Source: Isoetes taiwanensis (lineage: Eukaryota; Streptophyta; Lycopodiopsida; Isoetales; Isoetaceae). Taken from it: DNA of 64,000 bases. The DNA lies in the NCBI GenBank assembly GCA_021234155.1, contig JAJEKV010000040.1, forward strand, positions 6,750,438-6,814,437, written 5' to 3'. A program made the position numbers and the translations under genes. Below, in pieces: positions 1 to 64,000 of this stretch (position 1 is its first letter; each line of letters starts with the position of its first letter). Under the pieces are notes generated by a model. That model ran no database searches, was not told the DNA's origin, and saw only the letters and a list, made by a program, of their open reading frames with translations.

Positions 1-99
1 CTGATGTACTTCGTTCAGTTACGTATTGCTCACATCCTCACAGGAATTCCTATATACGTGAGAAGCAAAATACAACATAAGCACTAATAGCAACAACAA

Positions 100-1510
100 A
101 CTATAAAGGTGTGATAATCCATCCATCCATGTCATCGGATACAACAATATAATAATGCATCAAATACATCAAATAGGGCTCAAATAGGCGAGGGCAGGAG
201 TTATGGCAGCCAATTTGGGTGGCAACTGGGCTAGGGTTGACCACTTTCTGTCAGCCCTCCACAGCCTACCCGGATAAAATTTCGTCGGTGTAACTTGCGG
301 AGATGTAATCCGTAAGGTATCACCCAGCGAGACTACTCGGGTTGCATCTCACAGTGCGATATTAGTAGGAAGGGTTGCATCTCCCTTCGGTGCAATGGCT
401 CCATGGGGCTGAAGGCCGAGTGTGAATCCCGCTTCAGTGCAATGGCTCCATGGGCCTTAGAGGCCAGTGGCAACACGCGTCGTGCCAGTGAACTCCCCAA
501 AACAAAACCAGCCCAGGCACTTGCAACTCTTAGTCAGGCGACACTGTTGACCCGAGTGTCGGACCCATGCAGAAGCCCACCGCAGTGACCGACTGAGCCT
601 AGCCGCTATGGGACCCGGTGGCGGCGCTCGTGAGGCTCCTCCCTCCGCTGCCCGCGACCCCATTGTGGTGCTCGGTCCTCCACGCATAGACTACGCCAAG
701 TGGGCTCTATGCCGCGGTAGCATAACAATGGGGTAATGGGCTTCATTGGGAGCGTCGTACAAATAATGGTCTGGGTCTACCGTTTTCAATACACAAGAGG
801 TGCGAACATGAGATCTATGCATCGTTTTTATAAAATAGAAACCTCCTGCATATGTTTTTCCCTTTACTATTTTGTTGGACAAAACTCCAAAATATGGATT
901 CGAATCTACGTAATCATATTTAAATACACAGCAGAGCGGATGAGCGATTCGATTCATTCTTCCTCAAATCGAGGAATTTTTACAAACTCCTTTTAAATTA
1001 TACTTAGAATTTGCATAGCTTTTAACAAAAGAGTTCTTGGAATATGCAAGAAGAATAAAGAGGATTAAAAGCATTGTAATCTGGGTCCCTGTTGGTACGG
1101 ATCGAGCAAGAAGGAAAAACCTTCGGTTTGATGTTGAAGGAAAAGCCCACCCATCCCCGAACTTTGAAGCACAGGTACTTTGCCCGGATTTTTGCCCACT
1201 CTGGGCGAATACGGATGCAGTGCGGGGAATCCCGCGATCAATGCGGATGGAAAATCAAGCGGGCGGGATGGTGAATGGCGAGCGAGGATGAACAGCGAGT
1301 TTGCTAAGGGTTTCAGAATCTCTTCCCTAAGTGAATTTGGTTACCCTTTTGCTAAGGGCAAGCCCTTGACTATATTAGTTTATGGCATATTCTAAGTATA
1401 TTATACTAGTATAAGCCAGAATATATAATATAGTAACTTAAACTTGCTATTAGGTGTAAACTCTCGATCGTGGCTGTTCCCGGGTAACTATTTTTGAAAC
1501 CGGCTAAGCA
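100..1510 (-). repeat. Left arm of a 1.4-kb inverted repeat (dispersed element, opposite copy at 14.87-16.37 kb)
   Basis: Read on the minus strand, this segment matches 14,870-16,370 along its length with moderate divergence. Shared landmarks are the GATGACATGGATGGATGG end (near 110-140), the duplicated 'atggagccattgca' block (near 390-460), a conserved stretch around 780-890, another around 1,040-1,200, and a weaker one near 1,490 ('ttgaaaccggctaa'). I recognise no coding domain. The copies look like two insertions of one family, perhaps LTRs or a non-autonomous element, rather than a recent hairpin, because they have diverged. Homology is seen directly; the element class is not known. Confidence 0.75.
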
Positions 1511-4500
1511 GGAGTAATTCATTGGGGTTATGCGGCTTCCCTTTCTCCCGTGTGCGGTGATTGCATTCAATAGCTCGATATTGCCTCTGTTTTATTTCTT
1601 GCATGCGTACAAGAACGGGGGCAGTTTAGGCAGGAAAAATATGGAGCATCTCGGCTAAATGTATGCTTTCATTTGTAAGATTTAGAACCCGAGTCGTTGA
1701 GCGATCGTAGCTAGGTATTGCCCTCTGTAACTTCACCTCCTGATCAGCCATTGCGGTTTTCTTTGTTGAGATGGGGAAAACAGTAGCATCAACACGTTAA
1801 GAGCAATGCGTAATTTATCATTATCTAATACCATCATTTAATCTAGCATAAGTATTTTATCAATGGTCAGTATTATTATAGATTCATTCTTCCCAAACTC
1901 TGGTTTTGAAGCAGTTAGTCTTGTCGGTCTTGGTGATTCGGTGATGTTATTGTTTGATAGATCGAGCTGTGATACTTGCTAGTCAAATTGCAATACATTG
2001 GAATGTTGTCCCTTGAGGAAAACTAAACCTGCAGAGATAGCAAAGCTCCTTTGGAACTCGACACGAAAATTTATTATTACTGAAATCCATCACCATTGTT
2101 GCGATCATGAAACCCCGGTTGGGTGCGTCACAGCAAATCGTAGTATCCAACATAGCGATGCCAAAGTTCAAAATAATGATTGGAAGCGGTATTTCTCCAT
2201 CAACTTGTTGTCATCGCGATTGTCAAATAATAGAGGCGACTATTTCCAATCTCAAAAGGTATATTTTGATCCACATTAGCGATAATTATTTGAAGTGTAG
2301 GTGATCACCGTCAACAGAAATGCACATGTTTTAGTAACTCTGCCAAAGAAATGGTGTAGATGGAATGTAATTTCTAACCGCGCAAGGATTGGTATTGAGA
2401 TGTTTGGTTTACATTTCCCCATCCTTTATGTCTCTTCAGTTAGAATGGATATTTGCATGTATAACCCAATGTAACTTGCTTGTGATAAACTTTACTTAAA
2501 TTGGACCATTATACAAAACATTGTCAATGCTAGGTTTTATGGTATTCTTGGAACTTCACCCAGGTTTAATGCAATAGTAGTAATGGATGATGCGGACGTG
2601 TCACTTACAGCTGTTCACTCGATTACTTGCTTAGCTGCTGTGGGACAGCGAGCGTTGCACTACTTCTTGGGAGATTGGTAGCCTTGTCGGCCAAGGTTTT
2701 GCGTTGGCAAGCATTCAAAAGGCCTCCGAGATAACTAATGTGTTATGGAAGTTTAGTAACTAGTTTATATCTTCCTACAAAATTCACACAGGACTACAAA
2801 ACATTTAAATGATCACATTCACTGCACTTTAATGGACTATATCACGAGCCTTGAGATTTTCTTCTTCCTTTAGTGATAAAGAAAGTGTCAACGTTATCTA
2901 GATCTGAAAGTACTTTATCACATTGCTCTTACACAAAACATTTTACTGCAAGATGAGGGTGATCCATTCTTAGTATGTCTAAGCAAGCGAGGAAACGCAT
3001 ATGAACCCGATGCAGCGGCTCGAGATGGCTTCATGATCTTTGCAAAATCAACATAGAAATACGGTGACAAGCGGTTTGAGCGGTAAAACCAAGCTGTATT
3101 ATGAATGGAAGTCTTATTTAATGCCGAACCAACACCACACATCATACATGGATGCCAACGCATATGTTATAACTACAGGCGAGACATACCACGTAGTCTA
3201 ATTCCTTGGCAGATGCTACAAAGTTTTGGGGTGCTCCTTTCATGTCACGGATATCACAGATGCAGGAGTGGATGTTTAGGTCCTCCGGGTTAGATTTGGA
3301 GAATGCACGCCGACCAAGATCGATAAAGAGGCCATGCCTTTGCTCGGTAGAGCAAAATGCTCATAAAAGCTTATTGTATTTGACATCTTTGGTAAGCCCA
3401 GCTACGACTTTATATGTATTAGAAATTCAAACATGTCTTCTCTGCGGAATGTAGATCCTCCAGGCTAAAGTAGGCAGCTTGGCCAATATTTCTTTCTTTC
3501 TTCAAAATAGCCTACACATTATGCAAGTGCTTTTTACATCACCATCTCCATACATGGCCATGAGGGAAAGCGATTATCAACGTCAAATCCTTGCCGATGC
3601 ATGAGGAAAGCATTTATGGTAAAAACTGGGTGCCAAAGTATGAGGAAAACATTTATCGGGGTAAATCTTTTGCCGAAGATCACCATAAAATATTACGAAA
3701 GCAAGGATGGTGGGTGGTATATGATGCTTGTCACTTTAAGTTGGCACAATTAGAGCCATTCAAGCTTTCTTACTTGATTGAAGATATTACGCACACACAA
3801 GAGGATGGAATATTATAGAAGATATTTTCGAGGACTTAACACGCTCCCATCATTTGGCACATATTTACTGTTACAATGGATGGATGAGGTCAAGAAGGTG
3901 GTCATCGTTTCTTTAGTTAAAGTCGGATCAAAGTCGTCCAATATATACTCCCGTTTTGGTAACCACAGAAACATCGCGACATTGGTCGAAATTCTTTGTG
4001 GAATGCTTATTTACAAGTTCTAACATCGTTTCTTTAAAAGTATCCTCTTCTATTGCCGGACGAGGAGAGCCTTACATACCATTATAAATTTTAATTCTTA
4101 CTGCTTTTATCACGATAATATGATTTTAATGTACAAATTGTCGAGCAAACCCGATCAGCAAAATATGAAATTTAAAGAAATTGATCGCTCCATAGTTACG
4201 CTTGTTTCCTCTCTCTAATACTTGACAATTGATTGTTTTGCGGCTAATTCACAGAACATATATAATATGTTTTAGCCGAAACTTGTCACGCTTATAGTCG
4301 AGGTTCGGATAGGGATCGATTGTTGAAGGACGTTACTTGAACCTCTTCATGCTCCAAGTCAAAGGTCGGTTTTCGAGGAAGGGATGAAATTATCAAGTCA
4401 CGGAGCATGCCGTTCCATTTAGTTGATATAGATTACAAGGTTAAAATAGCAGCATTGTTGTTTATCATGTATCAACAATCTCAGACTGGCTCGATGCATG

Positions 4501-4640
4501 TGTTTAAGTAGAATGTTTGATTTGCTATATTGGTAAGAAATGGATCTGTGAAGGTTCTCCTCGTTAGATTTGTCTTTTCTGCTAAACGTAAAGCTTTAAA
4601 TCCATATTAGGTTAAGAAAGAGAAAGTGAAAGAGTCGAAG
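1511..4640. other. Non-coding interval, no supported feature
   Basis: About 3.1 kb of mixed-composition sequence. All open frames are short, and none has a recognisable motif, codon pattern or splice structure. I see no RNA gene or clear repeat. Confidence 0.5.
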
Positions 4641-4678
4641 CTATCACATGAGTTGAAGCATGCCGGTCCCGGATATAG

Positions 4679-5345
4679 TGCTCTCTCTCTTCTTCGTCTT
4701 TCCTCTCTCCTGCTCTCTCCTCTCTCTTCCATCCTTCTTCTCTCTCTTCTCTCTCTCCTCCCATGCTCTCTTCTCTCTCACTATCTTTCTCTCTCTACCT
4801 TTCTCTCTTCTCTCTCCTCTCTTCCTCCCTCTCCTCTCTTCTCTCTCTCCCCTCTCTCCTCTCTCTCCCTCCCCTCTCCTCTCTTTTCTCCCTCTCTCCT
4901 CTCTCCTCTCTCCTCTCCTCTCCTATCTCTCTCCTCTCTCTCTGTTTCTCCCCTCTCTCACATCTCCTATCTCTCTCCCTCTCTATCTCCTATTTCTCTA
5001 TCTCCTATTTCTCTCCTTTCTCTCTCTATTTCTCCTCTCTCTCTACCTTTCTCTCTCTTTTCTATTTCTCTCTCTCCTCTCTCCTCTCTCCTCTCTCTCT
5101 CCTCTCTCCTCTCACCTCTCTCCCTCTCTCCTCCTCTCTCTCTCCCTATCTCTCTATTTCTCCCCTCTCTTATCTCCTGTCTCTCTCCTCTCCTCTGTTT
5201 TCTCTATCTCCTATTTCTCTCCTCTCTCTCTGTTTCTCCCCTCTCTCTACCTTTCTCCACCTCTTTTCTGTTTCTCTCTCTCCTCTTCTCCCTCCTCTCT
5301 CTTCTCTCTCCTCTCTCCTCTCTCCTCTCTTTCTCTCTCTACAAG
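4679..5345 (+). repeat. (CT)n-rich polypyrimidine tract
   Basis: Almost pure CT/CCT/TTCT runs with pyrimidines on the plus strand. Long Ser/Leu/Pro/Phe frames in all three plus frames (and Arg/Glu on minus) are low-complexity translations, not genes. The tract ends directly in a heat-shock-element-like block at 5,351. Confidence 0.95.
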
Positions 5346-5350
5346 CTTCG

Positions 5351-5378
5351 TTTCTAGAACATTCCTGAGGTTCTAGGA
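5351..5378. promoter_or_regulatory. Heat-shock-element-like array at a (CT)n edge
   Basis: Alternating TTC/GAA triplets with 2-base spacing: TTCtaGAAcaTTC, then ctGAggTTCtaGGA. This fits the HSF consensus (nGAAnnTTCn), with one imperfect unit. The same block recurs at the edges of other (CT)n tracts in the window. Confidence 0.55.
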
Positions 5379-5452
5379 TCATCAAGGCTTTAATTAACCA
5401 AAGGAATGTCATTGCCTTGGCCGCTTCAAGCATGGACTTCTTATTATTTTAA

Positions 5453-5689
5453 GAAAGGCGGTTGTCTAGTGGTAAGGGTGGGGGTTTTGAGGCAATGTCG
5501 AGTTCAGAGTAGAACAGTAAACCAAAAAAGTACATCCCAAACTTGGGAGCTTTGAGAGGCCAAGGCCCCAGACTGACCCCGGATCAAGCCACGTGGGCGC
5601 ATCCTTGTCGTCGATGGGGCGTGAAATACTCACTCACTCACTCACTCCTCCTGAGCCAGACTGGCTATTCCTTTTATTATATATTAGAC
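5453..5689 (+). mobile_element. tRNA-like SINE copy 1
   Basis: The head reads 'tctagtggtaaggg', resembling a polymerase III A box, and is followed by 'cgagttcagag' (B-box-like). The body shares 'cccaaacttgggagctttgag', then 'aggccaaggcccc' and 'cacgtgggcgcatcc', with three other copies at 9.05, 9.28 and 11.64 kb. It ends in 'ttttattatatattaga'. The dispersed copies share head and tail, which supports a SINE family. Target-site duplications were not resolved. Confidence 0.65.
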
Positions 5690-5771
5690 TAGGGCCCGGC
5701 CTGGCCCTTTTCTTTACACACCATTCCTCGGCTCATGCCACCGTGACCGCCTGTTGGACCACATTAACACT

Positions 5772-7195
5772 TTCCTGACTTCTCTCTGTATCTCTAATCT
5801 CTCTCCCTCTCTCTCTTCTCTCTATTCTCTCTCCTCTACGCTCCTCTCTCTCTTCTCTCTCTTCTCTTTCTCCTCTCCCTTTTTGCATCTTTTCTCCCTC
5901 TCTTCTCTCTCTCAAACTCTCTTCTCTTTCCTCCCCTTTCTTCTCCTCTTCTCTCTTTTCTCTTTTCTCCCTCTCTCTCCTCTCTCTCTCCTCTCTCTCT
6001 TAAACCCTTCTCCCTTCTCTCTATACACTCTATTCTCTCTTCTCTCTCTTCTCTATCTCCTCCTCCTCTCTTTTCTCTTGCACCCATTCCTCGGCTCAGG
6101 CCCCTCCCGGGCCTGCGCCTCAGTTTGGGCCCACCCGCGATGCCCTTTTCTTTTTGCCCTTCCTGGCTCGACCCCTCCGGGCCTCGCCTCGGCCTCCTCT
6201 CTCTCTTCTTTTTCCCGCCCCTCTCTCTCCCTCTGCTCTCTCTCCTCCCAGCCTCTCTCTTCTTTTTCTTTCCCTCTCTCCTCTCTTTCTCCTCCTCTTT
6301 CTTCTCTTCTCTGTCTTTATCCTCACCCTCTCTTTTCTCCCTCTCTGTCTCCCCAAGTCTCTCTCTCTCTTCTCTTCTCTCCTCTCTCTCTCTCTCCCTT
6401 TTGTTCTTCTTTGTCTCCTATCTCTCTCCTCTCTCGCTATTTCTCCCCTCTCTCTCAATCTTTCTCTCTTTTCTATTCCCCTCTCTCTCTCTCTTCTTCC
6501 TGCTCTCTCTTCTCTCTCCTCTCTCTTCCCTCTCTGCTTTCTGTCTTCTCTCTCTGCTCTTTCCTATCTTTCCCCTCTCTCTCCCTCTCTTCTTTTTAAT
6601 TCCCTCTTCTCGTTTCTCTCTCCTCTCCCTTCCCACTTTCTTCCTTCTCTCCTCTCTCTCTCCTCTCTCCTGCCTCTCTCTCTCCCCTGTCTCTCCCCCT
6701 CTCTCTCTTCCTCTCCTCTCCTCACTTCCCTCTCCCTCTCTTTCTCTCTCTTCTCCCTTTTCTCGCATCTCTTTCCTCCTCTCTCCTCTCTCTTCTCTCA
6801 TCTCTCTCTCTCCTCTCTTCTTCTATCTCTTCTCTCTCTCTCTGCTCTCTCTCTGTCTCCCCTTTTTATCTCCTCTCTTCTCTCTCTCTCCCCTCTCTTC
6901 CTCTCTCTCCTCCTCTCTCCTCTCTCTCTCCTCTTCTCTCCTGCTCCCTCTCCCTCATCTCTCTCTCTCCTCTCTCTTTGTCTCTCCTCTCTCCTTGCTC
7001 TCTCTCTCCTCTCTCTTCCATCCTTCTTCTCTCTTCTCTCTCCTCCTCCTTCTCTCTCTCTCTCTTTCTCTCCCTCTTCCCTCTCTCTTCTCTCTCCTCT
7101 CTCTCATCTCTCTTCTTTCCTCTCTCTCCCCCCTCTCTCTTCCCCTCTTCCCTTTCTCTCTTCTCTCTCCTCCCTCTTCCCTCTTCCCTCCCTCT
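5772..7195 (+). repeat. (CT)n-rich polypyrimidine tract, 1.4 kb
   Basis: Long imperfect CT/CCT/TTCT tract with a short GC-rich interruption near 6,085-6,200 ('ggcccctcccgggcctgcgcc') that resembles the SINE-associated 'gggcccgcc' words near 9,500. Its large open frames are low-complexity artefacts. Confidence 0.95.
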
Positions 7196-7196
7196 C

Positions 7197-7433
7197 GGGT
7201 AAAGATGCTGGGGTGTGTCCTACATTTGGCCAAATGTAAGGGTAAGAGATGTCACACTTCCAAATACATAACCACTTTTGCCTCCCATAATTTGAATATT
7301 AGCGACGTGACTTCGTCCAATAATTCCATACCCCAACCAACTTTAATTAAAAAAAAAACAATAATAGGTGCCCTGCATTGTCCTACATTATCGTAATGTA
7401 AGGGCATTTTAGACACCCTAGCATTCTTTACCC
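7197..7433. mobile_element. MITE with about 20-bp terminal inverted repeats inserted in the CT tract
   Basis: A 237-bp non-CT island starts GGGTAAAGATGCTGGGGTGT and ends with the near-perfect inverse (reading GGGTAAAGAATGCTAGGGTGT from the other strand). Each end also holds an inner palindrome: 'cctacatttggccaaatgtaagg' split as CCTACATTTGG/CCAAATGTAAGG on the left, and CCTACATTATCGTAATGTAAGG on the right. Internal sequence is AT-rich and non-coding. Flanks are CT on both sides, so a target duplication (perhaps CTC) cannot be proven. Structure is seen directly; the superfamily is unassigned. Confidence 0.8.
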
Positions 7434-8160
7434 TCCTCTCTTCCTCTCTCTCTCCTCTCTCTCTCTCTCCTCTCTCCTCTCCTCTCTCCTCTCTCCTCTC
7501 TCTCTCTCTTCCTATCTCTCTCCTCTCTCTCTATTTTTCTCCCCTCTCTCTATCTCCTCTCCTCCTCTCTCCTCTCTCTCTCCCTCCTCTCCTCTCTTGC
7601 TCTCTCCTCCTCCCTCCTCCCTCCCTCCCCTCCTCTCTCTCTCCTATCTCCTCTCTTTCCTGTTTGTCCCTCTCTGTCTGTCTCCCTCTCCTTTCTCTAT
7701 CTCCTATTTCTCTCCTCTCTCTATTTCTCTCCTCTCTTTCTGTCTTTCTCTCTCTTTTCTATTTCTCTCTCTCTCTCTCTCTCCTCTCTCTCTCCTCCCC
7801 TCTCCTCTACTCCTCTCCCCTCTCCCTCTCCCCTCTCCTCTCCTCTCTCCTCTCTCCTCTCTCTCTCTCCTCTCTCTCCCCTCTCTCTCTCTTCTCCCCT
7901 CTCTGTCTCCTATCTCTCTCCTCTCTCTATCTCCTATTTCTCTATCTCCCATTTCTCTCCTCTCTCTCTACATCTCCCTCTCTCTCTACCTTTCTCTCTC
8001 TTTTTCTATTTCTCTCTCTCCCTCCTTTCTCTTCTCTCTCCTCTCTCTGTTTCTTCCCCTCTCTCTACTGCTTTCTCTCTCTTTTCTATTTCTCTCTCTC
8101 CCCTCTTCTCCACCTCCTCTCTCTTCTCTCTCCTCTCTCCTCCTATCTCTTCTCTCTCTA
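7434..8160 (+). repeat. (CT)n-rich polypyrimidine tract
   Basis: Continues the CT tract beyond the MITE, indicating that the MITE landed inside a formerly continuous 2.4-kb tract. Confidence 0.95.
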
Positions 8161-8166
8161 GCTTCG

Positions 8167-8194
8167 TTTCTAGAACATTTCCTGAGAGGTTCGG
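8167..8194. promoter_or_regulatory. Heat-shock-element-like block (degenerate)
   Basis: TTCtaGAAcaTTtcctGAgaggTTC: the same block as at 5,351 with a one-base spacing change. It is again followed by 'atcatcaaaacttcccaattaaccaagg', homologous to sequence after the 5,351 block. Confidence 0.4.
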
Positions 8195-8289
8195 GATCAT
8201 CAAAACTTCCCAATTAACCAAGGAATTTCCCACTTTGCTTGTTGTAACTAAGCATGAGTTCCTATTCTTTTCAAAGAGAAAATGGTTGG

Positions 8290-8790
8290 TCTATCTCTCT
8301 CTCTCCTTCCTCTCTCTTTCTCTCCTCTTCTTTGTCTCCCTCTCTCCCTCTCTCTCTCTCCCTCTTGTCTCTCTTCTCTTTCCTCCCTCTTCTTTCTCTC
8401 TCCTCTCTTCTTTCTCTCTCCTCTCTCTCTCTTTGTCTTTCTCACTCTCTTCTACCTCTTCTTTTGTTTTACCCCTCTCTCTCTCTCTTCTTTTTCCTTT
8501 CTCTCTCCTATCACTCTCTATTCTCTCCTCTCTCTTCTCTCTCCTCTCTCTTCCACTTTCCCCTCTCTCTCTCAGCTCTCCCCTCTCTCTCTCCTCTCTC
8601 CCCTCTCCTCTCTCTTCTTGCACCCCTCTCTCTCCCATGTCTCTTGCCTCTATCTTCTCTCTCTCTTTTTCTCTCTCTCTCTCCCTCTCTCTCTGTCTTC
8701 TATCTCCTCCTCCTCTCTCTCCTCTCTCTTCTCTCTCTTCTCTCTCTCCTCTCTCTTCCCTCTGTCTTTCCTCTCCTCTCTTTTGGCTTT
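8290..8790 (+). repeat. (CT)n-rich polypyrimidine tract
   Basis: Imperfect CT/CCT/TTCT repeat ending at a perfect heat-shock-like block. Confidence 0.95.
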
Positions 8791-8792
8791 TG

Positions 8793-8814
8793 TTCTAGAA
8801 CATTCTAGAAGGTT
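8793..8814. promoter_or_regulatory. Perfect alternating TTC/GAA heat-shock-element-like block
   Basis: TTCtaGAAcaTTCtaGAAggTT shows four complete alternating units with exact 2-base spacing. Trimeric HSF sites need three. No heat-shock gene is adjacent. Confidence 0.6.
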
Positions 8815-8889
8815 GTAGCATTGTGTATGTTTTAAATCACATACATCCCACCTTTAACAATATTGAAATCATTAAATTCTTCAGAACTA

Positions 8890-8966
8890 ATGCTTGGCCT
8901 AGTGGTTGAGGTTTAGGGCTGGGGTGCCACAGCCGAGGGCTCGGTCCCTCCTAAACAAAAAAAAAC
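8890..8966 (+). mobile_element. Short tRNA-like SINE head with A-rich tail
   Basis: 'cttggcctagtggttgagg' (A-box-like) and 'gggctcggtccctcc' (B-box-like) are about 40 bases apart and followed by 'taaacaaaaaaaaac'. The head resembles the other SINEs here but lacks their body. It could be a different small family or a truncated copy. Confidence 0.45.
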
Positions 8967-9048
8967 TTCACACCAAAGCTTTTAATTAAGCAAAGGAATT
9001 TCCATTACCCCAACCTTAACTAAGTATGGACTTCTTATTTTTTCAAGA

Positions 9049-9267
9049 AAGGTGGTTAATTAGTGGTAAGGGTGGGGTTTGAGGCAATGTCCGAGGGTCA
9101 AGTCCGTGAAAATCGCCAAAAAATTTTTGTCCGCAAACTTGGGGAGCTTTGAGGCCCCTGGGCCAGTGGTCATGCCATGAAGCATTACCTGCCTGGGTGA
9201 TGGGCGGAACTCCCGCAGGCAGACTCACGAGACTCACCCAGGCAGCTGTTTCTTTATTATATTAGAT
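9049..9267 (+). mobile_element. tRNA-like SINE copy 2
   Basis: 'tagtggtaagggtggggttt' head, 'gagggtcaagtccgtg' B-box-like region, 'aacttggggagctttgagg' body, and 'tctttattatattagat' tail. It is followed within 10 bases by copy 3, so the two lie head to tail. Confidence 0.65.
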
Positions 9268-9274
9268 TTTCAAG

Positions 9275-9490
9275 AAAAATGGTTGAATCTAGTGGTAAGG
9301 GTGGGGTTTGGGGCTGTCATCGAGTTCAAGTCATGGTAAACCAAAAATTTGTCCACCAAACTTGGGAGCTTTTGAAAGGCCAAGGCCAGACGGCCCGAGA
9401 TCTAACACGTGGCGCGTGCGCGCGTTGTTGGGCGTGACATACGAACTCGCGAGCGGACTCGCGAGGGCGCTGTTTCTTTATTATATTGAG
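9275..9490 (+). mobile_element. tRNA-like SINE copy 3
   Basis: Same head ('ctagtggtaagggtgggg'), body ('accaaacttgggagcttttg', 'aacacgtggcgcgtgcg') and tail ('tttctttattatattgag'). It runs into a GC-rich stretch and then another (CT)n tract. Confidence 0.65.
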
Positions 9491-9569
9491 GCCGAAAGGG
9501 CCCGCCCGCGCCTCTTTGCTCCTCTCGGCTCGGCGGCCTCGGCCCGTACCTTCAGTTTGGGCCCATCCG

Positions 9570-9944
9570 CGTGCTCTATCTCCTCTCTCTTCTCTCTTCT
9601 CTCTTCCCTCATCTTTCTTTCCTCTCTTCTTTCTATCTTCTCTCTCTCTATCTCTCTTGTCTCCTCCTTTGTCTTCCTCTCCTCCTCTCTCCTCTCTCTT
9701 CTCTCTCTCTCCTCTTTCCCCTCTCTCTCCTTCCTCTCTCCTGCTCCTCTCTCCTCTCTCCTCTCTCTCTCTACCCCTTTTTCCCTTCTCTCTCTCTCTT
9801 ATCTCTGTTTCTCCCTCTCTCTACCTTTCTCCTCTTTTTCTATTCCTCTCTCTCCCTCTTCTCCCCTCCTCTCTCTTCCTCTCTCCTCTCCTCTCCTCTC
9901 CTTCTCCCCTCTACTCTTTTCCTCAACTTCTCTCTCTAGCTTCA
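9570..9944 (+). repeat. (CT)n-rich polypyrimidine tract
   Basis: Imperfect CT repeat bounded on the right by a perfect heat-shock-like block. Confidence 0.95.
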
Positions 9945-9969
9945 TTCTAGAACATTCTAGAAGTTTCTA
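9945..9969. promoter_or_regulatory. Perfect five-unit heat-shock-element-like block
   Basis: TTCtaGAAcaTTCtaGAAgtTTC: five alternating triplets, each with 2-base spacing and no mismatch. This is the best single match in the window to an HSF binding site. It is embedded between (CT)n tracts. Confidence 0.65.
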
Positions 9970-9974
9970 TCTAT

Positions 9975-9990
9975 CTTTCTCTTCTCTTTC

Positions 9991-10037
<47 letters not shown>

Positions 10038-10113
10038 CACCTCTCTCCTTCTCTCCTCTCTCTTTCCCTCTTTTTCCATCTCTCCTATCTCTGTCTCCTG
10101 CCTGACTGCTCCT

Positions 10114-10169
<56 letters not shown>

Positions 10170-10425
10170 TCTTTCCTCTCATCTCTCTTCTCTCTTCTCT
10201 CCCCCTCTCTCTCCTCCTCCTCTCTCTCCCTTCTCTCTCTCTCTATCTTTCTCTCTCCTCTCTATTTCTCTCTCTCTCTCTCTCTCCTCTCTCCTCTCTC
10301 CTCTCTCTCTCCTATCTCTCTCTCCTCTCTCTATTTCTCCCCTATCTATCTCCTATCTCTCTCCTCTCTCTCTATCTCCTCATTTCTCCTGTCTTCCCAT
10401 TTCCTCCTCTCCTTTCTCTCCTCTA
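9975..10425 (+). repeat. (CT)n tract including long pure CT runs
   Basis: Contains nearly pure (CT)n near 9,998-10,031 and 10,120-10,165, then imperfect CT/TATCT repeat. It ends at 'tttttgggagacagtaccagaggttctaggatcatga', which retains the right half of the heat-shock-like block. Confidence 0.95.
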
Positions 10426-10499
10426 CATCTTTTTGGGAGACAGTACCAGAGGTTCTAGGATCATGAAGAGGAGGATTGAGATGTTCAGCACCATAACAT

Positions 10500-10832
10500 T
10501 CTTTTCCTCTTTCCTCTCTCCTCTCTCTCTATTTTCTCCCTCTCCTGTCTCCTCTCTCTCTTCTATCTCTTTCTTGTATCTCTCTCTGCCTCTCCTCTCT
10601 TCTCTCTCTCCTTTCTCCTCTCTCTCTCCTCCTATCTCTCTCCTCTCTCTCTATTTCTCTCTGTCCCATCTCCTATCTCTCCTCCTCTCTATCTCCTATT
10701 TCTCTATCTCTTATTTCTCTCCTCTCTCTCTCTATTTCTCCTCTCTCTCTACCTTTCTCTCTCTTTTCTATTTCTCCTCTCTCCTCTTCTCCTCCTCTCT
10801 TCTCTCTCCTCTCCCTCCTCTCCTCTTCCTCT
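10500..10832 (+). repeat. (CT)n-rich polypyrimidine tract
   Basis: Imperfect CT/CCT/TATCT repeat, last of the series; ends at the heat-shock-like block at 10,841. Confidence 0.95.
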
Positions 10833-10840
10833 CCTTTTGA

Positions 10841-10864
10841 GAACATTCCTAGAAGGTTCTAGGA
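10841..10864. promoter_or_regulatory. Heat-shock-element-like block
   Basis: GAAcaTTCctaGAAggTTCtaGGA: four units, one spacer of three bases. Followed by 'ccatcagagaggatg', as other copies are followed by 'atcatcaa'. Confidence 0.5.
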
Positions 10865-10904
10865 CCATCAGAGAGGATGAATGTTTACATTGGAAAGTTT
10901 CAAA

Positions 10905-11480
10905 AAAACTTATTTTGAGCCCAGAAACTTTCTATTTTAGGCGGGTGCTTACCCATAGCATGGAACATTCCACCACATTCTATTTTGGCATTTACAAAGT
11001 TTCAAAACCTTCTATTTTTAATTGAAACTTTCTATTTTTAGGCCAGGGTGCTTACCCATGACCATCTGGAGACATTCCACCACTTCTATTTTAAGCATTT
11101 TTCAAAGTTTCAAAAAGCTTTCTATTTTAGGAAACTTTCCTATTTTTCAAATGAGGTGTACCACTTGAGCACACAGAGACATTCCTGACTTGTTCTATCC
11201 TTGTCACACTGACATTCTATAACATTCTATTTTGAGCATTTTAAAGAGTTTTTAAAAACTTTCTATTCTTAAATGAAACTTTCTATTTTAAATGAGAGAT
11301 TGCTTACCCATGAGCATCTCCAGGGCATTCGAACATTCTTTGAGCATTTTGCAAAGTTTAAAACTTTCTATTTTTAAATGAAACTTTCTATTTTTAGGTA
11401 GGGGTTATACCCATGAGCACCTGGAACATTCCACAATATTCTATTTTGAGCATTTGCAAATTTCAGACTTCTATTTTTAG
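10905..11480 (+). repeat. Tandem repeat, about five units of 105-140 bp
   Basis: Units share 'gaaactttctatttt(tag)', 'gcttacccatgagcatctgg', 'acattccaccacattctatttt', 'gagcatttgcaaagtttcaaa'. Unit starts are near 10,922, 11,025, 11,133, 11,275 and 11,380. Units diverge by substitutions and short indels. No open frame persists, so it is probably satellite-like. The array runs directly into the heat-shock-like cluster at 11,483. Confidence 0.8.
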
Positions 11481-11482
11481 AC

Positions 11483-11575
11483 ATTCTAGAAGTTTCTAGA
11501 GACACTAGAAGATTCTAGGACATTCTAGAGATTCTGGGACATTCTAGAAGCTTCTAGAGCCTTCTCTAGAACATC
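11483..11575. promoter_or_regulatory. Cluster of heat-shock-element-like triplets
   Basis: Successive alternating triplets over 90 bp: TTCtaGAAgtTTCtaGA, then acTAGAAgaTTCtaGGAcaTTC, and TTCtaGAAgcTTCtaGAg. The pattern could equally be a 'cattctagaagnttctaga' microsatellite that happens to match the HSF consensus. No coding gene starts within 1 kb. Confidence 0.5.
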
Positions 11576-11639
11576 CCTAGACCATCCATGGATTATTTGG
11601 TCCTCACCCTTAACTATGTGAACTTCCATTTTTCAAGAA

Positions 11640-11870
11640 ACCAGTGCTTGGTCTGGTGGCGGGGTGGGGGGTTTGAGGGCATGTCCGAGGTTCAGTCCAT
11701 TAGTAGGCTTGAAAAATTTTGTCCACCAAACTTGGGAGCTTTTGAGGGGCCAAGGCCCACGGGCCGGCCAGATCGCGCCACGTGGCGCATCCTTCACCGT
11801 CGGATGGGCGGTTTACTCCCCAACTCACTCACTCGCCACTAGCAGACGCTATTTCTTTATTATAATAGAT
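11640..11870 (+). mobile_element. tRNA-like SINE copy 4
   Basis: Head 'gcttggtctggtggcggggt', B-box-like 'cgaggttcagtcc', body 'ccaccaaacttgggagctt' and 'cgcgccacgtggcgcatcc', tail 'tttctttattataatagat'. Preceded by 'tttttcaagaaa', a phrase also found just before copies 2 and 3, so it may belong to the element or to a shared host repeat. Confidence 0.65.
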
Positions 11871-13320
11871 AAAAGATGTTAAAACCAAAATTAGCATCCA
11901 TCAAAATATCATAAAAGAAGCGAGCTTGCTTCACTAGAAGCTCAAGACTTTCTAAACTCCTAAAACAAATGAAATATCTTCGCATAAATGTTATAAATTT
12001 GCAAATGAAAAACACAGTATAGTCCAACTGATGCCTTTTCATGTCACTTAGCTTTGTATTATACATTTTAATCACTGATCCAACACATCATGTTAATATA
12101 CCCGTAAAGAATGGTAAGATTTAATGAAACTAATGCGAGAAGGCGTTGGCGTGTCACACACAGTAACTTAGATATAAGCATCTTGACAATATCGAGGCTA
12201 TTCTAAAATAATCTTTTGCCGGACGAAGCCATGAATCCTAATATAAGAAAGTCGAGATACTCATTTCATTGAAGCAATGTTGAATGCTTCTTGAGCATCC
12301 TAAATGTTGCACTTTTAGCAAACATTAGAACTAATATTGTCAAAAGTAGCATTTGGATAAGAAGCCCATTATTCACGAGAGGTGACCATCACCAGCTTCT
12401 TCGTTTAAAGTTGAAACTAATACCTGAAACCACTAAGAAGGATAATCCTGCAAGGTATCATTTGGAGCCAGAGAACACAGACCCATACAAAAGGTACATG
12501 TCACATAGTTCATGTATCAATCTCCTTTATCGAAGAAAGCAAAGTTAAAAGGAAATGGCAGGTGATGAAGAATCAATAGAATGGGTTTTTGATACAAAGA
12601 AGAGATAGTATAACAAATATGATAATCTAGTTATCAAGCTTTGGCGGCTTACCAAGATCCATCCTATGTTTTTCCTTCTCTTACATACACACAGCGACAA
12701 TGCATGTCCACTGTCCTGCTCTTGAATTAAAGAATGCATCTGCAAGAAAGAATATTAACTTATTTCCAAAGTTGATTGAAAACCCGGGTTCCCAAAATTT
12801 CATCTGACTCGCCGGATGTTACATAAGCATAGATATTAATTATAAGATATATGAAAGATTCCCAACTAAAATAAATAATGAGTTCAATTCCAAACTAAAA
12901 TATATGTAAAGAAGCAATTAGGATCAAATCTTTTGAAAAGAAATACATTCGAGAGCATACTAATCATGATGAATGATATCAAAACTTCTGAGTTAATTCA
13001 GCAAGATCCCTAGCATTTGGCAAATCTTGATTCTTTGCAAAGAAATCAGATCCATCTCTGACGCCCGAAAGAGCTCCTTATCTTCCATGCTGCAGTCATT
13101 TGCGCAAACCCTCCGCCATGTGATTCGGCAAAGGACCAAAGCATCATCTGTTAGAATGTTCTGTGTATACTGCGAAAGATTGCCATAGCATTACATTTCA
13201 AAAAGCTAGGGTAATCCAAATAATCTGTTTCAATGAGAGCTTTGGATGCCAGACCTCTTGGAAGCTTCGGAATCCCTGGCGAAAGAGCTCTAAAATGCAT
13301 GGAAGCGGATAAGAATAACT
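11871..13320. other. Non-coding interval, no supported feature
   Basis: AT-rich sequence with only short frames. No family motif, RNA gene or repeat was recognised. Confidence 0.5.
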
Positions 13321-14751
13321 GTGACGTCCCCTACTCGTATACGATGCCCGCACCGTATACAAACAGGAGTTCATCCCCCGCACCAGCTCCACACTGATAC
13401 AGGGCCCTCCACATATCACTGTGACCGTCTAGAGTCCACAGTGGGAAGAGTGAAGGGGTCATTTTACCCCGTCTCCCTCAGGGCCTACCTAGCTGCAGAA
13501 GCGTAAACATACACGTCAGTAACATAACATCATATATCCACCTCGAAGGGTGGCACATCAACATATGCATAGACAAAGATCAGCACAATACAAAGGAAGT
13601 TCCTACCCAAGGCTCAGACTCCAGGGGATGACTGACTAGCTTGGGTCTCCAGAGTTCAGTGCAGATAGAATCATGACAATGGATTGGGCTGGCATAAGAA
13701 CATGGCTTAGGGTTGTCCACTCCATCCGCCCCTCCTGTGCACACTTGCGAGAGTAGGTTGAAAAGTATTGGGACGGGATCGTGGCCCGGCCAGGGTGCAT
13801 AGCCAAAGGGCTATTCACGGGTTACATCTCCCCATCCCCGATGGGGCGGGTAGGGATCACTCCCTCCGTGAGATCTACATGCTAACCTTAAAGGTGACTA
13901 GAGGGCCTTTGCCCTTATTCGACTTCAACCCAGCGGAGAGTGACGATCACTCCCCACGGTGTCGGAGACCATGCCTTACCCACACTCGGTGGCAAGCCAT
14001 TGGACCTAGTCACTCTCGATCCCCGGTAGACCTTACACACCGGAGGGATCTGGATTCCAAGGGTTAGAACACGAACCTCATTCTAAGCCGTCTGCCCCTT
14101 CACCCACAACCGGGTGGGCTCTCGCATACCTGAGGCCCAATTCTAGTAATGCACTAAGAGGGACTAGCTAGGAGCATCATCTACTAAGCTTTATGTCTCT
14201 ACCCCCCTTCCCAATACAATGAGTCCACGTAATACATCCGTCCATCATATCAACATAAGTAATAAGAACTAATCTATCTCATAGAGTTAGGTTCTTTAGT
14301 TAGAGTCAATCTCGGGATCCGCTTGGCTACTAAGGATGATTTAATAGGCTAAACCTACTGGTTGAGGCTGGAATAAGGTTTAGGCTATTCAATCCACTCA
14401 AATACGATCCTGGTTCACTTTCTCTCGTCCCGCGCGCCCATGTCTCTTGTTACTTAGGGATGCGAGGAAGGATGATCCGACAATTTTGAGGCCTTGGGGG
14501 CGATCGCGGGAGTTGGAATTGACTCCTCGCACCTTGATCCCGAGCTTCGGAAGGTGCGTAGGGCTTAAAAAGGAAAGACAGGGTTTGGTGCCTTATGTAG
14601 GCTATCGGTTAGGTTTAGGGTTTCCATGACCCTTGGTCTACCTTTAATGGGTTAAAGGTCTAAAAGTGCGCATTATTGCTAGCAGGCGCGCCTCTTGCAA
14701 GTTGCCCCTAGGGCCCTTGGCAGGTACACGCCGTCGCATTACTGCCGACAT
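13321..14751 (+). repeat. Candidate solo LTR or LTR-like sequence
   Basis: Begins TGTGACGTCCC, close to the 5' end typical of many plant Ty3-type LTRs, and could end at 'actgccgaca', giving TGT...ACA termini. The next bases 'ttTGGTACGC' weakly resemble a tRNA primer site. No gag-pol frame and no second LTR copy were found, so this could be chance. The class is an inference from the ends only. Confidence 0.3.
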
Positions 14752-14869
14752 TTGGTACGCTGCGGATTGACGGCAAAGCATAATGATATCGCCTGGGACC
14801 GATATATCGTGGCTGGAACGTCACAATAACAACCATGATCAGCTAAAAACCATTGCTCGTAGCTTTCAT

Positions 14870-16370
14870 ACAGCAGGTTAGCCGGTTCAAACAATGCCCC
14901 CAAAGAATGTGGGTGGCCGCCAATTTGTTGCCGAGAGCAAGTTTGTAGCAGCTTTCCCAAGATATTCTAAGGATATACGGCATATATCATGAATATGCCT
15001 AAAACCCACATAAACAAGGGATTGCCCCCCTAGGGGCAACCTAAAAAAAAGGGGGAGGGAGGGGATCCAAATTCACTCGAAGAGGTTCTAGAAACCTCCT
15101 TAGCAAACTCGGTTGTCCATCCTGCTTCTGTCATTCACCATCCTACCCATTTGATTTTCCATCTGCGTTCATCGTGGATTCCACAGACCTGTGCATCTGT
15201 ATTCAGTTCAGAGTGGGCAAAAATCTGGCAAAGCATTCAGGCTTCAAAGTTTAGATGGGTGGGCTTTTTCCTTCAACATCAAATCCGACGGTTTTTCCTT
15301 CTCTGGTTTCAGATCTGGTACCTAACAGGGGACCCAGACTGCAATGCTTTTAATTCTCTTTATTCTTCTTTGCATATTCCAAGAACTCCTCTTTCTTTTG
15401 TTAAAAAGCCATGCAGATTCGGCTATAATTCTTTAAAAGGAGATTGTAAAAAAATTTCCCTGATTTGGAGGAAGAATTAATCGAAATCCTGTTCATCCGT
15501 CTACAAGTATGTAAATATGACACAGAGATTTGGAATTCAATATTTTGGAGCTTTGTCCAGAACAAAAAATAGTGAAGAGAAAAAAACATATGCAGGAGGT
15601 TTCTATTTTACAAAAACTATGCATAGATCTCATGTTTGCACCTCTTGTGTATTCAAAAGGGGGGTAGAGACCTAATAGCCATTATTTAGATGATGCTCCT
15701 AGTTTAAACCCATTAGTTCCCATTATTATGCGACCTGTGCATAGAGCCCACCTGGCTACGGAGTCTATGGAGCGACTGAGCACCACACAACGCGGTCAGT
15801 GGCAAAGTGGAGGGAGGACCCTGCTGAGCGCGGCTACTGGGCTCCCATAGCGGGCTAGACTCGTAGTCGGTCACTTCGTGTGGGCCGGGTATGGGTCTGA
15901 CACTTCCTGGGTCAATGGTGTCGCCCCGACTCTCAAGAGTTGCTTGGCTCTTATTTTGGGGAGTTTGGTAATGAATGTGTGTCGCCACGGTCCTCTAGCC
16001 GCCCATGGAGCCATTGCACTCCGGGAAGGGGTTCACACGGTCCTCTACCCGCCCATGGAGCCATTGCACCCCGGGAAGGGGAGATGCAACCCTTCCTACC
16101 TCATCGGACCAGGGAGATGCAACCCGGAGTAGTCTCGTTGGGTGATACCATGGATTACGTCTCCGGCAGGTTACAGTCACGACGGAGCCTGATTTAGTCT
16201 ACCTGCAAAGTATGCACAGGAGGGGCGGATAGAGTGGTCAACCCTAGCCATTGTCTATTGCCAGCCCAAATCATTGCCATAACTCGGTCTGTTCTATTTG
16301 GAGCCTCTATTTGATGTATTTGATGCATTATTATATTGTTGTATCTGATGACATGGATGGATGGATTATC
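14870..16370 (+). repeat. Right arm of the 1.4-kb inverted repeat
   Basis: Plus-strand copy of the repeat seen inverted at 100-1,510. Matching landmarks: 'gtttgaaccggctaacctg' (rc, near 14,880), 'ccttcaacatcaaatccgac' (15,270), 'catatgcaggaggtttctat' (15,590) and 'gatgacatggatggatgg' (16,346). It contains an internal duplication of 'gcccatggagccattgca' with 'ccgggaagggg' about 55 bp apart (16,000-16,080). Confidence 0.75.
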
Positions 16371-16885
16371 ACTACCTTTCGAGGTAGTTTGTTGTTATTA
16401 TTGCTAGTGCTTCTAGAGGACGGGATGGAAGGGCTTTCAATCCTGGTATGGCCTGTACACAACACTCTGCAACTCATTCAATCATCGCACTGATGGTGAA
16501 AGTATGAGATCCGGTGCTTTAAATACAGCATCGTCACTGAGGTGAAATCTTGAGCTCAGGTCTTTGGATTCTTAAATAACGAACATCTAATTTCTTGATA
16601 CAGCTGTATGGCGCCAATTTCAGATGAAGATAGCTTGCATCCACAGGTGCCAGTTGACGATGGCAATGGATTCGGCATTGCTAGTTGCAGTAAGGCCGCA
16701 CTTGTTCCACCTTGGAAACGTGGCATTTTCTTACGATTTTAGATGGCGGAGAAAACTTGAAATAACAGAAAAAAAGAAAAAAAGAAAAATTAGAAACTGG
16801 ATTATATACGTTCAGATATGTCTAGCATGGCCCTAAATCCCCACCATAACTGTAAGGTTTTCAACCTCCATGGTCTAAGGTCTAT
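16371..16885 (+). repeat. Dispersed repeat, copy 1 of 2 (partner at 24.64-25.20 kb)
   Basis: Shares a long near-identical stretch with 24,640-25,205, from 'tcactacctttcgaggtag' to 'aacctccatggtctaaggtc'. This copy lacks about 37 bases after 'ttgctagtgctt' that are present in the partner. No coding potential was recognised. Confidence 0.85.
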
Positions 16886-17288
16886 CACAATCTATAAACC
16901 ATCCAAACAACATATCTTGATGTATTTCAGTATTTTTAAAATGATTTCATATTCAAAATAGACACACGAATCACTATCCATCAAAAAACAATATACATGA
17001 TTCAATATACGATCCAAAACTTCAAATGTATCAACTTTAAAAACACAGCATTCAATATCGTTATGCTTCCATAATATGTAAAAGGAGCTCCTGGGCGCAC
17101 AGCTTGGTGGTCGGGGTTCTGACGGTGAAACTTTGATCCGGCGATATCTCTCTTATCTGGTGTCAGATTTTGGCGTGCTTGGGCTCGTTGGAAAGCTTGC
17201 TCCAAGCTCTTTCTGGAGGTGTATAGCATCATCTGTTTTGCATGTGGCTTGTTACTGCAAACAACTGATTTCCGGACTGGTTCGGATG

Positions 17289-18193
17289 TCATGGCTGCCA
17301 GACAGGCTGATGGGGGATCGATTGAGCCTCATGGCTTGGGGCTGAAGCCAAGGGATATGGCGAGGAGAAAGAATCCTCCAGCAAAGGGGAAGGGCGCGGG
17401 TCTTGGCATGCATGAAGAGGCGCGGGCTGTAGGAAGTGGCATGCAATTGGTGGCAGAGATGAGAGAGCTCTTGGAATCCCCTTCGGTTGAGAGGTATGTG
17501 GATTGCTCTTCCTCTCAATATAATTCAGACCCCGCAGATTGTGTTTTGAGACTCCGGGTCTTGATTCCATCAAGCATGCCCCTTTGAAACCGGATCGGTG
17601 GATGCCCTCTTCCCTCGCTCTTGGGAAGGGATCACTTGTTGGTGATGCCTCTTCTAGGGTGCATGTAGCTGATGTGCCTCCGGGATGCCCCCCCGATACC
17701 TCCTCAGATGCCGCATGCAGCCCCAACCCCTGTGCACCCTCCGGCGAGCAATGACATCGCTGTTCGCATCACTCGCCGGGTTTTCAGATTGGATCAAGCG
17801 CAAGGCCCGAGTGTAGGACCGCCTGTTCAAGAGGCTTTGAAATTTGTGGAGGATCATCACTGTTGACTGGCAGCGGCTCTTCCGGAGACTCCATGGATAG
17901 ATATTGATCATACGGGCATGTTCGGACCATTGAGAATCTAGTTTCATTTTTGTGATTGGGCTACTTCACGGGTTATATATTGGACACGAGGAGGTTTAGC
18001 TCTTGGCTTGGGACATTTGAGGCTGAATTGTTTTGCCCGTGTATCGGTCTCGAAATTCCTACCAAATAATTTCTTCATAATCATGTTTGAGGCTCGAGTC
18101 TTCCGTATGCGACAATTGGTTAGTCGGGGGTGGATACTTTGGGTGTATCATATGTTGTATCAATATTATACCGCAATGTCCACCAGTTCTTGA
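17289..18193 (+). pseudogene. LINE ORF1 (gag-like) remnant
   Basis: Three successive frames read 'MAARQADGGSIEPHGLGL', then 'DQAQGPSVGPPVQEALKF', then a stretch with 'GHLRLNCFARVSVSKFLPN' and 'FEARVFRMRQLVSRGWI'. The last part resembles the DUF4283-type RNA-binding region of plant LINE ORF1 proteins, in which a hydrophobic core precedes an Arg-rich 'RxxVLxxGPW' segment. Assignment is from pattern and position upstream of the endonuclease; frames are broken. Confidence 0.45.
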
Positions 18194-19029
18194 CAAATGT
18201 TAAAAATCCGTGTTGGTTCCGTATTCGAGGATCTTCCTCCCGATCCGATGGTCCCCGATTTCTTGGTTTCTATGGCTAATGGCCTGGGTGTATATTTGGC
18301 TCATTCTATTGTGCAGTGTCCCCAAGATGCGTGTGTTGCTTTTGCTCGCTTTGCGACTGTGCCCACTTCTCTTCCAAAGGCGAGTGGTCGCATTTTCTCT
18401 TCCGATTGAAGCTTTTGAATGGCCCCGAGATCCGGCGGATGTTTCCATCTATTGTGCTACCATCGACCTGCTGATAATCCTGCTGGTGCTGATGATGTAG
18501 TAGGGGTTGCGGTGCGTGGGCCCTCAGGGCCCGAGATTCCTCCGGCCCCAGGCAACAGTGCGGAGGAGTCCATGGTGCGGTGAGTGGAGTTGGACGAGGT
18601 GGTGTGGTTGGGAGAGGTGGTGTGGGACCAGGCGGGGCGGGCTTGTTTGTTGGGCCGGACGCCCATTGGATGGCGGGGCTAGGGGATGTGGTGGCTCGGG
18701 GAGGGCCGGATGATTTAGTTGTGGCTAGGTCCCGAGGACATGGTTGTGGGAGGGGCTGGTGATATTGCCGGGATGTCCCGTGAAGCGGTTTAGGCCGAAA
18801 GCATGAGGTGGCCGGAGCAGCCTCAGGTTGGAGGTAGAGACTAGTGTAGCCCATGACTCTATGGAGGTGCACAGGGGACTTCCAACACGTGTTGGAAGTG
18901 GAATGTCACGTGAGAGAGCGGCCGTGGGTCACATTGTCGTGATTAATTCTCGGCTCTAGATGATGACTCGTGGAGTGGGCTGATGGCCCGGTGGGTAGGC
19001 ATATGGGCTGGACACTTCTCCTCCCGGGA

Positions 19030-19720
19030 TGAATAGGTCGATCCTCGGTTGGAATGTAACGGGGGTGCAGTCCTCTAGTAGTAAGAGGGCCCGTGTTTCT
19101 TTGGCACTTCGCGCTAAGGCCCCGATATTGTTTGCATTCGGGGAGCATAAGTGTCTGTGGGTGATATGTCCGTGCTCATGAATATGGTTGGTAGGCAGTT
19201 TGGCTCCATTGCTTCTTCTTCCGGGTGGACTAGTGGGGGTACTCTTATTGCTTGGAGGATGGATGTGCTAAGTCACGTACTGCAGTTGCATGTGTTTAAT
19301 TTGGTGGGCAATAATTAAGTGGTTGGAGGGAGGGCAAGAGTGGGGGATTGTTAATGTTTATGCCCCTAATCACCCTTCCTTCGGGGTGCTTTATGGGCCA
19401 CAACCGGAATAAGTTGCGAGCCCTTGGTGGGTTGGCGGATCGCTTGTTCTTTGTTAGGGGACTTTAATATGGTAGAGCCAGTAGAGGATCGCCTCCGTTC
19501 GGGGAACCCGTGTTATGCATGGGTTTGAGCGTTTGTTGCGTGATTTGGCCTTGGTTGAGGTCCCTGGGACTTGTCTTTCACCTATTGTAATAGGCGATTG
19601 GTGCGGCGGGCGTATGCTAGTAGCATGACCGGTGCTATGCTTCCCCATGCGATGGATAGTGTGCCCTCTTTGCGCCGGAGTAACATCCCATCTACCTCCA
19701 TTTGATCATTACCCGTGTTT
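19030..19720 (+). pseudogene. LINE APE-type endonuclease remnant
   Basis: 'MNRSILGWNVTGVQSSSSK' starts the domain (the WN pair matches motif 'WNxxG'). It is followed by 'FGEHK' at about 19,138 in place of the catalytic 'QEx', and 'GDFNMVEP' at about 19,457, the characteristic GDFN motif. 'LPPFDHYP' near 19,690 stands where 'SDH' is expected. Broken by several stops; not functional as written. Confidence 0.7.
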
Positions 19721-20554
19721 TGTCCGGTGCCAGGAAAGTATGGTTGCCTCTCGGCCCTCTAGGACGGTGTTCCGCTTTGAACACCCTCCTGGCCGATCGG
19801 ATTTCGCCCAAAGTCTGTGGAGTTGTGGCTTGATACCTTTCATCTCGTATGGGTATGTACGGTATGGTGACCGCGCTATCGTGGTGAAGCTGCTTTGCCA
19901 AGGTCTTTGGTAGGTACAGATGCAGCAGAGCTTATGTGGAGTTGCATGGTCTCTATCGGGGAGTTAGAGAAGATTAGCGCAGCCTTCCTCGATGGTGTTA
20001 GGGGAGAATGCAAAGGTTGCGGCGACATTGTTGCTCGAGTTAAAAGTTAAAGTGCGTGAGGCTCGTGGGTGAAGGCGGCCCCACTCGGGTCAAGGAGGGG
20101 ACACAAGTTCGCGGTGTTCTTCGTGAGCAGCTAGGCAAATGACGATATAAGATCTATGGCGCCCCTTGCTTTGCCCTCGATGGCCGGACTTTGGAGGATC
20201 CCGTTGATTTGCAGAGGTATGTACATGCTCATTTCTCGGTTCTTCGCGACAAAAAGACTCTTCCCTATGAGCGGGAGATGCAGGAGCTTGTTTTGGGGGT
20301 CATTAAGCCATCTATTCTCGGCTCACCACGTGAGAGCTTGGAGCGTGAGCTCTCGCAGAGGATTTAGCGGAGGCATGTATGTGCATGGCCAAGGATAAAT
20401 GTCCAGGCTGGATGGCATCCCTATGGAGTTCTTCGCACTTATTGGGAGTGGGTCGGGTGAGAGTCCGGTGGTACCGGGTGTATCTTGAGTTGCCGTCTTC
20501 TCAAATGGATAGGATCTTGAATACCACATGCTTTCCTTGATTCAAAAGGTTAAG

Positions 20555-21620
20555 CAGCCTTCTACTATTAATGATTGGAGGCCTATCTCCTTGTTGTCCT
20601 CTCAGGTACAAGATTATTGTAAAAAGCCCCGGCAGAGAAGTTGAAGCCTGTTGACTTCTTCCATTAGTAAGGTGCGGTTTGGGTTTGTTCCCAGGAGGAA
20701 CATTTTGACTAATATTGCTGTAGCTTATGAGGGCCTCTATTGGGCCGGAGAAACAGTCAAGACATTGCCTATCTTAAGCTTGACTTTGCCAAAGCTTACG
20801 ATAGTGTCCGTTGGGAGTTCTTGTCTGTCATGATGTTAGCGTTGGGATGTGGTCCACGCTTTACAGAGATCCATGAAGTCGCATAGGTCGTAAAGACGGG
20901 CTACGGTGGTGTGCTGGGGTGAACCCTCCACCTTTTTCTCTTTAGGCGGAGGGGTGCGTCGGGGGTGCCCTTTGGCGCCGCTTTTGTTTATGATTGTATG
21001 GAGGTAATCGTCTCGCTTGTTTTTAGGTGCAATGGAGGAGGGGGTGGTGGATGGCTTCGGATGCAGGATGGTAGCCAGCAGATTATTAACCGATTCGCCG
21101 ATGACACTTTCCTCTTCTTGGTGGCGTAAGAGAGGAATTTCTTGAATGTAAAGGGTTTTTCGGATACTTTCTCCTTGGCCTCGGGCATTCTTCTCAATTG
21201 GGGCAATGCTCCGCATTATGGGCCCAAATTGACTCGGCCCCCCTTGTTTGGCTCTATTCCCTTGGAAGGTGCTTCCTGTAATGTATGTACTAAGTCGTTG
21301 GGTATTCCCTTTGAGGGATGTTTCCCCGGGAGGGTGTGGAATGAGATTTTGGGGGGTTACTGTAAACACCTCAATTCTTGGAAGGGTAGCAAGTTGTCCA
21401 TGGCGGTGTAGGATCACTATTGCCAAGTCAAGATTTTGTAGCACTCATGTGTATACAAAGATCTGCGCTGTTAGCTCCTCGAGGGTAAGATGCGTGCTTT
21501 GGATAAGATTGTTCGAAATTTTGTGTGGGGCGGGGATGATGAAGGGGCGGTTGTTAAAGTGGCTTGGTGGAAGTGTCTCCACCCCCGGGAGGATGGGGGC
21601 TTGGCCATTCTGGATTTGGC
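20555..21620 (+). pseudogene. LINE reverse transcriptase remnant
   Basis: Motifs in the expected order: 'NDWRPISLLSSQ' (20,570), 'FGFVPRRNI' (20,690), 'YLKLDFAKAYDSVRWEFL' (about 20,770-20,823), and 'NRFADDTFLF' (about 21,090; the catalytic FADD form). A C-terminal 'VRNFVWGGDDEG' then 'GGLAILDL' (21,510-21,620) is the usual region after the fingers/palm. Each lies in a different frame, so the gene is inactive. Confidence 0.8.
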
Positions 21621-21639
21621 CATTAGGGCGGATTTGGGG

Positions 21640-22240
21640 TCTCAAAATGGCCTCCTATCCATTCCACGCCATATTTTCGCCCTTTTTCCCATGCCACCTA
21701 GGATACCAAACTCTCATAATTACAGATTTGCTTGGAATATTCTTCCGGAATAAGGGGATTGCACATTCATGGCGCCATATGTATTTAATTCTGTTGGTTG
21801 TCAGACGGACTGATGCAACACGTGGCACTTCTAAAATGCCACTTGCATTATAGCATACCGGCAACTCATGACGGTGTCTCTTGGTTTGTCGATACCACTG
21901 CGGCGTTGGCGTCACCGCCTTCTACATTTCAAAATTTAAATGTGTAGGTTGAAGCTTTGTATCGATCGACTTTCATTTCGAAGGCCAAGGGCCGCACCTT
22001 TAACCGATCTTCACTTCATCCTAATACAGCTTCCCGCCTACAATTCGGAATTTGAATTTGCTTAATGTATAAAAGCATGGATTGTAGGAGAATGGACTTT
22101 TCGATTTCCATATGCACGCTAAAATTTCAAAAACGGTTAGTGGACGGACGTTCGGCTCACACGGTTTAATTGTGTTGGGGCATAAAAATACCACACCTTC
22201 ATTTTCAACCGCAGGCGATCTACACAAAGATGGAAGTTGC
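21640..22240 (+). repeat. Dispersed repeat, copy 1 of 2 (partner at 23.62-24.33 kb)
   Basis: 'aaaatggcctcctatccatt', 'tttgcttggaatattcttcc', 'cgccatatgtatttaattc' and 'aaagcatggattgtaggag' recur in the same order at 23,625-24,330. The partner contains an extra about 65-bp tandem duplication at its start. Both copies begin with the same 'ggatttggggtctc' junction. Confidence 0.85.
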
Positions 22241-22430
22241 TTGTTGTCAAATTAAACTTAAACACAAGTGAGTTCGGCACTTACGTGGTTTTCTCGAGGA
22301 GGGTTTGGAGTGTTTTTTTTTTTTAAATCCCAATTATTGACATAGTGTGACGTAGCATCTTGGTATTAAATAGTATGTTAAATTCGAATTATATCTGTTC
22401 ATTTTCAAGGTTAAACTCAAATCATATAGG

Positions 22431-22537
22431 TTTAGGAATAAGGTTAAAAAGGAAGATATTGGATATTTAGGAATAAGGTTAAAAAAGGAAGATATTGGAT
22501 ATTTAGGAATAAGGTTAAAAAGGAAGATATTGGATAT
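22431..22537 (+). repeat. Three-unit tandem repeat, 36-37 bp period
   Basis: Three copies of a unit beginning 'tttaggaataaggttaaaaa' and ending 'ggaagatattggata'; the units are nearly identical, differing mainly in the length of an A run. Confidence 0.95.
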
Positions 22538-22720
22538 GGCTCAAATTTCGAGATATGCACATAATGGCATGTAATGATGGTTGATAGGACCGAATACTTA
22601 ATCATTCCTATGATTTTCACGCCTAATCTAGCCTATATCTATTCCAGCCTAGATTGGTTTATTCTCCCCAATCTCCGCCCAATCTTCGCTAGATCCTCAC
22701 CAATTTCTCAGTCCATCGCC

Positions 22721-23139
22721 ATGAAGAGATCAGCTACTTTAAGAGTAGGAGGTGTCCTCCAAGAGGTGCCTATTAATTTGGAAGAGGTGTTCCCTCCGCT
22801 AGTTCCCTCCGGCCGCCTACTTTCTTTCGAATGCCTCGATTCCTCCTCCGATTCCTTTGACAAGGAATCAGAATGAGGAATCGAGGAAATTTCGAGCGTG
22901 AGTTCATCAAGGTGTTCTTGAAGGTCGGATAGGAGATTCTTTAGAGAATGAGTGGTCAAGGAGAAGAAGTCAAGATGATGAAGAAGATGAAGAAGATGAA
23001 GAAGTTGAAGACGAACTACCGACTTCGAGGAGCTCATGGCGTTAGTTCATGGTACATGCATGTTTTCTTTTTTTGCTTAAGCATTCAACTAACGGTTATT
23101 TCTTATTTTTTTTTTGCAGATGGTGAAGCAGATGAATGA
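22721..23139 (+). CDS. Small acidic protein of unknown function, two exons, at the left edge of the gene cluster
   Basis: The ATG at 22,721 opens 'MKRSATLRVGGVLQEVPI', followed by 'NLEEVFPPLVPSG' and a Ser/Asp/Glu-rich stretch. A 'DDEEDEEDEEVEDE' run follows near 22,975 in a shifted frame. A clean intron (about 23,051-23,120, ..catg/gtacat ... ttttttgcag/atgg) separates the tail 'DGEADE' and a stop at 23,139. I do not recognise the family. Acidic runs of this kind are common in nuclear, histone-binding proteins, which would fit the neighbours, but that is inference. One frameshift and one early stop are needed to read it through. Confidence 0.4.
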
Positions 23140-23448
23140 AATTTGTTAGGGCAGAGCACCTCTTATTTTTTTCCTTGTTCTTAGCCTCCAGCTTGCCTCT
23201 AGCTTCTTACCATATGACTGCAAGCCTCCGGGCTTTTTTGTTGTGAATAGTTGAAGCCTCCGGGCATTTAAATTTACAAAATGATATTCTGATGTAAAGC
23301 CATACGGCCATAAAAAATTTTGAATGTAAAAAGTTTTTGCTTCTAATTCCATTTGAATACCTAACTTGTTTTTTTACTGTACATGTGTTACCACTCTTAA
23401 GTACATAAGACATTATCCCTTTTCAAAGAGCATATTATTTTTCAAGAA

Positions 23449-23515
23449 GGATCACACCAAGCGAATAGTACATATGCAACAAAAATGAACACACTAAATT
23501 TGCATCGTGTGATCC
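23449..23515. promoter_or_regulatory. About 67-bp element with inverted ends (GGATCACAC...GTGTGATCC), copy 1
   Basis: Starts GGATCACACC and ends CGTGTGATCC. The interior 'gcgaatagtacatatgcaac' is shared with the copy at 32,816 ('gcgaagactactatgtgcaac'), as is the following 'aaaaatgaacacactaaatt' in weaker form. It belongs to the recurrent family described in the findings. Confidence 0.65.
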
Positions 23516-23624
23516 ACTTTCTTATTTGTTGTCAAATTAAAATTAAACACAAGTCCCTCATCAATAGTCTCCCATTTGCATATAAAATATCTATCATTCC
23601 AAGTTATATTATGTTTTATGAACT

Positions 23625-24330
23625 AAAATGGCCTCCTATCAGCCATTCCACGTCATATTTCCGCTCCTTGGGATTTGGGGTCTCAAAATGGCCTCCTATC
23701 GCCCATTCCACGCCATATTTCCGCCCCTTTTTTCCCGCCGATTTGCTTGGAATATTCTCCGGAATAAGGGGATCGCATTATTTATGGCGCCATATGTATT
23801 TAATTCGTTGGTTGTCGAATGATTGATTGACGCAACACGCGGCGCTTCTAAAAGCCACTTGCATTATAGCATACCGCAACTCATGATGTTGTCTCTTGGT
23901 TTGTCGATACCAAGCATGCGCATCACCGATTCTTGTCTTGCCCCTATTTTCATTTAGAGTCCATGGCCATACAAGCTTCCCGCCTTCTACATTTCAAAAT
24001 TTGAATGTGTAGGTTGAAGCTTTGTATCAGACTTTCGTTTCGAGGCGCAGCGATTGCGCCTTAAAAGTTCGTAATCGGGATCTTTACTTCATCCCAATAC
24101 AGGCTTCCCGCCCTCTACAATTCGAATTTTTGAATTTGCTTTTGTATAAAAGCATGGATTGTAGGAGAATGGACTTTTCAATTTCCAAATGCACGCGTTT
24201 GCAAATTTCAAAAAACGAGGTTAGTACTTGGGACGCTCGCTCAAACGGTTTAATTGTGCAGGGGCATACAAATTGTACACCTTCATTTCGCCGCGGCGAT
24301 CCACGCTGTATGGAAGCTCCAAATGATGTG
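23625..24330 (+). repeat. Dispersed repeat, copy 2 of 2 (partner at 21.64-22.24 kb)
   Basis: Same order of words as the partner. An initial about 65-bp unit ('aaaatggcctcctatc...gccattccacg...catatttccgc') is duplicated here. Confidence 0.85.
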
Positions 24331-24639
24331 TGGATAAGGATCCAACCGACTCACGAATATGCTCCAGCCTTCAATCGCAAAAAGGAGGTCTAAAAATAAG
24401 AACTTAGACCTCCTCACATGTTGCGCCTTGCGTGCTCAAAAAGTGTCGAACATCCGGGCGGATGGCGGTTTATATCCATTGATCCGTTGAGTGGCAAGAA
24501 ACCGCCATTTCGGGACGCTTCAAGTTTAGTCCGATTTTGTGGTGATGGTAACTCCGCCTCTTGGGATATTGTGAGAGATTGAGAGAGGATGAAGGCATTC
24601 GAATCGAATACAGTTCCTTGAGATGAGCTGCTTCTGATT

Positions 24640-25205
24640 ATCACTACCTTTCGAGGTAGTTTGTTGTTATTATTGCTAGTGCTTATGTTGTATATTTTGC
24701 TTCTGCTGACATAGGGACCCCTAGAGGACGGGATGGAAGGGCTTTCAATCCTGGTATGGCCTGTACACAACACTCTGCAACTCATTCAATCATCGCACTG
24801 ATGGTGAAAGTATGAGATCCGGTGCTTTAAATACAACATCGGAGGTGAAATCTTGAGCTCAGATCTTTGGATTCTTAAATAACGAACATTTGTCACAGTA
24901 AATTCTTGATACAGCTGTATGGCACCAATTTCAGATGAAGATAGCTTGCATCCACAGGTGCCAGTTGACGATGGCAATGGATTCGGCATTGCTAGTTGCA
25001 TAAAGAAGGCCGCGACTTGTTCCACCTTTGGAAACGCGGGCATTTTCTTACGATTTTAGATGGCGAGAAAACTTGAAATAATGTAAAGAAGAAGAAAAAA
25101 AAGAAAAAATTAGAAAACCGGATTATATACGCTCAGATATGTCTAGCATGGCCCTAAATCCCCACCATAACCGTGAAGGTTTTCAACCTCCATGGTCTAA
25201 GGTCT
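24640..25205 (+). repeat. Dispersed repeat, copy 2 of 2 (partner at 16.37-16.89 kb)
   Basis: Near-identical to 16,371-16,885 with an additional 'atgttgtatattttgcttct' segment. Divergence is low, so this duplication is fairly young. Confidence 0.85.
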
Positions 25206-25239
25206 CTCGCTTCATTACTCCAACCGTGATGAAGGAAAG

Positions 25240-27325
25240 GAATGACGGGCGGGGAGGGAAACTTCTTTGAGATAATGGGCGGACAAGTCCAAATTGGTAA
25301 TAGGGCAGCCGCAAGAAAAGATCCAAGAGCTCGAAGAGCAAACTTTGGGCTTCAATGTAGGTTAAAGAATTTGAAGAAAACACCCCTTGGCTTTATGAAA
25401 GGAAGAAGCATTATCGACCGATAGAGGAACCAAGTTTGGATCAGGTGCATTCAGACGTAGGGTCACGGCCACAAGGTCCGCTTTTACAACACTAGCAAAG
25501 GCCAATTAAGATCCGGGAAAACTAGAAGCAATCTTGGTTACGTAGTAAAGAATCTAGCGACAAACAGGGAGATAGTGGACATGATTTGTCACCTCTACAA
25601 CTCTTCTCTCAAGAAGATGGTATTGGAAATGGTACTAGGAGAGATCTACAAGAAGTTAGAAGAGACAGATGTACGTGACTGCTTGTGATGATGTAGGCAT
25701 CAATCAAAAGAGGCTTGGTTACCGCTTCTCTATTCAAGCCATTCCACTAAGCGCTGAAAAGAATGGGCACAAAAAGTATTCGCTCCACGCCCACAAATTG
25801 TCGAGAATACAAGGGTTACTAGGACAAAGATGGTGTATGCCATATTAGGAGAGATGCACCACGCTGAATGTGCGGGTCCCGCTATAGCCATAAAAGATAA
25901 GAATGGCAAGGATTGTTGTGATATAGTTGGAATGAATGGACGCTAATAATCTTTGGGTTGACCTTGGTTACTCTCTTTACAATTCCTTGTCAAATATTAT
26001 GACTTAATTTTGCGTAAAACTAATGGTGAGATTGAAGTTTGCATAAAATTGGATGAAATGGAACCCACCAAGTTTGAGAAGTATGAGAGGGTATCCGTTG
26101 TCATCATGAATAGAGCAATTGAGAATGCAATTGCACATGCTAAATCAAAGAGCAACAAGAATAATAAAAAGATGTAGAGGTGACTGGCGAGGAGAAGAAG
26201 CGCTCGAAAAATGGTTCTCATGTCAATCAAGATGACACCGGTGGTTAGGTCTCTTTAAAGTTCGTAAAGAAATCCACGAGGTATTGAAATGGGTGTTCAA
26301 TCAAATGGACATCCCGAATCTAATATCTAGATTCGAGGGAGGGGAAAAAATTGCAAGTAGATCACTTGGCGCCTGATTTAAAACCGGAGAAAGCAATGTA
26401 CAACATAAGTGGAGGAGGACAAGGAACATGCAAAAGTTGTTCAGACCGCAATCATGCAAGGAAGTCAAGTTGGGAAGACTGTTTCAACCTTGTCCCTTAA
26501 CCAAGCAAATGCTCCTAATAGAGGAGAAGAAGATCCCAAGTTCCATGGCATTTTCCCCATTCCATTAGAGAGGGTTTATATCCGCACTTTGCATGGCTTT
26601 TGTGAGAATCATCGACAAGATGATATTTTTGAGTCTGCAGATTCGTGTGGAACATTTCCGCATAAGAAGAGAAGAGAGGAAAGAATTCGTGAGAGTTGAA
26701 CATGTTCTATCAAAAGCGTGTTTGCATGATGGCAATGTAAGATTAGAGCTCGATGAGAAATGGGCAGAAGAACAAGTGTGCCTCGTGAAGGTGTCAATTG
26801 AGGGGTGAAAGCTCGACGCTTCATAAAGAATCATAGAGAGGCTCGAACGGAAACCGGATGGGAGAAAAGGTCTATGAATTTGGAAAATTGCTGGTTGATG
26901 CGGAGCAGACCGCCACAAGATGGCGTTCGCTCGGCATTGAGGAAAAAGAAAGCATGGGATGCATTGTCCGAATTGTTCCCATACATTGGAGAATGGACCT
27001 CACAAGAGAAGATGCAAAAATGTTCGTGGCAAGTTTAATAACAAATTTATTAAAGCTTTCATAGACGCATGGGGAGAGAGTGAAGTCACGCACTACTTGC
27101 ACATCTTTTGGGCTCATGCACCTTGGTTTTTTAGGAAGTATGGAAGCCTAGCAAAGGTGGAGTGCACAAGGCATGGAGAAGTCGATAGACAAGCTAAAAT
27201 AGCCTTTCATCGTAACACTCAAAGAGGGGTGGAAATGTGGGAACCAACCCTCTAAGACGTATGACAGAGTGGTTTTATAGAAGGGCGATGGCTAAATTTA
27301 CAAGAAGGTTGCTTTAAGTAGCAAC
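25240..27325 (+). pseudogene. Transposase-like large protein, frame-broken (C-terminal half readable)
   Basis: Several plus-strand frames join into one protein-like path. Early parts include 'GHGHKVRFYNTSKGQLRSG' (25,470) and 'EIVDMICHLYNSSLKKM' (25,570). The middle has 'FPIPLERVYIRTLH' (26,560). The end has 'WGESEVTHYLHIFWAHAP', 'FFRKYGSLAKV', 'AKIAFHRNTQRG' (27,070-27,230) and 'MTEWFYRRAM' (27,265). The order of a Tyr-Leu-His helix, 'KYGSL', a His-Arg-Asn/His-Thr segment and 'WFYRR' recalls large uncharacterised proteins of animal and plant DNA transposons. I cannot name the family. At least four frame changes and several stops are needed, so it is decayed or mis-sequenced. It is co-linear with the DUF7869-type gene at 39-42 kb and may be part of the same element. 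Confidence 0.45.
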
Positions 27326-27469
27326 CCGTAAGTCGTGAAACACCATTGGCATAATGTCAAGAGAAAACGGAAAAGTTGCTTGGCAAAATTCTAGGGCCCC
27401 ACTAGCATCGCGAACAATGGAGATCTAAGAGACAAAGAATCGTAAAGTATACTTGTAATGTGTAGCATG

Positions 27470-27535
27470 TTCACACGACGCCAAGTACTTGCCTCCAACC
27501 TTGTTTGCACAACTATAGCCCAGGCCGCGGTGATC
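27470..27535. promoter_or_regulatory. About 66-bp bordered element, copy 2
   Basis: 'tcacacgacgccaagtactt' at the left and 'ggccgcggtgatc' at the right, about 55 bp apart. It lies between the end of the plus-strand transposase-like gene and the tail of the next minus-strand gene. Confidence 0.6.
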
Positions 27536-27679
27536 TTATTTGTATCATATGGCTAGTAATAAAGGGAGTTCGCTATTGCTTGCATTTATGTGGCTTGGCG
27601 TCGGCCGGTGAAGCTTTACAAGATAATAATAAAAAAGGTTACTTTTGATTAAAGTTGTGAAAGATGTTACATTGAAAAC

Positions 27680-28235
27680 AAAATACAACGACTCATTGTT
27701 GCTCCAAAGGCGAGCTCTTCTTCATTATCTTCATCATCATCATCAGCCCGGCCCCTCGCCTTCGCCTTCATCTCTTCTCCTCAAGTGAGCAATCACCCTA
27801 TCCAAACGTTCCTCCAATCTGGTCCACCATCTCTTTGTATATGTCCCGCCCCCGTCCCAATAGCACAACGTGTTCTTTCGGGCTGAATTAGCAACCTCGT
27901 TGCCGCCATAACCACCTCGGATTGCAGTTGTTGGGGCATGTCATCCTCTCCAAAGCCTTCTATTCAACCGCCTCGATTTGCCTCTCCGGCTACGGCATGA
28001 GAAGGTTGAATTCATTCTCTTCTTCTTTCTGCTGAATTGTAACGACGTTTTCCTTTAGAAGATCATCTTGCTCCTTCAACCTCTTCATTAGAACACCCAA
28101 CACTATGTCGAAGGGGAGTTCTATCCTCTTGCGCTTTCCCTTATCAGCTTGAGGATGTGGAGCATAGATGACAAATGGGAGGGACGTTAAGATTATAGAA
28201 GTGAGGAGCAAAGACTCTAACCGCGGAAGGAGCAC
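27680..28235 (-). CDS. Small coiled-coil protein with acidic tail, unknown function
   Basis: The minus strand reads 'ADKGKRKRIELPFDIVLG', then a Lys/Glu-rich helix 'MKRLKEQDDLLKENVVTIQQ' and 'KEEENEFNLLMP'. After frame changes come 'SEVVMAATRLLIQPERTR' and an acidic end 'RGRADDDDEDNEEELAFG' near 27,730. The basic patch (GKRKR) followed by a heptad-like helix suggests a nuclear coiled-coil protein. No in-frame ATG is obvious near 28,235, so the start is uncertain; it may lie in an unrecognised exon. A degenerate copy of the bordered element lies about 160 bp upstream. No family recognised. Confidence 0.4.
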
Positions 28236-28393
28236 AATGCAAGGACCTCAATTTATACATATTAACGCTTGAACATATTAAAACTGGGCCGGGCCGGGCC
28301 GACGCGGTCGAAGCCGGATTCTCGCTTGGGTTGTCCGCTAGAACACATTAATGGTAACCGTCTCACCGAACACATTAATAACTATTCTAACTA

Positions 28394-28465
28394 CATCAGA
28401 CACACCACGCAAAAACCGCATAACGAGCTTTAAAACCGTATGAAGGGTTTCGGCCGCGGTGATCC
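28394..28465. promoter_or_regulatory. Bordered element, degenerate copy 3
   Basis: 'atcagacacaccacgc' weakly matches the left end and 'cggccgcggtgatccgcc' matches the right end exactly. Upstream of the minus-strand coiled-coil gene. Confidence 0.4.
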
Positions 28466-28529
28466 GCCTTGCATTCTCTCTACCACGGATATTGAAAAAT
28501 AAAAAATAGGAAACGTAATATTCTAAGAC

Positions 28530-29042
28530 ATTTGTCAAAAACTTTTCCCATTGAGAAATAAAATAATTACAAACATTAAAAAACGCCCCTCTAGAGGAGC
28601 CTCGATGCCTATGATCGCCGCAAGCTCTTCCCCGGAGGGCAATGATAATTTTTTCTCGCTCCTCCAACATGATTGCCCCGCCTGCAACCATGTTCTCATA
28701 TTCGCAACCTTATCTTCCCGCACCATCGAAGTTGAGCTCTGGGGGCAGCCTCTCCCGCTTTAGATTGCGCCCTAAGCCTCTCTTTGAGGTTATATCTCTG
28801 TGGGCGCCGCAATTCATGGGGTCTAAGGCAGCCCGGATTGTCGCAAGACTAAAATCACTTCCCTATAGAAGGCGGCCTTCTCCCTCGCCGCAAGAACCAA
28901 CCTTGGCCACGCCTTCATCATTCTTTTCTTTTAGAAGGCGGATCCGCTCCTCCGCTTCAAAGACATCTAATGTTCGTAATTTCCTTGACCGTAACTTGAG
29001 ACAAGATCTCGGGTAGTGGATGGAACTGGAGCCGGAGGCCAT
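28530..29042 (-). CDS. Small Ser-start (MASGSSS) protein, unknown function
   Basis: ATG at 29,042 reads 'MASGSSSIHYPRSCLKLRS' followed by 'TLDVFEAEERIRLLKEKND', a probable coiled coil. Later segments are 'AALDPMNCGAHRDITSKRG' and, after a frame change, 'AIMLEEREKIIIALRGRACG'. A TATA-like 'aaatttataaag' lies about 95 bp upstream. The MAS-Ser-rich start matches the starts of the two duplicated genes at 29,989 and 30,900, suggesting a small gene family within the cluster. Two frame changes are required to read through. No homologue recognised. Confidence 0.4.
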
Positions 29043-29499
29043 TGAAAGTGATGGGAGAATGTGAGAGATGGTCGAGGGCGGATGTGGTAGAACAGAGATG
29101 GCGTAAACTAGAGATACGCTGGAATCTACGCCATGAAAATTTATAAAGTTGTGTAATAATCCTAACGAGGCTTAAATTATAGCATGCAATTAGGGCAACG
29201 GTAGCCTATGTTCGCATCATGGGATCCGGCTCATATCCTAGCCGCATCTTATGCGTGCCGCATAAAAGAGATGTTATTGTGGCAAATAAGATGCCATGTC
29301 CTTGGCATGACGCTGTCATCCACATGCCACGTATGTGAATAGACATTGTCATCCACATGCAAATTCGTGATTTACCCGCAAGTTATCACATAATCTAGCT
29401 AGATATTTGTGTTACATATACTTTTCCATTAATAAATTAGGAATTTATACATACAACGAGGGTGTATCGTGGAGGAATCATGACGACGAAATCCATTGA

Positions 29500-29989
29500 T
29501 TGCTACCTAATTACAAGCATGGCATTTCAAGGTCCGGTGATCTTTTTAATAAAACAAAACAAGAGAAATGATAGAAGCAAGAAATAGAGCAAACTTTTTC
29601 TTTGAAATAAAAAATATATATACAATGGCTAGGGATCTTCATGATCCCCAGAGTCGAGCCGTAAAGTCTGCGTTCTTCATCCTCCGCACTCAAGCTTCTT
29701 CTCCATATCTTCTAGCGCTGCAAGGAATACGTGGTGCAGTTAAAACGGCTTCAATCTCGGGCTATTGGCCTCTTTGCATCTGGTTAATGTTGCCACAGCT
29801 CAAGGTCTCGCCATGTAGCAGCCCCCTCGTGAATTTAACATGTCCACCGCCCATCTTCTACGTGGATTTGATTCGGTTGTTTTTTGTCGCGGAACCTCCC
29901 TTGAATCTCTTTATCACCACAGTAAAGGGTGATGTCCGCTGGGCAGCTCGGGCGCGGTGGTCGCTATCGGAGAAGGATGAAGATGCCAT
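29500..29989 (-). pseudogene. Duplicated small gene, copy A (MASSSFSDSDH start)
   Basis: ATG at 29,989 reads 'MASSSFSDSDHRARAAQRTS' and 'FTVVIKRFKGG' before a stop; downstream frames remain alignable to copy B. The start parallels copy B ('MASSSSSNSDHAKIALPA'). Both have a TATA-like 'ttataaatagaagacc' about 90 bp upstream and a bordered element directly above that. Frame breaks suggest decay. Function unknown. Confidence 0.45.
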
Positions 29990-30080
29990 CGAGAGAAGGC
30001 GAAAAGGCTGAAGGCTGAGAAGACGAGCGTAATGCGTATAGCTAAGAGGATCTGAGGTCGGCTAAAAGATAGAAGGTCTT

Positions 30081-30091
30081 CTATTTATAAA
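30081..30091 (-). promoter_or_regulatory. TATA-like box upstream of copy A
   Basis: Minus strand 'ttataaatagaagacc', about 90 bp before the ATG at 29,989 and conserved with copy B at 30,986-30,995. Confidence 0.5.
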
Positions 30092-30111
30092 TGTGGATTT
30101 CATAGTAGTTG

Positions 30112-30175
30112 AGTCACACGACGCGAAGGATGCCGCCTGGGTGAAAATTGACCGCTACTTCTGGCCGCGGTGAGG
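30112..30175. promoter_or_regulatory. Bordered element, copy 4, upstream of copy A
   Basis: 'gtcacacgacgcgaagga' to 'ctggccgcggtgagg', starting about 120 bp upstream of the copy A start and 20 bp beyond its TATA-like box. Confidence 0.6.
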
Positions 30176-30344
30176 AAAAAGGACCATTACTTCTTCTAAC
30201 ATCTTTTCTTTTTAGAAAGCTCGTGATAATTTTTATTTGATAATTTTGGTGATACAATCTATACATAAGTAATTTTACCGATACATAACTAAAGATAGAA
30301 CTTCTCATTGAAGCAAAATAGAACGGCATGGAGATCACACGCGC

Positions 30345-30900
30345 CATGAAATCCATTGATTGCTACCTAATTGCAAGCAAGGCATTTCAAGGCCGTGGTG
30401 ATATTTTAATAAAACAGTAACATACATTGGAACAAGAGGATAGATAGAAGCAAAAAATAGAGAAAACTTTTCTTTTGAAGCAAAAATAGTTAGATACAAC
30501 GGCTAGGGATCTTCATGATCCTCTAGCTGATTTTCATGTCCCCGCAAACCGGCCGTAAGGTCTGCGTTCATCCTCCTCGCAATTCGGAGCTTTTTCCATA
30601 TCTTCTAAGGCTCAGCGAAATCGCGTGGAGCGGTTTCAACCGCCGCCTCAAGGCTCGCCGCCTCGCGGGGTACATGGCTTAATGTTTCGCTGAGCTCAAT
30701 GTCTCGCCTTCGCAAGCGCCTCCCTCGTGAAGGCTAATTGGCCGACCGCCTCCATATTCTCCGGCATTTGAGACGGTTGTTTTCATCATGGATCTTCTTG
30801 AATCTCTTCATCACCACCGAAGGGTGATGTCCATGGGCAGCCTGGGCGCGGGGAGTGCTATCTTGGCGTGGTCGCTGTTAGAGGAAGATGATGATGCCAT
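30345..30900 (-). pseudogene. Duplicated small gene, copy B (MASSSSSNSDH start)
   Basis: ATG at 30,900 gives 'MASSSSSNSDHAKIALPA'. Further coding-like segments in other frames are 'VVMKRFKKIHDENNRLKCR', 'FTREALAK', 'LSETLSHVPREAASLEAAVE' and 'MNADLTAGLRG', which together suggest an alpha-helical coiled-coil protein of about 130 residues. At least two frame changes break it. Same promoter layout as copy A. No known family recognised. Confidence 0.45.
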
Positions 30901-30985
30901 CGGAGCAGTAAGGTGGAAGGCGGAAGCCGGAAGTAGAAGATGAGTAGAAGGCGGAAGGCATCGGAGGTCGAGTGACATCGGTCTT

Positions 30986-30995
30986 CTATTTATAA
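30986..30995 (-). promoter_or_regulatory. TATA-like box upstream of copy B
   Basis: Minus strand 'ttataaatagaagacc', about 86 bp before the ATG at 30,900; the six bases 'agaagacc' after TATA are also conserved with copy A. Confidence 0.5.
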
Positions 30996-31000
30996 CATGA

Positions 31001-31037
31001 GTCACACGAAGTTGCTTCTTTCTCGGCCGCGGTGAGG
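31001..31037. promoter_or_regulatory. Bordered element, shortened copy 5, upstream of copy B
   Basis: 'gtcacacgaagttgcttct' to 'cggccgcggtgagg'. The interior is deleted to about 37 bp in total, yet both ends are kept. Confidence 0.5.
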
Positions 31038-31229
31038 AATAAATAAATTAATTGTTTTTTCCAATAATATTTCATTACTTGAGATAAATATCACACGCGA
31101 AAACCTAGATATGACGTAAAATCGACCGATGTATTTCAAGGTGATGTGAATAAATACAAATAAAATAATTTTTATTAGGAATTTCGAGGAAGAACAATCT
31201 GTGACATAAACCGATACAAGTTGGAAAAT

Positions 31230-32661
31230 ATATAACTTCCAATTTTTCAAGCTTCGTCGCCAATTTCATGCTCTTTTCAATCCCCACCAGACCGATCCAA
31301 CAAGGCAATGACTTCCATGTTATCGACCCCATTTCCAACCTTGGGTGAGTCAAGCCGCCAGCCTAAAAATTTAACATATTGCTCGTACAGACCGGGCTTT
31401 GGTCGCCAAAATATTGTAGCACAATATCCCGCCAATTGCTATCACCCTTCGGTGTTTGATGCCAATTGGGAATGGTTCCCAACATGCATAATGCACGGAT
31501 GTAATAGACAAACTCGCACCTTTTGACTGAAAAGTTCTCACGAAGACGATTATCTCCCCATTAACTAATCTTGAGATATATCAGAACAATGTAGAGTCTT
31601 TCAATCTTTTCCCTGCCCGTGCATGTCGGCAAGAAAAATCATCTACTTCCCACAAATAAGAACCCTCAAGCTTATCTTCTTCACATTTATCCTCATCTCA
31701 TTTTAGGCTTATGCCGCCATTGATTGATCAAGGGCCCGCCAAACTCAGATCCTGCTGGCGGCCTTTGCACCTGAGACGCTGGAATTCTTCTTCCGCTGGT
31801 AGATTCGCCTCATCTTGAGCAAATCGAGACTCCAGCTTCTCATAGGCTTCTTTAAGCTTTATAGCATTGCCGGTATAATTAGACACTTCAAACATCTCTT
31901 TGTCCAAATCCTCTTCAAAATCTAGGCCTAGGTTTACCCATTTCGGCCAAGGTACCGATAAGCCTCGTCTTCCCTAGCACACATTAAGTAACAAAGACGG
32001 GGTTCTCAAGATATCACTTAGCAATAGGTATTCTTTGCCTTCCACTAAAATTGGCGTTATGTCGACAACTTCTTTTCATCCTCATCCCCATCCTCATCAC
32101 CTTCGTAATCATCTCCCTCCTCCGGGTTCACCCAAGGCCGGTCGGCCGAAGCTAAAACTCCTACATTCTTGCTCTTCTTCTTGTAGATCTATCTCCATTT
32201 CTACGCCATAGTCAAACATCATCACACATAACCGACCCCCCTTGGCTTAAAGATTTCATTGTTTCCAGTGTATCTTCGTTTTGGCCGAAAGCGTAATGCA
32301 ATAACTAGCAAAATGCAAACTAAAGAGAAATAAGATACCTTCTTAAGCACAAGGACGGCCGGTGAGGGAGCCCGTGCGCTAAAGATTCTTGAAAAACATC
32401 TTTTGTTGCTTGCAAATGAGAAGCCGCCTCCTCTAGAGCTGGTTTTGGAATCCACGAGCCGGGACATCCGCAAAGGGGCGTACCGAGACCAAGCGGTCGG
32501 GTGAAAGCTAAGGCAACCTCGCGATAGCATCCAAGCTCGCCATCGCTTGCCATGATGTCCAACTCCTTGCAATAGAACGGATAAATCGCACCGGGCGCAA
32601 CTTCCTCGTTGTCATGAGGGGCTGATGCATACTATTCCGTGAACTTCACATAACAATACAT
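31230..32661 (-). CDS. Multi-exon protein of unknown function
   Basis: A start at 32,661 reads 'MYCYVKFTE', a lone TAG, then 'YASAPHDNEEVAPGAIYPFY' and 'CKELDIMASDGELGCYREVA'. It continues through 'EEAASHLQATKDVFQESLA' to a probable donor (.. agaag/gtatct) near 32,337. A second block has 'DYGVEMEIDLQEEEQE', an acidic 'GDDYEGDEDGDEDEKK' and 'LVEGKEYLLLSDILRTPSLL'. A third has 'LGLDFEEDLDKEMFEVSNYT' and 'AIKLKEAYEKLESRFAQDEA'. The last (31,550-31,240) reads 'RLRENFSVKRCEFVYYIRAL', 'TPKGDSNWRDIVLQYFGD' and 'GSITWKSLPCWIGLVG'. The codon pattern is convincing, but I recognise no family. Single stops and shifts occur. A telo-box-like run and a bordered element precede it. Confidence 0.5.
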
Positions 32662-32788
32662 GGCGGCGTAAGCATACCTAAAGCAAGAAGATGTTTAGGA
32701 GCTTGTAAAGGCGTTGTCACTTCGATCTCAAGTAGCCGTTGTCGATTATGAAAGGGGACAAACCGTTGTGGGGAGATTTGTCCGCACA

Positions 32789-32815
32789 TTTTAGGGTTAG
32801 GGTTAGGTTAGGGTT
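32789..32815 (-). promoter_or_regulatory. Telomere-like (telo-box) run upstream of the minus-strand gene
   Basis: Plus strand 'tttagggttagggttaggtt' followed by 'agggtt', i.e. AACCCTAA words on the coding strand, about 130 bp upstream of the ATG at 32,661. Telo boxes (AAACCCTAA) are known in promoters of plant growth-related genes. It directly abuts the bordered element at 32,816. Confidence 0.5.
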
Positions 32816-32882
32816 GGATCACACGACGCGAAGACTACTATGTGCAACAAAAGCACAATGCTTGCTTTGGCCGCGGTGATCC
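32816..32882. promoter_or_regulatory. Bordered element, copy 6, best-preserved example
   Basis: GGATCACACGACGCGAAG at the left, 'ctatgtgcaacaaaagcac' in the middle, 'ggccgcggtgatcc' at the right; 67 bp, the same length as copy 1. Confidence 0.7.
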
Positions 32883-33083
32883 CTCACGTATAACATTAAA
32901 AAAAATACAAAGCGCTAAGCTAGGCTTCTAAGAAAGAAATGGACTAAGAGATTGCTTATAAAGCCATTACATTAAGAAATATTATACATATGAAAAAACA
33001 CAAAGGCACTTCACCGCCTTTTTTTCCGGGGTCTTTCTTCTTGTTGTATTCACCATAAAATTTTGACCATAGTACCCGGGATC

Positions 33084-33832
33084 CCTTATGCGAAGACGAG
33101 GCGCATGTCCTTGGCATGACGTATTGCCGCAAGTCGCGAGTCCTCGAACAAACCGACACCAACTACTTCCGAAGCCATTTGAAGAGCATTTAAGGCGCTT
33201 GCTTGAATTTCAGAAGCTGGTATGATGTATCGCACCACACTCTTCTGCGGAATCTCTTTCCACGAACTGGCAAATGGGAGACGCGAATGACCATCTCGAT
33301 TAACTCTTCGATAGTTCTTAATCTCGGCACAATGCCGCTTATTCTTCGCTTCGGCCACTACCCTCACCCACCCAAAGATTTGAGCTGTTGCTTTCGGCCG
33401 ACTCTTAGGCCATCTCCTCACCAACATTTGCGGTCGTTTCCTCGTAGCCGACTCTTCCGGCCGAATCTCCTCACATTTCTGGTCGCCTTCCCTTTTGGTT
33501 GGGCCTCCTCCTTTGATTTGAAGGTTTACGCATCCCGGGGAGGGAGGAGCATAAGAGCAAGAAGAGGCGGCTGCCAATAATTAATCCGTCGTAATTCTGC
33601 TTCGCCGGTCTCTCATTTCCATCCTCCGTCTCTCCCGGTGCACCTCCCTACCTCCAGAGGCGCTTCTCCCGCAGATACGTCATGGATTTCTTTTTCGGGT
33701 CTTCATAGGGCATGGTGAGGAGGAGGAGAATCTTTATCGAGACTTCAGATTCGTGATGAAGGAGTATGGACTAATGTAATCACCGCCTTACACCACCGGA
33801 TGGATCCTTGCGGTTGTTTTAGTTCTTGCCAT
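33084..33832 (-). CDS. Divergent histone H3 variant
   Basis: The ATG at 33,832 reads 'MARTKTTAR', matching the H3 tail (ARTKQTAR). One base later the next frame gives 'KDPSGGVRR', matching KSTGG.R. The C-terminal part holds a histone fold: 'AEIKNYRRVNRDG', 'RLPFASSWKEI', then 'IQASALNALQMASEVVGVGL' and 'FEDSRLAAIRHAK'. These correspond to H3 'REIRRYQKST', 'RLPFxRLVREI' and 'QxxALxALQEAxEAYLVGLFEDxNLCAIHAKR'. The end is shortened: 'AKDMRLVFA' replaces the longer loop plus last helix. About 110 extra codons separate tail and core, possibly an intron or an Arg/Lys-rich insert. H3 wraps nucleosomal DNA; the unusual L1 and C-terminus suggest a specialised variant. One tail frameshift is required. 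Confidence 0.72.
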
Positions 33833-33848
33833 GGCTTCTCGTGGATGG

Positions 33849-33857
33849 CTTTTATAC
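33849..33857 (-). promoter_or_regulatory. TATA-like box near the H3 start
   Basis: Minus strand 'gtataaaag' lies only about 17 bp before the ATG. That leaves almost no leader, so either transcription starts very close or the box is coincidental. Confidence 0.3.
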
Positions 33858-34077
33858 TACTTAACACCGACAAAAATAGACAACCCGGCAAGAGATAAAT
33901 AGTAAAAAATAGAAGTTAAAGTAAAATATGATGGTAACGCTTTTTAAATAATTACGGAACCCAAAAAAAAATATCGGACAAAAATACGGAACCCTAAAAA
34001 AACATCGGACAAAAACACAAATAAAACCGAGATTCAAAGCTTAGGCGATAGACAATTTCTTGTTGATCGCGAACTCA

Positions 34078-34329
34078 CTAAACTTTACATTTCCTCTTGC
34101 CCAGAACCAACCCTAATGCCATAAATGAAATAATGGAAGTCGCCGCAATCTCTCGCTCCATTAGCACTCTTAGCTTCGATAATGGCCATTCGGCTTCCAT
34201 GGTGGTCGAAAATGACTTCCTCCCCTCTCCATACTCGAATATCCACCGTGACGGAAAGTGGTCCTCAAGCGGCTCCCAAAGTCCCAAAAAGTTGCAGCCT
34301 CTTTTTCTTTCCTTCGTTCTAGTTGACAA
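34078..34329 (-). CDS. Short open frame of uncertain status
   Basis: An 83-codon minus frame with 'FLGLWEPLEDHFPSRWIFEY' and 'MEAEWPLSKLRVLMEREIAA' looks protein-like in composition and sits between H3 and the methyltransferase gene in the same orientation. No ATG context, splice signals or family could be confirmed; it may be an exon of a decayed gene. Confidence 0.25.
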   Translation of the reverse strand: MSTRTKERKRGCNFLGLWEPLEDHFPSRWIFEYGEGRKSFSTTMEAEWPLSKLRVLMEREIAATSIISFMALGLVLGKRKCKV

Positions 34330-34998
34330 TTAACGATAAATATTGTTTTGGAAGAAAGTATCGAACTTAAAGGAGGACTTAACTACGTGGACCTGTTAGT
34401 TGACCGGATGATTCGTTGAATCAACATCCCAGGCCGGAACAAAAAATAAGCCATCCACAAAAATCGGCAGGGGGAGAAAGCACGATAACAACAGCCAGAT
34501 TTGAAACGGAGTGTTGCACAACTCCCCGCTTCAAAGATTCCCTCAAAAACATGGCATCCTCCTCCTTAAATGAACTTTTGGCCGAAGTCAAAGGATTTTG
34601 AGAGCTTAAATTTTTTTTTTTTTCTTGCTTTTTAACCTCTCGGCAAGTGTACATTTACATTTGATGAAATATCATAGCCTAAAAAGAGCAAAATTCTGTT
34701 GACTTTGCAATCCATGAAATGAAGACAACAAAAACATCTTAGTTTAAATGAACTAATAATAGTACATGAATTAGAAATTTTAAATACATCATTTTTTTAA
34801 GGCAAAATTAATTTTAACACTAGAATAATCTGGTTGATTTCTTGGTGGAAAAGGGCCAAATTTACTGTTGATTGTGTAGTGTAGACAAGCAAGACTAAAA
34901 AATAGGAAAATTGATGGGAATAAATAATATTAAAATGAATAAATATTTTAATATCGGTTTTAAAAGATACCAATCTGAAAAATATTTCTCACAAGGAG

Positions 34999-37900
34999 TC
35001 AAAGATCAACCGTAGTCCTCCCATGGTGTGTGCTTGTAGTTGCAACATCTTCCTTCGGGCTTCTCTTTCTCGGTGATTTAGCTTTTTGGTTGGTAGTGTT
35101 GTCTTCGCTTCCACTACTAGAGCCACTTCCTTTCATTTCGACCAAAAAAGTGACCTCATCCTCGTGGATTTGGTAAAAGGAGAATTTGTATTTAGGAAGA
35201 TGTCATTTTGGCAAAGTCGGATGAGGATTTGGCACCTAGCTCTTGATTCTCGTGTGGTAAGCTAGTAGTGCGCTAATCTCATCTTAATAAAATTCACGGC
35301 CTCCTTGTCTACATCCACCTTTGCTACGCGGTTCGGCCTTTTTAAGTCGCAGGCAATGGTTGTACGGCAGAAAGCATCAAGTATCCGGTCTCCTTGGCGT
35401 GAAAACATGTCAATAAGTTGGTTGATTAATTCTCGGGGCTTTTGATAGTGATTGACAATTATCCCCAAATAAGCTTGGGTCTTGCGGCTTACGCAACCAC
35501 AATTGGAAACTCTAACACATTAGAAAAATCGAGCATCCGGGCGTGTTGAAGTGCTCCATTGTTCTTTTGTTCAAGCTCCAAAGAGGGCCACATGAAGATA
35601 TTCCACTTTGCTTAACAATCTAGGGCCTCCAAAGATGATAAGTCATATTAGTTTTGTACCTTTATGAGAGAAGTGTAGTTAGCAATCTAGCAATTAACAA
35701 ATAAATTTACTATTCGAATAGCAAAAAGAAAGAAGTATTCCGAATAAGTTCTTACCGGACCAAATTCTCATAGCCGACTTGGCGCGGGGGATCCAAAATG
35801 ATTCTTGAAGCTTCGCTTCCACCATCCCTTGCATGCTAGAGTGGAACACCACCACCTCCAATGCTTAGCTGTTGTTATTTGTTTTAGACCATCAATAAAG
35901 GCATTGAACTCGAGTTCCTAAAAGGTAGGTCGTCATGCTTACTGTCCTTGATCTTAAACCCGTAAGGTATATCGGCAATGATCAGGGTAAAATTGCGGGG
36001 CTTAATGCTTTCCACCAACTTAGTGCGTCACCTTGAACAACGAGAAAACAAATTATCGATCGAATAATGTAAACTTTTCAAACTTCGGGACGGTTCAACC
36101 AGACAACCGCCTTATACATACCAAGGTTCTTTCCTCACGCAGCAAGCTTTAGCGAGGTGCATAAAACCTTCGGGGAAGGTCTTTGTTTTTCTTCTTGTTA
36201 CGCTTTTGCAAATGAAGTTAAGTTGTGTAAAATAGTTTGACACAAAAGAAGGTCAAAGAGGTAAAGCATTATACCTATCCTTCAAAATTAGGAGCATATT
36301 GTACAATACGCTCGTCTGAAGTTGCCAGAGGGTACAGCTCCTTACACCTTTCCCAGGTTTCTACGTTTAACTGCTCCATCAAGCATGTTTGGCATGCAAT
36401 GGCGTTTTTGGTCGACAAGCGAGAAAATATGAAGCACATTACTTATTCCGAATACAAAGCGGATAAAAGGAATCGAAAATGTATAAAGCCACAAGACATG
36501 AACGCTTACTTATGCAGTTCTTTTGACATCTCTTCTAAGGAAAACTCCTTGTCCACTACTTTTTGGAGTAACATTTCTAAGATTGTTGTGTCCGTGAAAA
36601 CCCCGTGACTCCCTCCAAATTTGTGATAGTCATTTCTTTTTTGGCACGCTGCATTGCCTTTTTTTTCTCTGTTTTGCTTTACCTTTGCTCTTTAATTCCC
36701 CTCTTTCAAATTTGTGAATATTTCGTTTTTTGCGGGTCCCATATCTGACAAAAAAACAACATATTGTAAGTTACATTGGAGAAAATCTTTTAAAAATGAG
36801 ATACCATAAACATGAAACAAAGGCCAGAGTGTATTCCATAATACACTTGACCCGGTTTACCGAGACCAAAGTATATTACGGAATACACTTTGTACCTATG
36901 TCCTGAAGGCCAAAGTGTATTAGGAATACACTTTGGCGACACTAATCTTGCGAGGGCTATTCGAATCTGGATGTTTACACCCTGCCATCCACGAAGGCCG
37001 GTTTGAAACCAATTGTAGGTGGCTGATCAAAGAGTGCCTCTTGTTGGCTTCATCATACTTTTAGGCAAACACTCTATTGTGCGCCTCCTTAAGCTCAATG
37101 ATGGCTTTGGCTTCTTAAGATCTTCTCCATATTTTTTCTTTAAATATTAGGTACTCTCGTGCATGAATCTAATTTTGTCGACAAAACTCATTTTGAGTTT
37201 GTACTCATTATCTGCATTTGTGTGTGTTGGCCACTATTTTAGCCTCTTCATCGGTTGGGGCCACAATACCTTTGCCTGCGGAGGGACGAGGAAAGGTATC
37301 TTGGATTTTCTTTTCTTTAAAAAGTTGCCTCTCGAAGCTTTGAAGCTATGGTTTCCACCTGACACATAATGTGTGTAATGATCGCATTCTCTCTGTCATA
37401 ATTTGCTTGGGTCCATGCACCGGCTACGTCGACAAGAACAACTATTGGAGCAACATGTGCATTTGGGTTACTCCTTATCCTGTCTTTTAAATTTCTGACG
37501 TGATCCGCATAAATTTTTCTCACCTGCAGTGGTCTCTCTCCTGTCTCATCTTTAGGTGGCAGCTTCATGCAGGTGACATGAAGATAAATTACTCCTTGAA
37601 CATATCTATTTTTATTAATTTCTTCCATCCGTTCAGCCGTCTTGTCTATTTTTTTTTCTTTTATTGCAACCCCTGGGGCCTTGGCCTTCCCTTTTGTTTT
37701 TTTCCCTGTTGCCTGGGGTGCATCTTCAATGGCAAGAACCGCGGTCTTTCTTTTCTTGGGCTCCTTAGCAGCCACAATTTGTCTTTGCTTCTTTGATGGT
37801 GGTGGTGGAGGTTCTTCAGGTTCGGACTCAGCCGAATTTATATTGTCCTCATCACTCCCAGGTTCCTCCTCCTCATCATCTCCACCTTCTTCTGCTTCAG

Positions 37901-38365
37901 AAGCACTGTAGTCCAGTGCTTCACTTCTGCTGCTTGAAACCGTCCTAATGATGGTTGACAATGCCTGCTTATTTATATAGTGGGCAATGTATTTGTAAAG
38001 CCGTGTAGGATGCACGTTTGAAAGCTTAAAGAATGCTACATCAAGAACAAAGTAGCCTTGTGAAGTCTTAACTGAAAGTCTTGCTTGTTTGCTTTCTGCC
38101 CGGTTCTTTGGCTCCGCGTCTTTGTATGGATCCCATGCAGCTTCTAAACTCTTGTCGTGACCGTTTTTGCCGAGGACTCACGACGCATATATAGGAAAGT
38201 GACATTCTTTGTACTTTCCTGCAAAACTCTAAATCCGCATTACCACTGCGTTTGAAAATTCTCGTACACTTGTATCGCTTGATGGTCTCTTGGTCTTTTT
38301 TGGTGGCGTTTTCTTTGTGGTGATTTTGATGCTTTGTTTATGTTTTTGGATCCCATGTTCTGGCG
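34999..38365 (-). CDS. ParB-like / DNA N-methyltransferase (beta class) protein, multi-exon
   Basis: The probable start at 38,365 (MGSKNINKAS) leads, after a shift, to 'KTPPKKTKRPSSDTSVREF' and 'SLEAAWDPYKDAEPKNRAE'. Next come an acidic region (EEGGDDEEEEPGSDED), a basic one (KKTKGKAKAPG) and a ParB-N-like segment 'VRKIYADHVRNLKDRI' ... 'VAPIVVLVDV' (about 37,520-37,430). Further exons hold 'TILEMLLQKVVDKEFSLEEM' (36,590) and 'EQLNVETWERCKELYPLATS' (36,360). The catalytic part has 'FTLIIADIPYGFKIKDS' (motif IV, about 35,995-35,945), 'VVVFHSSMQ', then 'QKPRELINQLIDMFS', 'GDRILDAFC.TTIACDLKR' (motif I) and 'VDVDKEAVNFIKMRL'. The order IV then I is that of beta-class N6-adenine/N4-cytosine enzymes. 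A Lys/Arg tail 'KAKSPRKRSPKED' ends at 34,999. Introns and an NLS-like tail indicate a eukaryotic gene. Several single-base shifts are present. Confidence 0.68.
36822..36937. repeat. Palindrome cluster 1 (AAGTGTATTCCGAATACACTT-type), three copies
   Basis: Three near-palindromes at about 36,822-36,851, 36,864-36,894 and 36,908-36,937, each built as (ggcca)aagtgtatt..aatacactt(tggc). They lie between methyltransferase exons, probably in an intron. The shared arms suggest hairpins or a dyad protein-binding site. Confidence 0.85.
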
Positions 38366-38509
38366 CAACAAGCGAGTAACAAAGCTGTTTTAGTTAAAGC
38401 AAAGTAAACTAGAAAGTCTATTCGGAATAAAAACATCTACATTTTCTTTGCTAAAGCGGCAAAATGCACTAAATTTAATATTTTTGTAGCAAAACTAGTT
38501 TGATTTAAA

Positions 38510-38694
38510 GGCCAAAGTGTATTCGAATACACTTTGGCCTACGCTTTTAGGCCAAAGTGTATTCGAATACACTTTTTTTGCTACACTTTTTGTTGATGAA
38601 GGCCAAAGTGTATTTTGAATACACTGTTTTGTTCAAAGTGTATTCGGAATACACCCGGCCTTGGAAGGAGGCCAAAGTGTATTCGAATACACCG
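38510..38694. repeat. Palindrome cluster 2, five copies upstream of the methyltransferase gene
   Basis: Copies at about 38,510-38,539 (perfect: ggccaaagtgtattcgaata/cactttggcc), 38,550-38,577, 38,601-38,626, 38,633-38,655 and 38,670-38,694. The cluster starts about 145 bp upstream of the inferred methyltransferase start at 38,365. Weaker words (tattccggaata) continue to 39,010. Confidence 0.9.
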
Positions 38695-39059
38695 ACCTCA
38701 AAGTGTGCCCGAAACCACATTTCACATTTCTAGAATCAGCCCGTACATTGTACTTTTTCCCTTACCTCTCCATCTTTGCGTGCTATGTAAAAGCGGAATA
38801 AGGTCGGCGAAAGTTTTTGAAGGCCTAAATCGGGGCTGAGAGCAATTCGGAATACGAATGAGGTGCCACAAATTTCCTTTTTAAAGGTCTATTTCAGACA
38901 CATGTTCATTTCTATGTATACCGGAATACGTTTGGTTCAAAATGTGTACTAACTTGTATTCCGGAATAGCAGACTTCTCCTTGCCTTGACACTTTGTATT
39001 CTCGAATAGCAAACGTGCAAAAGTTGCTTCCATTATCTCTTCTAGTTGAAGTGTTTGAA

Positions 39060-42000
39060 GATGGTTAATCGCATCCGAGCGGACTTCCACCACCTTTTGT
39101 GGCACCGAGTTCCTCTACCGGAGGAAAACCCAATGAGCATGTGTTTTTGCCTGGTGCCCAGGATTCCTCATCTCCTGCCTCTACAACATCCTTGTTACTC
39201 CTTGAAGATTCTCCAAGTCCATCACATAGTAGACTGCCACCACCTTTCCAACCCTCCCCGAGCCCTTTCAAGTGTAGGTTGCCTCCTCCCTTTGTTCCAT
39301 CTCCACTGCATACGGTGGGCTACCACCTCCTTTTTACCATCACCGAAGCCTATAAAAGATCTTATAAGAGCGGCCGACTTAAATATATTAAAAAATACAA
39401 AAACAAATGAAGCCCCAATTTTTTAGCTAAACTATTTGTAGCAGGAACAAGTACAACTATTTGTAACCGAACAAGTACAAAGAATGTGAAATTCTCCATG
39501 ACTTTTCTCACCATGACTTGTGCACAAATGAAACGCATTTGTTTCGGCAATGTAGGGTCCCCACCTCCTCCCATAAATGTTGTGACACGGGTTTGCGAGA
39601 ATTTCAAGCGGCAATAAGAGCAATGTTTGACACGACACCTAGCCAACACAATCAAGCAACATCATCCTATGGCCCATCACCTACATTTAACACTTTGTCC
39701 CTCGAATTTTTCGGGATGCTGTGTCCGCGTGGTTTATTTTCCTCGAGAAACACACCACTAAGAGAAGAGGAGGTCACTCCTAGAGTGGAACTCTCATCGA
39801 GGATGAAGACCGACAAAAGGAACAACGAGATTATATGTTCTCTAACCAATCTTCAAAGAAATTCAAAGTAGATTTCAGCTTGAGAGCATGTTCTTAGTAA
39901 GAAAAAGAAATCGATGGACGAAAGCGAAAATGAGAAAAATTCTCGAGCTACATCTTTGTTATTTGGGATGCATTAGCAAATTCAACATGGCTAAACTTCG
40001 TGCAATTAGAGACCATTCACGGTTCTATGACAATTTGAGCGAATGCCTACTTGGCTTATCATGTAAGACCGAGGCAGGCACAACTTCTTGCACTATATCA
40101 ATCGGCAAGAAGTGTGTCAAAAATGCTTCATGGTGGTTACTTGCTTTGGGTTCCTCGAGAATGTCTCGAATACATAAAAGATTAGACAAAAACCCTTGCA
40201 TTGATGACCTTTGTGGGCTGGAAGAATTGTAACAATGCATGCCCTAGCTGGCGTGGCATGGATGGAGAAATACTTGAGCGTGTGAAAAATTGCCAAACAG
40301 CAATATGTATCACTTGACAGATAACATCACAAAAAAAGATGTTTTCAAAGAATACAAAGAGACATGCAGTCAATCTCAGCATATCTCTTATTCACATTTC
40401 ACTAGATTGTGGAAAACTGAATTTGGCCTTGTAAAAAATTCCTCGAAGACCTGAGAAATAATACGTGTGCTCAATGTGTCTAAAGCGAAGAGTCAAAAGC
40501 GCAAGGACCGATTTCGAAAAAAAGTAAGTTTAAGTTCTTCATTTCGTACTTGCATCATGTAATTGTTTTGACTGCTTCCTTCAACAGACATTTGCAGCGA
40601 AGCTTGCTAGACACCGTGACCAACAAGCGGTGAGAGAAGGAAGCTTGCTAAGCATAGGAAAAAAAGCTCTTGGCGTCTACTTGAGTACATGTCCGTTGTG
40701 ATTAATGGAATGGATCGAAAAAGGCGACTCTACCTCATTTCTTGAATATTCCAAAGATGTGCGGAAGAATGCTTTGTCAAGGTCCACCTCGTTGGGGCCA
40801 TGGTCTTCAATGGGAGTCTAAGGTGCAAAGTCTTTTTAACATATCCTAATTTGCATGGTGATCCAAATCTCACAATTACAATTCTTAACAAGGTTCTTTG
40901 TGAGCAGCAGCGGTTACCACCCGCTCTCTACGCAACTTGACAACACTACCGGGGAGAACAAAATCAAACACTCTTTGCTTATCGTGCCATGCTAGTGGAG
41001 CTGGAGATTTTAGAAAAATAAAAGCTCAGTTCTTACTAGTAGGGCATACACCACGATCAAATAGATCGGATGTTCGCCAGATTTTCGGTCGTCTCGAGGA
41101 AGAAAAAAGCTTTTTTGTCTTCCCACTTTGGTTCATATCATTGAAGACTCTTACACTCCCATGCCGGTAGTTGAGCTTCTAAAAGGAGGACGCAGACTTG
41201 GGGAATTTGTTTTCTCTCAGCGTGCAAGCGAGAGAACAAAGGCGTGAACAAGCTAAATGACATTACGTTTCAACATAAAAATCAAATTCTACTTGAAGAA
41301 TGGAGAGAGCCTTTTTTGGGGAAAAAGTACACTACAACTAAAGAGTGGAGTCGGGTAGAGGGATTGCGGCTTCCTTAAATCTGATCCGGACACTAGTTCC
41401 ATGGAGCGTCTTTGAGCAACTTCCTCTAAAAATCCAAAAAGTGTCAAAGCGAAAAAGAGTACCCCAGTCACTTCCTTGAAATCCATTGAAAATGGAATTT
41501 CCGCGGGTTTTAAGTACTTCTTGAACAAGATCAAATATGGTGGAGAGGCTTCTTTCTAGAACAAAAAGACTGTGATTGAACCTAGCTGGTAAGGCGGTTG
41601 CAAGAACCTTTTAAGTGGCCTAATGCTTCCCACCAACCACGAGGAACCAGGCAGGTCAAAGCATTGCTGCGAGAGCAGTACTGATCTGAGGAAGATGAGG
41701 GACGGGTCATGTACCTCGGTCCAAGGCGAGAATGAGCCTACGGGTAATGTCACGAAATTACCAAAGGTATGTTGATTGCTCTTCCGACCGAGGAGGATGA
41801 CAAGGGGAGACCTTTTGGATAGCCAAAGTACTTGACACAATCAAAGAGGAAGGCTGGTGACTAAACTCAAGATTCATTGGCTTGCTACGTTCGAGGAAAA
41901 TGCTTTTGAAGGTAGGTATGAGCTAGAAATGAGAAGTCAAAGAAAAGGGCAAAAAGCCAAGAAAGTTGGATGCGGGGGATGAGCTAGACTTATGACAAGT

Positions 42001-42188
42001 GAGTATTACGTGCTATGATTTCAAATTGAAATCGGACAATCGTTCGCCAGAGAACAATCAACTTGCTTAAGAAGGCTTGTAACTCTGAAGAAGAAGATGA
42101 AGAAGAGGTTGGGAATGCTTCACCATCCGTTGATAGTGATGAGGAAGATAACTCAAGCACTTCCTCAAGTGACAGTGAAAAGAAGTGA
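39060..42188 (+). CDS. DUF7869-type transposase-like protein, at least two exons, frame-broken
   Basis: An early Cys/His-containing part reads 'TISIGKKCVKNASWWLLALG' and 'SSRMSRIHKRL' (40,100-40,190). 'HISYSHFTRLWKTEFGLVK' is followed by a Cys pair 'CAQCV' (40,380-40,480). An intron (40,524-40,587; gtaagt...caacag) precedes 'TFAAKLARHRDQQAVREG' and 'VINGMDRKRLYL'. The core has 'DPNLTITILNKVL', 'PPALY' with 'QLDNTTGENK' in the next frame, 'AMLVELEIL', and 'AQFLLVGHT' followed by 'IDRMFARFSVVSRKK' (40,860-41,110). Later parts are 'LLEEWREPFLGKKYTTTKEW', 'GRPFWIAKVLDTIKEEGW' (41,800) and an acidic tail 'CNSEEEDEEEVGNASPSVDS' ending at 42,188. The LQLDN..ENK ... VGHTHEDIDQ pattern defines DUF7869 proteins, thought to be DDE-like transposases. 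Many shifts are present, so it is probably inactive as written. Confidence 0.72.
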
Positions 42189-42599
42189 AACCGGCGATGA
42201 TGGCATAAACGACCCACTTAAGATGTCTTGGATCCTCTCTTATCACTCCTCACACTTTTGCACATAATCGAAGTCTTAGGAAAAAAAGAAATAAATTTTG
42301 AATGTGAATATGAAGATTTTATCTTCAATTTTGAAAATACTACTATTTCGGCGTAAACTTCACTTCGATTTTTTGGTCAAAATTTGTGTTCTCTTAAATT
42401 AGAGGTTTACTCCAAAAAGACAATTCGCAAATTATAATTCCAAAAAAGTGTCACTTTCACATAGACAATTCTGTTTGGAGAAAAAAATTGGTGATTTTGG
42501 GGGTCAAATTACATTTTTTGCCTCTTTTTTTTACCACCTCATTTTAGCCATTTTTGCAAAAATAGGGAATTTTAAGGAATATTCCTTTTGCTCCCGCTT

Positions 42600-42890
42600 T
42601 CAATGATTTGCCCCGCTTCAAATGCAATCTTGTTGTATATGTCTTGAGTTTTCGAACTTCCCTGCACCATCTCGAATATGTTAAGCAAATACCTCAAACG
42701 GTGTGAAGATTTTGAAACTCATCCTCACGCCTCCGTTTTGAGACATTCCCGCTTGCACCTCGTCAACCATGCATTTCTTCATTGCAATTACATTGTTCTC
42801 ATTAGTCCGCGGGCTTACAAAGTTCACTTAAGGGGCAATTCAAGCGGCCTCAAGCTCGGTTTCCCGACCTTTACGTTATAATCATGTCCG
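42600..42890 (-). CDS. Possible minus-strand exon, unknown
   Basis: Minus frame includes 'ENNVIAMKKCMVDEVQAGMS' and 'GGVRMSFKIFTPFEVFA', helical and coding-like, with a bordered element about 200 bp upstream at 43,085. This repeats the layout of the 28-33 kb genes. No ATG or splice site confirmed. Confidence 0.25.
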
Positions 42891-43084
42891 TAAAACCAGA
42901 TGCCTATATCCCTAAAGGTCACATCCATCCATACCTTGAAAAGGACAATTCGATGTCTATGTGATACACGACAAGTACACTACTAATACTTTCGTAGGAA
43001 TGACATCCGGGACGCCCGATAAACATAAACCCGCACAATAAATTTGTTTGTAAACACGCGGTCAAGGAAAGAAAAAAGATAAAG

Positions 43085-43151
43085 GAGATCACACGACGCC
43101 AAACTATCTCTCACGATTAAGTAGCCGACGGCTTAACCCGTCGTGTGATCC
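43085..43151. promoter_or_regulatory. Bordered element, copy 7, with perfect inverted ends
   Basis: GATCACACGACG at 43,087 and its exact inverse CGTCGTGTGATC ending at 43,150; about 67 bp in total. The inner sequence 'aagtagccgacggcttaac' also has dyad symmetry (gccgac/ggc). It is the only copy with a fully symmetrical right end. Confidence 0.75.
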
Positions 43152-43829
43152 GATTAAGGTGGTTACCATTTGCGGGCAATTTTGGGAGTTTGGTTTTGGT
43201 GGAGATTAGCTCTTTGGCCATATTTAAGGGGTATATGCATGTCGATTGTTTATACTTTCCACTTTCCTACCGCTAGAATTCAACTTGAACTCTTTTATCC
43301 TACCTATCCAATGTGTAAAAGACGCCTCGGTCATGCTTTGTCGCTAACTCTATGCTCCGCCCCTCGTTGATGGCAAAGATACTCACCCATGAAACCCATT
43401 GAGACAAAACCTCCCACTTCTTGACCTTGGGAGTTCTCAGAATGGGGCAAGAACACGTAAAATTATGTGAGACATGGATTGCGAGATGAGGAGTGAAGGC
43501 GAGAGGATGCACGAGAGGCCGTGAGTGACAAGATCTAAGTTTGGCGCCAAAATTTGACAAAGGAGTTGGTGACGACAATAGGTCAAAGTCACCATTTTGG
43601 GCAGCGGGCGACTTAAAAAATCTGAAGGCCATTAAAATGGTTGCAATAAAAGCTTGACATCCCCTATGAAAACACACCATGTGGATGCCAAGTAAGCCCC
43701 GCTCATCCTTCTACCCGCCAAGTAATAACCGACTTTTCAGAAAAAGGCGCAAACCCGATTGGTCCGGGCGAACCGGCGTGGAAATCTTTAACCAAGATAT
43801 GGGCCATTTTCGGACCCCAAACCGCTAAT

Positions 43830-45147
43830 ATTTAATGACCGCATAGTAAGGTGTTGGTCTCCAAGTTTGTTTGGAGCATTCCGGGATGGAGAATCTTCTC
43901 CAGTGCGCGGCGCTATTGGTGCGAATCTCTTCGCCATTGTGTGGCACTTGGGAAGCCGTCGTGCATGTGGAGTTGCCCTAATCGTTGTATGGTCTCCGCT
44001 TTTCCACATGCATCCCCTTTTCTCATGGGGTGTTGGGGCTTGGGATCATATGCGTGTGCTCTTCCGGCTAGATTATGCCTCGGTTTATCACCACTCTTCT
44101 CCTTTCTTGTGGGTTCCTCTACCCTCGCCGCGACTTGCCCTTGGTCACATGCATGCTCGGACGTAGGCCCGCTGGAGGCGAGTCTTTGTGCCCACCTTGG
44201 AGGATTGGTATTGGGGTGGTCGGTTAGCCGTGGGGAGTTCTTTCGAATTTCGCCACCGCTTTGAGGGGCGCTGGACCGAAAGCTATCGGGGAACAAGTGG
44301 TGGGGAGTATTCGGGCTACACATACCTATCATCCCTCGTGATGATGTGGTGGTGCAGGTTTGAAGGTTCATCCGTGATGTTGTGTCTTCTTGTTTTGTGC
44401 GGTCTTGTTACCGGAGTCGGGCTATTCATGACACATCGCCCCTTCAAACAAGTGGTCTCTGCAGACTTCAGGGTTCGATAGCTTCGGTTTGGGCGTGGAC
44501 ATGGAGCTCACTTCCTCCACGAAGGTTAGGGTGCTTCGTGGCGGGTGGTAATCGGCCGTATCGTGGTGAATGCCCTTGTGAGTAAGTTTAGGCGGGTGTG
44601 AGCCCTCTCTCGCCTTTGTTGTGGCCTTCATCGTGAGACCGTGGAGCATTATGCGGTTCTATGCCCTCACTTGGGCCGCCTGGGATTGGGTTATGGCTCT
44701 ATTTCGAGGTGAGATTGACTAGCCCGCCAGCTTGCCGCTTTCATGTGTATCCTGGTGCTTGGCCGCCTTTATGGCAAACAAGCCTTGCATCCGGTGTGGC
44801 TTGGTTGGTGTGGCTGACGGAAGGCGGCGGGGTTGTGGATCTTCGTGGGGATTCGAGAGTGAAGCCCAGCCTCTCGATTCTCGACTCGTGTACAAAGCTA
44901 TTTCAAAGCTTTCCGGTGTTCCGGGGATTAGTGAAGCGGAAGTTTGCCATTTGGCGGGACTTCTTGGGTGTTGTAGATGGTGATGGTCGGTTTGTACAAA
45001 GAAGAGAGTTGCAGTTTTTCGTGAGTTTGTTGTGGAGTGTCGAGGTATATTTGCCTCTTTGGGGCGGTTCTTCTTCCTCCTCACTTGCTTTGTAATATTA
45101 CCATTCTTTTAATATATTGATGCCACAGTTCTTCAAAAAAAAAAAAG
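43830..45147 (+). mobile_element. 5'-truncated LINE 3' end with poly(A)
   Basis: Frames such as 'FVWSIPGWRIFSSARRYWCE' and 'MHPLFSWGVGAWDHMRVLF' resemble the zinc-knuckle (zf-RVT-like) region at the C-terminus of plant LINE ORF2. The sequence ends 'cttttaatatattgatgcc' then 'cagttcttcaaaaaaaaaaa' (45,136-45,147). Composition resembles LINE copy A at 17-21.6 kb rather than the AT-richer copy at 46-50 kb. Confidence 0.5.
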
Positions 45148-45369
45148 GGAAGGGCTATGGCGGCAACAGCGTCCGGCGAGGAGGCTTGAAGGTGCGATGA
45201 CCACCCTCACTAAACCTAGAAAAAAAAAACCTAAATTATCTTAAGAATATGACGTGGCATCATCTCCTCCATTGGCTTGATCAAATCTGGAGCGTCCAAA
45301 TTAGGGCTGGGTCCAACACTTACACTATAACATTATAATATAAGATTTTTTTTTAATATAAGATAAGAT

Positions 45370-45423
45370 ATGTGGCATGAAATCAACAACTGGGTGAGCC
45401 AGCATTAGCATATTGAGAACTGG
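45370..45423 (+). repeat. 54-bp displaced copy of LINE endonuclease sequence
   Basis: 'atgtggcatgaaatcaacaa' through 'agcatattgagaactgg' duplicates 46,305-46,358 with only two or three differences. It sits between two copies of 'ataatataagatttttttt'. It looks like template-copied filler at a repaired break. Confidence 0.85.
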
Positions 45424-45953
45424 AAATATGATATAATATAAGATTTTTTTTGAAATATAAGATAAGGAGATGGAGCGAATCCAGGTAAGTGAGCACTCCC
45501 CTGTTTGCCAGAGCACACAGCTTGACTCCCAAATAAGTCAAACACAGAACCAGCAAAAGGAATTTATTCCCTCAACACAAGAAAGCCCTACCTCTTCTAG
45601 CTGATTGTGATTTTGTCCAATCTACCTACCAAAATACTGAAAAAGAGAGTATTGAGTATGGCCCAAGTAAGCACAACCTAACCTTGACACCATGGACAAC
45701 CTTGACCAGAGTCAAACAGATCTAATTGTGCCTGATTCAGAGGAAGACATGAGTATCAGTCCCTCCCTTACATGATATCTCCAATACATCTCTTAGATCT
45801 TTAAAGAGGAAAATGAAAAGTAGGACCATAACCAAGTCCCCTGGGAGCACTGAGAATCCTCACACTTATAACACTAGAAGTAAAGCCTCACCTCATGGTC
45901 TCAGAAGACTTAACTATTAAACTCCTCCCAGGTTTTCTCTCACATCTTCCTTC

Positions 45954-46690
45954 ATGAGGATCTTAACCTGGAATTTGAGGGGTATCAAAGGCCCCATCAA
46001 AAGGAAACGGTTTATTGCCACTGTGAGAGATTTCAGGGCAGATATCATTATGATTCAAGAACATAGACTCCCCAAATTTGACTCAGCAAATCTGGGTGAG
46101 TGGATTCGTCCTGGGATGGCTTCCTGCTATATCCCAGCTAATGGCACCAAAGGGGGGATTGCTACCTTTTGGTACAACTAGAAATTAATTAGTACCTATA
46201 TCAGCCCTTCCAACAGATGGCTTTGTGTCACCCTCCAAATTAAGGACTGCCAAGTTGCCTTCATAAATATTTATGCTTCAACTGACCCCCATGAAAGAGA
46301 GCCCATGTGGCATGAAATCAACAACTGGATGAGCCAGCATCAGCATATTGAGAACTGGGTGATTACTGGAGACTTCAATAACACCCCTCATAGTGATATG
46401 AAACTTGGCAAGAAAATCAACATGTCCACTAATGAGAGATATTCCTGGGACAAATGGATGTCCAGCCAAGACCTTATCTATGTCCCATCTTCAAACACCA
46501 AATTCTCCTGGAGCAATAAGAGAAAGGGTGACCAGAGGACATTTTGCATGTTAGAAAGATTCTATATTCATAATTCTGCCAGCTGGTTAGACAATTGCAT
46601 TGTTACTGGAGATATTGCTAGCACCATCTCAGATCACCAACCACACTTCCTTGACACTAAAGATTTGAAAGTTGGCCCTAGAAGCAAGAA
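45954..46690 (+). pseudogene. LINE copy B endonuclease domain
   Basis: 'MRILTWNLRGIKGPIKRK' has the WN motif. 'IIMIQEHRL' supplies the catalytic Glu, 'ITGDFNNTPH' the GDFN motif and 'STISDHQPHFL' the SDH motif (46,630). A TAG after 'GGIATFWYN' (46,181) splits the domain; the next block opens at 46,305. All key residues are readable, so loss of function is by frame only. Confidence 0.88.
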
Positions 46691-48455
46691 CACTCCATTC
46701 AAGTTTAACACATCTTTGCTCCAAATGAAGTCTTTCTGTCAAGATTTTACCTCTTTCTACCTCTCTCTGCCCAAGATTGGCCAACACCAATCCATGAAAT
46801 GCTTCAATGACAAAATGCAGAAAGTCAAAAATTGGGTGAAGCAATGGGGTAGAGACCTTGCTCAGAAAAGGAAAGCTATAATGTCCAGCCTGTTGCAACA
46901 AATCAAAAATATCAGATCTGATCTTGAAAACAATCCTAAGGATGACTCTCTTCACTTGAGAGAGGAACAATTAGAAATACAGATCAAAGCTCTTGAAGAA
47001 CACCAGGGTAAGGGGATGGCCCTTAGGAGTAAAGTTAAGATGTACAATCAATTGGACCATGAGAGCTCTAAAATGTTCTTCAAAATTGCTAGGAACAGGT
47101 TGGTTAACAACTCCATTACTCAGCTGAAATCTGATCAAGGATTCACCCTTATAGATGAAAAGGAAATTGCCTCAGCCTTCCTCAATTTCTACACTAATCT
47201 TTTTAAGGACGAGTTGATAGAAGATAGTAAAATTCAGGAAATTTTTTATATTGTTGGCCCCCCTAATGAAGTGATGGATGATGACTGGATAGAAGTTCCT
47301 GAACTTCCTGAAATCTTTGAAACTCTTAAGAAAATGAAGCATGGGAAGAGTCCTGGTATAGATGGCTTTCAGCCTGAATTCTTGTGGAATTCTGGCCTAT
47401 TATGAAGGAGGACATTATCCAATTTGTTCAAGGGGTTTGGAGAGCCAGCACTATTTATCCCACTTTCAATGTTGGGGTCATCTCTCTCATCCCTAAGACT
47501 GAATCCCCTTCTAAAACCAATGAATGGCGCCCTATCTCCTTGACTACTACTTTGTACAAACTTGTGGCTAAAATTATAGCTGGTAGAATTTTGGTTCACC
47601 TCCATGAAAAAGTGAATGCTTGCCAATCTGCCTTTCTGCCCAGTAGATCCATTCTGGATAACTATATAGCTGCAAATGAGGCTTTGCACTGGAATAGATT
47701 GACCAAACAAAATTGCATCCTCCTCAAGCTGGACTTCAGAAGGGCTTATGATTGCATCTCATGGAAATTCTTAGAGAAAGCACTGGTCCATATTGGCATC
47801 CATCCTGCCCTTACTAAGCTCATTATGGGATTAAACCAAAAAGCCACTTCATGTGATTGTCAATGGAACTCCCACTGGTTTTTTCCACATTCAAAGAGGG
47901 GTGAGACAAGGGTGCCCCTTGGCCCCCTACCTCTTCATAATTGCTGCAGAAATTCTTACCAGGATGGTCCTCTCATACCAAGATAAGGGTCTGTTCCAAG
48001 GCCTTCAAATACCTGATTCTAATAAACAACTCTCCATTCTTCAATATGCTGATGATACTTTTACCATGCTCAAAGCTGATAATGATAAAATAAACAATTT
48101 TATGGACTGTATCTCTAAATTCAGTGCTGCCTCTGGTATCCACCTGAACTATGCCAAATGTTCTATTCTAGCTGATGGCTCTTACCCAGACCTTAACACA
48201 CATGGCATCAAATTTGTTCCCAATGGTCAATACCTGACTCTTTTAGGCCTCCCCCTTGCAGTTCATATGTCTCATAAGATAGCTTGGCAGCCTCTGATTA
48301 ATAGGATCAGGAAAAAGCTTATCCTCCTTAAAGGTTCCTTGTCTCTGGCTGGGAGGATCTTGATTGCCAATTCTGTGCTTGCAAGTAGCCATGTCTACTT
48401 TTCTTCTGCTTTGATTGCTGACAAAGCTTCCTATAGCAAAATTGAGCAGTATTAA
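46690..48455 (+). pseudogene. LINE copy B reverse transcriptase domain
   Basis: In order: 'MKHGKSPGIDGFQPEFLW' (47,340), 'VISLIPKTESPSKTNEWRPI' (47,480-47,535), 'KLDFRRAYDCISWKFLEKAL' (47,735), 'GVRQGCPLAPYLFIIAAEIL' (47,900) and 'ILQYADDTFTMLKAD' (48,040; catalytic YADD). A stop at 47,405 and a shift near 47,860 break the frame. A hydrophobic linker precedes the domain. High similarity to functional L1 RTs implies a young insertion. Confidence 0.92.
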
Positions 48456-49758
48456 AGAGTATATTTGGCAAGGTACCCACCTATCTGCTTGGGATCAGCT
48501 GACTCACAGTAAAAAGTTAGGGGGTCTGGGATGTAAATCCTTATTTCTCCGGCCCAAGTGCTTGGGGGCAAAAATGTGTGGAAAGCCATCTCGGTTTCCA
48601 ATCTCTCGCTATGGATTTTATCAGGGTTCGTTTAATAAGAGTAAACCCCTAGGAAGTCCCTCCCTTAAACATCAGCTCCCAGATTCTGCTTTCTATGAGT
48701 TTAAATGTGCAGCTAATACTTCTCCTCTCATCAGGAGTATCTTTAAAGCTTGGGAGAAAGTGGCTGTAAACTTTACTCATGACAAATTGTCTAATTCAGT
48801 GAGGGACACTTCCATATTTTGGTCTCCTGTGATGGCCCCATCCTCCTTCTCTGCTATGGCTATCTGTCACCCCACATGTTACAAAAAAATGGCACTCTGC
48901 CAATATCCTGCATGTCAGGGACCTCATTGATGATAAGGAGAATTGGATTCCCTGGGAAGTGATTAAGAAGAAAGTAGGAGGGGGTGCTACTCATAGGTCG
49001 ATATATAAGAATGTTGTGCTGACCTATTCCCCTTTCTTAGGCAAAGATGGTAAGGGGAGAGTCACTCCCCCCTGAACTGGTTCTTCAAAGTCAAAAGGAG
49101 CTATAAAGTTTCTAAGATTTACCATGCATGTCTTCCTCAGAAAAGCAGAAAACATGCCTCTCTCCAGGGCCTATCCTCCAAGAATTTCAAGAAGACTCTT
49201 CAATCCAGTTGGAAATCCTATGCCTGCCCTAAGATAAAAGTGTTTTCTTGGCTTATCTTGCATAGTGCTATCCTCAGTAACACTAACATGATCAAGAGAA
49301 ACTTTAAGTCCGTCACATAGTGCTCTGCCGCTTTTTGTAGTCATCATGATGAATACATGCTACACATTTTCACTTGCCAAACGATTCAGGACTTTTGGAG
49401 ATGGTTGACTCGGTCAGGCCTGAAAATCCCTGATCTTGATTCCATAACTAGTATTTCTCAATTCTTCCAGCTCCAGAATTCCAATGTCAATTGTACAGTT
49501 CTACAATTAGCCTTGTGGATTGTTTGGAAGCATAGAAATAATGTGGCTCTGGCAAACAGGAAGTGTGACCTTAACTGGATGAAGCTCAATTTCCAATTTG
49601 AACTTGTTAGATGTGCTATGGCTCATAAGGCCCTAAAATTGGAGAAGTTTGATGTGGATTGGCTGAATTGGGGATCCTTCAAGTCTAATTTCTTTACTGT
49701 TCATTCGACTCTCACGATTCACTTGAATGCCTTTGTGGATTGCGACCTTTTTGAGTGA
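48456..49758 (+). pseudogene. LINE copy B ORF2 C-terminal region (zf-RVT-like)
   Basis: 'YIWQGTHLSAWDQLTHSKKL' continues the RT C-terminus. 'KIKVFSWLILHSAILSNTNM' with 'CSAAFCSHHDEYMLHIFTC' and 'QDFWRWL' (49,230-49,400) is the zinc-knuckle-like module, and 'WIVWKHRNNVALANRK' (49,515) is the usual terminal motif. Several frames. Confidence 0.75.
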
Positions 49759-50377
49759 TGTGGTCAGTGTTTAGGGGAACAACTTCTGGGATGATGTTCC
49801 CATTCACCATTCAGGGACACCCAGACAAGCTGTCAGAGCTACGTTTCGGCTAAAATTCATGCTCAAGGAAGCATACAATGCTCACATTCTCCACAAGTTC
49901 ATCGGAGCCAACAACCGTCTTCTTACTGAAAGACAATTCCCTTGTTTGCGGTCTATGTATTACTACCATAAGGGCAGGTGTGAGGCTGCAACTGGTGTTT
50001 TATTGGATATTATCCAGGTACCCATTGATGAGCTATTGCTGCTGACCCCCTCTTGGGCTGAGATTAACTGGATTGCCCCCCTTGCTTCACAATGCCCCTC
50101 ACTGCTACACACTTTCCCTGATCTCCCTACCATCCCGTATTCCCTGCTGAATTTATCTCCTACTCCAATTTCTGCAGCTCCCCTTCTAATTTCCCTAACA
50201 CGATCCCTCCATTCCGTATATGGTCCGGAAGATGGTTACCGATCGGGGCGGACTCTATTTTCTATGCCAATGGCTAATTGGATTTTAAATTTTTCGTTTA
50301 ATTTTTTCTCGATATGGGCTGAGCCTTATTTTGTATGTATTTAATTTATGATTAATATAATCCTTCCATTTCCTCAA

Positions 50378-50395
<18 letters not shown>

Positions 50396-50408
<13 letters not shown>

Positions 50409-50465
50409 CACGCGACGCGACGCACGCGACGCACGCACGACGCACACACACACACACACACACAA
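50396..50465 (+). repeat. (AC)n microsatellite with GCGACGCACG interruptions
   Basis: Follows the LINE poly(A) directly: (ca)n, then 'gcgacgcgacgcacgcgacg', then (ac)n. It is CpG-rich in the middle. Confidence 0.95.
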
Positions 50466-51191
50466 ACCACTGAAGCAAACTTTCTAACTATAGAAGGAGG
50501 GGTGTTGTACAATGATTTACTGTTTTTTAAAATGTAAACTTGCCTACATTCATGCCCCTTGTTTTCTTTTTCTTTTTTTTTTTTTGGGGATCCATTATCG
50601 GTTAAGTTAAGCTAAACTTATGTAGCACCAAAATAAACAACTTCCAAGCCATGTGGGCCACATTGCAAATGACCAACAAGATAGGATACATGGCAAGCTT
50701 TGTTGCATACCAAGGTGGCAATGCCAACTCATCTTATGAAGTGCCAAAGTGGTGGGGGTACTGGTACCACCAAGGCTAAGGTGGCAGCCATATAGGCTAT
50801 CAGGTAGCTATTGAAGGCTGCAACACATAATCATGGACTGATCTTTTTTCCTGGGCAATGAATATCATCTTTCAAGTAACCCATTAAGAGCTCAAAAAAC
50901 TGATAGGATTGTTAAAGACAAAGATTGAAGCTACTTTTGAGCACTTAAAAAAAGTTTTGATCAAATATTTATGCTTGATGTTTTTAAGCACTTGAGAACA
51001 AATTTATCGAGACAAACTTGAATCCAAACAACATCATTTGAAACCATTAATGTGCCTTGAATTTATCCACTTGTTTCTCCTGTGAACTCTGTAAAACACA
51101 AAATTTGAATAGCAGTTACAAATCAAAGGGGAAACAAAACAAGCAAGCATAAAGTTACAGAACAAGCAAGCATAAAGTTACAGACAGAAAC

Positions 51192-51498
51192 CTGTAATTA
51201 TGAGGTGTGACAGCAGGACTCTCGAGAAGCTTATAAAGATAGTAGTGGCTCGGTCCATTAAAAGCTCCAATCCTTCTTCATAGTTCCTTTTTCTCCTCAG
51301 TCTTGGGACCTGCATGTTCTTGGCAATCAGTATCAAACTGGGCTGAGAAAAACTGCAAAAACAGAAGACCTAAGCAAACCTATATACCTTCATCTGTTCA
51401 AGAATAATGTAATGCTTCCCTGGATGTTCTCTCCTGTGCTTTTCTGCCCAAGTAGTTTTTCCTGATGCAGGCAAGCCAATCATCATTAAAATTTCAGT
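51192..51498 (-). CDS. hnRNP U-like protein, AAA/P-loop kinase domain, two exons (partial)
   Basis: Exon 51,498-51,388 (acceptor ..aaaagcag, donor gtatat) reads '[20 protein letters not shown]' then '[17 protein letters not shown]'. Exon 51,309-51,192 (acceptor ..catgcag, donor gtttct) reads '[20 protein letters not shown]', 'ATTIF', then in the next frame '[13 protein letters not shown]'. This matches the P-loop (GLPASGKT) and following region of hnRNP U/UL proteins, which normally have '..GTNxxLDQMKVPGLLRKxNY' and 'LMDRATxIFNxLL'. Two differences stand out: the 'GTN' turn is missing and one base is lost in 'IFNKLL'. The family binds RNA and acts in nuclear RNA processing. The SPRY domain usually upstream was not found. 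Confidence 0.7.
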
Positions 51499-51555
51499 CT
51501 GCTTTTTCTAAAAGTGTTGGTCCCCAACAAAGAAAAAATCACAAAACTAATCTTA

Positions 51556-51692
51556 CCTCACTTATCCAAACAATAAGCAATTTCGACAGCAATCTCTAAG
51601 CAGTTGTCCCATGTAATTTGTGGTGCAATAGAGGGAAAAGGATCAACCAAAAAATGTTTTGTTGTTCATTCAATCCCAATGAGCTCGAAATG
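51556..51692 (-). pseudogene. Possible upstream exon of the same gene, degenerate
   Basis: Bounded by a good acceptor (tgtaataatgcag) and donor (gtgag/gtaaga). One frame reads 'SLFDGHFELIGIE' stop 'TTKHFLVDPFPSIAPQITWD', but this frame does not join in phase with the P-loop exon. Either a pseudo-exon or a damaged one. Confidence 0.3.
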
Positions 51693-51920
51693 GCCATCAA
51701 ACAGGGATCTGCATTATTACAATCGTGGTAACACTAATAAAAAAATCACAAAATCTGCATGCAAGGGACCACATTCCATATACGCAAGCACAAGAAAGGA
51801 GGCACAGGAAAGGGCACTGGAAGACAGCCTTAAAAGCAATCTAGCTATCAAAGTTCCATTACAAGATTCTACCAAAGATAAAACTACATGGATAAAAGCA
51901 TGATTTGCCATAATGTATTT

Positions 51921-52102
51921 CTAGTGTACAAAAGGCAGTTGCCTGTCACTTAAGTTGAGCCTTGTATGTGAGATCATTGAGCCAGAATACAGCACTTTAT
52001 TCCTAATCTTCTCAGGCATTAGACCCATGGCCAATGCACTAGAAATCCAGCTGTGTACGCTGTCCAGCAACGAGGAGAAAGTTTCATCAAGAACCTTAGC
52101 AC
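51921..52102 (-). CDS. Possible exon, unknown protein
   Basis: After an acceptor (ttgtggcag) the frame reads 'GAKVLDETFSSLLDSVHSWI' and 'SSALAMGLMPEKIRNKVLY' to a stop at 51,921. The composition is that of a real helical protein. Not recognised; may belong to the hnRNP U-like gene or to the BTB gene's 3' part. Confidence 0.35.
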
Positions 52103-52109
52103 CTGCCAC

Positions 52110-53350
52110 AACCATAGCAATGGACATTATGAATTGAGCAATAGTCATAGCCATGGACATCACTCTACAGTTACAAATGCACTAACAGTTAATGGCAACT
52201 GCTTACAGCAAATACAAACCAACTGCTGCTGTGGTAATCTTAAAAAATACAGTAACTTATCTACTTCTTCCATGTGCAATTACCAAATAAAGCCCATTCT
52301 ATGAATATTATGGCACTATTACTTCATAGAGCAATGCTAGGCAAATAGTAACAGTCCTTATGAACTTGTTAATCTGCTGCTCTTTTGATCCAGCTCGGCT
52401 ATGCATCTTGTATTAGGGCACAAGATCACGCACATAGCAGAGTTATCCTTATCAGATCATTAAACTAACTACACGTCACATAGAATATCTGCCCAAGGAA
52501 GACTATGTGACCAGGCAATCAGAAGCCTAAATAATATAACATAGTAGCATGTAACCGAGATAAATCTTGACAGAATGATTTATGTAATTAAATGGATACA
52601 GAAACGGTGTTAGATTACCAGGCCTCCATCATCCGGCAAGACACCAATTAGTAAGATCATCCGGAATAGTGACATAAAAACGCCTATGTGGTTTGGTAAG
52701 CGCAGCCTATGTGGCCGGATCTACGAATCCTCCTCTGTCATTTTCCATGTCCGCAAAAGAATTTTCCCACGTCTGCAAAAGGTCCTGCGCAGCCAATGGC
52801 CACCCTCCCCTAATTTCATTCTAACAATATACATGCTCTCATGCTGCCAGAATTTCCTGTGTAAGCTTAGGGTCTCTTAACACTGTAATCCGTAAAATTT
52901 TCAAAACTTTTCGTAAACAGGCCGGCCAGCTTCTGCAACGTGTCGCATAATGACTTCTTGTCCCACCATTGCCACAACACAGAGAGCCTGATTTAAGAAT
53001 TGACCACTAAATTAATTTCTTTTGGTCCTCCTGTGACAGATAATATGTTTGCATCAGTGAAGATGTTAAGAAAAGCAAATAAGAAGGAAAGCAGAATTAA
53101 CAAATATGCATGTAAGTATAATAAGGTGATTATAGTCAAGCGGGCACTTATATTTTATTCAACTATGGAATTCAAACACGTCACTTACAACCAATAAGAT
53201 AGAAGCTTTGGATCTTTACAAAGCTTAAACTATTTCTTCTATCATTGTCCAACAGAACGTGTGGACAAGACTAAAAGCTGACACTAATTCCAATTCTTTG
53301 AAATTAGTGTACCCTTATCTAAACCCTAAACTTCACAACATAATGAAAAT
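52110..53350. other. Intron or intergenic sequence between two minus-strand genes
   Basis: AT-rich, short frames only. The BTB gene has a donor at 53,355 and must continue to the left, so part of this is probably its intron. Confidence 0.4.
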
Positions 53351-53355
53351 ATTAC

Positions 53356-54696
53356 CTTTGCTTGGCGTGGCGCCTCTTCCTGCTGTGATCTTTTGAAGAG
53401 GCAATTTCTCGCCTCAGTGAGCAAACATATTCCCTGAGAGAAACAAGAAAATTGATTGCAGGCACTTGTTCCAGCCTGTTACTGGACAGAATTGCAGAGT
53501 TAACTAAAGTTCCCAAACAACTTTTTTCTTCCTCAGAAATATTAACTTCTTGGTTATAGCTCAGGATCTTATCATACAGAGCATCATGAGAATCTTTACC
53601 TAAGACACAAAGAGTCTTGGCATATGCAAGAGAGAGCTCAAATGGCAGAGGGCTGCATTCTTTTTTACACAGATCCAGATAGCTCAAGGTCAACATATGG
53701 CCATTTTCCTCTAACTTTATGCTCTCTTTCTGTGTAAAATATTACCAATAAACTGCAGAGCAATTTCAGGAGAAGAAATACCCAGATCTTCTGCCACTAG
53801 AATTTCAAGGCAGATAACTTTAATATTCTCAACCTCTTTTGCAACATTCTCAAATTTTTCTTTATAGAACAAATCAGAAAAGGCGTCCAGAAGTATGAGC
53901 ATGTGTGTTATAGGCTGAGCATCCTTAAGAGCCATAACACTTTGCAAGCATGGTAAATTTCCTGAATCCTCTTCTTCATGTAGATTCGCTTGCAATAAGC
54001 TCTTGGCAATGAGACCAAACTTATCAGTTACACAGGTTACATTAGATCCTAGCATTTGAGCTGCTAATGCAAAAGGTATGATCACATTGTGTGTTTTACA
54101 TCGTGGCGCTTTGTTCGTAATTCAAAACTAACGGTGAGATGGTCCTTTGAAACCATAACTAGCTTGTAGATGCATTCTGGTAAGTCCCTGTAGTTCATGT
54201 TCTTCATGGCAGGACCAAACCCTTCCAAGCATTTTTGTGAGTAAAGATCAACTTGGTACTTTGGAAGCACTAAATTTCCTAATATGGCTTTCCATGAACA
54301 TAATATATGATCTTACCGTAACGACTCACATCGCTTTTCCAGGTTATCTCCCTCCGATTTGGACGAATTTTTCATGCCTAAGTACATTCTTTGCAGCGTT
54401 GAACATCTGAGAAAAGTTTTATCACCAAAAACAAGGACTCTTTTTCCATGGCGTAAATTCAAAATCATCTCAATGCAGCCCGCCCGGAAAATCATCTATA
54501 GCAATGTACATGTGTTTAAGATATTCCTCCTCTTCCAGGCCAAGGAAGTATTTCTTGTGTTTGGTTGATATGCATAAATTTCTGAAGAAACTGCTTCTGT
54601 TGGACAATATGCATCTTAAGCATTTAAATTTCTGGCTGCCTATTGTCACAGTCATATCAAAAGAGTCCTCATCCAACCAAAGGCCTCCAAACTAGA
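53356..54696 (-). CDS. BTB-domain protein (plant NPH3-like layout), partial
   Basis: After an acceptor-like 'tttctag' at about 54,697 the frame reads 'GGLWLDEDSFDMTVTIG', 'SQKFKCLRCILSNRSSFFRN' and 'YLKHMYIAIDDFPGG'. This is a BTB fold: a D-T/V-I-G strand, a 'C..LS.RS.FFRNL' helix and a 'V.IDDFPGG' strand as in plant BTB/NPH3 proteins. Next come 'TFLRCSTLQRMYLGM' and 'NLEKRCESLR', then 'VIIPFALAAQMLGSNVTCVT' and 'KEVENIKVICLEILVAEDLG'. The last readable block has 'LTLSYLDLCKKECSPLPFEL' and 'ISEEEKSCLGTLVNSAILSS' up to 'RREIASSKDHSRKRR', with a donor at 53,355. BTB proteins are usually CUL3 ubiquitin-ligase adaptors. Two or three single-base shifts interrupt it. Start and end exons were not found. 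Confidence 0.65.
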
Positions 54697-54699
54697 AAC

Positions 54700-56440
54700 T
54701 TCTCATTCCTGCGGATCAAGGCTATGCACAGAAAGCACAACATTTCCTTCAAGCGTTTATGAGGCATAATATTGTATCTAGATTATTGAAAATTATAGCG
54801 CACCTAGGCTGGAAGGAAGCTAAAGCTAGATGCACAATGACTATATGTGTTGATTCAAATTTCTGAGCAGTGTAGGTCCAGTAGTGTCCGACTGTATGAT
54901 TGGATTAGGTACCGAATACAAATTCGGTTTCATTTCGGATCGTATTGTACATTATTTTTCGTTTATTTTTTAAGCCCAGGCGCCCACAGTCACACACACC
55001 CAGTTACCTTGGCGTATATTATGTACAGACCAAAGCATCCGGCCATGATCAAAGCTGCAAAACCCATCAGCATCGGCCATACCAGCATCGCATCCGGTTA
55101 TAAGGTAAAACGAGCCTCGCACAATAACGAGGATGACCGCCAGTTTAAGGGGGCTAGCCGGTTTGGAGCAGTTCTTGGAATATCTCAATATATCAGCATA
55201 TTCTTGAAATATGTCAAAACCCACCTAAGCCAAGGTTTGCCCCATAGGCAAAAAATTGAAACACAATCATATATATCTAACTCATGTAATTCTTATTGGC
55301 AAGATGCTTAGGCATATTCTATATATTTGGGCAAAAATAGCGTTGCATAAACATCAGTAAGTTTGGAATTAGAAACCCGATTTTGGGTTTCTACCATTCC
55401 AGGATCGTTGATTTTTGAAGTAGAACAGAGCTCTCTATCTCGGCATCCTCCCATGAGACAGTCGTGAAAAGCATCTGCGGCAGAGTGCAGGGCAGCAACA
55501 ATTCTTAATCCGACGTCTTCTTTTTAGAATTGCAACATATGTATGTTGTGAATACCCTTGTACCATTTAATTTAGTATATTCCACAAACTACATGGTTGA
55601 TCAGCATGGGAGCAAACATAATACCGTGCTCCAACTTCTGACGGTTGCTACGGGCTATCAAATTGTGCTCCATACATGTATTTGAGTCATGAAGATCGAG
55701 TAATTGTCTAAATAATGTAGCAGCTACATTTAGCAAGCTTGGCATGAGAATGTTAAAACCATTTGTCTTTGAACCTATTCATTAAAAATTTCAGATTTGA
55801 CAAAACCAAGCTAGACAGCATGTTGGCAATATTGATAAGTTGGAGCAGTAAAGGTATGTGAAATTATATTCTTTTGTTGTACACCCAAGTTCCCTTTCGT
55901 GTTTTATGATTAAATTTTGCACGATTTTTACATTTTCTTGACAACATCGATTTTTACATTTTCTTGACAACAATCTCGAATGAATAGCAAGTTTGATGAA
56001 TGGACAACAAGTTAGATCATTTTCAACTAGAACAAGATACTGCCTCAGAACACCCTTCAGCGTCCCTTCTGTGCCTCAGATGCAACACAGAGCTTCAGAT
56101 CATGAAGCCTTGCCAGAAATACCTTGGTTTACATTTGGAGACGGAATAAGTTTGAAATGACGCGATGCACATGGCTAGCAGAAGGAATGAGGGCCATACC
56201 TTCTAAATTTGCTCCGCCATAGCCTTTAAGAAGCTCTGCCATTCCCTTTCGACGGATTCGTGGTTGCAGATCTGCCCGAAAGCAAATTGGTTTCTCCTTT
56301 TCAAGTGGTACAACAGGGTGTGTACCAAATTTCAAAATTCAAACATTGAGGGGGAAAAAAAGCGGGGTATAAGAAACAATTAAATAAGTCTTGAAAATAA
56401 GTCACGTAGAGTGAATCTTGAAGTTGTCATAATATTTACT
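54700..56440. other. Non-coding interval
   Basis: No supported gene. One frame on each strand near 54,850-55,310 is moderately long but lacks a motif, splice signals or a partner exon. Confidence 0.45.
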
Positions 56441-56457
56441 AGTAACGGTGCCCAGCC

Positions 56458-56685
56458 TTGCTCGGCATAAGTTAGGAGCCTGTAAATGTTTTGGCCGAAA
56501 TAAGAAAAGCGTGTACTACTAATCCAACTTTTGTAGTTGTAACCAAGCCAAGCATTGTTGGGTTACGCTTGCTGGGCATAAGTTAGGGGCCTGTAAATGT
56601 TTTGGCCGAAATGAGAAAAGCGTGTACTAATAATCCAACTTTTGTAGTCTTTGTAACCAAGCCAAGCATTGTTGGGCTACGCTTG
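56458..56685 (+). repeat. Tandem duplication, two units of about 111-118 bp
   Basis: 'cggcataagttagg' to 'aagccaagcattgttggg' is repeated with about ten differences. The second unit has a small insertion ('tagtctttgtaacc'). Confidence 0.95.
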
Positions 56686-56689
56686 GATC

Positions 56690-57615
56690 CTATCAATGAC
56701 GAACAAACGCAATTGAAAATGTAATGAGGACATGTAAAGGATTTTTAACATTAGGGAGCTATTGATATTGATCACTCAAAAATACTACCTTCATAAAAAT
56801 TTGTTTTATGGGATTGTAATGTCTAAATTAGGCACTATTATAGACACTCTATTATGCACAGCCTATTACGCATATAGTGCGTAATGAGGTGTGCATAATA
56901 TGGTGTGATATGGGTAAGGTGCCATGTTGGGTGGGCTTTTCATTTTTCTAACACATGGATTGTGTGGTAGCTTAGGATGATTCTTATTGTGTGTCACGTT
57001 TTGAGGTATAAAGCTTCATTTTATTTTCTTTTTTCTTTTTATTTTTATTTTTTAAGTTGGAGCTCTCAACGAATTTGCTGGATATTTAAACCAATACTAT
57101 ATGAATAAATTACGACGCCCAACATTGGGCGTAAGTTGGAAACCCATAGATATTGCAAATGGTGAGCATGCATTAATGGTGTAGAAAGGATATGGCATAT
57201 TTCTTCTCGTGTGAAAGTGATGGTGCTTAGAAAATATTTTTTCTCATATGATGATGGTCCTTAAATATGGTAGTACTTAAACTCAAGACGAATGGGAAGG
57301 AAATTTAGGTTCAATCTTGCTTTGTTTAATATTGCTTTGTGACATGTGAGTTTAAGTTTAGTTGCGAATTTTCTTAGTTAGCTATAAAATAAAATAGATA
57401 ATTCATTTCCCTAAGAGCTTGCATGCCTCCTATCTTAGATCCTATATGCCTCTTATCTTATAGCCTATATACCTCCTATTTGTTACCTTTTGAAATTAAT
57501 TATTAATCCTATAGATTTGCCATTCCTTGGTTTTTGCAGTTCCTTGAAGAAGTGCATGCATGCAAGGGGTTAAGGGTGGTTGTCCATTCCAATGCGTTCA
57601 TGTAGAGAATAATAT
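56690..57615. other. AT-rich non-coding interval
   Basis: No feature supported. Near 56,850-56,910 'tattatgcacagcctattac' and 'gcgtaatgaggtgtgcataa' form a loose inverted repeat. Confidence 0.4.
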
Positions 57616-57621
57616 CAACAT

Positions 57622-57698
57622 TAAAAAATGATACAATTCTTGTTGAAACGATCTCTTAGTAAAAAATGATACAATTCTTGTTGAAACGATCTCTTAGT
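57622..57698 (+). repeat. Perfect tandem duplication, 38-39 bp unit
   Basis: 'aaaaaatgatacaattcttg' plus 'ttgaaacgatctcttagt' occurs twice in succession without change. Confidence 0.97.
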
Positions 57699-57699
57699 A

Positions 57700-60560
57700 G
57701 TCCACAACAACTTCACTGATAAAGTGCATTGCATAGTTTCTTGATTGCAAAGTTTATTGAATAGTAAGTTGAATAATTTCTAACAAAATCAAACTTAAAA
57801 ATAGAAAGCCCATTTTATAGGATAACCACAGGTATACTAACATGGTTCTACCGTACACACTGTGCTTGAGAACTGCATGGGAACAAATGTCTCCTTGCAA
57901 TCTTTTATCATATAGGCAAGCTTTTTGTGGCCTGGTTTCCATTCAATTAGCCCAACATTAGACAAAGTTGGCAAAGTTGACACAGAATCTGCCATTAATC
58001 TCCTTCTATTTGGCTTGAGGTATAAGGCATCAACCACAACTCATCCTTCACCTTCATATCAGAACTTCCATACCGGACCTATAACAACTGAGAATAATTG
58101 TAAACAATAGCAAACAAAAGTGTTCACTTTTATGCCTAGGCATGTCAGGTTTCAAAATTTACTTGAAATATTTGAAGCTCAACTATAAAGAAATTGAGAC
58201 AGCCATCATGAACATAATAATAGAATGACCATGCGAGATTGAAATCAAACTTATTGGATCTCAAAAAAATGCTTTTATAAATAGGAGAAAGATAATTGCT
58301 TCAACATTTTTTAGAAGCTTGCAAACTGCAACATATGTGGCATTTTTTACAAAGCTTGTGAACTGCAACTTATGTGTTGAACTGCTCCTAATAAGTGTCT
58401 TTCTGTGCCTTCGGTCAATTATTCCTTGATAAGCCCTGGTCATGTGAATGTATTGAAGTAGTGAAACAGACATGCAATGCACATTCATATAAAACTGAAG
58501 CAATTCTTAGGGCCTTCACCTTGCCATGCAATGACTACTGTAATTTGGCACATTCAGATTTTGAAGATGGATGGAGCATGCACATGACCATCTTTAACTG
58601 GAACTTCAATACAATTGCTAATTGCTAACTGGTTTGCTGGGAGCTCGAAAAGCCATGCCAAAAATTGAAAAGGTTTATTCCCTTAATGGCACTATGGGCA
58701 AGACCTGATTGTCCTCGGCATCTTTTGGTTCAATTTCAAGATGCTCTCAGCTGCCAACATGTGCTTCAGCATGGCAACCATCTCAGGGGTACTAGTTTCG
58801 CAGTACAATAGGATCTCTCCCCTCTTCAATTATGTAACCGTCAGGAGGAGCTTTGCAAAGTGAGGGCAGCCTTTAAAAGAAATGGGTGGTGTGTAGAGGA
58901 GGGCAGCAATCATTCTAGATCAATGGCCTTCCAATCCTTGGATTTGCTATCTCTAGATATATCAAACAGCATAAAATTTACCATTAGCATTGGCATTATC
59001 TTTTTTTTTTTGTACTTTGCTTCCTGTCCCTTTTTTTATTTGTGTGTCATGGCCAATTTGGCCTTTGTGGACATTAAAAAACGTATCTAACTATCTATTT
59101 ATCTCGTAGTCATCCATTTAGTTTGATGCCATGACTGCTTCGAACATCGATCATCACTACCATCGGATATGGCCTCATCAAGACCATGGACACATTAAGA
59201 AGTCTATACACTATGAGGATCAACTTTAAGAGGAGCAATGGATGAAGAAACATGTGTCATGCTAAGAGCACGTGTGACAGAAGATGAGCTCGGCTCCTGG
59301 ACAAGCAAAGAATCAAGAACTCAAGGTTGAACAATAGAAGGTTCTTGAGCATCTTTATGAAATTGAGGCTAGATATCATGTCAAAAAGAAGCAAAAGCCT
59401 AATGCTTATGAAACAAACGAGCCAATTCTGGACCATTCAACATTTGAGGGCTAGCTTTTTATACCATAAGCCACTCTTCACCACAATACAATCTAGTAAC
59501 GGCGAGCCAAGGGGTAAAGAAAACACAAATTCTGGGGCCTTTTATAATAGAATGAGAAATACATATTCCAAGTCCATTTGCAATGAGGACCAAAAATTGA
59601 TGAACCATCAAATCATGAGATAGGTTAGGAATTGAGACTCAGTAGAGCATTTTTAATGCACTAACCCTACCAAGAGAAAACCTAAAAGAGTAATACTGAT
59701 ACAGAAAGTAAGCACCACCAAGTGGCTCAATCCCTCTAGACAGCAAACGGTCCACTGCATCACTACTCTCAAACATAAATAAAACCATATTTTTTTTGTC
59801 AATAATTTGATAGATCAAGAAGGGAAGAGTTGAAGACGCCCCAATAAACGAGCCAATCAGATACGAAATCGCATAAAATCTAGATTATCACCAGTAAAGT
59901 ATCCAATCACTACATGCAATGATAAGTTCTCAGTACATCTAACATGCGCCTGATGATCCACCTCCACCACAGGAATTCTAGAAGCTTGAACAACATTTAA
60001 CAGTCTAATTGGTAAAAGACATCATTAGGGGGTAGCCCTTTCTGTAACTAAGATTGCCAAGCTTTTAGTGCAGTTAATTCTGAGATGAGCCCAATTACAT
60101 CCCTACGCATCCAATCACTAAATCTCCTAAATGACACTCTTGACATAGAGTCAGATGACTGCCAGCACCAGCACTAACTGAAGCCTGAGGAGCTACATTA
60201 GAAGTAGATGTCAAATCTAACTTTAAAAACTCACCACTAGAAACATGATCTATAGCAGGAACACTTTGGAAAGGCATAAAGTTCACTTCTTGAAGAATTA
60301 CAGGACTATCTTTAATCAAAAGAGATGTATTTGCTATTCAATTGCTTACCTCTAGTTCTATGCTCCCTTTAAGCTGAGCACGTTGAACAAAGTTTTGCAT
60401 GACTTCAAAAGCACCAGGCAATTGAATAATAAGAGCACTTTCTATATCTTCCTATGTGATTTGAGGGGAATCATGCACCAGTAAGACAAAAGTAACCTTC
60501 TATTAATTCATGGCCTGCTTTGATGCTTCTTTGGCTTTCCATCTCATCTCACATAAGGGT
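57700..60560. other. Non-coding interval
   Basis: Short frames only on both strands; no motif or RNA gene recognised. Confidence 0.45.
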
Positions 60561-60945
60561 GATATGGTTTGGGGCCTATGGGAGACCATTCGAGAAAATC
60601 TTGGGTAGGCGACACCTAATTACCACATATAGAGTGTCAAAACTCAACGTCTAGATGCTTTTACCCAGTTGGTTGTGGCACGATAATTAAGGTGTCATAT
60701 CAAATGGTATCAGAGCCGAGTCTTGAGTTCAAGTATCCATAGGAGCATCTCAATTGGTAAATTGCCTCATGGGCAAAGGGTGTAAGTCCCATTCCGAGGA
60801 AGGGGATATGGTTTGCGGCCCATGGGAAACCACTCGAGAGTATCTTGGGGAGGCGGCACCTAATTATCACATATAGAGGGTCAAATCTCAACGTCTAGAT
60901 GCTTTTATCCAGTTCGTTGGGGCACCATAATTAAGGTGTTATATC
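60561..60945 (+). repeat. Tandemly repeated 244-bp unit (1.6 copies) with a tRNA-Met-like primer sequence
   Basis: 'gatatggtttggggcc' to 'gtgtcatatcaaa' recurs as 'gatatggtttgcggcc' to 'gtgttatatcaaa'. The first unit contains TGGTATCAGAGC (60,705-60,716), identical to the complement of the initiator-tRNA 3' end used as a primer site by many plant LTR retrotransposons. 'ttgagttcaagtatcc' and 'ctcaattggtaaattgcc' follow, which are tRNA-like. Could be a SINE family or an LTR fragment. Confidence 0.6.
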
Positions 60946-63240
60946 AAAGAGGATCGAAACCAAATCGGCCAATTCTGGTCCCTAAATTGAGTGAACCCTA
61001 CCAATTGTTATGCTGATAAAAATCTCTTTGAATAGGCTCTCTAATGAGCTAAAGAATGCCAGAACAGAGTCTAGATGCAGGAGTTATATTAGAAGACTTA
61101 ATCACCATCCTCAGGTACACCTCTCTCACTAGCACCTTCCTTCATGTTGCCCCACCTTCTGCCATCTCATCTCTCAGCTGCTTCCCACTCTCAACCCTTA
61201 AACTTTTTATATTTATGTAAATATTATATTTAAATTATCGCATGTGTGACAACCATACGTGTATAATATAAAGATGTTCTTGTATTTGGCCAAATTGACT
61301 CTCACTAGTGGCCCACTAGAAAGTGCAAGGCCATTTAAGATAGGATCACTTCCCAAAGGGTTTTAACCATGAGAATAGATATAATGCTTATTTGGGGGAA
61401 GCCCATGAACCACAGTTACAAGGGTCAATCATGAAGAAGTTTGAAAGTAGGTCATGGCAACATCAAAGGTGTAAATGATGGAAAAATAAATAAGGAATGG
61501 AAATAAATGGGACAAGGTGATGCTAAAATCTTAGATACCACTATAAAGGGTCTTCTAAACTTCAACGTGGTGGCTTAGAATCTTCAAATGAATGTCTTCC
61601 AAATTTCAATACCCAGAGTCTTCTAGAATATGTTTGACCAAGTTTGACCTCAAATTTGATATATTTGGCCTTAAGTCATCTTCACGCCAACTAAGGCTTC
61701 CCTCCTTCACTTATCAGATGCAAAACATGGGGGTAGCACACACCTACAAGTACCTGGACATAAAGTTCCCAACTACCACATACTGGGGCACTTCCATTCG
61801 GTTACGAGTGGCACCTATGACCAGCCCCTCTAATCTGAAGACCTGACATGCATGAACAACCCCTTCATTTTTAGAGTTTTGTTTTCTTACAATTTTGTTC
61901 TAATGTTGATGATGTACATGTATAATAGTAATGTATGACCTCAACTTCTTCTTTTTTCATGGGATATTTTATGCGAATGATTTTAGTTAGCCTTGCATTT
62001 TATCCAAGCCCCTTGCCGAGGGCTTATAGCTTGGGTTTTTTTCTCAAAACTTGAAAGACTGCAGTTTTTTAATCCCAGCAATAAGCTCTCTATAGGTATA
62101 TTGGCCAATATCTGTAGAAATTGTTGTTTTTCATAGTCTAGACTGATATAATTGAATATTTTCTGTATTTTATTTTTTGTGGATAGCTTGTAGATGTGCA
62201 GCTTTCTCATCTCTCGGCAGTACCTGTAACACTCCCTGTGCTTGTACATATGCTTGTATGTATAATGTGAGATGTTATATCACTACTTTTGGTGCATGGA
62301 TCGACGTGAACACCTCACTGGGTAGTGTGGAAAGGGAGCTTGATCCCTGAGCAACTACATGCATCAAATGTTAGCCCAAATGCGCACTCATATGTATGTT
62401 AGATCACTTTAGATACTTTATCCCTTTTCATATACGTGTATATATAAAAGCCCTAAACCCTACATATATCTCTTTAGCGTATGTTGGACTCCTCTCCTCC
62501 AAACTGTGCGCCAGCTTAAGCGCTTATCATGACAACTCTAACGACATCATACTAGTTTACTCCTTGATTATGGACGCTTCCAGGTTAGTGCACCTCCCTC
62601 TATTTGAGCTTTACTAACTTAGGGATTGTTTATGGGCCAGGGGAAACGAAGTCTTAAATCTAGAGGTATGCCCTCTTTGGATGAATGCTCTAGATGTATG
62701 ATTTTACTCTTAAGGTTGTACTCATGCAGTTTCATGGAAAGGATCTCGAATTAGAACCTTAGCCAAAGGATTACTCATGCATTTGTTTTGCATTATACTT
62801 GGGTATGTTTTTACTTGACCTATGCAAAGAAGCATGTCGCAATAGGGCAAAAGCATGGTGGGGTGTCACATTTCTAAATTCATGTAACTCATTTGCACTA
62901 CATAAATAGACTTTTGAGTATGTTTTGACTGTATGGTGAGAAGTCATATGGTCAACTAGGCTATGGATGATGATTATTCAAAAAGCTTTAACAACAACAG
63001 TTATGAAACTGCTAGTTTAAAAATACATTGTCTGCAACATAATGTACTAATATGGGCTCCTTTTTATCAGTCTAGCATGCTTTTGTCTGACACGAGTGCT
63101 AGAAAAGTGCTGGCACACTTCACCTAATGTTTTTGCAGCACTTCAATCACCTGTCACATGGAATGCATAAAAAAGGGTGCTTCACAGGTGCTGACATGAA
63201 AAAAAGTGGGTAGGTCAAGTAAAACACACCCACTCCTAGT
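60946..63240. other. Non-coding interval
   Basis: No supported gene. Frames at 61,592-61,846 and 61,983-62,249 lack motifs. Confidence 0.45.
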
Positions 63241-63249
63241 CTAGGGGTC

Positions 63250-64000
63250 TTGAGCCTATTTCAACTTCGAAGTCAAACCCACCTATGATCTTCATGGACC
63301 AACCGAGGAATTGCCATGAGCCGAGTACTAAAAAGAAGGAGAGTAATCTCTCAGCTTAGAGAATACAATGCAGACATCCTTCTTCTTCAAGGACTTAGGG
63401 TCCCAAGCTTTGAGTGTTCCAATTTAGCTGATTGGATTGCTCTAGGTTACTCTTCCATATGGATTGAGGCCACTAATACGTCTGAAATATTTCATATCAT
63501 CTGGAAAAGTCTGAACCAAAGGAGCTCTTTTTTGGTGCCATTAACATATATGCATCTTCTGAGTCTAAGACTAGAGAGACAACTTGGCCACAAATCAATA
63601 GGTGGCTTGATAGCCAGTAATTTGAGGCATGGATTATGACAGGTGATTTTAACAACACGCCATCCTGAGAATTAAAAGTTAAGAAATAGTTAAATATGTC
63701 TAGAGCAGAGAGATCTAGCTGGGATTCTTTATTGGATAATCATGTGTTTCACTATATTCCACCTTCAACTGCAAAATTCATATGGTCAAATATAGATTGC
63801 TTGGATTCTTGAAGCAGCTTCACAATGACATCTGAAATCTTTGCAGTTAACCCACTAACATGGTTTGTTTAATACTGAAGCATTATGATATTTGCAAAGG
63901 CAACAAACTTTTTACAATTTTCAGCAACCCAACTTTCTTATCTCACAACAAATGGATGAGTCTAAGAGAGGTTTCCCTAAGATTAGAGACCTAGAAATTG
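63250..64000 (+). mobile_element. LINE copy C, 5' part of ORF2 (endonuclease), cut by the window end
   Basis: 'MSRVLKRRRVISQLREYNAD' and 'ILLLQGLRVPSFECSNLADW' align with copy B ('KRKRFIATVRDFRAD', 'QEHRLPKFDSANLGEW'). The catalytic Glu position reads QGLR here (Gly instead of Glu). 'MTGDFNNTPS' follows near 63,637, then a stop, then 'SWDSLLDNHVFHYIPPST' near 63,720. Older and more damaged than copy B. Confidence 0.8.

Follow-up and report, generated by a model that had tools for sequence, protein, structure and literature searches.

Does the stretch of Isoetes taiwanensis DNA analysed here (64,000 nucleotides, hereafter the window) contain a gene for a bacterial-type DNA methyltransferase, and does such a gene belong to a mobile element? 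A first-pass annotation had proposed an intron-bearing gene in which a ParB-like domain is fused to an amino-methyltransferase, acquired by a plant transposon. For the transposon family as a whole this proposal holds, and the family does have a spliced gene, but the copy in the window is a pseudogene. The reading to which we lean is that the window carries a dead member of a family of terminal inverted repeat (TIR) DNA transposons, in which a DUF7869 protein is the probable transposase and a ParB-N-like/beta-class amino-methyltransferase is cargo that would help the element.

The copy in the window and its family

The interval originally annotated covered the methyltransferase gene, but the element is larger, extending from 34487 to 42634. 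Its termini, read from the sequence, are AACA...TGTT, and the blocks that can be aligned to complete relatives are 68-76% identical. It consists of the following parts:

34487..42634, minus strand (methyltransferase gene minus, transposase plus): decayed whole transposon copy, aligned to four complete relatives
34487..34545, plus strand: TIR and subterminal palindrome at the methyltransferase end, aligned to the end of a relative
35118..35661, minus strand: exon F, whose motif I (LDAFC.TT) is broken (tblastn of relatives; Pfam)
35758..36192, minus strand: exon E with motif IV ADIPYG and in-frame stops (tblastn of relatives)
36278..36418, minus strand: exon D, stop-free in the window copy (the query was the window copy itself; relatives match at 52-91%)
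36509..36744, minus strand: remains of exon C (tblastn of relatives)
36831..36935, no strand: GTAT..ATAC-type palindrome array, lying between what is left of exons B and C
36991..37643, minus strand: ParB-N-like region of exon AB, broken (tblastn of relatives, two of which match phrog_1033 ParB)
37968..38302, minus strand: remains of the N-terminal part of exon AB (tblastn of relatives)
38519..38700, no strand: palindrome array GTATTCGAATAC, in the stretch separating the two divergent genes
39084..40370, plus strand: N-terminal part of the transposase gene with LPPPF..SP repeats, decayed
40706..41469, plus strand: transposase core (DUF7869 region), decayed; a relative matches PF25273 at 1.1e-52
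41488..42268, plus strand: C-terminal part of the transposase gene, decayed
42605..42634, minus strand: TIR at the transposase end, aligned to the end of a relative

The sequence features named in the first-pass annotation are all present: motif I LDAFC.TT in the ORF at 35262-35519 (minus strand), motif IV ADIPYG in a different frame near 35.97 kb, and an acidic/basic stretch together with the ParB-N-like segment QVRKIYADHVRNLKDRI within the ORF at 37317-38177 (minus strand). The gene that contains them is decayed by stops and frameshifts, and its motif I lacks GSG. Stops occur in the tblastn alignments of five of the six exon queries; the exon D query had been taken from the window itself and is thus uninformative on this point. 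A functional methyltransferase gene in the window was rejected on the basis of the stops and the loss of motif I: this copy cannot encode an enzyme. The Pfam check proposed at the outset did not refute the proposal: relatives match N6_N4_Mtase (PF01555) significantly, at 1.5e-17 for the final exon from a copy in better condition and at 6.3e-18 in a second, divergent subfamily. The ORF in the window scores 23.6 bits (5.8e-5), below the curated 26.7.

The genome was searched over 1,658,258,908 bases in 1110 contigs, and 20 copies were fetched, with missing flank added for four of these. The four complete relatives align from end to end over 7.5-8.4 kb and are bounded by perfect 4-bp target duplications (ATAT, CATT, CTAA and TGTG), and a representative of a divergent subfamily (L035, 9466 bp) has CTAC on both sides. 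Both ends were located in six elements, and five of these have perfect duplications; the window copy is the exception, its flanking 4-mers being CGAT and GTAT. Elements of the family measure 7.5-9.5 kb, and their inverted repeats of about 25 bp start with AACA and can be aligned across 18-25 bp in four elements. TIRs combined with a target duplication of fixed length are among the features of a cut-and-paste DNA transposon. Exact motif I was found at 597 genome sites, motif IV at 918 and the transposase motif at 709, while the reversed-pattern controls gave 0 in each case. Near-identical copies (dS 0.01-0.02) at different places indicate recent movement. The family, with its TIRs and 4-bp target duplications, is an old one that has been mobile of late, and the window copy is a dead member of it. 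Sola-type and other transposons with 4-bp duplications share this combination with TIRs (for Sola2, see PMC3627910); membership of the Sola superfamily was considered from the 4-bp duplication and is not claimed.

A domain of bacterial type in a plant assembly brings to mind bacterial contamination or an assembly artefact, which the first-pass annotation had listed as a danger to its own reading. The copies compared share GT-AG introns, the motifs occur at hundreds of places, the target duplications are clean, the fetched copies lie on contigs of 4.8-53 Mb, and a close relative was not found in phage, plasmid, viral or GTDB collections. Because of the introns, contig sizes, target duplications and copy number we reject this explanation, to which we assign a negligible probability.

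Several other observations were made in passing. On the plus strand, positions 4601-10900 of the window form a 6.3-kb pyrimidine-rich tract (C 40%, T 41%), whose long Ser/Leu-rich ORFs are probably spurious. Just past the transposon, at 45921-49758, there are LINE-type remains with matches to Exo_endo_phos endonuclease and reverse transcriptase, and an ORF at 63289-63639, which has no Pfam match, resembles the start of another LINE-type element. Elsewhere in the assembly, besides the 475-residue plant-type rbcL on contig C840, there is another full-length reading frame for rbcL that differs from it (L040, G000:C1052:5415903-5416829).

The methyltransferase gene and its ParB-N-like part

In the family the gene runs from exon AB (N-terminal region, acidic/basic linker and ParB-like part) through exons C and D to exon E with motif IV and exon F with motif I. 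The beta-class order read from the window is borne out, motif IV (AD[LI]PYG) preceding motif I (DAFSGSGTT). So is the presence of introns: GT..AG splice ends are common to the non-window copies compared, namely to 5, 5, 5 and 7 copies at the four junctions, and in three pairwise comparisons 11 of the 12 introns were less identical than every exon of the same pair. The best profile matches of the methyltransferase part are DNA methyltransferases (PF01555, CcrM and phrog_67). A genome search with PF01555 gave 1443 first-look candidates, and all 150 that were scored exceeded the cut-off. The significant profile match and the conserved motif order place the family protein in the beta class, the motifs being broken in the window copy.

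The exons are under purifying selection. Median omega was 0.032 for exon F (12 copies, 66 pairs, 14 measurable), 0.070 for exon E (9 copies, 36 pairs, 6 measurable) and 0.084 for exon C (8 copies, 28 pairs, 9 measurable), and the one measurable pair among 15 of exon B (6 copies) gave 0.23, where measurable means 0.1<dS<1.5, a range outside which most pairs fall, and where the copies had been picked for open frames, a choice that lowers omega. Protein identity within the main subfamily is 0.90-1.00 for exon F, 0.79-0.98 for E, 0.79-0.94 for C and 0.89-0.95 for B, at pS values that are often 0.6 or more, so that many pairs are close to saturation at silent sites; between subfamilies the exons are 0.39-0.66 identical at the protein level. 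Two very close pairs of exon E had relaxed omega (0.38 and 0.76), as expected for decay after insertion.

Motif IV of amino-methyltransferases is usually DPPY, and its first residue is D in adenine-N6 enzymes and S in cytosine-N4 enzymes. The D in the first position here suggests adenine-N6 rather than cytosine-N4 as the target, in a motif that is itself atypical. The departure of D[LI]PY from the usual form, together with the degenerate ParB box described below, would also fit a methyltransferase fold retained for binding, or for modification of RNA or protein instead of DNA. This we consider improbable, given that the best profile matches are DNA methyltransferases and that the residues of both motifs do not vary in the alignments of 13 and 9 rows with open frames.

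The assignment of the ParB-like part stands on PHROG and pairwise matches, but Pfam ParBc gave no match in the relatives. Two copies from different subfamilies matched phrog_1033 (ParB), L023 at 7e-5 and L013 at 4e-6, while L035 and L024 did not; TIGR03764 matched at 0.0054, and the PDB profile search found no ParB, PDB searches giving nothing useful. Against a plasmid ParB the identity is 28% over three boxes (9e-8, a value from a single pairwise comparison with a partner picked by an earlier search). In this alignment GGERRWRA of the plasmid protein, which we take to be the GERR-type box with arginine, lies opposite GGTHSYKA. We call the domain ParB-N-like because the arginines of this box are replaced, by H-S, despite the match to a ParB profile. 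For the same reason nuclease or CTPase activity of the ParB type appears doubtful, and the domain probably acts as a DNA-binding or clamp module. In the genome the ParB exon gave 3007 first-look candidates, and 150 of the 150 scored were below 1e-70. Among plasmids, tblastn found nine records at E 0.1-4, eight of which are annotated as ParB-type partition or Noc proteins, matches that are suggestive only. Among phages, the ParB part of L023 found nothing and that of L013 only two AAA+ proteins (E 2-3).

The DUF7869 gene and the palindrome arrays

The transposase-like gene of the window (plus strand, 39084-42268) is divergent from the methyltransferase gene. Its relatives match DUF7869 (PF25273) at 1.1e-52 and 2.5e-54, all 150 scored of 9902 first-look genome candidates were above the cut-off, and D and E residues are invariant in an alignment of three DUF7869 rows. 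This protein is probably the transposase of the family; our literature search found no paper naming DUF7869. The N-terminus contains LPPPF..SP or IPPPMQ.TP repeats in both subfamilies (L029/L009 and L035; 39084-39308 in the window).

The two genes are linked far beyond chance expectation. In the lists of the best 150 matches, 24 methyltransferase-DUF7869 pairs lie within 15 kb (0.4 expected), 22 of them upstream and divergent, and 18 ParB-DUF7869 pairs lie within 10 kb (0.27 expected), 17 of them upstream and divergent. An unranked sample, contigs C1-C888, contained 76 transposase sites: 27 had a methyltransferase motif at 7 kb or less, upstream and divergent in every case, and 49 were without an intact methyltransferase motif within that distance. 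In the same contigs motif IV lies 0.3-1.5 kb upstream of motif I at 28 of 45 motif I sites.

Both the region between the two genes and the methyltransferase gene itself contain palindrome arrays. The arms GTAT/ATAC are constant and the six-base core goes with the subfamily (TCCGGA, GAATTC or AAATTT). In the TCCGGA subfamily the intragenic array occupies the C/D intron, in the GAATTC subfamily the B/C intron; for the AAATTT type, coordinates on contig C4 place two groups of sites around the ParB exon, one on the promoter side and one downstream. Sites of the ATTCYGGAAT type number 54 in 32 kb of the four complete elements versus 0 in 47 kb of flank, and the window copy has one, with GTATTCGAATAC and variants instead. 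The 20 fetched copies together contain 175 sites, most often spaced at 42 bp (39 cases) or 41 bp (20 cases), which corresponds to four helical turns. Genome-wide, the palindrome 24-mer was counted 1474 times (control 0). L013 and L035 contain five GTATGAATTCATAC each, plus variants that include one AAATTT core each; the genome count for this sequence is 64, against 11. GTATAAATTTATAC, present five times in L036, occurs 12,556 times (control 17), often spaced by about 30-33 bp or double that among the matches listed. As these sites far outnumber the intact gene motifs, many are probably in non-autonomous or dead copies.

What reads the palindromes? The idea that they occur only in methyltransferase-bearing elements had to be rejected, since L036 has palindromes and no methyltransferase was recognisable in the 9.9 kb read. 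The same locus has a DUF7869 gene, so the transposase may be the reader. In other plant transposons the transposase, or a repressor derived from it, binds to subterminal repeats. The palindromes could be sites of this kind, and the ParB-methyltransferase would then have a different target, such as the ends of the element or host DNA. The arrays between the genes, a position that suggests autoregulation, would suit either product, but the recurrence of arrays inside the methyltransferase gene is odd for a transposase site, and the case without methyltransferase is one element, L036. We regard this explanation as a tentative one that deserves some weight.

It is also conceivable that the enzyme, by amino-methylating the DNA of the element, blocks 5mC of the host or the proteins that read this mark, a role that has been proposed for methyltransferases of other transposons. 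The strong conservation fits a benefit for the element. In an unrestricted count of GTAT-core-ATAC the commonest cores besides TCCGGA were TCCAGA and TCTGGA, which are the products expected of 5mC deamination at the central CG; the host may therefore methylate the palindromes. The same decay would mean, however, that any protection is incomplete, and the proportion of perfect sites (68 of 175) comes from a counting pattern that admits only TCCGGA/TCCAGA/TCTGGA-type variants. Anti-silencing as the function of the enzyme seems to us somewhat unlikely.

The ends with their target duplications, the order of the genes and their splice sites, the copy number, the palindrome arrays and purifying selection are observed, and the two divergent genes share a promoter region. 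On the preferred reading of methyltransferase cargo on a TIR transposon, the palindromes of the element would be bound by the fusion protein or by the transposase, and the enzyme would methylate an exocyclic amino group, more likely of adenine, on element DNA. The mark may help the element by tuning its own promoter, by timing transposition after replication or by resisting host silencing. A more specific version, in which each ParB-methyltransferase recognises and modifies the palindrome arrays of its own subfamily and specificity evolves, we rate as unlikely.

Relation to known systems and meaning

Both transposon-borne methyltransferases and ParB-methylase fusions are already known. The former comprise Dam-like enzymes in DIRS elements and DNMTs in dinoflagellate and charophyte retrotransposons, copies of the Klebsormidium enzyme being under purifying selection with Ka/Ks below 0.2 (available text of PMC5890265), and methyltransferases in virus-borne Mariner elements (available text of PMC3627910). 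The Isoetes family resembles them as a selfish element with its own DNA methyltransferase, but it differs in being of the TIR type with DUF7869 and in the spliced, divergent, bacterial-type amino-methyltransferase fused to a ParB-like domain. ParB-methylase fusions occur in phages and bacterial mobile DNA, and a nicking ParB-methylase comes from Bacillus (available text of PMC5512222). These also combine a ParB/Srx domain and a methylase in one protein of mobile DNA; unlike them, the Isoetes protein has eukaryotic introns and an arginine-less ParB box, and its methyltransferase is 23-44% identical to phage and plasmid proteins among the matches listed (for phages, 20 and 40 of 631 records). 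Three phage proteins considered as ParB-methylases (L037, L038 and L039) were rejected, the ParB domain being absent in Pfam, and tblastn and pattern scans of the phage, plasmid, viral and GTDB collections found no close viral or bacterial donor.

Bacterial-type amino-methyltransferase genes are also present in other eukaryotes. Rotifer N4CMT, taken from bacteria, and the Marchantia 4mC enzyme are described as acquired host genes (available text of PMC8885841; cited in PMC12344493), whereas the Isoetes enzyme is transposon cargo with motif IV D[LI]PYG at 918 places. The portion of PMC12695648 on eukaryotic 6mA that was available has nothing on transposon-borne enzymes. Our literature search did not find the combination of transposon and ParB-methyltransferase, and an earlier account in Iyer 2016 (eukaryotic adenine methylation) or Walker 2025 (Marchantia 4mC) is possible.

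DNA methylation in land plants is seen mainly as 5mC written by the host. About 900 places with intact motif IV, in a sequence conserved until silent sites approach saturation, imply that methylating DNA pays off for this element. Methyltransferase-bearing transposons are stated in the available text of PMC6338049 to be absent from land plants such as tracheophytes, and the Isoetes family contradicts this published absence. From the subfamily cores one can predict the sites that each enzyme would read, and an active, sequence-specific eukaryotic amino-methyltransferase would serve as a tool. If self-marking is true, it would let the subfamilies separate self from non-self DNA in the nucleus of a vascular plant, in the manner of restriction-modification systems.
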